NCBI GenBank assembly: GCA_001914405.1
Contig: MSDW01000001.1
Coordinates: 62,001-126,000, forward strand
Direction: 5' to 3'
DNA: 64,000 bases
Source: Candidatus Methanohalarchaeum thermophilum
GTDB taxonomy: Archaea; Halobacteriota; Methanonatronarchaeia; Methanonatronarchaeales; Methanonatronarchaeaceae
Shown here: positions 1 to 64,000 of the stretch, one piece after another
Layout: the number at the start of each line of letters is the position of its first letter
How positions within the stretch are numbered: the first letter of the stretch is position 1
Position numbers and translations under genes: made by a program
Notes under the pieces: model-generated
Databases searched by the model: none
The model's input: only the letters and a program-made list of their open reading frames with translations
What the model was told of the DNA's origin: nothing

Positions 1-823
1 TTAGAGAACCCAAAGGAGATCTTAATGGACCTGAGGGCCTGTCCATCATATTTAAAGCAGTTTTGACTGGAATTGGATTTGTCTCAAGGAAAATTGCGTG
101 AAAGAGAGGAGAAAGCTTGTAATGTAAATCTCTAGCTTCTCTTAGTTTATTATCTTGCATCTTTTGAACCATCTTACTTACTAGAGATGGAGCAATATTT
201 GCGGCTACTGAAACTGTTCCTCGGCCTCCCAACGACATTATTGGCAGCGTTTGTCCATCATTACCGGATAATATATTAAAATCATCTGGTGTTTTTGCTA
301 TTATATCTGATACCTGGCTTACGTCCCCGCTTGCTTCCTTCACCCCTATTATATTTTCTATTTTTGATAGTTCAGCTATAACTTCTGGTTTGAGATTTGT
401 TCCAGTTCTTGAAGGAACATTGTAGACCAGTATAGGTAGTTCAGTTGTCGCTGCAACTGTTTTGTAGTGATCAATTAGTCCTTCATCGTTTGGTTTATTG
501 TAGTAAGGCGTTATTATCATTGCTACATCTGCTCCTACATCCTCTGCATATCCGGTTAAGTCAATTGTTTCCCTAGTTGAATTTGATCCTGTACCTGCTA
601 TAACTGGTTCGTCTTTTTTAGTTGTGTCTATGGCAATATCGATTACTTTATCGTGTTCTTCGTATGATAGTGTTGCTGATTCTCCAGTTGTTCCACATGG
701 GACAACTCCTGTTACCCCATTATCCAATAGGTATCTTATGTTTCTTCTTAACCCTTCTTCATCTATTTCGTTATCTTCTGTAAAAGGAGTAATTATAGCG
801 GGGAATACACCCTTTAATTCCAT
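1..823 (-). CDS. dapA: 4-hydroxy-tetrahydrodipicolinate synthase (partial)
   Basis: DapA condenses pyruvate with aspartate semialdehyde in the cytoplasm, at the lysine/diaminopimelate branch of the aspartate pathway. The reading frame runs from an ATG at 823 to the window edge without a stop, giving about 274 residues; compared with the usual ~290, some 15-20 C-terminal residues lie outside. Visible family landmarks are GTTGES near residue 44 (pyruvate pocket), YNVPSRTG near 134 (catalytic Tyr) and the Schiff-base lysine in GVKEASG at about residue 162. The C-terminal side shows the family-like [16 protein letters not shown]. It is the last gene seen in a minus-strand run after rps17e. Other N-acetylneuraminate-lyase-superfamily aldolases are possible, but the match along the chain favours DapA. 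Confidence 0.9.
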
Positions 824-868
824 AAATAAACACACCTTGATTTAATAAGAAAGCGAATCTACAAAAAA

Positions 869-1057
869 TTATTCCTCTGAACTTTTCACATGAGTTATAA
901 ACCCTGCTACTCTATTTCTTAATTTTTTGCTGTTTATGTCCGTCAACTCTTCTATTTTTTCTTTGTTTTCATCAAAATCGCTATCAAATTTTCTACCATG
1001 GTAATCCAATAGTTTTTTTCCAATATTTCGTATATAGGTCTGTCTACTCCTACCCAC
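869..1057 (-). CDS. rps17e: 30S ribosomal protein S17e
   Basis: A 62-residue small-subunit ribosomal protein found only in archaea and eukaryotes. It starts with GTG at 1057, preceded by a GGTGA ribosome binding site. The N-terminus MGRSRQTYIRNI and the C-terminal SKKLRNRVAGFITH match the family closely, and the length is typical for archaea. It lies between dapA and a DUF167 gene on the same strand. The call rests on near full-length similarity recognised by eye. Confidence 0.95.
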   Translation of the reverse strand: MGRSRQTYIRNIGKKLLDYHGRKFDSDFDENKEKIEELTDINSKKLRNRVAGFITHVKSSEE

Positions 1058-1102
1058 TTTTTCACCTGCCTTTTTTTAACTTATTCGTTATTTGGTAATT
1101 TA

Positions 1103-1411
1103 CTAGTTTTGTTTTGCCTTCTTAAGTTTCTTTAGTACTTTATCTTCAGTTAGGCCAGAAACTTCTACAACTTTTTGGGGACTAGTTTTTCCTTTTTTTA
1201 TATTGATTGATTTGCTTGGAATTGATAATATATCTGAAAGATATTCCTTTAGTTCTCTATTAGCTTTATTTTTAGTTGCTTGTTCTTTTATGTTGATCTT
1301 TATCTGTTCTCTCCACTTGTTATATTCCTTTATTTTATTTTCTTGTGTCCCTGGGTTTACTTTTATATCAATTATTGTTAAATTTCCCTTTGAATTTATC
1401 GCTTTCTTCAT
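1103..1411 (-). CDS. DUF167 / YggU family protein (UPF0235)
   Basis: A 102-residue small basic protein of the YggU/DUF167 family, whose biochemical role is unknown. Family marks are KVNPGTQENKI near residue 17, a central KANRELKEYLSDIL helix, and the IKKGKTSPQKVVEVSG stretch. The gene follows porB with a 12-bp gap and reads in the same direction, so it may be co-transcribed with the por operon. It is Lys-rich, like many proteins here. I infer no function beyond family membership. Confidence 0.85.
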   Translation of the reverse strand: MKKAINSKGNLTIIDIKVNPGTQENKIKEYNKWREQIKINIKEQATKNKANRELKEYLSDILSIPSKSINIKKGKTSPQKVVEVSGLTEDKVLKKLKKAKQN

Positions 1412-1423
1412 TCTTACGTGAAT

Positions 1424-2311
1424 TTACTTGTCAAGTGAAAATTTTTCTGCGTTGCGGTCTGCTATATTCTGTATCTTCTCTAGTTCCTTACTTCCATCTT
1501 CTTTCTTAAAAAGATGCTTAAATCTCTTTTGTTTTTTTAGATATTCCTCAACTGGCTTTCTATCGTTTAATTTATTTATATTCTGTATTTCTCCATCTTT
1601 TTTCCCATATAATACCCATAAACCAGTTTCTACTGCTAGTCTAGCTATTTCAATAGTTTCCTTGCCCTCATAACCCCATCCAGTTGGACAAGGAGTATGT
1701 ATCTGTACATATGTTGCTCCATTAATTTCGTTCGCTTTTTTTACTTTGTCAACTAAATCTGATGGGAAAGCTATGCTTGCTGAAGCTACATAACTGATTC
1801 CATGGGCTGCTGCAATTTCTAATGCATCTTTTTTGCGGTTTTCATTTCCATATGATTCAGTTCCTGGAGGAGAAGTGGTAGTACTTGCATCGTATGGTGT
1901 GCTCCCTGATCTCTGTATTCCGGTATTCATGTACGCTTCGTTGTCATAACAGACGTATGTTACATCGTGGTTTCTCTCCAACATTCCACTTAATGACCTA
2001 ATTCCAATATCAACCGTACCCCCGTCACCGCCTTGGGCTACTACTTTTGTATGATCGTTTCCCTGCGCTTTTAAGCCAGCTTCTATACCTGAACCTAAAG
2101 CAGCTGAATTTTCGAATAAAGAATGGATCCAAGGTATTTCCCAAGAACTCTCCGGGTAAGGTGAGCTTACAACTTCTAAGCATCCTGTAGAACAGGTAGC
2201 TATTGCATCCTCACCTGTTGCCTTCATAGCTAATCTCGCACCTAGAGCTAATCCACATCCTGCACAGGCCCTATGTCCTGATTCAAAATATTCTTCCTCT
2301 TCTAAAGCCAT
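1424..2311 (-). CDS. porB: pyruvate:ferredoxin oxidoreductase, beta subunit
   Basis: Thiamine-diphosphate-binding beta subunit (295 aa) of the four-subunit archaeal enzyme that interconverts pyruvate, CoA and acetyl-CoA plus CO2 with ferredoxin. Cys pairs at 16/19 (ACAGCG), a CSTGC stretch around 40-44 and a later Cys in HTPCPTGWG fit the ligands of the subunit's 4Fe-4S cluster. [10 protein letters not shown] near residue 94 is the ThDP-binding segment. It is the distal gene of porC-porD-porA-porB, two bases after porA, so co-translation is likely. In a methyl-reducing methanogen the usual direction would be anabolic, acetyl-CoA to pyruvate; that is inference. Confidence 0.95.
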
Positions 2312-2313
2312 TT

Positions 2314-3501
2314 TTATGCCTCCTTTAGGTCAACAAATTTTATTTCGTCTTCTACATACCCTCTCTCTGCTACATCTTTGGTTTTCTCGTACATCTTTTT
2401 AGCACTAGATTCTGGTATATCTCTACCTCCTAGGCCTGCGATGAAGTTTATTGTCAATGGAGTTATATCTGAGTTATATAAACTATCGAGTAACTCTGAA
2501 TAAAGAGCACCTTTGTTTCCTAAGCTAATATTTTTATCTAATACGCCCACTGCCCTGGCTCCTTCTATTGCATCTATTAATTGTTTTTCAGGGAACGGAC
2601 GGAAAACTCTAACTTTAATTAAGCCTACTTTTTCTCCTTCATTCCTTAAATCATCTACTGTGTCTTTTAGTGTACCTATAACTGACCCTAGAGATATTAA
2701 AATAACATCTGCGTCTTCTGTTTTATATTCTTCAATTAATCCATTGTATTCTCTTCCCATTTTTTCTGAATACTCTTTGAAAACCTCAGGAATAACTTCT
2801 TTAGCGTTTTGCATGGCTTCGTGCTGTTGGTATTTGAACTCCATAAAGTCGCCAGGAAATCCAACTGTTCCAAAGCTTTTTGGGTCCTCTGGGTCTAATT
2901 TGTGCTCTGGATCGAATTCCGGGAGAAAATCGCTTACTTCCTCTTTAGTTGGTATTGACACTGGTTCGTAGGTATGTGTTAAAATAAATCCATCCATACA
3001 GACCATGGCTGGTAATCTGACATCATCGTTTTCTGCTATCTTGTAGGATTGTATTGCCATATCTAGGACTTCCTGGTTTGATTCAGCATATAGTTGGATC
3101 CAGCCGGAGTCTCGTACTCCCATCGAGTCTGAATGATCGTTCCATATGTTTATAGGTGCTCCTACGGCTCTATTTGCTACAACCATGACTATTGGCAGTC
3201 TCAGTCCGGATGCATTGTATAGTACTTCGTCCATTAAGATTAGTCCTTGGCTACTTGTTGCTGTAAATGTTCTGGTTCCGGTTGCACTTGCTCCGACACA
3301 GGCGCTCATAGCTGAAAACTCGCTTTCTACTTTTAAGTATTCGCTTTTTAGTTCTCCGTCGGCTACAAATTGACTAAGTTTTTCTACTATATGTGTTTGA
3401 GGTGTTATTGGATAGGCGGCTATTACATCGGGTGAACAGTTTTTTACTGCGTGAGCAACTGCATGTGATCCTTCCATCACTTCTCTGTTCTCTCTCTTCA
3501 T
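2314..3501 (-). CDS. porA: pyruvate:ferredoxin oxidoreductase, alpha subunit
   Basis: Alpha subunit (395 aa), carrying the pyrimidine-side ThDP domain and the C-terminal transketolase-like domain. [15 protein letters not shown] near residue 29 is the hallmark of the 2-oxoacid:ferredoxin oxidoreductase alpha family. Other visible segments are the [13 protein letters not shown] region and the C-terminal [11 protein letters not shown]. The pyruvate rather than 2-oxoglutarate or branched-chain assignment rests on the four-gene organisation and overall sequence, so substrate is slightly less certain than family. It sits one base after porD and two bases before porB. Confidence 0.95.
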
Positions 3502-3502
3502 C

Positions 3503-3772
3503 TTAATCTTCCTCCTCTAATTCCATCTCTATTGCTCCTACTGGACATTCTTCCGAACATATTCCGCATCCCTTACAGTAATCGAGGTCTGTTTCGTAGA
3601 CTTCTTTTCCATCGACCTCTAGTTCAATTATGCATCCTTCTGGACAATATTCCCAACATTTCGCACATCCTATGCATTTATCAAAATCCACAACTGGCCT
3701 ATAAGTTCTCCAAGTACCTGTTTTATAGTTTTTAGTTGATCCTGGTTCAGCTATCCCAGCAAAATTAACCAT
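3503..3772 (-). CDS. porD: pyruvate:ferredoxin oxidoreductase, delta subunit (ferredoxin-like)
   Basis: An 89-residue ferredoxin subunit with two complete 4Fe-4S motifs, [14 protein letters not shown] and [14 protein letters not shown]. It passes electrons from the ThDP site to external ferredoxin. An N-terminal extension of about 30 residues with [10 protein letters not shown] is typical of archaeal PorD. It lies 2 bp after porC and directly before porA. The tail is acidic (EMELEEED). Confidence 0.95.
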
Positions 3773-3774
3773 TT

Positions 3775-4314
3775 TTATCCACCAACTATCTTATTTGCTT
3801 TTTCCATAACTTTCGCATTCTTTTCTCCTAATTCACCTGGAAACCTCTTTTTGACTCTCTTTTTCATTGCTTCTACACTTACCTCTCCTGTTGCACCTGA
3901 AAAAGCACCTAGTAAAGCTGTATTCATTATTGGTTTCCCTAATATGTCAAGAGCTAGTTTAGTTGCATCTAGAGTTATTATTTCTGCTTCTGTATCTATA
4001 TCCAGCTGACTTTGATCTCTAGAGGTATTAACTATCATCTTTCCATCTGATTTGATTCCTTCCTCTACATCCACGGTACCTAAAAGGGTTGCATCTTGAA
4101 CTATCACATATGTAGGTTCATATACTTGGCTTCTTAATCTTATTTTAGTATCGCTTATCCTAGCAAAGGCTCTTACAGGTGCTCCTCTTCTTTCTACACC
4201 AAATGCCGGGAAAGCTTGAGCCTCTAATCCATCTTCAAATGCTGCTTCAGCTAAAAGCTCTGCTGCTGTCACGGAACCCTGCCCACCTCTACCATGTATT
4301 CTTATTTCCTCCAT
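3775..4314 (-). CDS. porC: pyruvate:ferredoxin oxidoreductase, gamma subunit
   Basis: Gamma subunit (179 aa), first gene of porCDAB. The N-terminal [15 protein letters not shown] and the following [16 protein letters not shown] are diagnostic of the gamma domain, which binds CoA in the assembled enzyme. The start at 4314 leaves a 98-bp divergence from the DUF2070 gene upstream; an AT-rich stretch around 4330-4390 is the likely operon promoter. Length is normal and no frame problem is seen. Confidence 0.95.
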
Positions 4315-4412
4315 GGACTCACCAATATTTTCAATTTTTATTTTTTATCATTAATCATGATAAATATAGTTTGGCGTTTATAACTATTTTTCCCCAGAAG
4401 ACCACTAAGAGA

Positions 4413-6185
4413 TCAAGCTAACAGAAAAGCCAATACAGATAAAGCTAAAGCCGAAACAATAAAAGCAAGCGCTAGGCCGCCGCCCATAGCTATAATAGCA
4501 TTAGCTGTACTAGCTAATTGAGCTGCCATATCTGATCCAAAAACCTCAATATCTTCAGCCATTCTAGTATCAACTCCTGCTTCAACGGGCTCTAAATCCT
4601 CTTTAGCCTCTTTAAACAAGAATTCGACTTCTCTTACTATTTCATCAAATTCCACATTTCTACCAACAGGATTATCACCTTTCATATTAACAACATGATT
4701 ATCCGTAGTCAAGACCTCTCCATGATCCACAGGAAGAACATTCAAAATTCTTTCTCTAAGGCCTTTCTCCATGTTATTTCCGTCCATAAAGACATAGGCA
4801 GTTAATTGATCCTTAACTTCAACCAATACAACTCTAATACCAAGATCACCAAAACCTTCCTCCCAGCTAAAGTCTAATTTACTCGTAGAAACTCCAACTT
4901 TAACTCCATCTAATTCTTTCTCCAGAGCCTTGTCAGTGGCCTTAGCTGAGGCATCTATAAGATCAAAAGAAGTAGGACTACCAGGGTAAACTCCTTTTAG
5001 TTCCTCCCAATAGCAGTTGTGGGCATCCATAAAAACTAAGTCACCTGCGCCCTTCAGTCTAGCATTTAAAATAGTAGAATACCCTATTGGAAAAGCAATA
5101 TCCTCAGAAGGATTTGGTGCTAAAGTTGATATATTCAATAATCCTCCTTCAAATCGCTGTGATAGTATTTTAACATCTCCCTCTTTTTCCCTAATAGATT
5201 CACTTCCTCCTCCAAACTCCATAGATTCTATAGAACCATAAACTGCATCTAATATCTTAGAAGTCTCCTTTGAAGAAACTAAATTAAAATCATGTGTGGC
5301 AGCTCCATGGGCTATAAGGGCAGTACAATTAAATTTATTTTCTATTTCTCTAGCTAAAGTATAAGGTAGATTACCTCCTCCAAGTTCACCAACTGGCCCA
5401 GGATGAATCGAAGGAGAAACTATCACTGCTTTAATTTCTTCACCCTTTTTAAAGGCTATCGTTCCTATAGGAGCTTTAACTTCTTCTCCTATTTCATCAA
5501 ATATTTTCTCAAGTTCCTTTACTCCTGAATTTTGGTAATTAATAAATCCCTTCAAGAAATCTAAGCCATTTATGCCAAATGCTTTTCTCAAAGGAGCATC
5601 CATGTAGAATGTTATTAGATAAAATGCCGATCCAAAAATAATCGAAGATATAAGTAGTTCTAAGTAATATTGTAGTTCCTTAACAAACAAAAACAAGAAG
5701 ATCGCGCCAAAAAAGGACATTAAAAAAGCTGGTACTGAGGAGTTAATCACCCTTCTATCCGATATTGCTACTAAAACCAAGAACCTCAATGCAAAAACTA
5801 CACCTAGCGACATCACGAAGGAATCGTATATCAATTGATAACCAAAGTACTGTAAAAAAAGTGCAAAGACCATAAACAGCCCTATGATCAGAGAAGAAAA
5901 GAGTGAAAGCAATGCAGATCTATTTATAGTCATATTCCCGCCTAAGGCTTCTGCAACATATGGAGTTAACAGAGAAGAAAGAATTGCAGGTAAACCTATA
6001 AGCAAGAAACCCCTGTAAACCCCATCAAGTATGAGAGAAAAACTTGAGCCTGTTCTCAATACTCCGGCTCCAACTATTAAAGAAAAACCCACTGAGATTG
6101 CTAGAGATAAAGGCCAATACGGGGCCTTAAATAGGTATTTAGTTAAGGATTCTGATTTACTTGCATAAGAACTGGATTCAGTCAT
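4413..6185 (-). CDS. DUF2070 family membrane protein
   Basis: A 590-residue archaeal membrane protein of unknown function. About six hydrophobic segments fill the first 200 residues, and one more closes the C-terminus (ALAFIVSALALSVLAFLLA). The soluble middle holds SPSIHPGPVGELGGGNLPY near residue 260 and AHGAATHDFN, the conserved part of DUF2070. Conserved His, Asp and Glu in this middle part suggest a metal or nucleotide site, but no activity is established. It begins one base before the end of the Dph6-like gene upstream, so the two probably share a transcript. Confidence 0.85.
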   Translation of the reverse strand: MTESSSYASKSESLTKYLFKAPYWPLSLAISVGFSLIVGAGVLRTGSSFSLILDGVYRGFLLIGLPAILSSLLTPYVAEALGGNMTINRSALLSLFSSLIIGLFMVFALFLQYFGYQLIYDSFVMSLGVVFALRFLVLVAISDRRVINSSVPAFLMSFFGAIFLFLFVKELQYYLELLISSIIFGSAFYLITFYMDAPLRKAFGINGLDFLKGFINYQNSGVKELEKIFDEIGEEVKAPIGTIAFKKGEEIKAVIVSPSIHPGPVGELGGGNLPYTLAREIENKFNCTALIAHGAATHDFNLVSSKETSKILDAVYGSIESMEFGGGSESIREKEGDVKILSQRFEGGLLNISTLAPNPSEDIAFPIGYSTILNARLKGAGDLVFMDAHNCYWEELKGVYPGSPTSFDLIDASAKATDKALEKELDGVKVGVSTSKLDFSWEEGFGDLGIRVVLVEVKDQLTAYVFMDGNNMEKGLRERILNVLPVDHGEVLTTDNHVVNMKGDNPVGRNVEFDEIVREVEFLFKEAKEDLEPVEAGVDTRMAEDIEVFGSDMAAQLASTANAIIAMGGGLALAFIVSALALSVLAFLLA

Positions 6186-6186
6186 T

Positions 6187-6900
6187 TTATCCTCTCTTTT
6201 TATCTATAAATTCTGTTTTCTTGATCAAAAAGCTGCCAGAAAAAGTTGATTCATCAAATTTTTTTTCTGACTCTTTTACTTTTATCTTCTTTTCGAAAAT
6301 AGGAGCATCTAAGACAAATGTCTCAAACTCTCCTCCTTCACCTACGATGCTCACACCATATTCTTCGTTCAGTTCAACTAATTCATCAATGAAGCTATGT
6401 GTGATCTTTTTGCCTAGATAATCTTCTTCCATACCACCTGCAGCTACTTCAGTGATCATTATCTCAAACCCAGAATCTACCATCTCCCTGAGAAGCTCTT
6501 CCTCGTCTTGACCCCAAAGTGGAGAATACAGATCCAGAGATAGCTCATCACAAACTTTTTGAAGCCTTGATTGCTGATAGCTACTTTTAACTGCTCCACT
6601 CACTAAAAAATTAAAATCAATTCTATCCCTAACATGTTTTAGAGCTTCTTTTAGATCTTCTAATTCCTCTTCTTTTTCACCTTCAGTCTCAAAACTGAAG
6701 TAAGGAAGATCCATAGCTTCAGAAACTAACTCAGCAGCCCTTATATTTCGTGTATGGTACATATATGACTCAGAGTTTTTACTTAGCATAGTAATAGCTG
6801 CTTTCACTTTTTTTGAGTTCTTTATTGCTTTATATGTTGCATAAGTAGAATCTTTTCCTCCTGTAAGCAATGAAACTGTAGACAAATTATTTATCTCCAA
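6187..6900 (-). CDS. Dph6-like diphthine-ammonia ligase (PP-loop ATPase)
   Basis: A 237-residue adenine-nucleotide alpha-hydrolase with the PP-loop LLTGGKDSTYATYKA at residues 12-26. This family (MJ0570-like) includes Dph6, the ATP-dependent enzyme that amidates diphthine to diphthamide on elongation factor 2. Further family segments are SGAVKSSYQQ, SLDLYSPLWGQ and GEGGEFETFVLDAP near 190. The start overlaps the end of the PfkB kinase gene by 14 bp. Archaea can carry more than one member of the family, so the exact reaction is inferred. Confidence 0.8.
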   Translation of the reverse strand: MEINNLSTVSLLTGGKDSTYATYKAIKNSKKVKAAITMLSKNSESYMYHTRNIRAAELVSEAMDLPYFSFETEGEKEEELEDLKEALKHVRDRIDFNFLVSGAVKSSYQQSRLQKVCDELSLDLYSPLWGQDEEELLREMVDSGFEIMITEVAAGGMEEDYLGKKITHSFIDELVELNEEYGVSIVGEGGEFETFVLDAPIFEKKIKVKESEKKFDESTFSGSFLIKKTEFIDKKRG

Positions 6901-7774
6901 AATTATCTTTGTATCTGTTTTTCACTTCACTCCAAGAAGGGAGATTTGTCTGACACCCTGTTTCCTCTACAATAAATGAGGCAACAGTAGATGCCAATCT
7001 TCCACAGACCTTTGGTTCGTAGCCCTTTTCCAAGCCATAAAGAAAACCAGCTCTATAGCCATCTCCAGCTCCTGTAGGATCAACAAGTTCTACATCAAGA
7101 GCATCAATTTCTATTGTCCTTTCATCAAAGTATACCGTACTTCCTTCTTCATCACAGGTTACAACCAAGATATCAAGTAAATCTATTAATTCGTTTTTAT
7201 CTATATCTAACTTACCTAAAATCTTCTTTAATTCATGTTGGTTAGTGAAAAGAATGTTTACTTCCCTGATTATATTCTCTAGGTCTTCCGAAGAGTAAAC
7301 AGGTAGATCCTGGCCCGGGTCAAAAGAGACATAATCACCCTTTTCAGCTACCTTCAAGTTAAAACTAGGATCGGATGGAGCTAAATGCACCAAATCAAAT
7401 TCCTCGATACTCTCTGGCGGATCCATCTCCTCAAATTTCCCAGAAGCACCCCAAAAAAAGAATGTAGATTGATCTCCAGCTTCATCGGTGTATACAAATG
7501 CATTAGCCATTTTTTCATCAGTTTCTATTAAGTAATCAAGATCCAACCCCAGTTTATCTAAATGAGTCCTATATCCTGATTCAATAAATCCCTCGCCAAT
7601 TGGAGAAAGTAAAGAAGAGCTAGCTCCTATTGCAGCTAAAACAGCCGCTACATTTGCTGCTCCACCGCCAAACAGCTTATCATATTCTTTTATATAAATA
7701 GAGGAATTCTTACTAGGAAAATGAGGGATCTTACATATGTGATCAATTGCAGTATGACCTACAGTTAATATCAC
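6887..7774 (-). CDS. PfkB-family carbohydrate/nucleoside kinase
   Basis: A 295-residue ribokinase-type sugar or nucleoside kinase. The two PfkB signatures are visible: [15 protein letters not shown] near 36 and the anion-hole motif [13 protein letters not shown] near 232, whose last Asp is the catalytic base. It resembles the MJ0406-type archaeal members that phosphorylate nucleosides, but substrate cannot be fixed by eye. It overlaps UPF0212 upstream by 4 bp and the Dph6-like gene downstream by 14 bp, so it sits in a tight operon. Confidence 0.85.
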
Positions 7775-8154
7775 CCTTCTATTTCCTCCTCCTTCTCCTC
7801 TTCTTCCTCTTCTTCTACAATCTCAACTTCAATAGCTTCTAGCGGAACATCTCTCAAAGCTTTACCTATACTACTCTTTGCGATTCTAACTGCATGTTCT
7901 TCATTTTCAGCGTTAAACACCTTGATACCAAAAATCAACCCAACAAGAGCAGTATCCGCTGCAATATAGACACTCTCAAATGGTTGACCACAAGCTGGAC
8001 AAATAGTGGAGCCAACATCAATTTCAACATAACCAAGACCTGCAGCATTTAACTTATTACCTGCCTCACTAATCGCTACACTCATCGCATCCTCTACCGA
8101 TTCAACATCCTTCACCGTCCAAGCAGCCTCTAATGTAACATAATAATCATCCAT
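7771..8154 (-). CDS. UPF0212 (DUF555) family protein
   Basis: A 127-residue archaeal protein of unknown role, common in methanogens. A single CPAC knuckle (Cys 52 and 55, in [11 protein letters not shown]) suggests metal binding or a dimeric zinc site. The later [24 protein letters not shown] is strongly family-like. The C-terminus is a run of Glu ([14 protein letters not shown]), an acidic tail that fits a high-salt cytoplasm. It is the first gene of an operon with the PfkB kinase, the Dph6-like gene and DUF2070. Confidence 0.85.
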
Positions 8155-8211
8155 ACTACCACACTCAATCTCACCAATCTAGAACTCGATGAATAAATAT
8201 AGTTCCAGTAT

Positions 8212-8289
8212 TTTTTAACTTACTTGGTTTTGAACCAATTTTTAACTTACCTAGTTTTGAACCAATCCCACTAAAACCAAGTTAAAAAG
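8212..8289. repeat. 27-bp tandem repeat plus inverted copy upstream of UPF0212
   Basis: Two head-to-tail 27-bp units (8212-8238 and 8239-8265) differ at two bases. Each starts TTTTTAACTTAC and ends GTTTTGAACCAA. An inverted partial copy, ACCAAGTTAAAAAG, follows at 8276-8289, so the block can fold back. It lies 58 bp upstream of the UPF0212 start and after the rnz stop codon, in the only sizeable gap of this gene block. It may be an operator, a promoter duplication or a folded 3' end. Nothing else was seen in the 285-bp gap. Confidence 0.6.
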
Positions 8290-8439
8290 AAAGATTTCAG
8301 TACAGTAATACCTCATATACCACCTTAATCGATTCATAGTGCCAATATCTGGAGATTTTTTTACTTGGCCTGTATCTCTCTTTCTTAGTTGAGTTTAATT
8401 TTTTTATTTAGGAGGTAGGGCCTAATATATCTATTTTGG

Positions 8440-9387
8440 TTATATATCGATCTCGATATCTCTTTCTTTTTCGGGATAAGGTATTTTTAGTTTAGTAAAA
8501 TCTTTTGGGACGATTGTATCTTCGTATATCTCTTTAGCTTCGTTGAGTAATGGATAAAAGTCATTTGAGTATCGGGAACTCAGATGGAAGAGTGCAAGAA
8601 GTTTTGGTTTCGTTTCCTTTGCTATTTTTGCTGCTTCTCTTGCAGTAGTGTGCTTAGTTTCTATAGCTCTTTCTTTTTCTTTTAATGTTAATGTTCCATC
8701 ATGTATTAGTAGGTCACATGACCTAGATTCTTTTTTTATGGATTCTGTTGGCCTTGTATCTCCACTGTAGACTATTTTTCTGCCGGGTCTAGGCGGTCCA
8801 AGTACTTGTTCTGGCTTAATTATCTTTCCATTTACTTCGATTTCTTGGCCTTTCTGTAGTTTACCGAAATCGGGGCCAGGTTCTACTCCTAGGTCAATTG
8901 CTTTTTCTCGATTAAATTTGCCTGGTCGTTGATCTTCCTCTAGCACGTAACCTAGGCAATTGATGTTTCTTCCGTGTTCTGCTTCTATTACTCTTACTTT
9001 AAATTCTTTTCTCTTTATTTCGTCTCCTGGGCTTACCTCTTTTATATCTATATCGAACTTTGGTGTGTTTAAACCTAGAACAGACATATTTTCCATTAGC
9101 TTCTTTGTTCCCAGAGGACCGATTATCTCTAAATCTTCCTGTCTGCCTTGGAAGGCCATGGTCTGGATTAGTCCTGGAAGCCCTAAGAAGTGATCAGCGT
9201 GTAAGTGGGTTATGTATATAGTTTCCACTGACATACCCGTTTTTCCTTTCATCATTTGTCTCTGCGTGCCTTCTCCACAGTCAAATAAGATCAATCTCCC
9301 TTTTCTTTTTATTAATATAGCTGGAGGGTTTCTTTCGACTGTGGGCGTAGCTCCTGCCGTTCCTAGGAAGATAACCTCTAAAGACAT
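8440..9387 (-). CDS. rnz: ribonuclease Z (tRNA 3' endonuclease)
   Basis: A 315-residue metallo-beta-lactamase-fold endonuclease that removes 3' trailers from tRNA precursors. The zinc motif HLHADH is at residues 61-66; later ligands are seen in SGDTRP, LIHDGTL and ALFHLSSRY. The N-terminus [16 protein letters not shown] is typical. This matters here because the tRNA gene in this window does not encode CCA. It follows the UPF0210 gene by 10 bp. Length is normal for the short form. Confidence 0.95.
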
Positions 9388-9397
9388 TGAGGATCCT

Positions 9398-10762
9398 TTA
9401 GTTGTTTAAATTCTTTATTGAGGCTGGTATTCTTCCTCCTCTGGATATGAAGTCACTTAGATCATGGTTTTTTACGTCCAAGATAGGTGATTCTCCTAGC
9501 AGTCCACCAAATTCTACTTTTTCTCCTGGTTTTTTTCCTTTGACGGGGATTAGTCTTACTCCAGTGCTCTTATTATTTATTATTCCTATTGCACATTCAT
9601 CTGCTATTAAAGAACTAATCGTTTCAGGAGAGGTATCCCCAGGTATCGGGATCATATCTAGTCCTACCGAACATACTGAGGTCATTGCTTCAAGCTTTTC
9701 AATTGAGATACATCCTGCTTCAACTGCTTCAGACATTCCTGCATCTTCTGTTACTGGAATAAAACTACCGCTAAATCCTCCAACATATGAAGATGCCATT
9801 GATCCGCCTTTTTTTACTGCATCTGTAAGTAATGCAAGGGCTGCAGTAGATCCAGGGGAACCACAGCAGTCTATTCCCATCTCTTCTATTATCTTTGCTA
9901 CCGAATCTCCCGAAGCTGGTGTCGGTGCTAGAGAAAGATCTACAATATTAAAATCTATATCTAATTCATCTGCCACTTTTCTTCCGATTAATTCTCCAGC
10001 TCTCGTTATCTTAAAGGCCATATGTTTTATTTCCTCACATAGTTCACCAAAATCTCCTTCACTGTCTTCAACAACCGATCTAACTACTCCTGGGCCTGAT
10101 ATAGCCACGCTCAGAGAAACATCCGATTCTCCAACTCCATGCATTGCTCCTGGCATAAAGGGATTGTCTTTGGGAGCATTTGTAAATATTCCTAGTCTTG
10201 TACAACTCATTCCCTTGCCTTCAGGTGAGAGCTCTGATGCCTTTTTTACTATTTCTCCCGCCATCTTTACTGCATCCATGTTTATCCCTGATTTGGTAGA
10301 TGCTACATTTATTGCGGAGCACACTCTGTCTGTTTCTGCTAGCGCTTTGGGGACGTTTTCGACTAGGTTTTTATCTGACTTCGAGATTCCCTTGTGTATT
10401 AGTGCTGAGAAACCTCCTATAAAGTCTACTCCAACTTCTTCAGCAGCTTGATCCATTTCTTTAGCTATTTCAATTGCTATATCTTTTTCCTCTTCTACGG
10501 CTGGTGCAATTACCTGGGAGATAGGTGTAACTGAGATTCTTTTATTAACTATAGGTATTCCGTATCTATTTTCGACTTCTTCTGCTTTTTCAACTAGTTC
10601 CTCCGCTTCGTCTATTATTCTGGATCTAACGTTTTCTTTAAGGCTGTCGGGGTTTTTTGTTGAGCATTCCTTTAGGTCTATACCCATGGTTACCGTTCTT
10701 ATGTCGAGATTTTCGGTTGAAACCATTTGTTGGGTTTCAAAAATCTCTGAAATTGATGACAT
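9398..10762 (-). CDS. UPF0210 (PFL/DUF711) family protein
   Basis: A 454-residue protein of the DUF711 family, related in fold to pyruvate formate-lyase but of unknown function. Recognisable parts are the N-terminal [47 protein letters not shown] near 305 and [23 protein letters not shown] near the C-terminus. It lies 5 bp after an ACT-domain gene (UPF0237). That pairing is common in bacteria and archaea and suggests the ACT protein senses a small ligand for it. No glycyl-radical motif is visible. Confidence 0.9.
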
Positions 10763-10767
10763 CTATC

Positions 10768-11049
10768 TTACACCCTGTGCATTTGTCTGAATATTTCTTC
10801 ATACTGTAGTTGTACCGTTACTCCTTGCTTCTCTCCTTCATTTTTTAGTTTTTCTTTTAGGTTTTTAAAGCTAGTATCTGATCCTTCGACATCTGCGAAT
10901 AATAGCATGGTAAAAATATCTCTATCTACAGTTTGAGAAATATCCTCTATATTAACATTGTGTTCTGCTAAAATACTTGTTACAGAGGCCACTATACCTG
11001 GATGATCCGGGCCCTGTACTGTTATAACAACAATATCTCCTTTAGTCAT
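10768..11049 (-). CDS. ACT-domain protein (UPF0237)
   Basis: A 93-residue single ACT domain, [21 protein letters not shown] near the N-terminus followed by [14 protein letters not shown] domains bind amino acids or similar ligands and usually dimerise. It overlaps trmG10 by 8 bp and precedes UPF0210 by 5 bp, the standard UPF0237-UPF0210 pair. A regulatory subunit role for UPF0210 is inferred from this arrangement. Confidence 0.9.
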
Positions 11050-12049
11050 TATATTTACACCTTTTAAATATTTTTATATCCCGTGTTAAATTCCTATGTA
11101 CTCTAACTTCAAATTTACTTACTTTTTCCAATTTGTAACCTTTATTAATGGAAAATCTACTTTTTTTAGGTGTAATAACACATAAACGGCCATTTCCTCT
11201 TAGAACTCTAATTGACTCTCTTAGGGCCTTCTCGTAGAGTTCAGAGAGAGAACCCGCCCTATAGCCGGACGACCTACCATATGGAGGATCCATCACGACA
11301 GCATCAACAGAGCTATCTTGAACTGGCAGAAACCTAGAGTCCCCTAAGATACAATTAACTTCTTCATCTATTGATCTAAAATTATCTAACATACCTTCTA
11401 GCATATCCAGCTCTATATCCACCCCTATAGCTCTACATCCAATTAAAGAAGCCTCTAAGAGATAACTTCCAGTTCCACTAAACAGATCCAGTAGATAATC
11501 TCTCTTAGTTAAACCTAGTAAGTTCACTATTCCTCTAGCAAACTTCGGTTTAACGGCTCCAGGCTTAAAAAAAGGCCTTAAATTCGGTTTACGGCGTCTA
11601 AATTCTTTTTTATTTATATCAAAAAACTTTTCAGTCAGAAAAAAGCATCTGTTCGTTATAAAAACCTGAAATCTTACACCAGGACTTTCTAGGTCCACAT
11701 CCCCACTAATAGCACTACCTACCTTAGATTCTACATCCATATTCTTTATAGGCTTATTCACCTTTTTTTGGTTCGCTCTTACCGAATAAGTAAGATCAGT
11801 TTCCAGATTTGATGCAGAATCAATTAAACCCTCTATATTCTCTGAGATAGATATTAAATTGGATATAGAGTGAGTGAAAGCCAACCTATTTCTTAAAATA
11901 TTTAAATCTATCTCTTCTACTTCTATCACCAAGATAGGATCTTCAAAGCAGATGACCTTGTAATCTATTTCAAATACCTCTAAAACAGATTTTACTTCTT
12001 CCAAACCAATTTCAGTCTTTTCACCAGACAACTCAAAAACTAAATTCAT
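11042..12049 (-). CDS. trmG10: tRNA (guanine10-N2)-dimethyltransferase, THUMP type
   Basis: A 335-residue SAM-dependent RNA methyltransferase (archaeal Trm-G10 family) that modifies G10 in the D-arm of tRNA. The N-terminal ~150 residues are the THUMP/ferredoxin-like RNA-binding part. The Rossmann part starts around 180 with [15 protein letters not shown] (SAM motif I), and the catalytic motif IV is [11 protein letters not shown] near 253. It overlaps DUF357 by 4 bp and the ACT gene by 8 bp, inside the prs operon. The product class is clear; whether it mono- or dimethylates is family knowledge. Confidence 0.88.
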
Positions 12050-12282
12050 CTCTTCCTCAAAAAATTATACCTTTCCCCAATTTCAAGCCAAGCCCACGAC
12101 CAAATAACACATTCAAAAGATCTAACATAATCGCCTTCTTCCTTAAAATAATAGGAGTCACTTAAATACGAATTAATGTTTTTAATAAACTCCTCCCCAT
12201 CCTCGGACTCCGGTTCTATATCCTCCACCTCTTTCTCCAACTTTTCCTGCCATTTAACTGTTTCTTCTTTTAACTCATCCAT
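12046..12282 (-). CDS. DUF357 family protein
   Basis: A 78-residue archaeal protein of unknown function. It is all-helical by composition, with the conserved [31 protein letters not shown] stretch (residues ~40-70) that defines DUF357. It overlaps prs by 8 bp and trmG10 by 4 bp, so translation is probably coupled. Small size and heavy acidity suggest a soluble binding partner, but no role is known. Confidence 0.85.
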
Positions 12283-13117
12283 CCTTGAGATACTCCGCTA
12301 CAACAGGAGAAACATCTACACTTGAAATACTCTTTTCTATAGTATTAGTAGAAATTACTTTATTAGCACCATTAAAATATAGCCTACTAAGAGCATTCCG
12401 AGCAAAAACTGAATGCGTGACCGCCACATCAATCTTACCTGCTCCCTGATCCTTCAGCATACTAATAGCCTCACTCATAGTCCCACCTGTCGAAACAATA
12501 TCGTCTACCAAAACAACATCCCTACCCTTAACTTCCAGTTTTTTAGGTTGAATAGAGACCTCAGTTTCCGACTTTCTATCCTTAACCAAGTAATCATAGT
12601 CAGTTCCCAACTCCTCAGCTACCGTAGAAGCTAATTCCTCAGCCCCTCCATCAGGAGCAATCACTAGCGGATCAGTCAAATCTATTTCCCTTGAAATCTC
12701 CCTAAAGGCAGTTAAATTAACAAAATCAGAGTTAAAAAACCTAGATATACCCTCATCATGAACATCAATAGTTACAACTTCACTAATATATCGATCAACG
12801 GCGTTAGCAATAACTCGAGCACTAACAGCTTCACCTTCATTAAATTTCTTATCTTGCCTAGCATACCCAAAGTAGGGAACAACTAACTTCTCAGCATTAC
12901 CCTCCAAAGCATCCAGAATCAACAAAAGATTAAAAAAATCACTATCAGAAAAAATAGTTTGAACCACAATACAAGACTCATCCACTTCCTCCCCCAATCT
13001 CAAGTACTGTTCACCATCTGGAAAAACCTTAAACTCAGTTTCAACTAACTCTAAACCCAGTTCACCTGCAATCATAGGCCCCAAATATTGGCTGGCCTTA
13101 CCACAAACCAACTTCAT
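12275..13117 (-). CDS. prs: ribose-phosphate pyrophosphokinase
   Basis: PRPP synthase (280 aa) makes phosphoribosyl pyrophosphate from ribose 5-phosphate and ATP for nucleotide, His and Trp synthesis. The frame is open further upstream, but the family N-terminus [13 protein letters not shown] begins at the ATG at 13117, so I place the start there. Visible motifs are [22 protein letters not shown] with the following flexible loop, and the PRPP-binding [14 protein letters not shown] near 205. It is the first gene of prs-DUF357-trmG10-ACT-UPF0210-rnz. Its promoter lies close to the element cluster that starts near 13160. Confidence 0.93.
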
Positions 13118-13159
13118 CTTACCAAGCCCAAAAACCAAAAAAACATATAATCTATAGTA

Positions 13160-13520
13160 GAGTGAGGGAGAGAACCCCACGGCTTGCCGTGGAGGTGAAT
13201 CCCATTAAACTTAAATAATACTACTACTACTAAGTATCTTTTACCCCCAAAAGTGACCCTTTTGGGTGCTTTACATGCTCCACCTCTCAAGAAACCATTA
13301 GGTTGAGACGGGTGGCATCGGTAGCGTGAAGCTACAGAGAACCTATAACAGCCCCTAGATATGCAGGGGCAACCAAAAAATACCCTACCCCCCACGCAAT
13401 ATGGTCCCGTCCAAAGCGCAAGTTCCCTGCTCACCGAGTAAATGAGAGAAACCCGATGAAAAGGCAGAATCATTCGCAGAGAACCCCCCCCCCCACAGCT
13501 TTGCTGTGAGGTCACTTCAC
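13160..13520 (+). mobile_element. palindrome-ended non-autonomous element, family E copy 1
   Basis: The LE hairpin CCCACGGCTTGCCGTGG (around 13175) is followed by AGGTGAAT and an ACTTAAAT-like stretch, as in the TnpA/TnpB element at 43336. The interior contains CAAAGCGCAAGTTCCCTGCT, shared with copy E3 at about 63850. The RE hairpin CCACAGCTTTGCTGTG is followed by AGGTCACTTCAC. No supportable coding frame; a long minus-strand open frame here carries no family signal. Edges are approximate. Confidence 0.65.
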
Positions 13521-13527
13521 AAAGCTT

Positions 13528-13857
13528 GTGACTTCCTCTCCCACCAAAATCAGAGATCTTGGAAGGATGCTTCCAGAGTCAAAGGGGTTTACTTCCTGCC
13601 ACCGTCATCCGTCTCAGTCCAGGCGGCCCTTATCTAGGAAGCTTATTAGGGAGGCCATCTAGGTTCATCCACGGAACTTTAAATACCCAAGGAGATGGGT
13701 ACAGAGAGTCTCGCGTCAAGGGCTATAAACTTCGGCCACAACCCCTGCCCTACACCCAAAACTTAAAACACAGAATTATTTAACCCTTACGGGTTGATCT
13801 ATCCCTTTACCAAAACCAAAGATTAGGAAAGAGTCTTCTCAACCACTAAGATAAAAT
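13528..13857 (-). mobile_element. palindrome-ended non-autonomous element, family B copy 1
   Basis: Begins with the RE in reverse (GTGACTTCCTC, then the hairpin around CCAAAATCAGAGATCTTGG, then GCTTCC). It ends with the LE in reverse (GAGTCTTCTCAACCACTAAG, then ATAAAAT). The roughly 230-bp interior aligns by eye with copies at 20424, 31773 and 36801 (for example AGTCAAAGGGGTTTACTTCC). It lies tail-to-tail with family E copy 1, eight bases away. Between 13858 and 14284 I see only AT-rich sequence. Confidence 0.7.
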
Positions 13858-14284
13858 ATTCCTACCTTAGACAAAAGTAAGCTTCTAAAACCTCCTATTG
13901 CTCTACTTCCCATAGAAGCCAATTAATACGGGAAATATCCTTTCCTGAAAAAACCCTAAATTATAAGACAAGTTTTACCCATCAATAGATTCTAATAACT
14001 TCCTCTGTTCTTTTTCGAGCATTTCTTCACCAAATACCAAAATTTTGGATCCTCATAGATTCCAAAGCTTAGACCATTCTAAGAAATCTTTGGATCGTCT
14101 TTTGATGTATAGAAAACAAGAAAAAATAATTTATACCTAATTAATATTTAAATTACTTATACAAGCTATTTAAGGCCTAAAATTAACTTATAGTTTTATT
14201 TAAAACCAAAAGCTTGAAGAAAAAGAAGAAGTTCTTTCGACTACTAAAATAAAATATTCTAATTATTAAGTTTGCTAAACTCAT

Positions 14285-14755
14285 ATGACATCCCCCAAAT
14301 GCCTAAGGGTATTGGGCTTCCATCCATTTGCCCCTTTCTGGCCCTAGGTTGAGGTACTACCAATGGAAGTGGCGTGAAAAATCACAAACCTTTCATAGCC
14401 ATCCTTCGTAAGTTCCCGCTCCGTTCGCCACCTTATCAGCCAAAAAAGCTTTCAGAGGCCGGGTAGTAGCTATGGAATTTCCCACCACCAGCTATAAAGT
14501 TTATCGCTAGAAACGAGTCCAGCAAAGAGCTTAAGGACTTTGCCACAGGAGCATCTGTCCACGGCCCAGAAGGAGGATTCTATCACCAAGAGACCTAACA
14601 CCCCCAAACCCGGCTTCAAAAACTCAAATCAAACAAAGGTCTTGTCTCAGACATGCCATGAACCTGTAGAACCAGATAGGGTTGAAAAAAACCTAAAAGC
14701 CACGATAGCACCCACCCCATGTCCTAAAAGACACGGGTCTTCTGCCTCTAACCTC
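14285..14755 (-). mobile_element. palindrome-ended non-autonomous element, family D copy 2
   Basis: Reverse-oriented. The RE, ATGACATCCCCCAAATGCCT, folds into a hairpin ending GGGCTTCC at about 14314. The LE hairpin (CCCATGTCCT with AGACACGGG) lies around 14716-14737, near GTCTTCTGC. The interior resembles D copies at 19880 and 25229 (a TTGCCACAGGAGC-like stretch around 14560 matches, in reverse, the CTCCTGTGGCAG-type stretch in them). No supported gene is seen between here and the SAM hydrolase start at 14870. Confidence 0.6.
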
Positions 14756-14869
14756 ATAATTGTATACATTTCAGATTCTTCTTGTATTTCTAAATGAGAA
14801 GAGCTGTGGTTCTTGGAAAAAGAGATAAAAGAAAAGTATTATTGATGATAGATTTGTATTTCAAATTTG

Positions 14870-15637
14870 ATGATTACATTTTTAACTGACTTTGGTACTG
14901 AAGATGGATATGTTAGCTCAATGAAGGGAATTGCCGGAGGTATTTCAGGCTCTAGGCTTATAGATATCTGCCATGATGTTCCTCGGCACGATATTGAGAT
15001 AGGTGCTTTTATTTTAAAATCAGTTGTAGAGTATTTTCCACAAGGAACTGTTCATGTGGGGGTTGTTGATCCAGGGGTAGGTTCGGAGAGAGAGGGCTTA
15101 GCTATTAAAGCTGGTAATCAATACTTGGTTGGTCCAGATAATGGGTTATTAATTCCTGCAGCTCGTGAACTAGGTCCGATAGATGTTCATTTGATTGAAA
15201 ATGAAGAATTCTTTTTAAGTGATGTTTCGGAGACCTTTCATGGACGGGATGTTTTTACTCCTGTAGGAGCAAACTTGGCTGAAGACATATATATTGGGGA
15301 TATAGGAAAGGAAACCAGTGAGTATGTGGAATTAGAGTTCAAGGATTGGGAGAAAGATGAAGATGTATTAAGAGTTAAAGTAATTAATATTGATTCCTTT
15401 GGGAATGTCATAACAAATGTCCCAAAAGAAGAAATTGAATTAGGTCTTATTGAGAAAGTGAAATTATTTGATAGAGAGATGAGAGTAGTTGATTACTATA
15501 GCCAAGTTAATAAGGGTGATCCGGTTTTAACTGTTGGCGGCCATGGTTTCTTAGAGATTTCTGTTAATCAAGGTAGTGCTAAGAAGCTCTTTGATATTGA
15601 TATAGGAGATAAGGTCGAAATTATTTTCTTGGACTGA
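14870..15637 (+). CDS. SAM hydrolase / SAM hydroxide adenosyltransferase (DUF62)
   Basis: A 255-residue member of the DUF62 family, which splits S-adenosylmethionine with water into adenosine and methionine (close homologues are the fluorinase and chlorinase). Family features are FLTDFGTEDGYV at the N-terminus, HVGVVDPGVGSERE near 63, GPDNGLL, FHGRDVFTPVGA near 123 and IDSFGNVITN near 178. I use the ATG at 14870 rather than the TTG one codon earlier. It is followed 27 bp later by nadM with its own strong ribosome binding site. Upstream is element-derived sequence. Confidence 0.88.
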   Translation: MITFLTDFGTEDGYVSSMKGIAGGISGSRLIDICHDVPRHDIEIGAFILKSVVEYFPQGTVHVGVVDPGVGSEREGLAIKAGNQYLVGPDNGLLIPAARELGPIDVHLIENEEFFLSDVSETFHGRDVFTPVGANLAEDIYIGDIGKETSEYVELEFKDWEKDEDVLRVKVINIDSFGNVITNVPKEEIELGLIEKVKLFDREMRVVDYYSQVNKGDPVLTVGGHGFLEISVNQGSAKKLFDIDIGDKVEIIFLD

Positions 15638-15664
15638 AAATATAAATAAAGGAGGAAAGAGTTT

Positions 15665-16192
15665 ATGAGAGCTTTAACGATTGGAAGATATCAGCCTTTT
15701 CACAAGGGCCATTTGAATGTAATTGAAAAAATTTCGAAGAAGGCTGATGAAGTTATTATCTGCGTTGGTAGTGCTCAGGTTAGCCATGAGATTGAAAATC
15801 CCTTTACTGCAGGTGAAAGAATTGCGATGATAAGAAGATCATTATCGCAAAATAACTTGGACGAGATTTTTTATATAATACCACTGGAGGATATAAAGAG
15901 AAACTCTATCTGGGTCTCTCATCTTGAGTCTATGACTCCACCTTTTGATGTTGTTTATAGTAATAACCCTTTAGTTGTTAGATTATGTAGAGAAGAAGGA
16001 CATGAAGTTCGTCACTCTCCTTTATTTAAGAGAAACAAGTATTCAGGAACTGAAATAAGAAAGAGGATGATGGAGGAAGATGAATGGAAAAATTTAGTTC
16101 CTAAAGGCACATTAGAGGTTATCGATGAAGTAGATGGAGTTAAAAGACTAAATGAGATCTCTAAAAACGAGATATCTCAGACTCAATCCTAA
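15665..16192 (+). CDS. nadM: nicotinamide-nucleotide adenylyltransferase
   Basis: Archaeal NMN adenylyltransferase (175 aa) joins NMN and ATP to give NAD+. The nucleotidyltransferase motif GRYQPFHKGHLNVI is at residues 7-20 and the second ATP motif is YSGTEIRKRM near 122. The start is fixed by an AAAGGAGGAAAG ribosome binding site just upstream. Its last 32 bp overlap the convergent ogt gene. Length is standard. Confidence 0.93.
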   Translation: MRALTIGRYQPFHKGHLNVIEKISKKADEVIICVGSAQVSHEIENPFTAGERIAMIRRSLSQNNLDEIFYIIPLEDIKRNSIWVSHLESMTPPFDVVYSNNPLVVRLCREEGHEVRHSPLFKRNKYSGTEIRKRMMEEDEWKNLVPKGTLEVIDEVDGVKRLNEISKNEISQTQS

Positions 16193-16625
16193 TTAAGGCC
16201 TTTTTTAGGTTATTACTATATTTATATCCACCTAGCCCATTTTTAGAGACTACTCTGTGGCAAGGAATAACTATAGGAGCAGGATTTTTATTAAGAGCGA
16301 TTCCTACTGCTCTAATTGCATTAGGTTTTCCTATGTTCTCTGCTAATTCACCGTATCCTATTAACTCTCCATAGCTAATTTTTCTTATCTCTAATAAAAC
16401 TCTTGACTCAAAGGATGTTAAATCGCTTAGATCTACTTCTTCGTTTAATTCAACATATTTTCCACTAAAATACTGTCTTAATTTATTTTTTAATCGTTTT
16501 TCAATTGAATTTTTATCCTTTTCATTTAAACCAAGCTTTGATTTTGTATTCTTGACTCTAATGGATTTTACTTTCGAATTTGCAGTTATTGTAAACATAT
16601 ATTTTTTAAATCTAATAGTTTCCAT
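16161..16625 (-). CDS. ogt: methylated-DNA-protein cysteine methyltransferase
   Basis: A 154-residue suicide DNA repair protein that takes methyl groups from O6-methylguanine onto its own cysteine. The active-site motif PCHRVVSKNGLGGY is at about residues 120-133, preceded by AIRAVGIALNKNPAPIVI. The N-terminal ~70 residues are a divergent RNase-H-like domain. It converges on nadM with a 32-bp overlap and is divergent from rtcA. The start at 16625 fits the length of short archaeal Ogt. Confidence 0.92.
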   Translation of the reverse strand: METIRFKKYMFTITANSKVKSIRVKNTKSKLGLNEKDKNSIEKRLKNKLRQYFSGKYVELNEEVDLSDLTSFESRVLLEIRKISYGELIGYGELAENIGKPNAIRAVGIALNKNPAPIVIPCHRVVSKNGLGGYKYSNNLKKALIRIESEISRF

Positions 16626-16738
16626 TTAGAAGCCCTAAATTATTTTCTTTTAGCAGTTAATTTAATTTAGCCGTAAAAAAGAAAATACTATAAACGTTTT
16701 TATCAGCTAAAAGTGATCTTTTTGGAAGGAGGTCAAAT

Positions 16739-17746
16739 ATGTTGGAGATAGATGGTTCCCACGGAGAAGGCGGAGGACAGATATTAAGAACATCTCTTGC
16801 TCTTTCGTGTGTCACCAGAAAAGGATTCAAAATAAATAATATTCGAAAAAACCGTTCTAACCCAGGTCTTTCTCATCAGCACTTGAAGTCCGTGGAATTG
16901 ATGAGTGAACTAACCAATGCAGAGATCGAAGAACTCGAATTGAGATCCACTGAATTAAAATTTAAGCCAAAAAACAAACCTAAAGGAGAAATAGAAATAG
17001 ATATAGGTACAGCAGGTAGTATTTGTCTGTTACTTCAATGTATTTTACCCACTTTAACTGTAGCTGAAGATGAAATAAATATAAAAGTAAAAGGAGGAAC
17101 TGACGTAAAGTGGTCTCCTCCAGTAGATTACTTCAAAAATATTACAGTATATATATTAAACAAAATAGGTATTAAAGCGGACATAAAAACTAAAAAAAGA
17201 GGATACTATCCTAAAGGAGGAGGATTGGTTGAATTCAGAGGTAAACCAAGTGAAGTCAAACAATTTGATTTTTCAGATAACCAATCACCCGAAAAAATAA
17301 AGGGAGTCTCTTATGTATCCAATTTACCAGAAGACATAGCACATAGACAAAAAAAATCCGCCGAAGATATCCTAGACAAATATAAAAAAGATATAATAGT
17401 AAAAAAGTTTGAAGCAATAGGAAAAGGAACTGGCATCGTTTTATGGACAAAAAATGGTCTTCCACTAGGTAGTAGTTCTCTTGGAGAACCAGGTAAACCT
17501 GCTGAAGAAGTGGGTTCAGAGGCTGCAGAAAACCTAATAACTGAGATAAAAAGAAATGGAGCTGTAGATAGATACATGGGAGATCAATTGGTTCCTTTCG
17601 CAGGCCTAAGCGGAAATTCCAGATATAAGACAACCCAATTAACCCAACATACTCTAACTAATGCATGGGTTGTAGAAAGATTTCTAGATATTAACTATAA
17701 AATAAAAGGAAACAAGGGAAAGGAAGCTTTAATCGAAGTAAATTAA
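16739..17746 (+). CDS. rtcA: RNA 3'-terminal phosphate cyclase
   Basis: RtcA (335 aa) uses ATP to convert an RNA 3'-phosphate into a 2',3'-cyclic phosphate through an adenylated histidine. DGSHGEGGGQILRTSLAL at residues 4-21 is the family signature. GYYPKGGGLVEF near 156 and the C-terminal TQHTLTNAWVVERFL containing the candidate nucleophile His are also seen. A full GGAAGGAGGTCA ribosome binding site fixes the ATG at 16739. Located 0.2 kb from kptA, which also acts on RNA phosphates. Confidence 0.95.
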   Translation: MLEIDGSHGEGGGQILRTSLALSCVTRKGFKINNIRKNRSNPGLSHQHLKSVELMSELTNAEIEELELRSTELKFKPKNKPKGEIEIDIGTAGSICLLLQCILPTLTVAEDEINIKVKGGTDVKWSPPVDYFKNITVYILNKIGIKADIKTKKRGYYPKGGGLVEFRGKPSEVKQFDFSDNQSPEKIKGVSYVSNLPEDIAHRQKKSAEDILDKYKKDIIVKKFEAIGKGTGIVLWTKNGLPLGSSSLGEPGKPAEEVGSEAAENLITEIKRNGAVDRYMGDQLVPFAGLSGNSRYKTTQLTQHTLTNAWVVERFLDINYKIKGNKGKEALIEVN

Positions 17747-17942
17747 TAACTTATCTTAGCGATCCTAGAAAAAACTTCTAATTGTTTATTATATATTTAA
17801 TTCAAGTCATGTTCCAAGTTTCTCCTAAAAACTAAGTTCCAATCCAAATTAATACATGATAACTTCTCATGCCCTTTAAAGGCCTTTTTTTCCTTGATTT
17901 AAAAATAAAAATAATACTGGAAGGAGTTATTCTCTATCTTTG

Positions 17943-18575
17943 TTAAGTAGATGCTATTTCTAAGTATTCTGGAGGGATCTCATCTGCTACCCATAGCTCC
18001 TTAGCTGCTTTTAAGATTTCTATTCCATCTTCTTGAGCACTTTCAGCGTGAACCTCGATTAAAACAGGGTTGTCAGTTGATGACATAGCAACCTCTAGTG
18101 CCGATTTCTTGCTTTCACTTAAATGAACTCTCGTCTTTTCAGCAGGTTTTAATCCAATTTCTACTATCCTTCCTGCTTCTTCCTTACTGCTTCCAAAATA
18201 AAGCTTACCTTCAACCTTTTTACTGGGCAAATCTGGTCGAACATCTACAGTATGACCATAAGTAGCTCTGATTTTGCCATTTTCTATCTCATACCTGCCT
18301 TTTTCATCGGTTTCAACTAAAACCCTTAAATGATCTTTTTCTAGCCAATCATACTTATTTCTAGTTTTTATTGCCTCATATAATTCATCCAAAGATGTCC
18401 AACCATTCTCATCCAAATTAATTCCAATATCCTTAGGAAAATGCCTCAAAGCTCCTGAAACAATTTTCCCTAAAGACCTAGTTTTGTTTTCTGACAGGAC
18501 CTTCTCTCCCTCCTCCCCACATTCACATTTATTTCCTCTATAGTAACCATGAGTTCCACATTTTTTTATATTCAT
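17943..18575 (-). CDS. kptA: RNA 2'-phosphotransferase (Tpt1/KptA)
   Basis: A 210-residue enzyme that moves an internal 2'-phosphate from RNA to NAD+, the last step of fungal/plant-type tRNA splicing; its substrate in archaea is not settled. SLGKIVSGALRHFPKDIGI around 34 is the core signature, and RATYGHTVDV plus LYFGSSKEEAGRI fit the NAD-binding half. The N-terminus has Cys pairs (CGTHGYYRGNKCECG), a small zinc-ribbon-like extension. It converges with rtcA across a 196-bp gap. Confidence 0.9.
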   Translation of the reverse strand: MNIKKCGTHGYYRGNKCECGEEGEKVLSENKTRSLGKIVSGALRHFPKDIGINLDENGWTSLDELYEAIKTRNKYDWLEKDHLRVLVETDEKGRYEIENGKIRATYGHTVDVRPDLPSKKVEGKLYFGSSKEEAGRIVEIGLKPAEKTRVHLSESKKSALEVAMSSTDNPVLIEVHAESAQEDGIEILKAAKELWVADEIPPEYLEIAST

Positions 18576-18865
18576 TTATTCAGGCCTCCCTTTTTTTAAT
18601 AAAAAATCAATAATAAACCAACCATGGTTCCTTACATCATCCCAAGAAAACTATCAAATCAGATAAGTATCATTTACATACTCTAGAACATATATTCCAA
18701 AAAAGAAATTTGTTGCCAAAAAACTTTTAATTATTGTAATAATTTCACTAATCTAAAACCCCCAGTAAAGCACTCCCTACCTTTCCCACATTTGTCCATG
18801 AAGAAAAAGATTTCCATTCTCACCTTGTCCTTAAATCTCGTCAAATTTAATTTTTGGATCCCGCA

Positions 18866-18926
18866 GTCAACTACCCCTACCTAAATCAAAGGATTTAGGA
18901 AGGTATCTTCAGCCAACTGATAAAAT
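18866..18926 (-). repeat. solo hairpin element S1
   Basis: About 60 bp that combine both ends of the larger elements with no interior. GTCAACTACCCC is the RE in reverse, then comes the hairpin CTAAATC-AAAG-GATTTAGG, then GTATCTTC, then the LE-type AGCCAACTGATAAAATG. It sits in the kptA / DUF364 gap (18576-19111), where I see no gene. Confidence 0.6.
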
Positions 18927-18978
18927 GAAGACTTAGGAGAGAGAGTTCTGCAAAAGCAGGATATCCACTTTGATGATC

Positions 18979-19034
18979 TTTATCTTAATGGATCGCTAAA
19001 GACCTTCCTCTCCTTAGGGCTGAGAAGATGTCAC
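18979..19034 (+). repeat. solo hairpin element S2
   Basis: A second minimal unit in the opposite orientation: LE-like TTATCTTAATGG with AAAGAC, the hairpin CTTCCTCTCCTTAGGG/CTGAGAAG, and the RE tail AGAAGATGTCAC. It ends 78 bp from the DUF364-protein stop codon. Confidence 0.55.
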
Positions 19035-19111
19035 TTAAGAGAAAAACCAATAGTGATATTTTAGGTGAATTGTTGCTTAATTTAGATACTATCTGAACTA
19101 ATATCCATATT

Positions 19112-19852
19112 TTAGCTTATAATGATATTATATTTTTCTATTGAATCATGAAGGGCGTGAGTTCCTCCTCCCTGGCTAATGACCTCGAGAGCATTTTTTT
19201 CATTCTTAATCATTGATCCAGCAAGGATATCAACATTTTTATCTACAAAAGCTTCGGGAGCCATAGGCGTTGTAGGCCCCAGTAAAGCTATTTTCCTAGC
19301 GCTTTGGCACAGGTCAAGCAGATGGTCTAGGGTATTATTTAGGATTGTAGTCCCTGAAATAATAGCTAGATCTACCTCTGGGAGAATTCTTTCAGCAGCA
19401 TAATCAGGATAAGTATTAGGTCCGTTAGAATTTCTTTCAAATACAAAAAGTTCAATATCTTGATCTATTTTAGATATTACTGGCCTGAAGTCCCCTACCA
19501 TGCCAACAGATTCGTTCTTACGGATACCTAAAAAATCTAATAGATCTCCTTTTTCACCTCTGCCTTGATTAAATACTGCATTCATAGCAGCCATTCCCAG
19601 AGAAGAAACAATCGCACTTGGTTGATTAATCAATTTCGCAACTTCAACTGCATCTTTACCCAAGAAATCTCCCGCATCTTCAACTACATCACAACAACTA
19701 CCTTTCTCCTCCGCAAAAGAATAAGAAACACCCATCTCACCAGAATCAAGTAATATACCCGTATAACTAATCCCAATCCTCAGATCCCGTATCTTGGTTC
19801 CTCTTAAACGCTCTTTAACTTCCTCTAACAATATATCTGAAATCATTTCCAT
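19112..19852 (-). CDS. DUF364 (DUF4213/DUF364) family protein
   Basis: A 246-residue protein of the family annotated as putative heavy-metal chelation proteins, with an enolase-N-like first domain (IGISYTGILLDSGEMGVSYSF near 26) and a Rossmann-like second domain. In the second domain GMVGDFRPVI (near 117), AIISGTTILNNTLDHLL and LLGPTTPMAPEAF are typical. Cys pair GSCCDVVED near 52 is notable. Such proteins often occur near metal or cofactor genes; here the nearest neighbour is a ZIP transporter 0.9 kb away, beyond two mobile elements, so the link is weak. Confidence 0.8.
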   Translation of the reverse strand: MEMISDILLEEVKERLRGTKIRDLRIGISYTGILLDSGEMGVSYSFAEEKGSCCDVVEDAGDFLGKDAVEVAKLINQPSAIVSSLGMAAMNAVFNQGRGEKGDLLDFLGIRKNESVGMVGDFRPVISKIDQDIELFVFERNSNGPNTYPDYAAERILPEVDLAIISGTTILNNTLDHLLDLCQSARKIALLGPTTPMAPEAFVDKNVDILAGSMIKNEKNALEVISQGGGTHALHDSIEKYNIIIS

Positions 19853-19879
19853 AGATCAACCTGAAAATAATTTAAAAAT

Positions 19880-20421
19880 ATATTTATCTCTTTTGCCCAA
19901 AATACCCCCTACCCCTAATCTTTGACTTTGGTAGAGGGAATGAACCGGGTATATAGTCAGAGTTGAGGGCGAACACCGAAACCTTTAGTTTCTTTAATTC
20001 CCATTCTTGTTTTGCAGGTTCACGGCAATCATTGGAACAAGGCCCCGCCCAAGTCTCCATAGCCAAGTATTTGGGGTACTTAGGTTAGAGGCCAACAGGG
20101 ATTGAATCCCTCGTTGTGGCGTGAAGATGGAGTTCCTGTGGCAGAGCCCTCCAGTTTCCTCTGGACTTTCCTCTAGCAGATAAAATCTACGCTGGGGAAA
20201 TGGAGCTTCCTAGCTAGGATCCAAGCCTCTTCCTTTTTGGGTGAAAGCCCTCAATAGGTAGAAGTCGGCGAATGGAGCGAGAACTCACGAAAAATGGCTG
20301 TGAACGGTCAATAATCTCTCCATGCCACTTCCATTCAATAAAATCCCAGCCCCGGACCAGAAGAGTATGAGTAGTGGAAGCATTTTCCTAAATCTTTGAT
20401 TTAGGTAGGTAAGGATGTCAT
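19880..20421 (+). mobile_element. palindrome-ended non-autonomous element, family D copy 3
   Basis: LE side: a TATTTATCTC-like AT stretch, the hairpin CTACCCCTAATC/GACTTTGGTAG, then AGGGAATGAACC. RE side: GGAAGC, the hairpin CCTAAATCTTTGATTTAGG, then GGATGTCATG. The interior shares TCCTGTGGCAGAGC and GGCGAATGGAGCGAGAAC-like text with D1 at 25229. No gene-like frame. It abuts B2 tail-to-tail. Confidence 0.6.
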
Positions 20422-20423
20422 GG

Positions 20424-20745
20424 GGTGGCTTCCTCCTCTACCAAAATCAGAGATCGGGAAGAGTGTTTCAGGTCAAAGGGGTTTTTATCTTCTGCTGCCG
20501 TCAAATCCTCTCAGTCCGGGTCCGGGGTTATTCAAGAATCTTTATTCAGGAAGGTTTTTTGATTCGGTCAGTGACCTTGGTATAGAGAGCCCTGAATCTG
20601 TCCACAAGATTTAGCTTCGGACAGTTCCTGTCCTACACCAAAAACTTAAAACATAAAGCTATTTTAGTCTTATTAGGCTGACTCATTTCTCTACCAAAAT
20701 CGGAGGTTAGGAAGAGGTCTTTCTCAATCACAAAAGGTAAGTTAA
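20424..20745 (-). mobile_element. palindrome-ended non-autonomous element, family B copy 2
   Basis: Reverse-oriented family B: the RE hairpin around ACCAAAATCAGAGATCGGG, the shared interior GTCAAAGGGGTTTTTATC and TCCGGGTCCGGGGTTATTCA, and an LE end near GAGGTCTTTCTCAATCAC. The LE lies about 18 bp from the open frame of the ZIP transporter and may carry its promoter. Confidence 0.65.
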
Positions 20746-20762
20746 GATTTTTATAAACTAAT

Positions 20763-21518
20763 TTGTTTTTTTTAAGTGGAGGAGATAATATATTTGAATT
20801 TAGTACATTTGGTTGGATCGCTATCTTTGCTGTTGTTTCAGCGGTTGTTAATGGCTTTGGTATTATTGGGATTATGGCTAATAGAGAGCTTGCTGAGAAA
20901 TATAAAACCTATTTTATGTGTTTTGCAGCAGGTATATTGATTTCTACTCCCCTTATCTTAGCTTTGCCTAAAGCTGTAGAATCCAATTCTGATGCAGGTT
21001 TTATCTCATTAATAGGTTTTTTGTTTATGTTCTTTTCCAATAAGTTGATTAAATATCTTACTAAAGAAAGAGAGCTAGCATTTGGAGTGACAGCTGCTGA
21101 AGGGATTGGAATTCATTCTTTTGTTGATGGAATTACTTATACTGTTACCTTTAATGTCTCTATTTTATTGGGTTTTCTCTCTGGAACTGGATTAGTCATT
21201 CATGAATTCGCAGAAGGAATAATAACATACCTTTTTCTGATTAAAGGAGGAGTAAAAAAACAGATTGCAGGTATTTATGCATTTATAATTGCTGGATTAA
21301 CCACTCCATTAGGAGCCTTTGTGGTTTATCCAGTTGTAAGTATATTAGATGAATCCACTCTTGGATTATTACTAGGTTTTGTATCTGGTGTTCTAATTTA
21401 TGTTTCAGCAGCTCATCTCTTACCAGAAGCCCAAGAACATGAAGCACCTCACTCGATGTTAGCTTTTTCAGGAGGTGTAGTATTAGCTCTATTCATAGTC
21501 TTCACAAAAATAATCTAA
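20763..21518 (+). CDS. ZIP family divalent metal transporter
   Basis: A membrane protein of about 240-251 residues with roughly eight hydrophobic segments, importing Zn2+ or related cations. The metal-binding helices are recognisable: GIGIHSFVDGITY near 120 and VIHEFAEGIITY near 144, the HEFxEG motif of the ZIP/GufA class. The start is unclear. The frame is open from a TTG at 20763, but a GGAGGAG ribosome-binding-like sequence lies inside it at 20778, and no in-frame ATG, GTG or TTG follows at the right distance; an ATA at 20790 would fit. An ATT/ATA start or an early frameshift is possible. Confidence 0.85.
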   Translation: MFFLSGGDNIFEFSTFGWIAIFAVVSAVVNGFGIIGIMANRELAEKYKTYFMCFAAGILISTPLILALPKAVESNSDAGFISLIGFLFMFFSNKLIKYLTKERELAFGVTAAEGIGIHSFVDGITYTVTFNVSILLGFLSGTGLVIHEFAEGIITYLFLIKGGVKKQIAGIYAFIIAGLTTPLGAFVVYPVVSILDESTLGLLLGFVSGVLIYVSAAHLLPEAQEHEAPHSMLAFSGGVVLALFIVFTKII

Positions 21519-21874
21519 TTTCCTATGGCTTCAAAAGAAATTTACTGTGGCTTCATCAACTAAAGAAGAGGTTTTATTCTATAAAACGGGTTTAAATAAT
21601 TTATCAAGCCAAATTGGTGATGAAAATGTAGGCCTTTAATGATTTGATAGTTTCAAAAAATTTTACATCTAATAATGCCAAATAGATACCAGTTAATTCA
21701 TATTTTTCTCTCCTATCGGATTATACTTGACGATATCTGAGAGAAGTCTTTAAAGCCATTAAGAAGATCTTGGTTTAACTCGGTTCATGTTATATGGAGT
21801 TTCTTGGATCTAGGTGTATGAAAGGGAACTTGGATTAGGGATAGAGATTTATTTTAAGGGGTAAATATGAAAAG

Positions 21875-21932
21875 AGATGGTGGACTAAAGTAATTGGTTA
21901 TATAGATGGTGGACTAAAGTAATTGGTTATAT
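21875..21932 (+). promoter_or_regulatory. 29-bp exact tandem duplication at the leuS promoter
   Basis: The 29-bp unit beginning AGATGGTGGACTAAAG and ending TTGGTTATAT occurs twice in direct succession, at 21875-21903 and 21904-21932, identical by eye. It ends 26 bp before the leuS ATG. Each copy ends in a TATA-like TTATAT, and the second runs into TTATATATAA, a good archaeal TATA box. Duplicated promoter boxes or a leader signal for leuS are both possible. The rest of 21519-21958 is AT-rich with no supported gene. Confidence 0.6.
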
Positions 21933-21958
21933 ATAAGTTTTAAAGAAAGTGGTTAATT

Positions 21959-24778
21959 ATGATTGATGAGTACAAGCCTAAAGAAATAGAAGAAAAATGG
22001 GTTTCTAGGTGGGATGAAAAAGATATATTTGAAGTTGATCCGTCGAATGAAGATTCTTTTTATGTAAATGTAGCTTATCCTTATCCAAGTGGTTCGATGC
22101 ATGTTGGACATGGAAGGACTTACACTTTACCTGATATAGTAGCTCGATACAAGCGTATGCAGGGATTTAATGTTCTTTTTCCGATGGCATGGCATGTTAC
22201 AGGTACTCCAGTTATAGGAATTTCGCGTAGGATCAGAGAGAGAGATGAAGACACTTTAGATCTCTACAAGAATTTATATAAGGTGCCTGAGGAAAAGATA
22301 AGTGATTTTGAGAATCCATTAGAGATTGTCAAGTATTTTAGTAATGAATATAAGGAGATAATGAGACGAATGGGGTATTCTATTGACTGGCGAAGACAAT
22401 TTAAGACTGTTGATGATGAATATAAATCTTTTATAACTTGGCAATTTAGAAGACTGAAAGAAAAAAATGTCATCGGAAAAGGAACACATCCAGTTAAGTA
22501 TTGTCCTAATGATGAGAATCCTTTAGGAGATCACGATCTTCTTGAAGGAGAGGAAGCAGAAATAAATGAATTCTATTTGATTAAATTCGAGACCGAAGAT
22601 GGTTTTGTATTACCTTGTGCTACCCTTAGACCTGAAACAGTTTTTGGCGTTACAAATATATGGATAAAACCTACTGGAGACTATGTAAAAATCAATTTAG
22701 ATGAAAAAGAAAAATGGATTGTCAGTAAAAAAGCTGTTAATAAACTAAAAGAACAAAATCATGTTGTAGATGTTATTGAAGATGTTAAAGGCCGTGAGTT
22801 AATTGGTAAAAGTGCTCAACACCCAAAAACTGGTGAAGTACCTGTTTCCCAAGGAGATTTCGTGGATCTAGATGTCGCAAGCGGTGTTGTAATGTCCGTA
22901 CCAGCTCACGCTCCCTACGACCTTGCAGCCACCAAAGACCTCGAGACTGAAATTGAGCCTAAAAAGATAATCGAAGTAAGTGGCTACGATGGAATCCCAG
23001 CTAAGAGGATTCTAGAAAAGTATGGAATCAGTGATCAAAATAATGAAGACCTAGATGAAGCTACGGAAGAATTATATGGCGATGAATTCTCGAAGGGAGA
23101 AATGGTTCAAGAAATCGATAAATATGGTGGTATGAATGTTAGAAAAGCAAGAGATCAAGTTGGCAAAGACCTAGTTAACGAAGGATTAGCCGAAAAAATG
23201 TATGAATTCAGCGAAAAACCGGTTGTCTGTAGATGTGGCGAAGAAGCAATAGTTAAAGTTCTCGAGAACCAGTGGTTCATAGACTACAAAAACCAAGAAT
23301 GGAAAAGAAAAACCCACGATGCAATCGATGAAATGGATTTGGTGCCAGATGAAATAGATAGCGATTTCCATCACACGATTGATTGGCTCAAGGAATGGGC
23401 TTGCACGCGAAAAGTTGGCTTAGGAACTAACTTACCTTGGGACAAAGATTGGATAATAGAGCCTTTAAGTGATTCAACACTTTATATGGCATTTTATACT
23501 ATCTCCAAGTACCTAAAAAAAGAAGACAACGAACTCACTGATGAATTCTTCGATTACATATTCTTAGACAAAGGAGATAAGAAAGAAGTTAGTGAAAAAA
23601 CTGGAATAGCCCCCAGAAAAATTGAGGAAATGAAAAAAGAATTTGAATACTGGTATCCTTACGATTATCGGTTTTCAGCCAAGGATTTAATCTCCAATCA
23701 TCTAACCTTCCAGATGTTCCACCATACAGCAATTTTTCCACAGAATAAATGGCCACAGGGGGTATCAGTACTAGGAATGGGATTACTTGAAGGAGAAAAG
23801 ATGTCCTCATCCAAGGGAAATGTGATCTTGCTTGAGGACGCAATTGAAGAATACGGAGCAGATACCGTTCGTTTCTTCTTAGCTAGTAACGCTGAACCAT
23901 GGCAGGATTTCGATTGGAGAGAAAACCAAGTCAAATCAACAAAAAATAACCTAAAAAACCTATGGAAAATGTTAAAAAGATATCTAGAGATGGAAGGAAA
24001 AAAAGACCTCAAAAAGATCGATAAATGGCTACTAAGTAAATTTAACAGATCTATTAAAAACACAGTTGAAAAATTAGAGAACCACGAAACCCGTAGCGCA
24101 GTACAGCACTCATTTTACTTATTCAAAAAGAAATTAAACTGGTACAAGAAAAGAACCAACCTAGAAAGAAAAGGAGCTAAATGGACTCTGAACACGATAT
24201 CCCAAAAATGGATAAAACTGCTATCTCCTTTCATACCTTTCTTAACAGAAGAGATATGGAGCAAACAAGAAAAAGATACATTATTAATCGAAGAAGATTA
24301 CCCAGAGCCAGATGAAGAATACATAAACGAGAGAATAGAAGCAGAAGAAAACCTAATTAAAAAAGTCCGAAACGACATAAACGAGATTATTGAAGTAACG
24401 GAAAAAGACCCTGAAGAGATATATATCTACACTGCCTCAGATTGGAAAAAAGATATCTTAAATAAAGTAAGTAAAAGCGAAAAGATGAAGATAGGTGAAC
24501 TAATGAGTGATCTAATGAAAGAAGACAAATATCGCAAAAGAGGAGATAAAGTAAAAGACACACTCCAAGACATAATCAACGAGATCCAAGGCATAAATAA
24601 AAAAGAGATTAAAGAAATAATAGAAATAAACGAAAAAAAGACACTAAGCAGAGCCAAAAACTTCTTAAAAAACGAATTCAACGCAAAAATACACATAAAT
24701 GAAGAAGGAGAAGGATACGATCCAAAAAACAAAGGAAAAACCGCAATACCATACAAACCAGCTCTTTACTTAAACTAA
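21959..24778 (+). CDS. leuS: leucyl-tRNA synthetase
   Basis: A 939-residue class I aminoacyl-tRNA synthetase of the archaeal/eukaryotic type. The HIGH signature appears as PSGSMHVGHGRT near 40-51 and the KMSKS signature as GEKMSSSKGN near 613. The large CP1 editing domain lies between, with LPCATLRPETVFGVTN near 220. The C-terminal 250 residues are very Lys/Glu-rich, like the anticodon-binding part of archaeal LeuRS. Base use drifts from AT-balanced to A-rich on the coding strand toward the 3' end. Single gene with its own promoter. Confidence 0.96.
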   Translation: MIDEYKPKEIEEKWVSRWDEKDIFEVDPSNEDSFYVNVAYPYPSGSMHVGHGRTYTLPDIVARYKRMQGFNVLFPMAWHVTGTPVIGISRRIRERDEDTLDLYKNLYKVPEEKISDFENPLEIVKYFSNEYKEIMRRMGYSIDWRRQFKTVDDEYKSFITWQFRRLKEKNVIGKGTHPVKYCPNDENPLGDHDLLEGEEAEINEFYLIKFETEDGFVLPCATLRPETVFGVTNIWIKPTGDYVKINLDEKEKWIVSKKAVNKLKEQNHVVDVIEDVKGRELIGKSAQHPKTGEVPVSQGDFVDLDVASGVVMSVPAHAPYDLAATKDLETEIEPKKIIEVSGYDGIPAKRILEKYGISDQNNEDLDEATEELYGDEFSKGEMVQEIDKYGGMNVRKARDQVGKDLVNEGLAEKMYEFSEKPVVCRCGEEAIVKVLENQWFIDYKNQEWKRKTHDAIDEMDLVPDEIDSDFHHTIDWLKEWACTRKVGLGTNLPWDKDWIIEPLSDSTLYMAFYTISKYLKKEDNELTDEFFDYIFLDKGDKKEVSEKTGIAPRKIEEMKKEFEYWYPYDYRFSAKDLISNHLTFQMFHHTAIFPQNKWPQGVSVLGMGLLEGEKMSSSKGNVILLEDAIEEYGADTVRFFLASNAEPWQDFDWRENQVKSTKNNLKNLWKMLKRYLEMEGKKDLKKIDKWLLSKFNRSIKNTVEKLENHETRSAVQHSFYLFKKKLNWYKKRTNLERKGAKWTLNTISQKWIKLLSPFIPFLTEEIWSKQEKDTLLIEEDYPEPDEEYINERIEAEENLIKKVRNDINEIIEVTEKDPEEIYIYTASDWKKDILNKVSKSEKMKIGELMSDLMKEDKYRKRGDKVKDTLQDIINEIQGINKKEIKEIIEINEKKTLSRAKNFLKNEFNAKIHINEEGEGYDPKNKGKTAIPYKPALYLN

Positions 24779-24971
24779 AACAAAACAGCACACGAATCAT
24801 TAAACCGCTTAAATTAAACCAAAAAAACCAAATTAAAAAACAAGAAAAACTAAACTACTCCTAACTCCAGAGAATAATTTAAAATCAATTCCAATCTCTT
24901 TTTAATATTTTTTTTCAAAAACTTAGATATTCATCAAATTAATTAATCGATCAACTGAGTGATATCTAAAA

Positions 24972-25924
24972 CTGACATCCTCTCCTACCCATGCCAGAGA
25001 CTGAAGAAGGAGCTTCCCCTCACCCACAAAACCAACATCCCAAGTTTAGTGCCTTCCCATCAAAAAACCAAATTGAAATAGACACAGTCTACCCAATGTG
25101 GCAGGTACCAAAGAACCTTAGGCCTCACACTACCAAGCCACCCATTACTTTTTGCCTTGGTTATGGGTTCCAAGCCACCTAAAATCCCATTACCCAACCC
25201 CCTACCACCTATTCACTGCGATAAAAGCTTTATTATTTCTCTGTGGGTTTTGTAAAGGAGCAGCATAGACCCCTCCCTTCAGGAAGAGATACACGGACTT
25301 CTCTTACACAGAACGACACTAAAACACTTAAGTGTGAGCCCCCAACAAACTTAGATATAACGAGTCGTGGTGACAAGCCTGGGACAAGGCCTCTCCCTGA
25401 GTCCTATCTGTCCCAGAGAGAACAGGGCGCACCACGGGGCTCTTGGAGACTGAATCCCCCAACTAAGTTGTACGACAAAGCTCTTGTGGCAGAGCTCTCC
25501 AATTTCTAACTGGACCTCTCCTAGCGAACAATATATAAGCTAGAGGAAATGGAACTCCCTAGCAAGGACCCAAGGCCTCCCCCTATCAGCTTTTTGGTCG
25601 CTTGATAGGTAAGAAGCCGGCGATATGGAGCGAGAACCGCCAACAATGGCCATGAAGAGTCAGTGGCTCTTCAAGCCACTACCCTCAGTACTACCTTAAC
25701 CGTGAACTAAAAGGATAGGAATGGATGGAAGCTCCCTCCCTTTAGGGCGGAGAGGATATCACTCAATTAATTGACCACTCAAACCTCTGGCCTATAGAGC
25801 TAATAAACCTCTTAACTACAATCACCACAAAGTCCTAGACCACATAATTATTCCAATTCATCCTACCACCATACCTAACTAGATTCGGTGTGGAAGAGGA
25901 CCTCTCGGTTATAAGTTAAAAAAA
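24972..25924 (-). mobile_element. family C element copy 1, split by a nested family D insertion
   Basis: RE side: CTGACATCCTCTCCTACCC with a hairpin and GGAGCTTCC. LE side: GATTCGGTGTGGAAGAGGAC then CTCTCGGTTATAAGTTAAAA. The two halves (24972-25228 and 25763-25924) align with the continuous copies at 32095 and 50500, and the text between them is a separate element. No coding frame with family signal. The AT-rich 25925-26122 stretch is the likely PAC2-gene promoter. Confidence 0.65.
25229..25762 (+). mobile_element. palindrome-ended non-autonomous element, family D copy 1 (nested)
   Basis: LE: TTTATTATTTCTCTGTGGG, then a hairpin around CCCCTCCCTTCAGG and GATACACGGACTTCTC. RE: GGAAGCTCCCTCCCTTTAGG with a hairpin and GAGAGGATATCAC. 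The interior shares TTGTGGCAGAGCTC-like and GGCGATATGGAGCGAGAACC-like text with D3. It interrupts family C copy 1, so it arrived later than that copy. Confidence 0.65.
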
Positions 25925-26122
25925 TTTGATCTTAAGAGCTTATTTAATTGGTAGCAATCTTTTAATCGAAATTAGATATTAAATTAAATCTTATAGGTAT
26001 TTTAATCTGTTTCTTGAATTAAAAAACTGTTTATGTCTAATTTAGTTTTTTTAAATTTTTTTTATGTTTTTGGCTAATATTTATTAGGTTTCTCTTTGTT
26101 AATTAAAATATGATGAAGTATT

Positions 26123-26857
26123 ATGTCTAAAGTGGATATTATTTTAGAGAAAGAGATCACTGGAAAAAAACCTATAATCATTGAAGGTTTCCCAGGTATT
26201 GGATTAATAGGTAACATCGTAACCCAACATATTGTGTCAACGGGGAATTTTGAAGAAATTGGTTCTATTCACTCTAACGAGCTTCCGCCAGTGGCTGTAG
26301 TTTACAAAGGAGAGATTAATCACCCGATAAGGATCTATCAAAAAGAGAATTTTGTTATTTTAGTTTCAGATATACCTATATCTCCTAGTTTTTCAAATGA
26401 CTTGGCCGATGAAATAACAAGATGGGCTAAAGAGATTAACACAAGAAAATTAATTTCAGTTGCCGGTATCTCCACTATGGCACAGGACTCTCATAGGGTA
26501 TTTGGTGCAGCAATTAACAAAGAAGTTCTTAAAGAAATTGAAGATGTTGCCGAAGTGTTTTCTGCTGGAAACATAACAGGTATATCTGGTAGTATCTTAA
26601 CCCAGTCTTTAATAAGGGAGATCCCTGCTATCTCTCTATTGGGTGAAACAATGGGCAATACCCCAGATCCAAGAGCAGCTGCCTCCGTTATTAAAGTTTT
26701 AAATGATGTTTACTCCCTAAACATAGATACTGATAAGCTGTTGGATCAAGCAGAAAAGATAGAGCAAGAAATGGAGAGATTAGCTCAAAGAATGCAAGAT
26801 ATAGGCGAAGAAAAAGATGAAGCCAAAAAAACTGCACCTCCATCAATGTATAGGTGA
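26123..26857 (+). CDS. PAC2 family protein (proteasome assembly chaperone-like)
   Basis: A 244-residue archaeal member of the PAC2 family (DUF75), related to proteasome assembly chaperones PbaA/PbaB. IIIEGFPGIGLIGNIVTQHIV near residue 18 is the family signature; VAGISTMAQDSHRVFGAA and ISLLGETMGNTPDPRAA fit the core fold. The last 35 residues form a charged helix (LDQAEKIEQEMERLAQRM), likely a coiled coil. It is followed immediately by DUF473 with overlapping or abutting frames. Direct proteasome involvement is inferred from homologues. Confidence 0.85.
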   Translation: MSKVDIILEKEITGKKPIIIEGFPGIGLIGNIVTQHIVSTGNFEEIGSIHSNELPPVAVVYKGEINHPIRIYQKENFVILVSDIPISPSFSNDLADEITRWAKEINTRKLISVAGISTMAQDSHRVFGAAINKEVLKEIEDVAEVFSAGNITGISGSILTQSLIREIPAISLLGETMGNTPDPRAAASVIKVLNDVYSLNIDTDKLLDQAEKIEQEMERLAQRMQDIGEEKDEAKKTAPPSMYR

Positions 26858-26862
26858 TAAAA

Positions 26863-27255
26863 ATGGAAATGAAAGTTTTAACTGGTATAGCTAAACCAGT
26901 ACTTGACGAACTAATGGAATCAGGTACAAGAACTATAGAATTCAGAAGCGCTCATAATATAAACTCTATAATAGATATATCAATAGAAGAAAAGGTATTT
27001 CTAACAAACAAGAAAAAAGACGATATCTGTAAAGGCACCAATGGAATCATAATAGACGTCCAGAAAAAGAACATATCAATGCATCATGTATCCTACTCCT
27101 CAAATTCAATCTACGAAGAACACGAAACAACCATAGCTAGATTAAAAACAAAACTAAAAGGACTAGGAACAGTAAAAAATGTCAAAAAATCAGAGAGAAA
27201 AGAAGGAATAATTGCAGAAATAGAAGAAAGAGTAGAAAGCTACTCAGCAAGATAA
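26863..27255 (+). CDS. DUF473 family protein
   Basis: A small archaeal protein of about 130 residues, found mainly in methanogens and Archaeoglobus, function unknown. Family-like segments are KVLTGIAKPVLDELMESG, RTIEFRSAHNINSI and GTNGIIIDV. I prefer the ATG at 26863, after AGGTGATAA, over the GTG at 26854 that overlaps the PAC2 stop. Its TAA stop coincides with the start of an element RE (ATAACATCCTCC), so the original C-terminus may have been trimmed or altered. Confidence 0.8.
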   Translation: MEMKVLTGIAKPVLDELMESGTRTIEFRSAHNINSIIDISIEEKVFLTNKKKDDICKGTNGIIIDVQKKNISMHHVSYSSNSIYEEHETTIARLKTKLKGLGTVKNVKKSERKEGIIAEIEERVESYSAR

Positions 27256-27425
27256 CATCCTCCCCAGCACAGAGAACCGGGCTTCCAGCATTCTCGCAGG
27301 TTCTCCTCCGCTTAATCCAACTTGATACACAGACACTAGGCCATTGCTAAAGAGTTCGAGCATAGCCACAGACCCCTTCTCCTACACAAGCATTGACCCT
27401 TATCCCAAGTTTGCCAAACGCCCAT
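27253..27425 (-). mobile_element. fragment of a palindrome-ended element (RE only)
   Basis: ATAACATCCTCCCC, a hairpin around CAGAGAACCGG and GGCTTCC give an RE in reverse, starting at the DUF473 stop codon. The matching LE was not found, and family A copy 1 follows at once, probably inserted into this older element. Confidence 0.45.
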
Positions 27426-27844
27426 GTGACCTCCTTACCCACCTAAATCAAAGATTTAGGAAGGTGCTTCCACCTATTTGGAGTCCTTCAGGTTCCGAGG
27501 CTCATAGCTCCCACAAGGGGGTGTATGCCGAGCACGACTCAGCTCTAGTTAGCAGGTTACAAAAACTTAAACTGTTTTCCCAGAACATCACCTATATCCA
27601 TCGCTATCCTATGCCCTAGTCACGGGCCCCAGTCACCGGGGACCCATTCCAAGCTATTCCACGTATCCATTGCGGAACAACCTAAACACCCAAGCACTCA
27701 GCTGCTCAAACTCAGCCCATAGGCCTCAGAACCCCTCAACAAAAACCAATTCGATTCCCAAATACAAACATCTTGTACCGACTCATCCTCCCTACCTAAA
27801 TCAGAGATTCGAGGAAGAGGATTTCTCACCAAACAAGTTAAAAA
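27426..27844 (-). mobile_element. palindrome-ended non-autonomous element, family A copy 1
   Basis: RE in reverse: GTGACCTCC, the hairpin CTAAATCAAAGATTTAG, GGAAGGTGCTTCC. LE in reverse: the hairpin CCTACCTAAATCAGAG with GAGGAAGAGG, then ATTTCTCACCAAACAAG. The interior matches copy 2 at 42858 almost throughout (for example GGTGTATGCCGAGCACG and AACTGTTTTCCCA). Between 27845 and 28080 I see AT-rich sequence without a gene. Confidence 0.75.
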
Positions 27845-28080
27845 TTATCTTAAACATTATTCACATCAACACTTATCTCAGCACCACACCTAAAGAAATC
27901 CTTCCTCCAGACAGATTCTCACCACTCTTACACCACTGCTAAAAGAAATAGGCTTCAGACACATCCATATACTCTATAACTCTACATTTACACTTGTACT
28001 CAAGCATCTTCCAGATTTAGTAGTGTAGCGAGAGGCCTATATGCAGTTTCTTATTCATCACTCTACTATTTTCTAATTTC

Positions 28081-28330
28081 TTTTATCTTAACGGTTGAAA
28101 AGACCTCTTAGTTGGGCTCTGCCACCGACAGACCAACTCCCTACAACAAGATTTAGGGTATAGGATTCGATATAAAAAGAGGGATTTCATCCATGGTTAT
28201 CCCATTTGCCCTCAACCGGTTTTGAGGGCTCGAAGCTTACCCAAGAACTCTAAATACAGTTTTATTCTTGCTTCTATTGATAGCTAACCATACATTCCAC
28301 TACTAAAGCAGATGACGTTTCTGACGATAT
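28081..28330 (+). mobile_element. degenerate element with left end and family-F interior
   Basis: LE-like TTTTATCTTAACGG with GAAAAGAC and a hairpin (GTTGGGCTCTGCC/GACCAAC). The 3' half (CGAAGCTTACCCAAGAAC, CACTACTAAAGCAGATG) resembles 34330-34545. No clear RE. It ends just before the methyltransferase gene's stop codon. Confidence 0.4.
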
Positions 28331-28375
28331 TCTTTAATCTCTAAATAAAGATTAAAAAGAGTTTTTAGGTTATTT

Positions 28376-29443
28376 TTAATATCTTCCGTATTTTTTGGAT
28401 GCTTTTACCATTGCATAGATATTCATTGGGGGAGCAAAAGGTGGTATACCACATCCCACAGTTAAGAAGTACCCTGTTGGAGAGTCTTTTCCTTTTTCAA
28501 TATTTTCTTTAGAGAGTTCTAGAACCTCTTCATATGACTTGTTTTGAACTGATGGGGGGTCAACATTTCCTCCAATAATGTGTTCATCTCCAAATAACTC
28601 AACAGAGCGTTCAACATCAACTTCTGGACCAAACCATATAATTCCTCTTTCACCGTGAGGGATTTCATCGATGTGCCCTGCCTCTATGTTTTTATTGTGG
28701 TCAGAGCACCAGTGGGTGAACCACATAGGTAAGCCCATATCCAGAACCTCTTGATGAAGCCTTTTTAGGCTTGGAACTACTAGATCACCAAAGTTTTCAG
28801 CAGAAATCAATACATTTGCATCAGTAGGAAGAGCATCCCATGGAATCCAATTATCTGTTCCAAAGTCTTCTACAAACCATTCAACAGTTTCTATTGCAAA
28901 ATCAGCTGTCATTTCCAGTGCTTTACGACATAAATCTGGATTAGTTCTTGTCCACTTCATGAAATCCTCGATACTAACCAGCATAGGAGCAGTACCCGAA
29001 ACTGAGCCTCCAGCAATTTGGACTAAAGGTCTTTCATCGTATTCTTCAATGGCTATTCTTACTTTTTCATGTAAATTCTGCATTTCTTCACGAGGATCAG
29101 GCATTTCAAGTTCTTCTAATTCTTCTGGACTTGTTACCACGGATTTTTTCACAGAAGGAGCGCTCATTGATTTTCTATAGGGTAACTCAACTTCAGAACC
29201 CCACTGACCACCCCAATAGTTATCCGGTATCAAAAAAGGAGGTTGATCAACACCATACAGCTCTCTCGCCAACACCTGGCACTTTACCATTACTTCTGGC
29301 TTAGCAAAAAAATCACCGAGATTCTCATAACCACAAGCAATAGCCTCATATCCTGGTCCAAGCGGAACTACCGGAACTCTATCTACTTCTTCACCTCTCA
29401 ACAACTTATTCCATCTCTCCATAGACCCTCTTTCTTCCTTCAT
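28376..29443 (-). CDS. URO-D-type (MtaA/CmuA-like) corrinoid methyltransferase
   Basis: A 355-residue uroporphyrinogen-decarboxylase-fold methyltransferase. Members such as MtaA and MtbA move methyl groups between a corrinoid protein and coenzyme M; others demethylate methoxy, methylthio or quaternary-amine compounds. The zinc ligands of the family are visible as THWCSDHN near 245 (His and Cys) and TVGCGIPPFAPP near 333 (Cys). The N-terminus differs from textbook MtaA (RWNKLLRGEEVDRVPVVP is family-like, but GPGYEAIACGYENLG is not). It lies 4 bp after its corrinoid protein, so the two form one operon. The methyl donor is not predictable from the sequence. Confidence 0.8.
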   Translation of the reverse strand: MKEERGSMERWNKLLRGEEVDRVPVVPLGPGYEAIACGYENLGDFFAKPEVMVKCQVLARELYGVDQPPFLIPDNYWGGQWGSEVELPYRKSMSAPSVKKSVVTSPEELEELEMPDPREEMQNLHEKVRIAIEEYDERPLVQIAGGSVSGTAPMLVSIEDFMKWTRTNPDLCRKALEMTADFAIETVEWFVEDFGTDNWIPWDALPTDANVLISAENFGDLVVPSLKRLHQEVLDMGLPMWFTHWCSDHNKNIEAGHIDEIPHGERGIIWFGPEVDVERSVELFGDEHIIGGNVDPPSVQNKSYEEVLELSKENIEKGKDSPTGYFLTVGCGIPPFAPPMNIYAMVKASKKYGRY

Positions 29444-29447
29444 TTGT

Positions 29448-30104
29448 TTATGCCTCCTTTTTCTTTTGTTTTAGTAGTTTTTCGGCTGTTTTTTTGGCTT
29501 GTGGTGCGTTTGGTGCGTAACCATCAGCTCCTATCTTTTCCGCATAATCCTCTGAAATTGGAGCTCCACCAACCATCACCTTTACTCTTTCCCTCAACCC
29601 AGCTTTCTGTAAGTTTTCTATTATCTTAGGCATACCAGTCATCGAAGTAGTCATTAGCGCTGATAGTCCGAGTATGTCAGGTTTTTCTTTTTCAATGGAT
29701 TCCTGGAACTGTTCGGGTCTTACATCTCTTCCTAGGTCTATGACGTCGAAGCCGGCAGCATCAAAAATCGATTTCAAGACATTCTTTCCTATGTCATGTA
29801 TATCACCTTCTACTACTCCCAGCAAAACCTTCCCTGATACTCCTGTATCCTCAACATCGATATGCGGTTTCAGCACATCCATTGCTTCGTAGAGAGCTTC
29901 AGCCGACAACAAAATATCCGGCACATACGCCTCCCCCTCATCGTATCTGTCACTCATAATATTCATACCCTCAGCACACCCCTCCATCAACGCCCTATAC
30001 GGATCAACACCCTCATCCAAAGCCTGCTCAGCCAAACCACGACACCGATCCTTATCACCAGCAACCACCGCATCCGTCAACTCACCAAAAAGGTCATCAC
30101 TCAT
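29448..30104 (-). CDS. cobalamin (corrinoid) methyltransferase protein, MtaC/MtbC type
   Basis: A 218-residue two-domain corrinoid protein. Residues 1-90 form the helical cap (LMEGCAEGMNIMSDRYDEGEAYVP). Residues 92-210 form the B12-binding Rossmann domain with DIHDIGKN near 111, whose His is the lower cobalt ligand; GLSALMTTSMTGM and VMVGGAPISEDYAEKIGADGY are the usual SxL and GG motifs. It carries the methyl group between a substrate-specific methyltransferase and an acceptor methyltransferase. Its partner is the URO-D-type enzyme 4 bp downstream; no MtaB, MtmB, MtbB or MttB is in the window. Confidence 0.92.
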   Translation of the reverse strand: MSDDLFGELTDAVVAGDKDRCRGLAEQALDEGVDPYRALMEGCAEGMNIMSDRYDEGEAYVPDILLSAEALYEAMDVLKPHIDVEDTGVSGKVLLGVVEGDIHDIGKNVLKSIFDAAGFDVIDLGRDVRPEQFQESIEKEKPDILGLSALMTTSMTGMPKIIENLQKAGLRERVKVMVGGAPISEDYAEKIGADGYAPNAPQAKKTAEKLLKQKKKEA

Positions 30105-30346
30105 TTAAATCATCTTCATTTACCATTATGTAAAACATCCTAGATAAAGTTACTTAATTGACTAACTTAACATTGATTATGTTTTCGCATTGAAAATTAT
30201 CCGGTGTACTCCAACACTAAGAAAAAAGATATTTTACTACTTATACCATTAAAAAAATAAGTTATATTAAAAAATCACTATAGGAAATTATTATGTTCAT
30301 GTAAGTTCAATAGTCAAAAGCAGTAGCATTGTTACAGCTTGTTAAG
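30105..30346. promoter_or_regulatory. intergenic region between corrinoid operon and tRNA-Arg
   Basis: 241 bp of AT-rich DNA. It should carry the promoter of the corrinoid-protein/methyltransferase operon on the minus strand and that of the tRNA on the plus strand. Candidate TATA-like stretches lie around 30240-30300. I do not see a clear operator. Confidence 0.3.
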
Positions 30347-30437
30347 GGGCCCGTAGCCTAGTGGACAGGGCACCAGCCTTCTAACATATTTTAAGGTAGA
30401 TAGCTGGTGATCGCGGGTTCAAATCCCGCCGGGTCCG
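30347..30437 (+). tRNA. tRNA-Arg (anticodon UCU) with an 18-nt intron
   Basis: A full cloverleaf can be drawn. The acceptor GGGCCCG pairs with CGGGTCC (one G-U pair), followed by discriminator G. The D stem is GCCT/GGGC, the anticodon stem CCAGC/GCTGG and the T stem GCGGG/CCCGC with loop TTCAAAT. The anticodon loop reads CTTCTA, giving UCU, then an 18-nt insertion at 30384-30401 at the canonical 37/38 intron site, then A. CCA is not encoded, so RNase Z and CCA addition are needed. EndA, encoded at 53.7 kb, would remove the intron. Confidence 0.92.
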
Positions 30438-30510
30438 TATTCGTTGGCATACAACATTACTTTATTTTATTGCTTTTTTCTACTTCCTTCAACCTTTTCT
30501 TATTCCAAAG

Positions 30511-31004
30511 TTTATCTTCTGTGGGTTTGTAAGAGAGCAGTATAGGCCCCGTCCTTTATGAACGGGATACACAGACTTCTCTTACACAGAAAAAATGAAC
30601 CCTAGCACTTAAATGGTTCTAAGAGCAATTAAGGATATATAGCAGTTGGTTGGATTTGTCTGCCCTACCAAAAAGCGATCCCATGTCTCTTGAGGTATTT
30701 TAGCCAAGTTAAAGACCCCAAGACTCAACATCGAATAAGGTGTATCAGGGTAAACTTGAAACCTTTGTGAGTAGAGTTCTAGTGACTGATGTAGGAGCTA
30801 ACGAGGGGAAAATAAGCAGGAACCCATCTACGAGCTAATATATGGGTTTTTGTATTTGTCCTAATCCAATTCTTCTCCCAGGAGCAAAAAGTTCCAGGTG
30901 TTGATCCAGGTGTGGTGAGAGAAGGCCCGGATAGAAAAAAGCAAACTCCAATCCAGATAAGAAAGATACATCGGCAAGCTCTTCCCAATGGAGAGGTCAC
31001 CTCA
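30511..31004 (+). mobile_element. palindrome-ended non-autonomous element, family E copy 2
   Basis: LE: TTTATCTTCTGTGGGTTTG, the hairpin CCCCGTCCTTTATGAACGGG, then GATACACAGACTTCTC. RE: a hairpin near AGCTCTTCCCAATGGAGAGG, then TCACCTCAC. The 3' half shares GTTCTAGTGACTGATG-like and CTCCAATCCAGATAAG-like text with E3 at 63550. The LE resembles that of family D, so D and E may share ancestry. No supported gene. Confidence 0.6.
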
Positions 31005-31094
31005 CCTCCTTCAATATCTATAGGGAAGAAAACTAGTTACTGGCTCAATGGCTTGGGATATTTTTTTTTGTTTTAAGATGGTAAAACAATGCAA

Positions 31095-31154
31095 TTTATC
31101 TTTTGACTGAGAAGACACCTTCCTAAATCTTTTGATTAGGTAGGGGTAGTTCAC
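31095..31154 (+). repeat. solo hairpin element S3
   Basis: LE motif TTTATCTTTTGACTGAGAAG, the hairpin CCTAAATCTTTTGATTAGG, and the RE tail GGGGTAGTTCAC, with no interior. It is nearly the reverse complement of S5 at 32869. Confidence 0.65.
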
Positions 31155-31258
31155 TGTTAGTTATCCGTTTTATTCATTTTTTATGAATTAAGTGTTTTAA
31201 CCCAGTTGATTAATCATTTATCTAATTTTAAGGCAAGAGAGATCTTTTGGAGAGAAAA

Positions 31259-31291
31259 ATGTGGATTATTTTTTATGTAGGTCATTTTTAA
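31259..31291 (+). other. possible 10-codon leader ORF
   Basis: ATG at 31259 follows TTTTGGAGAGAAAA (ribosome-binding-like) and encodes MWIIFYVGHF before TAA. It could be a leader peptide of the two tiny membrane ORFs downstream, or chance. Below normal detection limits, so I give it low weight. Confidence 0.2.
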
Positions 31292-31308
31292 TTTTTAGGA
31301 GTTTTAAT

Positions 31309-31416
31309 TTGACTGAGGTTTTATTGGCTCTTGTAGTTAGTAATTTAAGCTTTGGGGCATATATCTTCAATATTACTGTTTCACACCTAATGTGGAGGAC
31401 AAAATTTGGATATTGA
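31309..31416 (+). CDS. putative tiny membrane protein (35 aa)
   Basis: A TTG start at 31309 follows TTTTTAGGAG. The product is 35 residues with one hydrophobic stretch (LLALVVSNLSFGAYIF) and a basic end (MWRTKFGY). It overlaps the next tiny ORF by 11 bp, and that ORF's GGAGG ribosome binding site lies inside it, which suggests coupled translation. I do not recognise the family. Confidence 0.35.
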   Translation: MTEVLLALVVSNLSFGAYIFNITVSHLMWRTKFGY

Positions 31417-31549
31417 CCTAAATAAGGCTATTGGAATTATTTTTGTTTTAATTGGTTTTTTTGTATTTTTTATGTATCATAAGCTGCTAACATCGATTAT
31501 TTTTTGGTCTATCGGAGTTGCAGTTTTTTTAGAGATCTTACTCAAGTAA
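31406..31549 (+). CDS. putative tiny membrane protein (47 aa)
   Basis: A TTG start at 31406 is preceded at good distance by TGGAGGAC (31393-31400). The 47-residue product has two hydrophobic segments (AIGIIFVLIGFFVFFM and SIIFWSIGVAVFLEILL) separated by a short basic turn (YHKLLT), so it would form a helical hairpin in the membrane. The ribosome binding site and a continuous hydrophobic pattern make chance less likely. Family unknown; no conserved charged residues point to a function. Confidence 0.45.
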   Translation: MDIDLNKAIGIIFVLIGFFVFFMYHKLLTSIIFWSIGVAVFLEILLK

Positions 31550-31772
31550 TTTCTCTTTATGTAATTTTAATATAAGACCATAATTTACTTATTTAATTGA
31601 TTAAATCCGTATTTTTTTATTTTATAGCTATTTTCTTATTAAATACAAGTTTTAGTGGGATTAAAGTTGCTTATTTTTGTATTAATACATTTTTTATTTA
31701 TTTAAATTTCTCTTTTTTATAGGTTATATTTTTTTGTTCGCTTCGGTTGCAAGGAATGTTCATTCAATCTTA

Positions 31773-32090
31773 CTTCATCTTAATGGTTGAGAAGACCTCC
31801 TCCAAAATCTCTGATCCTGGTAGAGGGATAAATCAACCCATAAGGATTAAATGGCTTCGTTTCTTAGGTTTTGGTTCATAGGCAGGAGTTGTGGCCAAAC
31901 CAATAGCCCGTGGACAGATTGAGAACCCTGTATATCAAGCTTGCTGGCTGAACCAAAGAACCTCTCCAAAAAAGCTTCTTGGATAACCCCGGCCCTAGAT
32001 TAAGATGATTTGACAGCGGCAAGAAGTAAAGCTCTCGCACCCTGGAAAACTCCTCCTAAAATCTTTGATTTTGGTAGAGAAAGAAGTCAC
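31773..32090 (+). mobile_element. palindrome-ended non-autonomous element, family B copy 3
   Basis: LE: CTTCATCTTAATGGTTGAG with AAGAC, the hairpin TCCAAAATCTCTGATCCTGG, then GATAAATCAACCC. RE: CTCCTAAAATCTTTGATTTT with a hairpin, then AGAAAGAAGTCAC. The interior matches B4 at 36801 (AATAGCCCGTGGACA, AAAAAGCTTCTTGGATAACC). It faces family C copy 2 tail-to-tail. 31550-31772 is very AT-rich with nothing else seen. Confidence 0.7.
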
Positions 32091-32094
32091 TCCT

Positions 32095-32568
32095 GTGACC
32101 TCCCCTCCTATCTCACTCAGAGATGTAGATAAGGAGCTTCCAATCATCCACAAGACCAGCATAACATTTAAAAGGTTATTGAGTTGCTAACTAGTGCTCT
32201 AATTAGGTAGAAACGATCTACCTGATGTTCCAGGGCTCAAGGAACTAGGTCTCACACTACCAAGCCTTTCACTATTTTTGCTTAGTTATAGATTCCAGAT
32301 CACAGGAAAACATCCTCCTAACCCATCACGTATTTATCGCGATAAGAATTATCTGTTGTTTGAGTACCTAGCTACGTGAACTACCCTCAATCAGAGACTT
32401 AGGAAGGGTATTTCCCACTAAATAATTTAAAATTGGCTTATGGAACTGATTAACCTCTTAACTATAATCCCCATAATGTCTTAGATCATATAATTATTCC
32501 AATTCATCCCACCAACATACTTCACTAGATTCGATTTGGAAGAGGACTTCTCGGTTATAAGCTAAAAT
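32095..32568 (-). mobile_element. family C element copy 2, with a nested solo hairpin
   Basis: RE in reverse GTGACCTCCCCTCC through AAGGAGCTTCC; LE in reverse GATTCGATTTGGAAGAGGAC then TTCTCGGTTATAAGC. The interior (AGACCAGCATAAC, CGCGATAAGAAT) matches the other two C copies. A separate hairpin unit lies at 32376-32433 where the copy at 50500 runs on without a break. No supported gene; 32569-32677 is the promoter region of the 64-aa gene. Confidence 0.68.
32376..32433 (-). repeat. solo hairpin element S4 nested in family C copy 2
   Basis: GTGAACTACCCTC, the hairpin AATCAGAGACTTAGG, then GTATTTCCCACTAAATAATT: reversed RE, hairpin and reversed LE with no interior. Confidence 0.55.
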
Positions 32569-32677
32569 TTTTGGTAATAATCTAAACTCTATTTAATTTA
32601 TTTAAAAAGTATTTTAATAGCTTTAAAAAGTTTTATAGTCCTATAAGAACAATATTACATAATAGAGGTTATTAAAA

Positions 32678-32872
32678 ATGGTTTGGGCTTTATCAAATTT
32701 AGATGAAAATGATGTAGATAAAATAAAGAAATTAGAAGAAGAAACTGGAATACAATTACTTAGTTTTTCAAATTACAATATAGACTTCGCAGAACTCAAC
32801 GATGAGCAAACCAAAAAAATACAAGAACTAGAAAAAAAACTAGATGTATCGCTAGTTGCAGTATCAAAGTGA
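32678..32872 (+). CDS. small two-repeat protein of unknown function
   Basis: A 64-residue acidic protein with ATG at 32678, about 36 bp after the reversed LE of the preceding element. It consists of two similar halves of about 24 residues: LDENDVDKIKKLEEETGIQL and LNDEQTKKIQELEKKLDVSL, each followed by a short beta-like end (LSFS / VAVS). Each half looks like a helix-strand unit, so the protein may pair with itself. I recall similar hypothetical proteins in methanogens but no function. The stop TGA comes from the GTGAAC right end of solo hairpin S5. Confidence 0.6.
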   Translation: MVWALSNLDENDVDKIKKLEEETGIQLLSFSNYNIDFAELNDEQTKKIQELEKKLDVSLVAVSK

Positions 32873-32930
32873 ACTACCCCTACCTAATCAAAAGATTAGG
32901 AAGGTGTCTTCTCAGTCAAATAGATAAACT
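32869..32930 (-). repeat. solo hairpin element S5, overlapping a host stop codon
   Basis: GTGAACTACCCC, the hairpin CCTAATCAAAAGATTAGG, then TGTCTTCTCAGTC and AAATAGATAAA. The GTGA contributes the stop codon of the small gene at 32678. Confidence 0.65.
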
Positions 32931-33020
32931 AATCCCTTTCCCTGAAAGGCAAAAGAATTCCAGAAGGAATCCAAATTAAACTCTAACTACCAATTTCCAC
33001 TAAAAACCACATTTATCTAC

Positions 33021-33330
33021 GTCAACTACCCCTCCCTAGATCAGAGATTTATTTAGGAAGGGGCTTAAAAAAGCCTCTGTAGAAGGGATAGGAAATTAGC
33101 CTAATGCAATGTCCCCTCAAAGGATGGGGGCAAGGTGAGCTACGTTCGGAGCTGAATGTCTGACAAATACACCCTGCGGGTACCTCCCAAGCCACCAGGC
33201 TCTGGACGTCCAAGCCGGACGAAACACGCCGACGCCGCCAACCCAATGGCATGCAACACCACCTTAGACCCCCTAACACCTGCCCCAACATTGGCAATGG
33301 GAAATAACTCACCCCTGGCAAGATGAGGCC
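33021..33330 (-). mobile_element. palindrome-ended element, unclassified, GC-richer interior
   Basis: RE in reverse GTCAACTACCCCTCC, a hairpin around GATCAGAGATTTATTTAGG, then GGGGCTT. The interior is visibly GC-richer than anywhere nearby and contains open frames without recognisable family signal. A degraded transposase remnant is possible. No clear left end; A-rich low-complexity sequence follows at 33330-33406. Confidence 0.4.
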
Positions 33331-33406
33331 AAAAAAACTTTCGGCACAAAAAAAACTACCAGAACAAAAAACGAAAACAAAACGAAAAAACAAAAACAGA
33401 AAAGAA

Positions 33407-33777
33407 GTCAACTACCCACCACCTAATCAGAGATTAGGAGGGGGCTTGCGTATGGCACCACCAGACCATAGTGGCAATTTAATTGTCGGTGGACTTCACT
33501 CAATCCCTTCTATGGGAGTGGAGAGGCACATAGACATGGCTTCACACTCGCTTCAGCGTCCCCGACTCCCGGGGCCAGTTGACCGTGGCCCGTGTCCTGC
33601 TGGGAACCCGTGCGTGGTAGGGCGGGGCAACCGCTTTGAGGTTCTTTTGCCCGCAGGACACATCAAAGATTATTATTTCTTCAATTCATTTAAATTATAC
33701 GGAGGTGAGAAGTCGCAATTCCTCCCCCACCAAATCAAAGATTTGGAGAGGGTCTCCTTGCGACAATTAAGATGAAC
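33407..33777 (-). mobile_element. palindrome-ended element, unclassified (single copy here)
   Basis: RE in reverse GTCAACTACCCACC, the hairpin CCTAATCAGAGATTAGG, then GGGGCTT. LE in reverse: the hairpin CCAAATCAAAGATTTGG, then AGGGTCTCC, then CAATTAAGATGAAC. The interior is GC-rich with no close copy in the window. 33778-34185 is A-rich and T-poor, without a supported gene. Confidence 0.5.
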
Positions 33778-34329
33778 ACAGGTACCCAAAAAGTATTTGC
33801 TCAAAACAAAAACGGAGCACCATTGAAGCCCTACAAAACCCACTAAAGCTAAACACCTATTGGAAAAGGGAAGAAAAGCAAAAGATAGTAAAAAGAACAC
33901 CCCTCACAATCCAACTAAACTACAAAAACAAGAGAAAAAAACCAAAAAAAAGTTACCCTAGAAATCGGCCCCTAACTACTCAAAAATAGGATCTTCAGTG
34001 ATTACAGACAACAAAGAACTAAAAACCGGTGAACTGCAACCAAGAAACAACATCTCAAAAAAACTACAGGAGAAAAGAAAAAATCAAAAACAAAGAACAC
34101 ACAGAAACACAAGATACAGAAAACCCAAATCCAATAACAAAAAAAGAAGAGAAGAGATAAGTGGTTAGCTCCTTCAATCAGACACAAGAAAAACACCCAT
34201 ATCAGGCTAGCGAAGGAACTCAAAGAGTTTTGCCTATTGACAAGATAATGATAGAAGTAGGTAAGGTTCCTCTGATACCTAACCTAAAGACCGACTTGAT
34301 GTACAGGGGGCAGTGTTTAACGATTCAGG

Positions 34330-34545
34330 GTTCAAGACAAGAGCACTATCAGTAGGTCCTCGCTGATTCTCGGATAGAGGATTGGGTATTAAGAAAGAGA
34401 GAGGTATTTAATCTTTTATATCCTTAATACTTTCGTTTTGAGCCACAGGTACTTGGAGCTTACCCGAAATCTCCAAATATACATTTATATTTGCTTCTAA
34501 TGCTATTCCGCCATTCATACTACCACTGAAGCAGATAGACTTTCT
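34330..34545 (+). mobile_element. degenerate element fragment, family F
   Basis: Shares with 28230-28330 a GAGCTTACCCGAAATCTCC-like start, a TTGCTTCTAATGCTATTCC-like middle and CTACCACTGAAGCAGATAG near the end. Neither end hairpin is clear. The region 34185-34330 before it contains a short open frame with no recognisable product. Confidence 0.35.
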
Positions 34546-34635
34546 GGCAAAAATTTTTGTAACTACATTTCTAAGTAGTTAGATAGTTTTGTAATTAAGC
34601 TGGGTCTGTGTATTGTGAACTACTCCTGCCTAATT

Positions 34636-35728
34636 TTAGATTAGGAAGGGGCTTCCAAGGACTTTTTCTGTGTCATAATCTTGTTTCTCTATTGATGCCT
34701 TGGTTTTGGGCTGGTTCACGACAGCCCCGTCTCCAGCCATGTAGGCGAAAGACCTATAAAGGATATTTTTAGCTCCATTCAAGTCAGCATTATAGTTCTT
34801 TAAGCCACAGGTATTGCAATCGAATCTAGCTTGTGTTGGTCTATCTGTGTTCTCGCTACCACAGCGATGACAAGTCACCGAAGTGAGTCGTTCACTCACC
34901 TTAATTACTCCTATTCCCTTTTCCTTGGCTTTATAAATAATCATCTTAGTTAGTTTATAATAAGGCATTGTATTCGATATCCGATTCATTCGATTCCCCC
35001 TACCTGTATCTCTGTTACCTAGGCCCTTGAGGTCACCCAAAACAACCAACGCACCCTCTTCATCTGCCCTCCCCACGATTTCTCTAGATACGTTGTGCAA
35101 TCTATCTTCAATAACCCTACTCTACTCTCCTTGTCTTTAACCTCTTTTACTTTAGACTGAGATTTCTCTTGTAACTGTTTTCTTAAGTAAGCGTAATGTC
35201 CTCTAATCCCTCTAACACCTCTGCCATATAGACTTAGGGTTCCCGTTATCAGAAGTGGACACGGTCACACCCACAACCCTTTCCCCCAAGTCAATGGCAA
35301 GAATGTTTTTAGGAGACTGTGGCTCTACTCCAAAACCAACTGAAAGATGCAACTCAAAACCATAAGGTTTCCACACAACCTTAGAATCACTTATTTCATA
35401 TTCTTCTTTTATTGGTTCATGTGGTTTATATTGGAACCCCAACTCCACCCCAAACACCAGAAACAGGTATCTTAGCCCAATAACTAAATTCATTGGTGTT
35501 TTTGGCTTTCTCCACTCTAAATGTATCATTTCTTAGGAACAATGGATAGGTGTGTTTTTCTTTGAGTTTGTTTTTGTCAATATATTTGTCCATTGCTTGT
35601 TTGGTCGCTGAATACAAGTCATTTGTTTCTCCTCGGAGGTATCCATTGGCGTTGCATAATTCTTTGATTAGTAATCCCTTTTTTTCTTTTTGTAGGCTCC
35701 AGTATCCTGCAAACGATGGTTTTTTCAA
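34636..35728 (-). pseudogene. tnpB: tnpB pseudogene (T1)
   Basis: TnpB is the RNA-guided RuvC-type nuclease of IS200/IS605 and IS1341 elements. Three frames must be joined: 35426-35728, 35212-35529 and 34636-35100. They give the wedge-like N-terminal part, then ILAIDLGERVVGVTV (first RuvC Asp), then VVLGDLKGLGNRDTGRGN, the zinc ribbon CHRCGSENTD with CNTCG, and ADLNGAKNI (last RuvC Asp). At least two frameshifts break it. The C-terminus (KVLGSPFLI) runs into the RE hairpin, as usual for tnpB. Where many TnpB read i-E-D-L this one reads L-G-D-L, so the second acidic residue may be absent or displaced. Confidence 0.8.
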
Positions 35729-35844
35729 CTTTCACTCTTCATTTCTTCATCTAGTTTTTCTCTAACTAAACTTGAAAGATTTATGTGATTTTCTTCTAAC
35801 CACTCAACTTGGTCTTCTCTAATAGTTATAGCTTTATTTTTCAT
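35725..35844 (-). CDS. 39-aa ribbon-helix-helix protein of T1
   Basis: An intact ORF of 39 residues with ATG at 35844: a beta-strand MKNKAITIRE, then helix DQVEWLEENH, then INLSSLVREKLDEEM, the standard RHH (CopG/Arc-like) layout. Its TGA overlaps the TTG that opens tnpB (TTGA at 35725-35728). A near-identical ORF lies in T2 at 56170. It could repress tnpB or the guide RNA, or help in transposition. It is intact although tnpB is broken. Confidence 0.65.
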   Translation of the reverse strand: MKNKAITIREDQVEWLEENHINLSSLVREKLDEEMKSES

Positions 35845-36026
35845 AGAAACACTTCCTTTATTCCCATCCCCAAATAATATCTATAACATTTTCTACATAA
35901 ATAATTCTTGATTGGAAAGCCTATATACCTCTCTAATCCAAATAAAGAACCAATTCACCACCCACCTAAACCAAAGATTTAGAAAGGTAACTTCTTGGTT
36001 AACAGGTTAAAAGATGGTGTTGTTTA

Positions 36027-36677
36027 ATGAATTCGTTTGATGAAGTATTTATTAGGCCTAATAGAATCAGATTAGATGATGTTTTTAAAAATCCACCTTT
36101 TAAGAATTGGAAAAAGGGTGATTTCAGTGATTCTTTGAGGGATAAAGTTGAAAATTATAAAAAAGAGGTTTTTGATAATTCTGAGCCACGAGCTACCTAT
36201 AGTTTTTATAAAACGGATGAAATTAATATAGAGAAACAAGATCCGCCTGAGGGGCTATTAAGTTCTGATTATTTGGTCTTAGGAGCCTTGACGATTGGTA
36301 GGAAAATTAATAGAGACCAGATTAAGTCTTCGGGTAATTTGGTCGTTGATGCTTTAGAGAATATAATTCTTTCGGAGTTTAAAAGAGAGGTTGCTTATCA
36401 GATTAAGGGCTTATCAGATAAGAGAGGGTTTAACACGACTAGATTACTTACACCTGGGTCAGGTAATGTGGACTGGGCAGTCAAGAACCAGAGATGGGTT
36501 GCAGAAAATGTCAATCTAGATCAGATAGATGTTGAATTAAATTCTTCTGGATTTTTGGTTCCAGAGAAGTCAACTGTATTAGTTATGGGAGTAGGTAGAG
36601 AAATAGATCAAGCAAAAAATCTTTTTACCTGCAAGGGATGTAAAAGAGAAGACTGTGATTACTACAAAGAAAGCTAG
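36027..36677 (+). CDS. MetH-activation-domain-like protein (corrinoid reactivation candidate)
   Basis: A 216-residue protein resembling the activation domain of B12-dependent methionine synthase: TRLLTPGSGNVDWAVKNQRW near 139 corresponds to the RxSPGYG-type SAM-binding loop, and GFLVPEKSTVLVMGVGREI near 175 to the following conserved segment. The end carries Cys in CKGCKREDCDYY (CX2CX4C), a possible iron-sulfur site. There is no methionine synthase here, so a stand-alone role in reductive remethylation of a corrinoid protein is plausible, perhaps for the pair at 28.4-30.1 kb. That link is inference. The start follows the left end of relic T1 by 14 bp. Confidence 0.72.
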   Translation: MNSFDEVFIRPNRIRLDDVFKNPPFKNWKKGDFSDSLRDKVENYKKEVFDNSEPRATYSFYKTDEINIEKQDPPEGLLSSDYLVLGALTIGRKINRDQIKSSGNLVVDALENIILSEFKREVAYQIKGLSDKRGFNTTRLLTPGSGNVDWAVKNQRWVAENVNLDQIDVELNSSGFLVPEKSTVLVMGVGREIDQAKNLFTCKGCKREDCDYYKES

Positions 36678-36800
36678 TAGAGGATTAATTTATTTTTAAA
36701 ATATATTTAAAGCCTTTTACTTCTTATTTCTTATTAGTTAGTTATTGATTTCTCACTATTTTTTAAAAATTAAAGATTTATGATTGGTATAAAGAGTTAA

Positions 36801-37125
36801 TTTTATCTTAGTGGTTGAGAAGACTCTTTCCTGATCTTTGGTTTTGGTAGAGAGATGAATCAACCTGAGGAGGTAAATGATTCTGTGTGTTAAGTTTTGG
36901 GTATAGGACAGGGACGTGGCCGAAGTTTATAGCCCGTGGACATGAGAGCATCTGTACCCACCCATTGAGTATTAAAGTTCCATGGATGAACCAGAGGACC
37001 TTCCCAAAAAGCTTCTTGGATAACCCTGGCCCAGGACTGAGATTGGATGACAGCGGCAGGAAGTAAACCCCTTTGACTCTGGAACACTCTTCCTGATCTC
37101 TGATTTTGGTAGGGGAGGAAGTCAC
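36801..37125 (+). mobile_element. palindrome-ended non-autonomous element, family B copy 4
   Basis: LE: TTTTATCTTAGTGGTTGAG with AAGAC, the hairpin CCTGATCTTTGGTTTTGG, then AGAGATGAATCAACC. RE: CTCTTCCTGATCTCTGATTT with a hairpin, then GAGGAAGTCAC. The interior is closely similar to B3. The rest of 36678-37281 holds the pstS promoter: an 11-T run at 37170-37180 and TATA-like text around 37193-37220. Confidence 0.72.
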
Positions 37126-37281
37126 TAATTCAGATCCAATTAATCTTCTTATTTCCTAGATTCTTATTCTTTTTTTTTTTGGGCCTAATAAAGTATATAT
37201 TTTATATAGGTTGTATATATGCTATTAATTATAGGCCTAAGATATATAAGAAAAATAAATTATCTGGTTACTGAGGCAAAA

Positions 37282-38367
37282 ATGAAGGATTGCAAGTTAA
37301 GTAGAAGAAAATTTCTTAAGTATTCTGGTGCTGTAGGTGCAACATTGCTTGCAGGAACTGGTTTGACTGGATGTCTCCAAGAGAACAAACCTTCTCAGAC
37401 TACAAAGACACTTAAAGCAGGTGGTTCTTCTACCGTTTATCCAATAGCAAGTGATGCACAAGGAGTTTGGCAAGCTAATCCTCCGGCAGATGACGAAGAG
37501 TATTGGGGGCCTGGCCAGTATGGTATTGATACAGATAAAAACTTAGCTGATTATTGGTCTGGGTTATATGGATTTGAGGAGCCTTTTTCGATTACTATTG
37601 CTTTAAGTCACTCTGGAACTGGTTTAACTAATTTAAAAGATGGTTTGTTAGATATAGCAGATGCAAGTGCTCCGGTAACTGCAGAATTAGATCTATCCCA
37701 ATCAGGATATGATAAATTTGAGGATCATGTGGTTGGATTCGATGGGCAACCGATTGTGGTTAGCAGAGAAGTATACGAACACGGTATAGACAAATTAACG
37801 TTAGATCAGGTAGCTGAGATATATGGAGAGGGATCAGACATAAATAACTGGGAACAACTAGGAGGCCCCGATAAAGAGATACAGGTGGTTGGAAGAGCTT
37901 CCGGATCGGGAACAGATACTTCCTTCAGAAAAAATGTGCTAGGAGATCCGAAAGCTGATATGAGAAGTGACATCGTTAGAAAGGGCCAGAACCAACAGGT
38001 TCAGACCCTAGTAGGTAATTCAGATAACGCTATAGCTTACTGTGCAATAAATTTCGTTTTACAAGATGGAAGAGTTCCTTCGATTGGTTTAGAAACAGAG
38101 GACACTATATATGCAATTGAATCAATACAAGACAGGTTTTCAGATAGCAATAAAAAAGTTATGGGGTTAGGAGCTAGTGAGTATCCTCTAAGCAGAGAGT
38201 TACATATGTATACCTATGAAGGAACAGATGATAGGGAAGCAGCTTTCTTAAGAATGATTTTAAGTGAGTTTGGCCAGGAAAACTTTGTAAAACCAAATGA
38301 TTACTTTAAGTTATCAGAAGAAAGAAGAAAAGAAGAGATAGATAAGTTAGCAAGTCCAAAGCAATAA
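37282..38367 (+). CDS. pstS: phosphate ABC transporter, substrate-binding lipoprotein
   Basis: Extracytoplasmic phosphate-binding protein of about 361 residues. I start at the ATG at 37282, because it gives a clean Tat signal (SRRKFLKYSGAVGATLLAG) ending in a lipobox (LTGC). The frame is open 21 codons further up without signal-like features. The mature part begins with AGGSSTVYPIASDA (phosphate-binding loop); SGTGLTNLKDGLLDIADAS and GRASGSGTDTSFRK complete the site. First gene of pstSCAB-phoU. Tat export of a lipoprotein fits haloarchaeal-type secretion. Confidence 0.93.
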   Translation: MKDCKLSRRKFLKYSGAVGATLLAGTGLTGCLQENKPSQTTKTLKAGGSSTVYPIASDAQGVWQANPPADDEEYWGPGQYGIDTDKNLADYWSGLYGFEEPFSITIALSHSGTGLTNLKDGLLDIADASAPVTAELDLSQSGYDKFEDHVVGFDGQPIVVSREVYEHGIDKLTLDQVAEIYGEGSDINNWEQLGGPDKEIQVVGRASGSGTDTSFRKNVLGDPKADMRSDIVRKGQNQQVQTLVGNSDNAIAYCAINFVLQDGRVPSIGLETEDTIYAIESIQDRFSDSNKKVMGLGASEYPLSRELHMYTYEGTDDREAAFLRMILSEFGQENFVKPNDYFKLSEERRKEEIDKLASPKQ

Positions 38368-38479
38368 AAACTCAGTCTATCTTTTCTCTATTTCATTTGG
38401 TTGGGTTTTTATCAGATCCTAATTAATCCAACCTTTATATCAAAAATTTTATAGATGATCTTAATAATTGAAAGAAACA

Positions 38480-39595
38480 ATGAAAAGTTTTTCAGAATAT
38501 ATTAAGATTATGGAAGAAAAAACCCAAAAGATAGGTAATCATATAGAGAAAAGCTTTCTTTCTTCTTTTAGTAATAAAAAAGAACTTTATATTACTTTAT
38601 CTGGTAGTATCTCCTTAATTTTAGGGTTCTTGGGGTTTTTTATAAATGCTAATTGGAGTATTTTACCAATCATTGCCCTTGTTATTACATCGATCTATGG
38701 TTGGTTAAATTACCAAGAAATTACTGCAAAATGGCTTATGTTCTTAACTACGATCTTTACTATTTTAATACTTGGTTTAATAACCTCTTACCTACTAATT
38801 AAATCAATACCCGTGATTTCCCATATGGGAATAGAATCAATAATAAAATTAGAACCTCCATACTGGAATGTGGGAAACGGTATTTTTTCTCTGACCCCAA
38901 TGATCTGGGGTACTTTTTTAACCACCATGCTTGCAATGCTTATTGCTGCTCCCCTAGGAATTATTGGGGCTATATTTATAAGTGAAATTTCTCCTCCAAG
39001 GCTTAGAGATTTTTTCAAACCAAGCGTTGAAGTACTAGCAGGGATTCCTTCCATAGTCTATGGTTATCTAGGGTATGTTGTGTTAAATCAATACATGATG
39101 AAAAACCTCAATTTAACGAGTTATGGTAGTCTATTTATAGCTGGATTAGTTATCGGAGTAATGGCATTACCTACCGTTGTTTCAGTTTCCGAAGACGCCA
39201 TAACAGCTGTTCCAGATGCCGTAAAAGACGGATCAGTCGCTTTAGGATTAACTGACTGGCAGACATTAAATAATATAACTCTTCCAGCAGCTATATCCGG
39301 TATAACCTCTGCAACTTTACTAGGAGTAGGAAGAGCAGTAGGAGAAACAATGGCTGCCACAGTAATATTAGGACACGCCCAAGTTCTGCCAAAACCACTT
39401 TATGATATCTTCGGGAATACTGAAACTTTAACTAGCTTAATTGCGTCACAATATGGGCACGCGAGTCCAGGTGAAATGCACTTGAAAGCATTATTCCTCT
39501 CAGGTTTGTTCTTATTTGTAGTTATTTTATTAATCTCTATTATTTCACAAAGAATTGAAATTAGAATGAAAAGGAAACTGGAAGGTAAAGAATGA
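38480..39595 (+). CDS. pstC: phosphate ABC transporter, permease PstC
   Basis: Inner permease subunit (371 aa from the ATG at 38480; a TTG at 38468 would add four residues). About seven to eight membrane segments follow a soluble N-terminal region of about 30 residues. The EAA-type loop is DGSVALGLTDWQTLNNITLPAA-like near 250, and GVGRAVGETMAATVILG is typical of PstC/PstA. The stop overlaps pstA in ATGA. A 100-bp gap after pstS with GGTTGGGTTTTT suggests partial termination there. Confidence 0.92.
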   Translation: MKSFSEYIKIMEEKTQKIGNHIEKSFLSSFSNKKELYITLSGSISLILGFLGFFINANWSILPIIALVITSIYGWLNYQEITAKWLMFLTTIFTILILGLITSYLLIKSIPVISHMGIESIIKLEPPYWNVGNGIFSLTPMIWGTFLTTMLAMLIAAPLGIIGAIFISEISPPRLRDFFKPSVEVLAGIPSIVYGYLGYVVLNQYMMKNLNLTSYGSLFIAGLVIGVMALPTVVSVSEDAITAVPDAVKDGSVALGLTDWQTLNNITLPAAISGITSATLLGVGRAVGETMAATVILGHAQVLPKPLYDIFGNTETLTSLIASQYGHASPGEMHLKALFLSGLFLFVVILLISIISQRIEIRMKRKLEGKE

Positions 39596-41148
39596 AAGAT
39601 AGAAAAAGAAATCTAGTAAAAAAAGAAAATAGGTTCTATAAATATCTTGCTCTTTCAGTTGAGGTATTTAGCTTCCTAACTTTCATATTAGGGATCTTAT
39701 TGATTTCAAAAACTATTTCACTCTCTAATTCCTTCCTAGGGCTGAAGTTAATAAAGTGGATTGGTTTATTGTGGGCCTATATAGGAGCTGGAGGAGTTAT
39801 TTTAGGTTTGATGTCGTACTTTGTATCTCCTGGAACCTCCCCCGAAAAAAACCCTGGGCTAGGGATTAGTTTGCCAGTAGTATTTTATTATTTTATAGCC
39901 ACAGGTTGCATTATATCTTATTTAGATGGAACAGCATTAATTTCATTTATAATTGGGTTAATCGTAGCCTTAGCAGTTTTTCTAGTTTCCATTTATCTAA
40001 GAGAGGATCTAAGTTCTACAATACTTCCATCCCTTCTACCACTTGTACCTAGCTCCCTTATTTTAACAGGGATTATAGATATTGGATTCAATTGGAACCC
40101 TGAAACCCTTGGAGTAGTATTTAATTCAACTATTTTACTTTCAGTAGCATCCATATTCCTTGGAATATTAATAATCTGGATTTCAGCTAAGGCTTATGGT
40201 GGATTTGGTAAGGTAGGACGACAAAAAGGTGCATATACATTATTTACTGTAAATTCCATGGCTATGGTAGCTCTTCTAGCAGTTATAATAATATACATAA
40301 TGATAAGAGGTTTACCTGTAGCATTTAGAGGAATTGAAATTGGACCTGGCCTAAGCTTTGATTGGCCTTTTGTTATGAATGGTTACAGCATAACTAACGA
40401 ATATAATGGAGTTTTTCCTGCTATAGTAGGAACAGTTTGGTTAGTGTTTGGTGCTATACTTCTAGCCGTTCCATTGGGAGTTGGCGCAGCCGTATTTTTG
40501 ACTGAATACGGAAAAGGAGGAAGATTTACTAGATTGATAGAAACGGTTACGAACTCCTTGTGGAGTACTCCAAGTATTGTCTTTGGTTTATTTGGATACG
40601 CATTCTTCGTTCCAAGATTAGGTAATTCATTGTCTCTTCTTTCAGGCATGATAGTCTTAGGTTTTATGTTACTTCCTCTGGTTGTCATAACAAGTAGAGA
40701 ATCTATTAAAAGCGTTCCTAGTGAATATAGAGATGCTAGTATTGCACTAGGAGTAAGTAAGTGGGAGACAATAAAAAGCGTCGTTGTTCCATCCGCTTTA
40801 CCAGGAGTTGTAACAGGAATAATACTTGGAGTCGGTAGAATCGCCGGTGAAACTGCACCAATTTTATTAGTCACAGGAGGAGAGCCCTTCCCCTCTAAAG
40901 CAGTAAATGTTTTAACTTCATTTGAGTTAATGGGAAGCCCCCCTTTTATAACTAATCAAGCTTTATTGGAAGCTTCTAGTGCTTTACCTTATCAATTGTA
41001 CTCTATAATTACAGCTGGTGTAGGCGCCGAAGGAAAGGAAGCATTTGGTTGGGCTACAGCAGCTATATTACTTTTGGTTGTATTATCTTTTTACTTAATT
41101 GGAATTATTACCAGAATATATTTCAGGAGGAAATTAAACAGTGAATGA
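39592..41148 (+). CDS. pstA: phosphate ABC transporter, permease PstA
   Basis: Second permease subunit, 518 residues, longer than bacterial PstA (about 280-300). The extra ~220 N-terminal residues form about six additional membrane segments of unknown role. The PstA core starts near 230 and contains [37 protein letters not shown], the loop [19 protein letters not shown] and [16 protein letters not shown]. Overlaps pstC by 4 bp and pstB by 8 bp. Confidence 0.92.
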
Positions 41149-42031
41149 TATCGAATTAAATATCGAAGGAAACAACGAAACAGCAGAACGCAAAAGGAAC
41201 GAAGAAGTTAAAGACGAATGGATAAATTACGATGTTGATGGAGACCCTAAAATCTCCGTATCCAACTTAAATGTCTGGTACGGAGAGGAAAGAGCAATCA
41301 AAGATATATCAATAGATATACCTAAAAAAAGTGTAACAGCTATAATTGGACCAAGTGGCTGTGGTAAATCTACCTTCCTCAGATGCATTAATAGAATGAA
41401 CGATAGAATTAGAAATGCCAAAATAGATGGATCAATCAGATTCGATGGAACCGAGATATATCAAAATAACCTCAATCTAGTTGAATTAAGAAGAAAAGTT
41501 GGCATGGTTTTCCAAAACCCAAACCCATTCCCAAAATCAATTAGAGATAATGTCCTATATGCCCCAAGAAAACATGGTTACATTGAAAAAAATTTCCTAG
41601 AAAAAATACTAGGAAGAACCAAACAAAAAGAAAAAAATATACTTGAAAAATCCCTTAAACAGGCTGCACTATGGGATGAAGTAAAAAATAGATTAGATGA
41701 CAACGCTCTCGGGCTATCAGGCGGCCAACAACAGAGGCTATGCATTGCAAGATGCTTAGCTGTGGATCCTGAGGTAATACTAATGGATGAGCCAGCAAGT
41801 TCGCTTGACCCAATAGCCACATCAAAAATAGAGGATTTAATAGTTTCTTTATCCAACAACTATACGGTAATAGTCGTAACCCATAACATGCAACAAGCAG
41901 CAAGGATCAGCGACCAAACCGCAGTATTTCTAACAGGCGGAGAACTAGTAGAATACGATGAAACAACAAAAATATTTGAAAATCCAGAGAGCAAAAGAGT
42001 AGAAGACTACATAACAGGTAGATTCGGCTAA
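41141..42031 (+). CDS. pstB: phosphate ABC transporter, ATPase
   Basis: ATP-binding subunit, 296 residues. Walker [10 protein letters not shown] near 69, Q-loop [14 protein letters not shown] signature [10 protein letters not shown] near 189, Walker [14 protein letters not shown] and the switch His in VTHNMQQA are all present. The start is a GTG at 41141 with CAGGAGG 11 bp upstream. The first ~35 residues ([12 protein letters not shown]) are a charged extension before the ATPase core. Followed 23 bp later by phoU. Confidence 0.95.
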
Positions 42032-42054
42032 AAAAAGAAAAAAGGTGAATAAAA

Positions 42055-42702
42055 ATGGTTAAAGGAGAAATCAAATTTGAAGAGAGACTAAACAAAGTTA
42101 AAAAGGATGTCCTAGAAATGTCTAATCTCTCAAAAAAAAGTATATCTTCAACAAATAACCTAATTAATGAATTCAGCGAAGAAAAATTCAATGAAGTATT
42201 AGAAATAGAAGAAAAAAGCAATATACTAAATCTAGATGTAGAAAACGGTTGCATGGAACTAACTGCTCTACACCAACCCGTTGCAAGAGATCTAAGGTTC
42301 ACAGCATCAATGATGAAAATATCAGACAACTACGAGCGGATCTGTGACTTAGCCGAAAAAATAGCATATCTCAGTAAAGAAAGAAAAAAGATAAATCCTC
42401 CAAAAAACATTGAAAAAATGCAAAAAAAATTAGTAAAAATGCTTGAACTACTAGAAAAATCACTCAAAGAAGAAAAAACCGAAAAACTATGGGAACTATC
42501 AGATATAGATGACGAAATCGACAAACTATTCGATTCAGTCCACAATGAACTAGAAAAAGGAATGAAAAAAGGAGAAAGCATAAAACCTTCCACAGATCTA
42601 CTATTCATAGCAAGATACCTAGAACGCGCAGGCGACATAACATGCAAAATAGGCTCAAGAATCATCTACATGAAAAAAGGAAAAAGAGTAAGGATAAAAT
42701 AA
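42055..42702 (+). CDS. phoU: phosphate transport regulator PhoU
   Basis: A 215-residue all-helical protein made of two PhoU repeats (FEERLNKVKKDVLEMSNLSK at the start; MQKKLVKMLELLEKSLKEE from about 122). The metal-site-like DNYERICDLAEKIAYLS and FIARYLERAGDITCKIGSR are the E(D)xxxD signatures. PhoU restrains PstSCAB when phosphate is ample. The GGTGAATAAAA ribosome binding site fixes the start. Confidence 0.93.
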   Translation: MVKGEIKFEERLNKVKKDVLEMSNLSKKSISSTNNLINEFSEEKFNEVLEIEEKSNILNLDVENGCMELTALHQPVARDLRFTASMMKISDNYERICDLAEKIAYLSKERKKINPPKNIEKMQKKLVKMLELLEKSLKEEKTEKLWELSDIDDEIDKLFDSVHNELEKGMKKGESIKPSTDLLFIARYLERAGDITCKIGSRIIYMKKGKRVRIK

Positions 42703-42734
42703 AAACATCAATTTAATTATTTAATTAACTTAAC

Positions 42735-42830
42735 GTGACATCCTCATCCCTTCAACTCTCAGTTAACAAATTAACTTCCTGAGTAAAGGTCAAAAGCTAA
42801 CCAAACCTGTAGGTCTTCAATGTTTTTAGA
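42735..42830 (-). mobile_element. right-end fragment of a palindrome-ended element
   Basis: GTGACATCCTCATCCC followed by AACTCTCAGTTAAC looks like an RE in reverse without a matching left end. It starts 33 bp after the phoU stop codon. Confidence 0.4.
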
Positions 42831-42857
42831 AAATAAAATTAAGGAATATGAAAATAG

Positions 42858-43283
42858 GTGACCTCCTCACCTACCTAACTCAAAGATTAGGAATGTGCTT
42901 CCACCTATTTGGAGTGCTTCAGGTTCCAAGGCTCATAGCTCCCTACCAGGGGTGTATGCCGAGCACGGCTCAGGTCTAGTTAGCAGGTTCCAAGGACTTA
43001 AACTGTTTTCCCAAAACATCACCTATATCCATCACTATCATATGCCCCGGTTACGGGCCCCGGTCCGGTCACTGGAACCCCGATCCAAGCCCTTCCACGT
43101 ACCCCTTTGCGGAACAACCTAAATTCCCGCGGAACTCGGCTACTCAAACTCAGCCCATAGGCCTCAGAACCCCTCAACAAAACCCTATTCGATTCCCAAA
43201 TACAAACATCTTAGTGCCGATTCATCTCCCCTACCTAAAATCAGAAATTTGAGGAAGAGGATTTCTCACCAAATAAGTTAAAG
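42858..43283 (-). mobile_element. palindrome-ended non-autonomous element, family A copy 2
   Basis: RE in reverse GTGACCTCCTCACC, a hairpin around CCTAACTCAAAGATTAGG, then AATGTGCTTCC. LE in reverse: a hairpin around CCTACCTAAAATCAG, GAGGAAGAGG, then ATTTCTCACCAAATAAG. By eye the ~420-bp sequence matches copy 1 at 27426 through most of its length. No supported coding frame. Confidence 0.75.
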
Positions 43284-43439
43284 ATTTTAGGTTTTTATTT
43301 TTCTTTTGTCTTGTTATTTAGCTTGGTCTCTTTATTTAAAAAAAATCGAGGTAGAAACCTCGTGTCCTTCAGGGCACGAGATGAATACCGAGAACTGAAA
43401 TACTTAAATACCATATGAACACCTAATAATAGCGATTCT

Positions 43440-43831
43440 ATGGAAGATTATATAAAGAGTACAAGATATGCTCACTACAATATAAACTATCATTTCGTAT
43501 GGATACCAAAGTACAGAGAACCTATACTAACAGGAGAAATAGGTGAATACCTAAAAAAACCCTGAATAACATTATTGAGGAGAAAGAAGGTGTGGAAATT
43601 AAATCGATAGAGATACAGTCAGATCACGTTCATTTACTCGTATCAGCAAAACCTAGATACTCACCATCAAAATTAATAAATATCTTCAAAGGAGCTTCAA
43701 GTCAAAAACTAAGAAACCTGTTCTCCAAGTTGAAGAAGAAGGATGAGTTGTGGACAAGAACCTACTATGTAGGGACAACAGGAGAAATAAGTGAAAAAAC
43801 AATAAGAAAGTATATAGAAGAATGTCAGTAA
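43440..43831 (+). pseudogene. tnpA: tnpA (IS200/IS605 HUH transposase), frameshifted
   Basis: TnpA is the single-strand Tyr transposase of IS200/IS605 elements. Frame 1 from ATG at 43440 gives YAHYNINYHFVWIPKYREP and ends at a stop just after an A7 run at about 43553. The other frame continues with LNNIIEEKEGVEI, IQSDHVHLLVSA (the HUH pair) and TIRKYIEECQ (the catalytic Tyr helix). Adding or removing a base in the A-run restores one protein of about 130 residues. It could be a true frameshift, a slippage site or a sequencing error. Confidence 0.85.
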
Positions 43832-44912
43832 CAAAAACAATCAAAGCAAGAATACTAAAACCCACTAAAACAAAAAAAACAGATGCTTAACTATTTGTAT
43901 AAGAAGTGAACCCAGGATATAGAATACTATCTAAGAGGTCAAGGCTACAAAGAGAGAAAAGAAAAGTATGATCTAAACTCTGCCTATGTACAAGATGCTA
44001 AACAACTGAAAACCAAGGGAGATCTCGGAGAACAACCCATATACATAAGAAAGCAATCCCTTAAGATACAGAAAACTAATAATAAGTTAACCGAATACTT
44101 TGCAAGCATTCCTATTAATTCATACAAAAGGATACGGGTACCAATTAGAATTCCAAAGAAACAGAAAGATATATTAGAGAGAAGAGAGGCGAATAACTCA
44201 AAAATAGTGAAAGAAAGAGAAGAATTCTTCTTAAACCCTACAATAGAACTTACTTCTGAATCTTACGAGCCTAAAAGTATTCTTGGCATTGATCCTAGTA
44301 GCAGATGGTTGGGTGTTAGATCCTGTGGCTCTAACAACAAACCACTATTTGTAGGGAAACAGATTCGAACCACAAGAGGGAAATATCAATACTTAAGAAG
44401 CCAAACCCAGAAGAAAGGCTCATATGATAAGTTCTCAGATAAAAAAGCTAATAAAGTTGATTATTTAATACATAAGACTACTAAATGGTTATCAGAATAC
44501 GCTAAGCAGAATAAGTTGGCAATTGTTGTAGGAGATGTGAAAGAAATTAACGAGGAAAGTGGAAAAGGTAGAAAGTTTAATCACAGAGTTAATACAATGC
44601 CAACGCACAAACTCAAGAGATATCTAAAGTACAAGTGTAAGGAGAGAGGAGTACCTTTTTTACTTATAGACGAAGCATATACGACACAAACCTGTAGCAA
44701 TTGTGGCGAAAAGGTAGGAAGACCAAATAGTAAAGAATTCAAGTGCCCCTAATTGTGGTTTGGAAATACCTGCAGATTGTAATGGAGCTGTAAATATTAA
44801 AGAACGAGGCTTAGACAAGTTTGATATTGAACCTCTGTCCAAGCCAGGGGCATCCTTGGCAATGCCCGAAACTCCTGAACCCGACATTAACTACGCTGAA
44901 GCAGAAGAGTGA
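43821..44912 (+). pseudogene. tnpB: tnpB pseudogene (T0)
   Basis: Starts at ATG 43821 overlapping the tnpA end (SVTKTIKARILKPTKTKK). It then shifts frame in an A-run near 43880, meets an in-frame TGA where a Trp would fit (KK-stop-TQDIEYYLRG), and runs open from about 43911 to 44752. The RuvC core ILGIDPSSRWLGV, the VVGDVKEINEESGKG segment and CSNCGEKVG follow. Another frameshift precedes the last part (IPADCNGAVNIKERGL). At least three lesions, so non-functional. Its end runs into the RE hairpin region where a guide (omega) RNA would be encoded. Confidence 0.82.
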
Positions 44913-44999
44913 ATTGGGCACATAGGATGTGTTCTCAAGTAGGGGGAACCTTAAACTCATTTGTAAGGAATTTCTTGGCTTGAAAGCCAAGAGAGGATG

Positions 45000-47231
45000 T
45001 CAACTGCAGTCGGAGTACCCACATAGTTTACAGGTAGCGCAACCTTCTTCGTAGACTAAGGGGCCACCACATTCTGGGCACTCTGGGTTACGTCCTTTTT
45101 CAACAGAAACATCGAGATCGTAGTCTTCTTCTGAGGAAATAAATCTCTCCATGCTTTTTGCTAAAGCATCTGGACAGGATAATATCATCTCTCCTCCGCC
45201 ATCGAATCTGGGTGAAGGACACCTGATTCCTTTTAGTTGTTTAATTATTTCCTCTGGATCCACGCCACTTCTTAGTGCTAGAGAAATTAATCTTGCATTA
45301 GCTTCTGTAAACGCCCTGACACATCCTCCTGACTTACCTAATTGAGTGAATACTTCAAAAACTCCGTCCTCGTCTGCCGTTGCAGTGACATAAAGAGATT
45401 TACCGCAACCTACTTTGACTTTTTCGGTTTCTCCCTCAAGTACATCAGGCCTAGACCTAGGAGCTAATCCTTTCTCCTTAGAAGATTCTTCCGTCTCAAT
45501 AACCTGTTCTGACCTAGATCCATCTCTATAGACAGTTATCCCCTTACAACCTAATTCATATGAAAGCAAGTAAGACGAAGCAATATCTTCCATATCAGCG
45601 TCATTTGGGAAATTTATAGTCTTGCTTACGGCGTTGTCCGTGTGTTTCTGAAAGGCAGCCTGTATCTTAATATGCCACTCAGGGTCTATATCCAGAGAGA
45701 TCTTAAATAGCTCTTTTACATCCTCAGGTATCTCTTCCATATCCTGGATAGAGTCCTTTTCTTTAACCTTTTCTTCAAGTTCTTTAGAATAAAAACCTCT
45801 TTCTTTAGCTATTTTAATAAATTTATCATTAACTTCGACTAATTGTTCTCCATTTAAGACATTCTTAGCGTAGCTTACAGCAAAAATAGGTTCTATTCCA
45901 TTACTTACATCAGCAATCATCCCTGTAGTTCCAGTAGGAGCAATAGTAGTTAAAGTCGAATTTCTAATTGGTTCATCGTAATTAGATTCATCAAAATTAG
46001 GGAAAGCTCCTCTTTCTTCTGCAATTCTTCTTGAAACCTTCCTAGCCTTAGAATTAATAAACTTCATCACTTCTTGAGCTTTTTCAACAGCTTCATCGGA
46101 ATCATAAGGAACCCCCAGTTCAATCAACATATCATGGAAACCCATAACCCCTAAACCTATCTTTCTATTGGCTTCGACCTTTTCCTCAATTTTATCGATC
46201 GGATAATCCGAAACATCAATAACATTATCTAGAAATCTAACGCCCAGATCAACAATCTGATCTAAATACTCCCAATCCACTTCTCCATCTCTTACAGCCT
46301 TGCTTAGATTTACATGGCCCAAATTACAGGCTTCATAGGGCTCAAGAGGCTGTTCGCCGCATGGATTTGTAGATTCTATGTAGTGCTTGTCTTTTGGGTT
46401 GTTTGAGGGGAATGGGTTGTCTTCATTTATCTTATCGAGGAATATCATTCCGGGTTCGCCGTTTTTCCAGGCTTGTTTTGCTATTTTATTGAATAGTTTT
46501 TTTGCATCTATGTATTCGGTTATTTCTCCGTTTTTTGGGTTTTTTAGTGGGTATTCTTCTTCGTTTTTTACTGCTTCCATGAATTTGTTGTCTACTGAGA
46601 CAGAGATGTTGAAGTTTGTTAGTGCTTCTTCGTTGTCTTTGGCTTCTACGAATTTTTTTATATCGGGGTGGCTTACATGGAGTATTCCCATGTTTGCTCC
46701 TCTTCTTTTTCCTCCTTGTTTTATTGTGTCTGTTGATTGGTTGAATACTTTCATAAATGAGATTGGTCCGCTTGCTATTCCTCCAGTTGATTGTACTACA
46801 TCTCCTTCTGGTCTTAGTCTGGAGAATGCGAAGCCGGTTCCTCCTCCGCTTTTGTGGACTAGTGCTGTATCTTTTACTGTTTCGTATATTCCTTCCATTG
46901 TGTCTTCTACGGGTAGTACAAAGCATGCTGCAAGTTGTTGTATCTCTGTTCCGGCGTTCATTAGCGTTGGAGAGTTTGGTATAAATGCTAGGTTTGATAG
47001 TGCTTGATAAAATTCCTTTTTTTCTTTTTCTACGGTTCTATCATCGTTGTATTTTTCGTTTGCTGATGCTACATTTTGGGCTACTCTTTCGAATAATTCT
47101 TTTGGTGTTTCTTTGATGTTTCTGTCTTCGTCTCGGACTAAGTATCTTTTTTCGAGTATTCTTTTTGCGTTCTCTGTTAATGATTCTTCATTTATTGGTA
47201 GTTTATTTTCTTCTTCAATTGATCCGCTCAT
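45000..47231 (-). CDS. nrdJ: B12-dependent (class II) ribonucleotide reductase
   Basis: A 743-residue adenosylcobalamin-dependent ribonucleotide reductase that makes deoxyribonucleotides. The active-site loop NPCGEQPLEPYEACNLG is near 290; RLRPEGDVVQSTGGIASGP and TIAPTGTTGMIADVSNGIEP are typical. No intein is seen. The C-terminal tail has Cys pairs (CPECGGPLV, CATCKLCGYSDC), a zinc-ribbon-like end used for reactivation in this class. Its TGA stop lies in the RE of the IS605-type relic, so the last residues (after SDCS) may have been altered by that insertion. Use of B12 fits the corrinoid-rich gene set. Confidence 0.94.
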   Translation of the reverse strand: MSGSIEEENKLPINEESLTENAKRILEKRYLVRDEDRNIKETPKELFERVAQNVASANEKYNDDRTVEKEKKEFYQALSNLAFIPNSPTLMNAGTEIQQLAACFVLPVEDTMEGIYETVKDTALVHKSGGGTGFAFSRLRPEGDVVQSTGGIASGPISFMKVFNQSTDTIKQGGKRRGANMGILHVSHPDIKKFVEAKDNEEALTNFNISVSVDNKFMEAVKNEEEYPLKNPKNGEITEYIDAKKLFNKIAKQAWKNGEPGMIFLDKINEDNPFPSNNPKDKHYIESTNPCGEQPLEPYEACNLGHVNLSKAVRDGEVDWEYLDQIVDLGVRFLDNVIDVSDYPIDKIEEKVEANRKIGLGVMGFHDMLIELGVPYDSDEAVEKAQEVMKFINSKARKVSRRIAEERGAFPNFDESNYDEPIRNSTLTTIAPTGTTGMIADVSNGIEPIFAVSYAKNVLNGEQLVEVNDKFIKIAKERGFYSKELEEKVKEKDSIQDMEEIPEDVKELFKISLDIDPEWHIKIQAAFQKHTDNAVSKTINFPNDADMEDIASSYLLSYELGCKGITVYRDGSRSEQVIETEESSKEKGLAPRSRPDVLEGETEKVKVGCGKSLYVTATADEDGVFEVFTQLGKSGGCVRAFTEANARLISLALRSGVDPEEIIKQLKGIRCPSPRFDGGGEMILSCPDALAKSMERFISSEEDYDLDVSVEKGRNPECPECGGPLVYEEGCATCKLCGYSDCS

Positions 47232-47406
47232 AATTATCCTCGTCCGGGTTAATCGCGATAATTTTTTTATATCCTGAAGGTTCTTAATTTATTTTGATAA
47301 ATTTAAAATTTTTTTGAGATACTTTCTGTTCTTCACGAGATCTTATTTATCTTAATCTATTTATTTCCAAGGGACAATCAAATTGATATGAAATTGAATG
47401 ACCCTA

Positions 47407-48609
47407 TCATTGCTTAGACCCTCTTAAACTCCACCAGATAGCCAAAAATACTGCAAATACCACCATAAACGCCCCAAAAATTTTTAAAGACAACTCAACC
47501 GAATACATTCCAGCAATCTTAGATAAAACTAGCACACCAATAGCTGCTCCAAATGTACCAGTAGCACCTCTAAGACCCATCCCAACCCCTCTTTCATCTT
47601 CAGTAGTAGCCTGGGCGATCAAGTCAAAGGCTATCGGCAAATAAACTCCCGCTCCAAGACCCCACACGATCGAAATAGCTATTAAATTAATCTTAGTCGT
47701 CGTAGAAGGAATTAAATGTATTGTTATCCCTGCAATCGCAACCCCCCCAATCAACGCTTTTATCTCACCAAATGTACTTATAACCTTACCAGACAACAAC
47801 CTAACTAATGAAGCTGCAGCTGTATTCGAAGCCGTAAACACCCCTAAAAGAAACGAAGAATACCTCAAAGTCTCCCTAATATACAAAGGAATTATTGAAA
47901 AAGATAAACTAAATGACATAAACATTATAAACGAAACTAAAGCTGCTAATAATATCTTACCCCCTCTACTTAGAAGAGCATATGCTTCCTTAAAAGAATA
48001 TGCTATAGAAGTAACTATATAAGATATTAACGTCCTTAAATTAGTTTCCGATATCGAAACAGTATCCTGAGATTCTTCACTGCCCTGCCTGTAAAACATT
48101 ATAGAGACAATTAGAGCTAATAAGGTCATCGAAATGTAACTTAAAAACAAAGGAACAAATCCAAAAACATCCCGGATCCTACCACCAATCGGAGGACCAA
48201 CCAACCAACCCAACCCAACCGAAAAAGTATAGATACTTAAAGAGCCATTAGCCCTCGTTATGTAAGAAGGAACAGTGACCCATGTAATCGAAAAACCAAA
48301 ACCTAAAGCAACCTGAGCTAAATAAATAAAAAACTTATATACATCTGAAGACAAGTAAAAAATCCCAGCAAATACAATAGACACCGCTCCGATTACGATC
48401 ATCACCCTATCTTCAAAAATATTGGATATACTCCCTATAGGTATTCTGAAAAACATCTCAGTCAAATAATACGCAAATACAACTAACCCAACCAAAACTA
48501 TAGAGAAATCTAAGCTCCTAGCATATTCCGGAATAAATGAGATCAACAAACCATCCGAAATCGAAATAAATGTCGCATAAGCCACCAACAACTTAATTTT
48601 AGGTTTCAT
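47407..48609 (-). CDS. MFS transporter
   Basis: A 400-residue major facilitator superfamily protein with about twelve hydrophobic segments in two halves and a central loop with charged residues (QGSEESQDTVSISE near 200). The loop between segments 2 and 3 reads RIPIGSISNIFEDRVMI, a variant of the MFS GxxxDRxGR motif, and RLLSGKVISTFGEIKALIGG is its echo in the second half. Substrate cannot be predicted. Isolated gene; the region 48610-48902 upstream is AT-rich with no gene seen. Confidence 0.85.
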   Translation of the reverse strand: MKPKIKLLVAYATFISISDGLLISFIPEYARSLDFSIVLVGLVVFAYYLTEMFFRIPIGSISNIFEDRVMIVIGAVSIVFAGIFYLSSDVYKFFIYLAQVALGFGFSITWVTVPSYITRANGSLSIYTFSVGLGWLVGPPIGGRIRDVFGFVPLFLSYISMTLLALIVSIMFYRQGSEESQDTVSISETNLRTLISYIVTSIAYSFKEAYALLSRGGKILLAALVSFIMFMSFSLSFSIIPLYIRETLRYSSFLLGVFTASNTAAASLVRLLSGKVISTFGEIKALIGGVAIAGITIHLIPSTTTKINLIAISIVWGLGAGVYLPIAFDLIAQATTEDERGVGMGLRGATGTFGAAIGVLVLSKIAGMYSVELSLKIFGAFMVVFAVFLAIWWSLRGSKQ

Positions 48610-48902
48610 CTTAACAAAATCCCCTCAATAAACATAAATAAAAGAATACTACCCAAAACTACCTATTACAAACCAAAATCAAACTAAAATACCTATATAT
48701 AGTCCTATGAAACAAAAAATCCACTCTTAAATCTCTTAAAGCTTTCAAATAACTTCAGGCCTCTTACAGGAAATAAACAAAGACCCAAGTTTGTAAGCTC
48801 AATTTATTATTCGATTATTTTATTTAAATCTAATGTTTGACAACATATAGCCCACATCCTCACACCATTAGTAACCTACCTAAACTAAATACATCTATTT
48901 TT

Positions 48903-49908
48903 GGCTATGTCGCAACCCTTTTGTGACTCTTTAGAATCATAAAGATTAAGGTTGTATGATAATTTATTGTTTTTTCTATGTTTTGCACTAGGCACCTCAA
49001 CGTTATTTCCCTAACCTGTTTCCACAATTCACGAGAAAAGACATAGGAGCCAATACTTCCTCTTCAACGAGAAGATGACACATTCATTTATGTTTCTTCT
49101 TCCATACCCTTCTAGCTCCCGGTTAAGTTTTTTATGGTTCCCAGTAAACTCCCTATACTTGATTATTAGCTTTATGTCTTTTCTTAGGCATAGCTCCCTT
49201 TAACTCTTAGTCATCATATCTTTTGTCACCTAAGAGGATGTCTATCCAGTTAGAGTTGCGTTTAACGATGTATGAAGCTAATCTTGTACTATATCTTCCT
49301 TGCTGTGGTTACATGGAGGCCAACTATCGCTCCACTCACATCCACAAAGAGCGTGGTCTTTTAACGAACTCAACTTCATCTCTGCTCTTTTCGTGTAATC
49401 TCTTGATGCGCAGGCTCCTCTCAACTCCTGAAGCATCAACTACCTGCCCACACCAGAAAGAACCAGCTTCTTTATGGAAAGCTTCAAAAGGCTCCGCCAT
49501 GTCCAATATCAAAAGCTTTGCTAAATGCTCCTACAGAGTGTCGAGGAGGTGAGGGACCTCATCTAGGTAGGAGTTCACTTCTAATACACACCATATACAC
49601 GGCTTCATCAACTATATCTTAATGCTTCATCAACTATATCTTAATAGGTGTCTTCTTTCTTTATCTTCAGGCACACAAGAACAAATCTGCTGCCTCAAGC
49701 TATAATATCTCCTCGAATACTTATAAGGATATCCTAGAACCTTCTTAGCCACCAAACGCTTAATCCCCTTAACAAATCTGTAAAGCCCCGTCCCCGAAAG
49801 CCCATCCAGCCCTAAATCCAGTCTCCAACTGCTGTAACTATCCCATCCCCAAACCCACTTTTTTACCGAAAAGTCAAGAAGGGTTCCGAGAAAGGTTGCA
49901 ACAGAGCC
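48903..49908 (-). mobile_element. degenerate DDE insertion sequence with terminal inverted repeats
   Basis: Imperfect inverted repeats frame the element: GGCTATGTCGCAACCCTTT at 48903-48921 and AAAGGTTGCAACAGAGCC at 49891-49908, which read in reverse as GGCTCTGTTGCAACCTTT. The length is about 1.0 kb, normal for a small DDE element. It contains the broken transposase annotated separately. It is unrelated to the palindrome-ended elements. 49909-50038 is AT-rich with nothing seen. Confidence 0.65.
48990..49870 (-). pseudogene. DDE (IS4/IS5-type) transposase pseudogene
   Basis: Reading the minus strand in shifting frames gives WVWGWDSYSSWRLDLGLDG and RFVKGIKRLVAKK at the start, VVDASGVERSLRIKRLHEK (first Asp), SGAIVGLHVTTARK, LLGDKRYDD (second Asp), and GRRNINE with SLKRKYW and ITLRCL near the end (third acidic residue region). 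The order matches DDE_Tnp_1-type archaeal transposases. Many stops and frameshifts break it, so it is a relic. The exact IS family is uncertain. Confidence 0.65.
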
Positions 49909-50038
49909 CTATTTTTTATTAAATACATAAAAGAAACTTATGTTAAATATGATATAGATCAGACAAAGTTATTTTAAATCTTTTAACATAAAATTTGATT
50001 AAATGTTTTTTAAAGTTTGTTATAGAAAATAATTTGTT

Positions 50039-50407
50039 TTAGTGGTGGGTTCCTTCTCTAACACCTATTCCTTTTGATTTTATTACTTCCTTTATTGAAT
50101 CCAAGTGTGGGCATTCCACATATTCTTGTTCTTCATCGTAGAACATGCACGAACTTAAATGAACGAAATCTGGTTTTTTATCGCTTTTTTCTAGTTTTTT
50201 TATTAGTCTGCTTATTCTGCGGCCAGGGCATCCTCCACACGTAAAAAATCCTACTAATTTAGTTTCTTCATGGTAATCCTTAAATTTCTTTTTCTTTTCC
50301 TGGAAGCTGCCGAGACAACCTGAGCCTGGACATGTTTCTGAAGTTATTTCGCATCGTATTATTGCTACTTTTTGGTTTTTAGGGTTTTCTTTTATTTCAT
50401 TCTTCAT
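50039..50407 (-). CDS. CGGC-domain protein
   Basis: A 122-residue small cysteine-rich protein. KVAIIRCEITSETCPGSGC near 13, LVGFFTCGGCPGRRISRLIKK near 51 and VHLSSCMFY near 82 are the CGGC-domain hallmarks. The family is common in methanogens and other anaerobes and is thought to bind a metal or FeS cluster; no activity is established. It lies 0.5 kb from cooS with the same orientation but is separated by a family C element. Confidence 0.85.
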   Translation of the reverse strand: MKNEIKENPKNQKVAIIRCEITSETCPGSGCLGSFQEKKKKFKDYHEETKLVGFFTCGGCPGRRISRLIKKLEKSDKKPDFVHLSSCMFYDEEQEYVECPHLDSIKEVIKSKGIGVREGTHH

Positions 50408-50499
50408 TTTTACTGGATTCCTTTAAAAAATCTTATTTATTTGTTCTTAAATTTACTTGTATTATGTTTTAAAACCCTATTACAGCTTATATTATGCTT

Positions 50500-50927
50500 G
50501 GCCTATTTTCCTACCTAGGTCAAGGTTGATGAAGGAGATTCCATTCATTTACAAGACCAGTATAACATCCAAAAGGTTAGTGGCTTTTCCCAAAATGACC
50601 TAGTTGAAGTAGATACAGTCTACACAATATTACAGGTACCAGGGGACTTAGAATTTACTCCCTATCAAGCATTCACTATTTTTTGCCTTGTTTATAAGTT
50701 CCAAGTCACTATAGAACCCTAATATCCAAATCCCTACCACATATTCATTGCGATAAGATCTTCTGTTGCTTGAGTACTAGGCTACCCAGACTGGGCTATA
50801 GGACTAATAAACCTCTCTTTTACAACCTCCTATAGCGTCTTAGATCAGATTTAAGCATTCTAATTCATCTTATTACTATCTTTCACTGGATTCGGTGTGG
50901 AAGAGGGTTTCTCGTTTATATTTTAAA
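50500..50927 (-). mobile_element. palindrome-ended non-autonomous element, family C copy 3
   Basis: The RE side is worn (CCTACCTAGGTCAAGG, then GGAGATTCC); LE in reverse GATTCGGTGTGGAAGAGGGT then TTCTCGTTTATATTTTAAAA. It is uninterrupted and serves as reference for C1 and C2. The LE ends 26 bp from the cooS stop codon. No gene is seen in 50408-50952. Confidence 0.65.
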
Positions 50928-50952
50928 AATAAAAAATGGGTTTTTGTAGTTT

Positions 50953-52827
50953 TTATATTCCTAGTTTTTCTCTTTTTTTGTCGAGGTGTTCAAGTATTCC
51001 TTTTTTTATTTCTTCTGGATCTTCTCCGACGGCGAGTTTTCCTCCTGTTAGGTTTTCTACTTCTTCGGTTAGTAAGGAAACGACATTTTCGCTTCCTGTG
51101 ACAGGTGGGGTAGGTGAAACATGTGTGTATAGGCCGTATGCTATTGCTCCGATTGCTGCTATTGTCGCTTTTTGTTCCATGTATTCGGGTGCACTTACTG
51201 CTACTGGTAGATTGGTTGGGTCTGTTCCTATTTCTTGAGAGAGTTTGGATACTAGGTTTATTATTCTTCCTGTATCTGTACAGGTACCAAAGCTTAGGAC
51301 TGGAGGGATGTTTAGTTGGTTGCAGACTTTTTTTAGTTTTTTTCCGGCTTTTTCTTTTGCGTCTAATCTTGTTAGTCCACTTACTTGAAGTCCTGCGTTA
51401 CCACATCCAGCGCTTAAGACTAGTATATTTTCTTTGATTAGTTTTTCAGCTAGTTTATTTATTTTTTCGTCTTGTGGCCCGTTTTTGAGTGTTGTACAGG
51501 AGATCATTGCTACTATTCCTCGGATGTTGTTTTGTTTTATATGTTCTATTAATGGATCAAGTGATCCTCCTAGAGCTTTTTTAATTGATTTTGGGGAAAA
51601 ACCAGTTGTTATATCTTTTTTATATTGTGGTATATTGGTTTCTTTATTCTTTCTATTCCTATAGTTTTCTATAGCTTTGTCTATTATCTTTAGGGCTTGT
51701 TCTTCTGCTTTTTTTGGTTTGTATTCGATTCTTTCTTCTACTCCAGGTATATTGACTAGTTTGTTCACTGGGATTATTTTTGAGTTGTATTTTTCGGCGT
51801 AGATTCCTGAAGTAGGTAGGGTGCAGTTCATATCTGCTACTAAGGCATCAACTGCTCCTGTTGCTAAAACAAATTCATTTGATATCCAGTTTCCGGTTAA
51901 TCCTGCGAATATTTCATCGGTTTCGAATCTCTGCATTAATTCCTGTCCAGTTTCTATTGAACCGATTATTCTGACTCCTTTTGCTCCTGCTTCTTTTGCC
52001 TTTTGTTGTATTTCGTCTCTTCTAGCTACTTGGATTAAAGCAGCACCTATAAAAGGCTCGTGGCCATTTGGTAGTATATTAACATAGTTTTCGTCTAAGA
52101 TTCCCATATCTACTTGGGATTTGTGTGGACTTGCAGTTCCGAATAAGATATCTTGTATTTCTTCTAATAGGGTTAAAGATCCGTATATAGTGGATAATCC
52201 CATTTTAAGTGCCTTGTTTGCCATGCTTTTGTAGTCTCCGTCTACATTGGTCATTACGCTTGTGTTGACATCCATAAGTTCATGTAGAGGGCCTCCAGGA
52301 GTTAGTCCTAGTTTGTTCCATGTTTCTTTTCGTGTTTCTGGTGCTAGTTCGCTCAAGACTTCTGATGTTTCTTCACTGTCCCTATTTATTTCCTCGAGCA
52401 AAAGGTCGGATAGGTCTAGAGCTATTTCTTCTTTTTTTCTAGAGGTATCGATTCCGAATTTATTTGCTAGGTCTCTAAGTTTTTCTTCATCTTTTATTTC
52501 AAATATTGTTTCGTTTTTTGCTGTTGCTTTTAGGGTTTTGGCGGCTGTTTTTGCGTGGTATGTGTAGGCAGAGGTTCCCATTGTGTTTATTCTAACGAAA
52601 TTTCTCATTACCATTCCATCTTTATCTATTCCACAAACTCCTCTTTCTGCATTTTTTGTTATTCTACAGGGCCCATTACTACATATATTGCATCTAATTC
52701 CTTCTGAACAAAATTTGCATCTTGTTGGTTCCTGGGATTCAAATCGGTCTTTTACATTTGTTATTTTATCTTCTTCGACTTTTTCGTACATTTCATTTAT
52801 AGAGTCGTGATAACTTACTTCCTCCAT
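50953..52827 (-). CDS. cooS: anaerobic (Ni) carbon monoxide dehydrogenase, CooS type
   Basis: A 624-residue monofunctional CO dehydrogenase that interconverts CO and CO2 with low-potential electrons. The N-terminal Cys array CKFCSEGIRCNICSNGPC (residues ~37-54) holds the D- and B-cluster ligands. The C-cluster region is seen as NILPNGHEPFIG, ADMNCTLPTSG, LSAGCGNAGLQVSG near 450 and LSFGTCTDTGR near 485. No acetyl-CoA synthase subunits or CooF/hydrogenase are nearby, so electron partner and role (CO oxidation, CO2 reduction or detoxification) are open. Divergent from a V4R regulator across 126 bp containing a 16-bp palindrome. Confidence 0.94.
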   Translation of the reverse strand: MEEVSYHDSINEMYEKVEEDKITNVKDRFESQEPTRCKFCSEGIRCNICSNGPCRITKNAERGVCGIDKDGMVMRNFVRINTMGTSAYTYHAKTAAKTLKATAKNETIFEIKDEEKLRDLANKFGIDTSRKKEEIALDLSDLLLEEINRDSEETSEVLSELAPETRKETWNKLGLTPGGPLHELMDVNTSVMTNVDGDYKSMANKALKMGLSTIYGSLTLLEEIQDILFGTASPHKSQVDMGILDENYVNILPNGHEPFIGAALIQVARRDEIQQKAKEAGAKGVRIIGSIETGQELMQRFETDEIFAGLTGNWISNEFVLATGAVDALVADMNCTLPTSGIYAEKYNSKIIPVNKLVNIPGVEERIEYKPKKAEEQALKIIDKAIENYRNRKNKETNIPQYKKDITTGFSPKSIKKALGGSLDPLIEHIKQNNIRGIVAMISCTTLKNGPQDEKINKLAEKLIKENILVLSAGCGNAGLQVSGLTRLDAKEKAGKKLKKVCNQLNIPPVLSFGTCTDTGRIINLVSKLSQEIGTDPTNLPVAVSAPEYMEQKATIAAIGAIAYGLYTHVSPTPPVTGSENVVSLLTEEVENLTGGKLAVGEDPEEIKKGILEHLDKKREKLGI

Positions 52828-52881
52828 CTTTTCCCTCGAGTTGTTTTTTTGAGGGTGCCCCTACATAAACCTTTCGTGAGA

Positions 52882-52897
52882 ATACGAACTTTCGTAT
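52882..52897. promoter_or_regulatory. 16-bp palindrome between cooS and the V4R regulator
   Basis: ATACGAA-CT-TTCGTAT, a perfect 7-bp inverted repeat with a 2-bp spacer. A further half-site-like CTTTCGT lies at 52871-52877. It sits in the 126-bp divergent region, 55 bp before the cooS start. A TTTAGTAAAC-like TATA candidate for cooS lies just upstream of it on the minus strand, so a bound protein could block cooS initiation. Likely the operator of the adjacent regulator (inference). Confidence 0.6.
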
Positions 52898-52953
52898 GTT
52901 TACTAAATAACGCCCTTAATTTATTTTATACCAAAAATCTAAATTAATGATCA

Positions 52954-53691
52954 ATGAAAAAAGAGAAAAAGCCAAAGATATATTCAACAGAAAACGGAGC
53001 AGTAACAGTTAAAAGCCCAACAAAATTAAGTATCCTTTCTCTACTAGAAGAAAGAGAAAGAACAGGTAGAGAGATTAGAGAAAACATAGATAGATCAAAA
53101 TCAACTATATCCGTTCATCTATCAGATCTAGAAAAGAGAAATTTAATCAAAGAAAAACAACACGAACAAGACAAAAGAAAAAAGATCTATTCACCTAAAT
53201 TCACTTTCCTAGGCGAATCCAAAATCCCATTCGACGAACACTATGAAAAGATACTCAATAACTTTAATAAGGCAAGTGGAAACAAATACGAATTTTTAAA
53301 GACATTATTCCACACTATAAGATACGGTTTAAGCTCATTTGGATTCGATATAAAGCCAGCGCTCAAAGAGATGGGCCACGATATTGGAGAGAAGATTGCA
53401 GAAGATATGCAAGCAAAAGACATGAACCAGGTTCTTATAGAAATAAAGGAATTCTGGGATAAAAATGGCTTAGGAAAAATAAAAATTATCGAAGAAGACT
53501 TAATAGAAATAGAAGACTGCTTTGATTGCAGCAGAATGCCAAATGTAGATCAAACTCTCTGCTCACTAGACGAAGGAATAATAGAAGGTATTATCGAGAA
53601 AAAACTCGGAATTGAAAACGAAGTAACTGAAACAAAGTGCCATGGCCTTGGAAACGATGTTTGTGAATTTAAAATAAAAATTAATGACTAA
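52954..53691 (+). CDS. winged-helix transcriptional regulator with V4R domain
   Basis: A 245-residue protein with an ArsR-like winged helix at residues 18-85 (ILSLLEERERTGREIREN; STISVHLSDLEKRNLI is the recognition helix region) and a C-terminal V4R domain. The V4R end carries conserved cysteines: EDCFDCSRMPN, DQTLCSLDEG and ETKCHGLGNDVCEF. These could bind a metal, FeS cluster or small ligand, giving redox or gas sensing. Its divergent placement next to cooS with a shared palindrome suggests it controls cooS, and perhaps itself. An upstream TTTATTTTATACC gives a TATA box about 30 bp from the start, consistent with a nearly leaderless mRNA. Confidence 0.85.
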   Translation: MKKEKKPKIYSTENGAVTVKSPTKLSILSLLEERERTGREIRENIDRSKSTISVHLSDLEKRNLIKEKQHEQDKRKKIYSPKFTFLGESKIPFDEHYEKILNNFNKASGNKYEFLKTLFHTIRYGLSSFGFDIKPALKEMGHDIGEKIAEDMQAKDMNQVLIEIKEFWDKNGLGKIKIIEEDLIEIEDCFDCSRMPNVDQTLCSLDEGIIEGIIEKKLGIENEVTETKCHGLGNDVCEFKIKIND

Positions 53692-53732
53692 AAAGGATTT
53701 ATATAAATAAATACCTATTTTTTGATTTAAAA

Positions 53733-54746
53733 ATGTCTTATTTAACCGATGAAGAAGTCGTTGTAGAGTCAAACTCAAAGAAAAAAGACCTCAAAAAAAG
53801 TTACTTTGGAGAAGAAAAAGGAAACAAGTTAATTTTATCGTTCGTAGAAGCTGGATACCTTCTCAATGAAGGAAAAATCGAGGTAAATTCGAGCGAAGAA
53901 GAATTTTTTAATCTCGCCTGCAACAAAGTCAATCAATACGAGCTGAAACTAGCTGTTTATAGCGATATAAGAAAAAGAGGACTTTTTACAAAAGAGGGAG
54001 GAAAATCTGCTGATTTCTTAGTTTATCCTAGAGGAGAAAAACCAGACGAAGGAGCATCAGAATACCTCATTTACATTAAATCCGAGCGTGACAAAATACA
54101 GATCAAAGATCTACTAAAAAAATCAAAAAAAGCCAATAATTTAAGAAAAAAAGCATTATTATCCGTCATTGACGGAGAAGGAGATATAACTTACTATAAA
54201 ATAAGTACCTTTAATCCATCTGGAAACCTAGATATAGATGAAGCTAAATCTAAGGGCTCATTACTAGAGGATCGAGTCCTAACCTGGAAAGGAGGAGAAA
54301 AATTATACAAAAATGGTTTTTACGGTAAACCCTTCTCCGGAGACACCTATCAACTTACAATTATCGAAGCAAATTATCTCTTGGAAAAAGGAAAACTGGA
54401 TCTCGATACTAATAAGAACAACTTCCTAAAAAAGGCAAAAAATATCGAAAAAGACTTCTATATAAAAAAACTCTTATACGAGGACCTAAGAGAAAGAGGA
54501 CTCGTACCTAAAACGGGTTTCAAATTTGGATCCCACTTCAGAGTTTACGATAACTTCAAAGATCCAGAGAACCTAGAACATGCTAAGTACCTCATACATG
54601 GCATAAACCCTAATACGTCTCTTTCCCCACCAGAATTATCTAGAGCAGTTAGATTAGCCCAGAACGTTAGAAAAAAAATGGTTTTTGCCTTAGTTAGTGA
54701 AAATAAAAAGATAGATTACATAAAAATAAAGAGAATCAAACTATAG
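53733..54746 (+). CDS. endA: tRNA-splicing endonuclease, fused-repeat form
   Basis: A 337-residue EndA of the double-length (homodimeric) archaeal type, which cuts bulge-helix-bulge introns from tRNA precursors. Two similar halves are visible: LSFVEAGYLLNEGKIEV with DIRKRGLFTKEGG, and TIIEANYLLEKGKLDL with DLRERGLVPKTGFKFGSHF. The second half is the catalytic one, with His in KFGSHFRVY and Lys in AQNVRKKMVFAL. Where many EndA have a Tyr before KTG, this one reads Leu (RGLVPKTG), as also seems usual in haloarchaeal relatives. The tRNA-Arg at 30.3 kb is a substrate in the same window. Confidence 0.9.
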   Translation: MSYLTDEEVVVESNSKKKDLKKSYFGEEKGNKLILSFVEAGYLLNEGKIEVNSSEEEFFNLACNKVNQYELKLAVYSDIRKRGLFTKEGGKSADFLVYPRGEKPDEGASEYLIYIKSERDKIQIKDLLKKSKKANNLRKKALLSVIDGEGDITYYKISTFNPSGNLDIDEAKSKGSLLEDRVLTWKGGEKLYKNGFYGKPFSGDTYQLTIIEANYLLEKGKLDLDTNKNNFLKKAKNIEKDFYIKKLLYEDLRERGLVPKTGFKFGSHFRVYDNFKDPENLEHAKYLIHGINPNTSLSPPELSRAVRLAQNVRKKMVFALVSENKKIDYIKIKRIKL

Positions 54747-54766
54747 TAACACCAACCTAAAGAAGG

Positions 54767-54827
54767 GAACTAAGCCTACCTAATCAGAGACTAGGAAGAG
54801 GCTCTTCTCAGTCACCAAGATAAAATA
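54767..54827 (-). repeat. solo hairpin element S6
   Basis: GGAACTAAGCC, the hairpin CCTAATCAGAGACTAGG, AGGCTCTTCTCAGTCACC, then AAGATAAAATAA. It begins 20 bp after the endA stop codon. The rest of 54828-55059 is AT-rich with no gene seen. Confidence 0.6.
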
Positions 54828-55104
54828 ATCTCACATTTGTTCATAAGCACATAAACCTCTCTAAAACCCTTATTCAACCATATAATAGCTTGATATAAAT
54901 TCCTTTGCGCCTCTTCGGCCATTTACACATCAACTACAATACACCTTTATCAAATGCTTAGAGAAAACCTATTGTACCTATTTGATACAGATTCAGAGGA
55001 TTAGTCAGTCCAGGAAAAAACATTTGATCCATTTTTTATATATACAGAAAAGCATGCTGGTGACATCCTCACCTACCAAACACAAAGTTTGGAAGGTGCT
55101 TCCG

Positions 55105-56165
55105 GCCGACTTCATGGGTTACCACCTACCTCACCGACTTGCGTTGCAGAGGCCGGGTCAACAGTAGTGGCTTCGGGCCATGCCACATAGCCCCTAACAT
55201 CAGAAGAAGCTTTTTCAAGCTTCCCGATACCCCGAACGACTATGTTATGTGCACCGTTTTTGTCGCTATCCACTTCAAATCCACAATTACTACACCTAAA
55301 TCTTCCTTTATGCCTACCACCCTTCTCTCCACACCTTAAACACCGCTGAGAGTGAATGCTTCACTAACTTCAATCACTTCTATACCCCCCTACTTTGCCT
55401 TATACTCGATATAATTTCGTAGTTTCCAGTGCGGGAAATTATGTAATTTCCGATTCATTTCTTTGCCCTTGTCTTGTTCCTGTATTTCCTCTAAGTCACC
55501 GATTACAATCAACAAGTCGTTTTCTTTTGCTTTATCTACTATTTTCCTACTTATCTTGTGACATATATCATCTATCTCGTCCCTATCTTTATTACCCCAA
55601 TTTTTCCTAACATAGCCATTCTTACAGTTTCTCCTAAAGAAGTAGTACTTCCCCCGTAATATTGCCTATATGGGTGCCGTGGCATTAGGTCTAACAGCCG
55701 GACAACCTAACACAGGTATGCAAACTTATCCAAACCCAAATCAACCCCCAAAGCACCTCTGTAAGCTTCAACAGGCCCCACTTCCTTGAAAACGGATAAA
55801 TGTAACCCAAAACCATGTGATTTCCTAACTATCCTTAAGTCCTTCATGTTGTATTCTCTTTTTATCTCTTCATGTAGTTCCACTGGAACTGTTATACCAC
55901 CATACACATCACTTACTAGTATTTTAACCCAATAACCAAATTCCGTAGTATTTTATACTTCTTCAACTGAAAATATATCATCCCTCAAGTGCCAAAAATA
56001 TTCTTTGCCACCTTTTACTTCCCCAATGTACTTATCCATCACCTGCATTGTTGCAGAATATAGGCCTTCAACCCCTCCCTTTATATATCCTTAAGCTTTA
56101 TTGTACTCCTCTTCAATTACTTCAAGTTTAGATTTGTTGAATTCTGTTACCCTACATACAACGGC
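55105..56165 (-). pseudogene. tnpB: tnpB pseudogene (T2)
   Basis: Only pieces remain readable: 55707-55907 gives GGITVPVELHEEIKREYNM, SHGFGLHLSVFKEVG and ALGVDLGLDKFAYL, with the first RuvC Asp in GVDLG. Parts of the region at 55200-55350 in reverse resemble the zinc-ribbon end (Cys codons and the CNGCG-like spacing) but need several frameshifts. It aligns with the T1 copy (both have the GFxLHLSV segment). More decayed than T1. Confidence 0.7.
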
Positions 56166-56169
56166 TTCT

Positions 56170-56289
56170 TCAGCCTTCATCTTTCATCTCATCATCTATT
56201 TTTTCTCTTACTAGACTTGAAAGATTTATATGGTTCTCTTTTAGCCATTTTTCATGCTCCTCACGGATAGTTATAGTCTTTGTCTTCAT
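56170..56289 (-). CDS. 39-aa ribbon-helix-helix protein of T2
   Basis: Intact ORF from ATG 56289: MKTKTITIREEHEKWLKENH followed by INLSSLVREKIDDEMKDEG. About 70% identical by eye to the T1 RHH protein, with the same length. It keeps the RHH pattern of strand, helix, NLSS turn and helix. Conserved beside two decayed tnpB genes, so it may be selected or simply short enough to escape mutation. Confidence 0.62.
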   Translation of the reverse strand: MKTKTITIREEHEKWLKENHINLSSLVREKIDDEMKDEG

Positions 56290-56399
56290 CGTAATACTTA
56301 CTATATTTATCCCCTAATAAAAACTCTATGCCAATCCATCACCTACCTAAATCAAAAGATTCAGAAAAGAGACTTCTTGGATAAAAAGTTAATCAACTG

Positions 56400-56510
56400 C
56401 CAGTTACCTTCAAGTGGTATTGGAACTATTTAAGAGTTACGGTTGATTCATTCTCCTACCTAAAATCAAAAATTTGAGGAAGGAGTCTTCTCAACCACTA
56501 AGATAAAATT
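56400..56510 (-). mobile_element. left-end fragment of a family B element
   Basis: TTACGGTTGATTCATTC, the hairpin CCTACCTAAAATCAAAAATT with GAGGAAGG, then AGTCTTCTCAACCACTAAG and ATAAAAT. It matches the reversed LE of family B copy 1 (13780-13857), with no RE. It ends about 25 bp before the trpS start and may carry its promoter. Confidence 0.55.
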
Positions 56511-56534
56511 AAATATTTCAGCGGAGGCTAAAAA

Positions 56535-57815
56535 TTGCACATCGATCCTTGGACCTCAGACTCCATTAAAGATTATTCAGAACTTAAAAAAGAATTTGGA
56601 ATAGAAGAACTACCCGAAATTAGTGAAGAGATCCCTAACTCTCACTTAATGTTCAAAAGAGAGATAGTTTTTGGCCATAGAGACTTTGATAAGGTTATCG
56701 ATGCTATAAAGAAAGGGGACGAGTTTTCAGCTATGAGTGGCTTCGTTCCATCTGGAGAACCACATCTTGGACATAAAATGGTTATGGATCAATTAATTTG
56801 GTTACAAGCTCTTGGTGGAACGGTATTTGTTTCTGTAGCTGACATGGAAGCCTTTGCAGCTAGAAATATACCTAGAGATAAGGCAAAAAAGATTGGACGA
56901 GATTATTTGCTTTCTTTAATAGCTTTAGGCCTAAAAGAAAAAGGTTCTTATTTCTATAATCAATCAGAGGAAAAGGATCTCGAAGATCTAGCTTTCGAAC
57001 TTTCGAATAACATAAATATGGCAGAATTAAATTCTATTTATGGATTTGAGGGGAATGTATCTTTAGCTCAGATGTATTCAACTGCTATACAGAGTGCAGA
57101 TATACTTTATCCTCAAACTGAAAAATTTGGAGGACCTAAACCGGTTGTTGTTCCCGCAGGAACTGATCAGGATCCACATATGAGATTAGTTAGAGACGTT
57201 TCAAACAGGGTTAGGTTATTTAAAGTAGAAAAAAATGATTCAAAAATGATAATTAGGTCTAAAGAAGCTAATAAGGATCAGTTAATCGAATTTAAGGATA
57301 TTCTAAGTAATTCTGGAGATTGCAGTGTTTTCGAAGAGCATATAGAGATAGAAGAATATAGGGATGAGGAAGAGATAAGGAAAAAAACACGGGAGTTTGA
57401 GTTGGACCAAGGTGGTTACGGTTTTATTCAACCTAGTTCAACCTACCATAGGTTTATGTCCGGTTTGACGGGAGGGAAGATGAGTAGTAGCGTTGAAGAA
57501 AGTTATATCAGTTTATTGGATGATCCTGAAGAGGCCGAAGAAAAGGTGATGAATGCAAAAACTGGAGGAAGATCTACTCTATCAAAGCAAAAAGAAGAGG
57601 GTGGCCAGCCAGAGAAATGTTCTGTTTACGAATTATTCTTTTATCACTTATTAGAAGATGAAGATGAGGTTGAAGAGATCTATGATAACTGTGTTCAAGG
57701 TGAAAGACTTTGTGGAACCTGTAAACAAGAAGCAGCAGATTACTTAAAATCTTTTTTAGAAGAACATAAATCTAAAAGAGAAGAAGCCAAAGAAGAGTTA
57801 GATAAATATATGTAA
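56535..57815 (+). CDS. trpS: tryptophanyl-tRNA synthetase
   Basis: A 426-residue class I synthetase of the archaeal type. HIGH-like PSGEPHLGHK is near 75 and the KMSKS signature appears as GGKMSSS near 316. The TTG start at 56535 is supported by GCGGAGG 9 bp upstream. An insertion with Cys (GERLCGTCKQEA) near the C-terminus may bind metal. It is followed by pheS, then pheT, a three-synthetase operon. Confidence 0.94.
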   Translation: MHIDPWTSDSIKDYSELKKEFGIEELPEISEEIPNSHLMFKREIVFGHRDFDKVIDAIKKGDEFSAMSGFVPSGEPHLGHKMVMDQLIWLQALGGTVFVSVADMEAFAARNIPRDKAKKIGRDYLLSLIALGLKEKGSYFYNQSEEKDLEDLAFELSNNINMAELNSIYGFEGNVSLAQMYSTAIQSADILYPQTEKFGGPKPVVVPAGTDQDPHMRLVRDVSNRVRLFKVEKNDSKMIIRSKEANKDQLIEFKDILSNSGDCSVFEEHIEIEEYRDEEEIRKKTREFELDQGGYGFIQPSSTYHRFMSGLTGGKMSSSVEESYISLLDDPEEAEEKVMNAKTGGRSTLSKQKEEGGQPEKCSVYELFFYHLLEDEDEVEEIYDNCVQGERLCGTCKQEAADYLKSFLEEHKSKREEAKEELDKYM

Positions 57816-57833
57816 AAAATTTGGTGATTTTTG

Positions 57834-59339
57834 ATGGATTTGAGGAAACATGAGATCGAAGTCCTTAAGGCTCTTGGGGAGCTAGAAAAATCCGGTTCGA
57901 GGGGAATAGCAGAAGAATCTGGATTAAAGGAAGAAGCTGTTCTCAGTGCAATTGTTAAATTAACTAAAAATGACTTGGTAGAAGTAAATGAGAGATTAAT
58001 AACGAGATATAAAGTTGGTGAAGAGGGAGAACGATTTTTGAAAGAGGGATTACCTGAGGAAGAGATTTTAAAATATTCTTTAGATGGTAAGAATAAAATA
58101 AGCGAATTAAACAAAAAATTAGGTAAAAATAAGGTTAAAGTTGGGTTAGGATGGCTGAAGAGAAAATCTCTAGCTGATGTTGAAAAAGGAGAGATCAAAC
58201 CGAATGAAAAAGCAGAAAAATGGATGAATAAAGATAAAAAAATAAAAAAGATTTTAAGAGCAATTAAAAAAGGATACAATACAAAAAAAGACTTAAAAAA
58301 AGAATTTAATGGAATCGAAGAAGGTATTAATGAATTAAAAAATAGAAGTAATTCAATAATAGAAGAAGAAATTGTAAAAAAGAGATTCAAAATAAATAAA
58401 AGAGGAAAAAACGTATTAAGAGACCTAAAAGAAGAAGACACAATAACAGACCTCAAGCCAAGCCACTTAAAAGACGGATCCTGGGAAAAGAAGAAGTTCA
58501 TTAATTATGACATTGAAGCAGAAGCTAAACCCAAATATCCAGGAAAAAGACATCCATACCAGCGTCTTCTAGACAAAGTAAGAAGAATCTTCCGGGACAT
58601 GGGCTTCCAAGAAATAAAAGGTAACACTGTTGAATCTAGCTTCTGGAACTTCGATGCGCTATTCCAGCCGCAAGATCATCCTGCAAGAGAAATGCAGGAT
58701 ACTCTTTACCTAAAAAAACCAGATAGTTCTAAATTACCTAAAGAGAAGTTAGTTGAAAAAACAAAGTCAATGCACGAAAAAGGAAACGAAATAAATTCAA
58801 AAGGATGGGGAGGTACCTGGGATAAAAAACTAGCGGAAAAACCCGTCCTCAGAACCCATACCACTGCCACAACGATAAGATACCTATACAAAAACCCAGA
58901 TCCACCTCAAAAAGTCTTCAGTATAGATAGAGCATATAGAAGAGAAACAATAGATGCCACCCACCTACCACAATTTTACCAAGTAGAAGGAATTGTCTCA
59001 GACAAAGAAGTTGACTTCGAAAACCTCTTGGGATTTCTCTCAGAATTTTACGAAAGAATGGGTTTTGAAGAGATCCGATTCAGGCCAGGTTACTTCCCAT
59101 ACACCGAGCCAAGCGTAGAACCAGAAGTTTATGTAGAAGACTTGGAGGAATGGGTAGAACTAGGAGGAGCAGGAATTTTCAGAAAAGAAGTTACAAAACC
59201 AGTAAATGTAAATAACCCAGTCTTAGCTTGGGGATTAGGTATTGGTAGACTAGCTATGCTAAAGCTAGGTCTATCAGATTTGAGAGAACTTTATAGAAGC
59301 GACATAAAATGGCTGAGGGAGGTACCAATTTGCCCATAG
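57834..59339 (+). CDS. pheS: phenylalanyl-tRNA synthetase, alpha subunit
   Basis: A catalytic subunit of about 501 residues in the archaeal (alpha-beta)2 enzyme. The N-terminal ~200 residues are Lys/Glu-rich winged-helix tRNA-binding modules. Class II motifs follow: FSIDRAYRRETIDATHLPQF (motif 2) near 363 and GLGIGRLAMLKLGLSDLREL (motif 3) near the end. I use the ATG at 57834 after GGTGA. It ends inside the first codons of the longest pheT frame. Confidence 0.94.
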   Translation: MDLRKHEIEVLKALGELEKSGSRGIAEESGLKEEAVLSAIVKLTKNDLVEVNERLITRYKVGEEGERFLKEGLPEEEILKYSLDGKNKISELNKKLGKNKVKVGLGWLKRKSLADVEKGEIKPNEKAEKWMNKDKKIKKILRAIKKGYNTKKDLKKEFNGIEEGINELKNRSNSIIEEEIVKKRFKINKRGKNVLRDLKEEDTITDLKPSHLKDGSWEKKKFINYDIEAEAKPKYPGKRHPYQRLLDKVRRIFRDMGFQEIKGNTVESSFWNFDALFQPQDHPAREMQDTLYLKKPDSSKLPKEKLVEKTKSMHEKGNEINSKGWGGTWDKKLAEKPVLRTHTTATTIRYLYKNPDPPQKVFSIDRAYRRETIDATHLPQFYQVEGIVSDKEVDFENLLGFLSEFYERMGFEEIRFRPGYFPYTEPSVEPEVYVEDLEEWVELGGAGIFRKEVTKPVNVNNPVLAWGLGIGRLAMLKLGLSDLRELYRSDIKWLREVPICP

Positions 59340-60976
59340 TAAAACTCGACAAAACTAGGTTAGAACAAGAAGTAGGAGAGGACATCGATTTAATCTTAGA
59401 AAAAATACCAATGATAGGAGCAGACATAGAAAGAATTAACCCCAAAGAAGTAGATATCGAGTTTTTCCCTAACAGACCTGATTTATTCAACGACATAGGT
59501 GTTTCTAGAGCGTTAAAAGGTTTTCTGGATATCGAAAAAGGTGCACCAGTCTACAATACAGAAACATCAAACCATGGACTAGAGGTTACTAAAGATGTTC
59601 AACCAGTTAGACCAGAAATAGTTGGAGCAGTTGTTAAGGATCTAAAGTTATCTGAAAAAGACATCGAATCACTTGTAGAACTACAGGAACATCTTCATTG
59701 GGGACTAGGTAGAGACCGCAAAAAAGTATCAATTGGTCTCCACGACCTTAAAGACATCAACTTTCCATTTAAATACACTGCAGTTGAACCAAGTTCCACA
59801 GAATTTACTCCTCTAGGTTTTAATGAAGAAATGGACCTCTCTGAGATACTCAAAAAACACGAAAAAGGAAAAAAGTATGGTAAAATACTCAAGGAAAAAT
59901 CCAGATACCCAATTCTAAAGGATAAAGATGATAAAATACTTTCATTTCCCCCAATAATCAATGGAGTAACTACTGAAGTCGATGAAAAAACCTCCAACAT
60001 ATTCATAGATGTTACAGGAACAGATAGAGATAGTATTGAAGATGCACTCAATATCTTAGTTACTTCCTTATCAGATATAGGTGGAAAGATCTACGACCTC
60101 CAAATACACGGAGTTTACAATAGAAAAACACCTGAACTAGACCATAAAACCTATAATGTAGACATAAAAGATATTAAAGAACTTTTAGGGTTTAAAGCAA
60201 CAAAGGACGAAATAAAAGATAGCCTAAAGAAAATGAGATTTGGCGCTGAAATAAATGGAGAAAATGTAAAAGTAAATGTTCCCCCATATAGAGCTGACAT
60301 ATTACATCCTCATGACATTATCGAAGATGTGGCAATCGGATATGGCTACCAGAACCTCAAACCCCGAAAACCAAATATACCTGGAGTAGGATCCAGCCAC
60401 GATATAGAAGAAACTGGAAAGCAACTAAGAGAAATAATGACAGGCCTAGGATATCTAGAAGTTATGACTCTAACTTTAACAAATGAAAAAAATGAATACA
60501 TTAATCTTAACAGAGAAATAAAAGAATCAGTAGAGATTGAAAACCCAATAACAGAAGAACACACTATATTAAGAAATACACTTCTTCCTTCCCTTCTAGA
60601 GATATTAAAACTAAACCAACATAGAGAACTGCCTCAAAGGATCTTTGAATATGGAGAAGTCATACACCCAACAAAAGAATTTGCTAAAGACTGTTACCAT
60701 CTATCAGGGATTTCGATACACTCAAATGCCAATTTCTCAGAGATGAAATCAGTAATTAATGCAATATTCAGAGAAATAAACATAGATTACGAACTAAGCA
60801 AATCAGATGACAAATCCTTCATCAAAGGAAGAAGAGCAGAAATTAAACACAAAAACAAAAAAATAGGAATATTCGGAGAAATACACCCAAAGGTCTTGCA
60901 AAACCACGACTTAGTTCATCCAGCAGCTGGATTCGAGATAGAAGCAAACAAACTAACCAACGAAATAAACAATTGA
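59330..60976 (+). CDS. pheT: phenylalanyl-tRNA synthetase, beta subunit
   Basis: A 548-residue beta subunit of the archaeal/eukaryotic type, about 550 aa as expected. I start at the TTG at 59330, because GGGAGG lies 8 bp upstream and the product then begins MPIVKLDKTRLEQ, the usual archaeal N-terminus; the ATG at 59309 would add seven odd residues. B3/B4 editing-like and B5 domains are present, and IFEYGEVIHPTKEFAKDC near 443 belongs to the catalytic-like core. Overlaps pheS by 10 bp. Last gene of trpS-pheS-pheT. Confidence 0.93.
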   Translation: MPIVKLDKTRLEQEVGEDIDLILEKIPMIGADIERINPKEVDIEFFPNRPDLFNDIGVSRALKGFLDIEKGAPVYNTETSNHGLEVTKDVQPVRPEIVGAVVKDLKLSEKDIESLVELQEHLHWGLGRDRKKVSIGLHDLKDINFPFKYTAVEPSSTEFTPLGFNEEMDLSEILKKHEKGKKYGKILKEKSRYPILKDKDDKILSFPPIINGVTTEVDEKTSNIFIDVTGTDRDSIEDALNILVTSLSDIGGKIYDLQIHGVYNRKTPELDHKTYNVDIKDIKELLGFKATKDEIKDSLKKMRFGAEINGENVKVNVPPYRADILHPHDIIEDVAIGYGYQNLKPRKPNIPGVGSSHDIEETGKQLREIMTGLGYLEVMTLTLTNEKNEYINLNREIKESVEIENPITEEHTILRNTLLPSLLEILKLNQHRELPQRIFEYGEVIHPTKEFAKDCYHLSGISIHSNANFSEMKSVINAIFREINIDYELSKSDDKSFIKGRRAEIKHKNKKIGIFGEIHPKVLQNHDLVHPAAGFEIEANKLTNEINN

Positions 60977-61009
60977 AACAAATAGACAAATAAGAATACC
61001 CCCAACTAT

Positions 61010-61433
61010 TGAGTTTAACTGAGTGCCAAAAAACTTCTTTCCTTTCTTTGATAGGCAAGGGATGAATCGATATTAGATTTATTGTATCTTGGAAAGCGTA
61101 TAATGGTTTTTTTGTTAAGAGTTTCCTATCCTATGAGTTAAGTTTGAGTGGCTAAGCACTTATGCGTAGGGAAGTGGTCTATCGGAACTGGATATGTGGT
61201 GGGGTTGGGGACATGGCTCCTGTGGCCGAGCCTAGGGCCCAGGCACATAGTAGTGATGGCCCTGGCCGAAGTCCTGGAAAGCAATGTAAGTCCTTGGAAC
61301 CTGCAATATCCTGGTAGACCGTGTCTCCCTCGCTAAACCATCTAGTAGCAAGGCACCAAATCTTGGACACGGTTCCTAGGAAACGTATGGAAGCTCCCTC
61401 CTAAACCTCTGACTAGATAAAAGAAGAGGCCAC
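61010..61433 (+). mobile_element. palindrome-ended element, unclassified family
   Basis: LE: a hairpin around CTTTCCTTTCTTTGATAGGC, then AGGGATGAATCG (the GATGAAT signature at 61061). RE: ATGGAAGCTCCCTCC with a hairpin, then AGAAGAGGCCAC. The interior (CCTGTGGCCGAGCC, GACCGTGTCTCCC) has no clear copy here. No supported gene. Confidence 0.5.
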
Positions 61434-61440
61434 TAACAGA

Positions 61441-61871
61441 TATTAACCTTTGTAAGAGTTTGAAAGAGCAGTAAGCCCCAATCCTTTATCCAGGGGATGC
61501 ACGAACTCTCTCACAGATTTTATGTATTCACAGGCCCCTAATTTAGGTTAAAGGATTTTGCGGTAAGATCTGAGCCTCCAAGCTACGTGGAAGCGGTAGG
61601 GGCAGTGGAGACTGAATCCTCTACCGAACAAAGGCATAATCCCCTACTTTAGACGGGAAGTTTTTGTGGCAGAGTTCAGAAGCCACTACTGTTGACCCAG
61701 CCTCTGGAATCCTCTTTGGTTAACAAGCTGGCAAAGGTAGGTAGGTAACCAAATAAAGGCGAGCGTCTCACCCCTCCAGAACGTCTCTGAAAGCTTCCAC
61801 CGGTAACCCAAAAGTAAATGACACGGGTAAATAGATGGAAGCCCCTTCCTTCAGGAAAAAGAGGATGTCAC
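61441..61871 (+). mobile_element. palindrome-ended non-autonomous element, family D copy 4
   Basis: LE: TTTGTAAGAGTTTGAAAGAG, the hairpin CCCCAATCCTTTATCCAGGGG, then ATGCACGAAC. RE: GGAAGCCCCTTCCTTCAGG with a hairpin, then GAGGATGTCAC. The interior shares TTTTTGTGGCAGAG and GGAGACTGAATCC with D1. It follows the preceding element head-to-tail, 8 bp away. 61872-62001 is AT-rich, the DUF116 3' flank. Confidence 0.65.
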
Positions 61872-62001
61872 GGATCTATACCTCGCTATAGGGATTATAA
61901 TATTTTAAAAAAGAGCTAATAGGAACTTTAAAAACTACTAGGTATTATTTCACTATACAGAAACTTCAAACCTATATTATATGTGACTTAATGAATTTGA
62001 T

Positions 62002-62547
62002 TCATAGATTAAGTTTTTTAAAGACTTCGAATTTGTTTGTTTCTGTGTCAACGCATCCGTCCTCGGTCAGCAATATTCCTTGGGATGGGATTCCCTCTTT
62101 ATCTGCCATTTTTATAGCTTGAGTTAGTTCCTCATAGCAAGCAACTCCAATTACTGCCTCGGGTTCCTTTTCATTTATTATCTTTTTAACTAAGCTTCCT
62201 CCAGGAACTATATAAATATCTTCGTAACCCAATTCATCTGCCTTTTCAATTATTTCAGAGATTACGCAGTTACCACATCTCTTACATTCTAATCCTTTTT
62301 CCCCATATTCTCCTTGACAGTCTTTTGAATCTCGTAGGCAGTGAGGTAAGAAAATTGAGATATCACTATTTTTTGTTTTCTTGAATTCTTCTTTATCTGT
62401 CATGTTTTTAACTTCAATATCCACATATTGGGTCCATTCGTCGGATAAACCTAGCCTATTTAGAACGGTAGTTGTTATTTCATGTAAGTCGGTGTGGACT
62501 CCAGAGGTGTATAGGTGACTAATTAATTGTTTTATCTTTCTCTTCAA
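62002..62547 (-). CDS. DUF116 family protein
   Basis: A 181-residue protein of unknown function with Cys clusters: FLPHCLRDSKDC near 78 and GLECKRCGNCVISEI near 97, likely metal or FeS binding. IYIVPGGSLVKKIINEKEPEAVIGVACYEEL near 124 is the other conserved part, with a further Cys. Lies 5 bp after mtnA and is probably co-transcribed. The combination of CxxCxxC and later Cys suggests a redox or sulfur-related task, but this is inference. Confidence 0.85.
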   Translation of the reverse strand: MKRKIKQLISHLYTSGVHTDLHEITTTVLNRLGLSDEWTQYVDIEVKNMTDKEEFKKTKNSDISIFLPHCLRDSKDCQGEYGEKGLECKRCGNCVISEIIEKADELGYEDIYIVPGGSLVKKIINEKEPEAVIGVACYEELTQAIKMADKEGIPSQGILLTEDGCVDTETNKFEVFKKLNL

Positions 62548-62552
62548 CTTAT

Positions 62553-63521
62553 TTACATCTCCTTTTCAGGATTAATAATTTTTTCTTCATTTATTATTCC
62601 GTCTATTAGTTCTAGAGGCGTTACATCAAATGCTGGATTATGTGCTTTTACATTTTTTGGAGTGATCATGCATCCGCATATTTCTTTAATCTCTTTTTCA
62701 TCTCTGATCTCTATATCAAGATCCTTTTTAGATTTATCTAAGTCAAAGGTTGATTTAGGAGCAGCTACATAAAAATCTACATCGTGGCGGTCAGCTAAGG
62801 TTGCTATCTGGTATGTCCCTATCTTATTAGCAACTCCATCTTTTAAGACTCTATCTGCTCCAACGACGACTTTATCTAGATCGGGCATCACAGATCCTAC
62901 TGCATTATCTACTATTAGTCTTGTATTTACTTCAATATCTTCTATTAATTCATAAGCGGTTAGCCTAGCTCCTTGTAAAACTGGCCTAGTTTCTGTGCAA
63001 TAAACAGTTATTTCTTTTTCTTTTTCTTTAGCTCTTTTTATGACTCCTAGAGCGGTTCCGTAAATTCCTGAAGTAGCTAATGCACCAGCATTACAGTGGG
63101 TTAAGACACTATCTCCATCCGAAATAACCTCGGATCCATTCTCACTTATTTTTTCATTGATCTTCCTGTCATTCTTGAATATTTCAATTGCTCTTTCTCT
63201 CACGGCTTTCTCCCATTCGTCTAATTTTTTTGCGTGATCGAGTACTTCGTTAATTGCCCAAAATAGATTAACTGCAGTAGGTCTAGTTTGCTTAAGTTCT
63301 CTTGCGGCTTTTTTTAAGTAAGAAAAATCTCCATTTTTTGAGGCCAAAACCAATCCAAAAGCAGCTGTTACACCTATAGCTGGTGCTCCTCTTACTTTCA
63401 TATTCTTTATTGCTTTAACAACATCTTTGTATGTTTCTAATTCAATAAACTCTTTTTTACTAGGTAATTTAGTTTGGTCAATAATAATTAATTTATCTTT
63501 CTCGAACCTAACTGTCTCCAA
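62553..63521 (-). CDS. mtnA: S-methyl-5-thioribose-1-phosphate isomerase (aIF2B-like)
   Basis: A 322-residue enzyme of the eIF2B-alpha/MtnA fold. MtnA isomerises methylthioribose 1-phosphate to the ribulose form in methionine salvage; some archaeal members act instead on ribose 1,5-bisphosphate. KVRGAPAIGVTAAFGL near 44, HCNAGALATSGIYGTALG near 140 (catalytic Cys), TRPVLQGARLTAYEL and VGADRVLKDGVANKIGTYQ near 212 (catalytic Asp) match MtnA best. GGAGGCGATT before the start is its ribosome binding site. The TATA-like CTATAAATC upstream overlaps the left end of family E copy 3. Confidence 0.88.
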   Translation of the reverse strand: METVRFEKDKLIIIDQTKLPSKKEFIELETYKDVVKAIKNMKVRGAPAIGVTAAFGLVLASKNGDFSYLKKAARELKQTRPTAVNLFWAINEVLDHAKKLDEWEKAVRERAIEIFKNDRKINEKISENGSEVISDGDSVLTHCNAGALATSGIYGTALGVIKRAKEKEKEITVYCTETRPVLQGARLTAYELIEDIEVNTRLIVDNAVGSVMPDLDKVVVGADRVLKDGVANKIGTYQIATLADRHDVDFYVAAPKSTFDLDKSKKDLDIEIRDEKEIKEICGCMITPKNVKAHNPAFDVTPLELIDGIINEEKIINPEKEM

Positions 63522-63549
63522 ATAATCGCCTCCTTTTTTAATTCTAAAA

Positions 63550-63959
63550 GATTTATAGAGTTGGAGGCAGAAAACCCGTGTCCTTCAAGAGCACGGGATG
63601 AATGCCTTCAACAACACTTAAATGATTTTGGAACCAAGTTAAGCTTTGGCAGTTAGGCGTTCTGCCTCATCAAACAAACTCAGGCCACTTCTCTGTCCAT
63701 TGGCCAAAAAAATCCCTTGGTAAGCCCGAAACACTTGGAGTAGGGGTTCTAGTGGTTGGTGTGGAGCAGCCGCTGAGGAATAAGAGGAACCCTCATTGGG
63801 TTGGTATATGGGCTTTGTGCCCTAATCCAGTTCTTCCCTCAAAGCGCAAGTTCCCTTGCTGACTGGGTGTATGAGACAAGCCCAGTAGATAAGGCAGACT
63901 CCAACTTGGATAAGGCCTCACAAGGAAACTCACTCCCTTTAGGAAGTGAGTTACTTCAC
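63550..63959 (+). mobile_element. palindrome-ended non-autonomous element, family E copy 3
   Basis: LE: GATTTATAGAGTTGGAGG, the hairpin CCCGTGTCCTTCAAGAGCACGGG-like, then ATGAATGCC and CACTTAAATG, closely like the LE of relic T0. RE: the hairpin ACTCACTCCCTTTAGGAAGTGAGT, then TACTTCAC. The interior matches E2 over its last ~200 bp. No supported gene; the window ends 41 bp later. Confidence 0.68.
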
Positions 63960-64000
63960 TTTAATATCACTAAAATAATTGTAAGATTTCCAGGTAATAA

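Follow-up and report, generated by a model that had tools for sequence, protein, structure and literature searches.

A gene annotated as cooS in Candidatus Methanohalarchaeum thermophilum lies divergent from a gene for a winged-helix regulator with a V4R domain, and the short gap between them carries a palindrome. What does this regulator sense, and what does the enzyme beside it do? The window analysed here is a 64 kb stretch of the organism's genome (G000, 2.14 Mb), whose mcrA match (905 bits) identifies the host as a methanogen. Its class is represented by three genomes (G000, G001 and G002) in the searched set. Both open reading frames (ORFs) of the divergent pair lie where they were first described, the cooS-like ORF at 50953-52827 (minus strand) and the winged-helix/V4R ORF at 52954-53691 (plus strand), with an intergenic gap of 126 bp.

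Identity of the enzyme and the regulator

The cooS product (624 amino acids) matches both the anaerobic CO dehydrogenase (CODH) model TIGR01702 (797 bits, the sole match to this model in G000) and the Prismane family PF03063. Its best match in the PDB is 7b7q (733 bits), and the next best reaches 404 bits. We take 7b7q to be CooS-V of Carboxydothermus from its length and its Glu295 motif, as the search table prints only 'carbon monoxide dehydrogenase'. The C-cluster cysteine Cys295 of CODH-II, which is Glu295 in CooS-V (PMC9311411), is replaced by Glu292 in the window protein (codon at 51952-51954, minus strand), where the motif reads GSIETGQE versus GSIESGQE in 7b7q. All hybrid-cluster ligands other than Cys295 are present: His256, Asn334-Cys335, Cys444, Cys475 and Cys516 correspond to His259, Asn337-Cys338, Cys449, Cys480 and Cys521 of CooS-V. 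The set of five cysteines and one histidine that makes up the C-cluster of a functional CooS is incomplete owing to Glu292. The cysteines of clusters B and D are shared with CooS-V of Carboxydothermus hydrogenoformans (clade D; PMC9311411), and the equivalents of His93 and Lys563 are retained.

CooS-V neither oxidizes CO nor reduces CO2 and contains a hybrid Fe/S/O cluster; its activity as a hydroxylamine reductase is very low, and NO reduction went undetected (PMC9311411). The original prediction of a monofunctional Ni-CO dehydrogenase does not survive this comparison: given the same exchange at Cys295 as in CO-inactive CooS-V, the window 'CooS' is probably not a CODH and is better described as a CooS-V-type (clade-D-like) member of the prismane/CODH family. 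The prediction had also remarked on the lack of an electron-carrier or hydrogenase partner nearby. Indeed, no hydrogenase, CooF or CooC gene adjoins the window cooS, and this absence is expected because the enzyme is of the CooS-V type. The protein also resembles Hcp (hydroxylamine reductase), with which it shares the PF03063 superfamily and, by prediction, a hybrid Fe/S/O cluster. In sequence, however, it is CODH-like, scoring 48-49 bits against the Hcp models (48 bits for TIGR01703), far below the cut-offs of 361 (TIGR01703) and 367 (NF003658). Profile scoring found no Hcp gene in G000 or G002.

Downstream (3') of cooS lies a gene for a CGGC-domain protein, possibly metal-binding (window 50039-50407; gap ~545 bp). 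It also follows cooS in G002 (L055 8151-8669; gap ~52 bp), where it has an additional N-terminal stretch of ~50 amino acids. This protein may be functionally linked to the CooS-V-type enzyme.

The neighbouring regulator (245 amino acids) scores 254 bits against the NCBIfam equivalog MsvR (NF053755, cut-off 220). Pfam places an ArsR-type winged helix (PF01022) at residues 21-66 and V4R (PF02830) at residues 184-242, and gives only these HTH and V4R domains, with no haem- or other CO-binding domain. Cys203, Cys229 and Cys237 align with C206, C232 and C240 of MaMsvR, and the window protein additionally keeps a CX2C motif (Cys189, Cys192). Judged by sequence, the V4R regulator is MsvR, a member of a known family of thiol-based redox repressors. 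The MsvRs tested so far respond to DTT/H2O2 through three conserved V4R cysteines; MaMsvR binds TTCG-N7-9-CGAA only if reduced, binding is reversed by H2O2, and Cys206 is important in the switch (PMC3729527).

The original prediction had offered CO, redox or metal state as the signal for a V4R sensor different from the known haem-based ones. The protein belongs to a described family, so that neither an unknown kind of regulator nor a new type of CO sensor is needed. The redox part of the proposal stands, as V4R cysteines control DNA binding in MsvR (PMC3729527), whereas the CO part does not. CooA and RcoM are likewise transcription regulators beside genes for CO enzymes, but as haem-based sensors of CO (PMC9670170) they differ from the window regulator, which lacks such a domain.

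The window pair resembles the MsvR systems of Methanothermobacter and Methanosarcina (NF053755; PMC3729527) in its winged-helix/V4R architecture with three V4R cysteines, in the TTCG-N7-9-CGAA boxes that those msvR genes carry at their own promoters and that also occur in the window gap, and in the divergent redox-enzyme partner (as in msvR/fpaA). It differs in its partner, which is of the CooS-V type and not an F420H2 oxidase, and in its operator, which is a tandem double repeat.

A predicted tandem operator and its conservation

The gap contains a predicted MsvR operator of the form TTCG-N8-CGAA-N2-TTCG-N8-CTAA at 52873-52906, TTCGTGAGAATACGAA-CT-TTCGTATGTTTACTAA. It consists of two TTCG-N8-CGAA inverted repeats (motif as in PMC3729527) in tandem. 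Unit 1, TTCGTGAGAATACGAA (52873-52888), starts 46 nt upstream of the cooS ATG; unit 2, TTCGTATGTTTACTAA (52891-52906), has a degenerate final half-site, CTAA, with one mismatch. A 34-bp match of such quality would be expected by chance 0.02 times per 64 kb. The palindrome first reported, ATACGAA-CT-TTCGTAT at 52882-52897, was correctly located, and its arms are perfect, with the CT spacer accounting for two mismatches against its own reverse complement. As a free-standing operator it can be dismissed, since it consists of the inner half-site of each unit and forms the centre of the longer element.

Two candidate TATA boxes flank the operator. That of cooS, TTTATGTA (52862-52869, minus strand), separates the operator from the start of cooS and matches in position the ATATATTTA-like stretches of relatives, whose clearest TATA-like sequence for cooS is likewise situated downstream of the repeats and ahead of the cooS start. 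The palindrome had been placed between the TATA box and the start of cooS; the relatives suggest the reverse, with the repeats upstream of the TATA-like sequence. The candidate msvR TATA box, TTTATTTTATA (52920-52930, plus strand), is located ~30 nt upstream of the msvR ATG.

The three-box core TTCG-N8-CGAA-N2-3-TTCG occurs once in the 2.14 Mb of G000, at the window locus, and once in G029, likewise between cooS and msvR. G000 has 36 TTCG-N7-9-CGAA sites; nearly all of the 35 read lie inside ORFs and no other site has the three-box form, so we do not claim a genome-wide MsvR regulon in this organism. The motif alone is insufficient in any case, as in M. acetivorans MaMsvR left a TTCG-N8-CGAA site within rpoK unbound; oxidative-stress promoters were not bound either (PMC3729527).

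Related loci were retrieved with an alignment query (a single-protein query gave none). Adjacent divergent cooS/msvR pairs occur in halophilic Thermoplasmatota (L288-L292) and in G029, a member of family f11 (presumably Methanocellaceae). Counting the window, G002 and L294, a true msvR has a CooS-V-like gene in the ~2 kb upstream of it at nine loci, and at each of these a TTCG-N8-CGAA repeat starts 34-46 nt upstream of cooS. L289 and L290 have the full double unit without mismatch, the final half-site of unit 2 included, and it has one mismatch in the window, L288, L291 and L292. As a control, the 200 bp preceding each of 40 cooS genes that are not beside msvR (32 of them in genomes with msvR; some starts approximate) contain no TTCG-N7-9-CGAA. 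Most of the CooS-V-like genes found (in Archaeoglobaceae, f36 and f16) do not lie beside msvR.

Two of the nine loci separate the genes. In G002, cooS and msvR have a GNAT acetyltransferase gene (L055 10650-11210) between them; the repeat is on the cooS side of this gene, and no TTCG-N8-CGAA precedes msvR. In L294, two ORFs separate the genes and the repeat remains at cooS. The neighbourhood and the motif, whose recurrence in relatives was the proposed check, are therefore both conserved, the pair recurring in several lineages. The motif stays with cooS across lineages at 34-46 nt, which supports the assignment of regulator and motif to cooS. The third genome of the class, G001, has no CooS above cut-off. 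It encodes a weaker MsvR (143 bits; L057 6341-7048), whose gene is preceded by TTCG-N8-CGAA and runs divergently from that of a small zinc-ribbon-like protein.

Descent and partners of MsvR

In the CooS tree, the window's lineage groups with the halophilic Thermoplasmatota (support 100/100), and it does so again in the MsvR tree (100/99). Because both trees join organisms of different major lineages, the simplest account would be that the pair was transferred as one unit between hypersaline archaea. The MsvR family has been described as methanogen-only, whereas matches to the NF053755 equivalog, close relatives of the window regulator, are found here in halophilic Thermoplasmatota as well. MsvR thus extends beyond methanogens, if these carriers are without mcr.

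The CooS proteins checked at four of the Thermoplasmatota loci (L288, L289, L291 and L292) all carry the Glu exchange. Because of this, it may be unsafe to infer CO utilization in halophilic Thermoplasmatota from the annotation of cooS.

In the MsvR tree, the cooS-linked MsvR of G029, whose CooS has Asp at position 295, is sister to Methanocella-type MsvRs (G020, G011 and L295) encoded divergently from a genuine Hcp gene, identified in G020 and G011 by NF003658 (>820 bits) and in L295 by a phmmer match to that Hcp. In Methanocellaceae, Hcp takes the divergent position next to an orthologous msvR that the CooS-V-type gene holds in the window. The partner within one regulator clade is thus Hcp in some genomes and a CooS with an altered active site in another, both of the prismane superfamily. 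Further msvR genes face a flavodiiron protein, rubrerythrin or MsrB, and this range of partners, by analogy, suggests defence against redox or nitrosative stress. The upstream partner in L182, considered as a peroxiredoxin, is an ATP10-domain protein and was dropped from the argument. In three Methanocella-type loci with divergent msvR and Hcp genes (L164, L166 and L295), two TTCG-N7-CGAA repeats lie near msvR with an 18-bp period.

None of the papers searched combines MsvR with CooS-V or Hcp; one of them covers both MsvR and CooS, but separately. In a 2026 survey, ~10% of clade D CODHs are linked to regulators, V4R not being named, and co-occurrence with HCP is high. A recent survey finds no clear gene pattern for clade D CODHs (PMC13056359). 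Clade D 'CODHs' are widespread, inert towards CO where tested and without a known role. The conserved pairing with a characterized redox repressor, and the fact that Hcp takes the enzyme's place beside an orthologous regulator, suggest a role in oxidative or nitrosative stress.

A probable redox-stress module and its alternatives

Taken as a whole, we consider it likely that the pair is an MsvR/CooS-V redox-stress module, in which a Hcp-like stress enzyme is derepressed by a change in redox state. We infer binding and repression at the window locus, the inducing signal and the enzyme's real substrate as follows. MsvR with reduced V4R cysteines would bind the TTCG-N8-CGAA repeats in the shared gap and repress both cooS and msvR itself. 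Oxidation of these cysteines would release MsvR and allow the neighbouring enzyme to be made, and this CooS-V-type hybrid-cluster protein probably removes an oxidant or a nitrogen-oxide-type compound, as Hcp does. Unlike CooS-V of C. hydrogenoformans, the window enzyme has a dedicated redox regulator as its neighbour.

The reading closest to the original prediction, a V4R-based CO sensor in control of a working monofunctional Ni-CODH, is very improbable. It can draw on the TIGR01702 label of anaerobic CODH, on the retained His93 and Lys563 equivalents and on a review stating that related halophilic Thermoplasmatota encode CO utilization (PMC11332174). Yet Cys295 is Glu, as in CooS-V with its lack of CO oxidation and CO2 reduction (PMC9311411), the regulator has no haem or other domain for CO, genes for CooF, CooC or a hydrogenase do not adjoin, and in Methanocella regulators of this clade face Hcp. 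CO sensing is thus unlikely because the regulator is MsvR and the enzyme has the CooS-V exchange, and we rejected this candidate on active site and regulator identity. It is also unlikely that the operator serves msvR only, with MsvR regulating itself and cooS a passive neighbour. Autoregulatory boxes are usual at msvR, most of them 46-57 nt upstream of it whatever the neighbour, but the repeat stays at cooS in G002 and L294 despite the intervening genes (and G002 msvR has none), its distance to cooS stays at 34-46 nt, and the same organisms are joined in both gene trees.

Alternatively, the signal could be iron-sulphur or metal status, with MsvR reading a V4R-bound metal and CooS-V serving Fe/S or sulphur handling. 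The CX2C motif present besides the three redox cysteines, the possibly metal-binding CGGC-domain protein near cooS, and the iron and cation transport genes among the motif-bearing promoters of M. acetivorans (PMC3729527) would fit such a role. Against this, tested MsvRs switch with DTT/H2O2 through the three conserved cysteines (PMC3729527), and their partners elsewhere are enzymes for oxygen, peroxide or N-oxides; we regard a metal signal as rather unlikely. Returning to the redox-stress module, a bolder version is a closed circuit, in which CooS-V both consumes the oxidant or N-oxide and sets the thiol state of the MsvR V4R domain, for example by S-nitrosylation (Hcps form S-nitrosothiols) or persulfide transfer. 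The 'dead' CODH would then be mainly a redox sensor, spread as a unit with its regulator among hypersaline archaea. This is a long shot.

A looser parallel exists in family f6, which we take to be Archaeoglobaceae. Here, a weaker V4R regulator (~110 bits) is divergent from or near another CooS, one without the Lys563 and His93 equivalents (G121, G111, G277, G080, G006 and G296, the last a fragment). These V4R proteins were rejected as MsvR, as they fall under the cut-off of 220 and as a group have no upstream TTCG-N8-CGAA. The copies in the first five genomes (L144-L148) form a second deviant CooS group beside a V4R regulator, with the Cys ligands kept, and this group is not obviously described in the literature. 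In G006 (L148 3599-9771), the residue-changed CooS gene is followed directly by that for cytochrome bd oxidase subunit I, and the V4R regulator lies ~1.1 kb upstream. Finally, in L150, L151 and L152 (G248, G253 and G193), a V4R gene, likewise not counted as msvR, precedes a canonical CooS gene in the same orientation, and it is possible that this V4R protein regulates a real CODH; in L150 and L152, a CooF-like gene lies between the two, and NuoF/NuoG-like genes follow.
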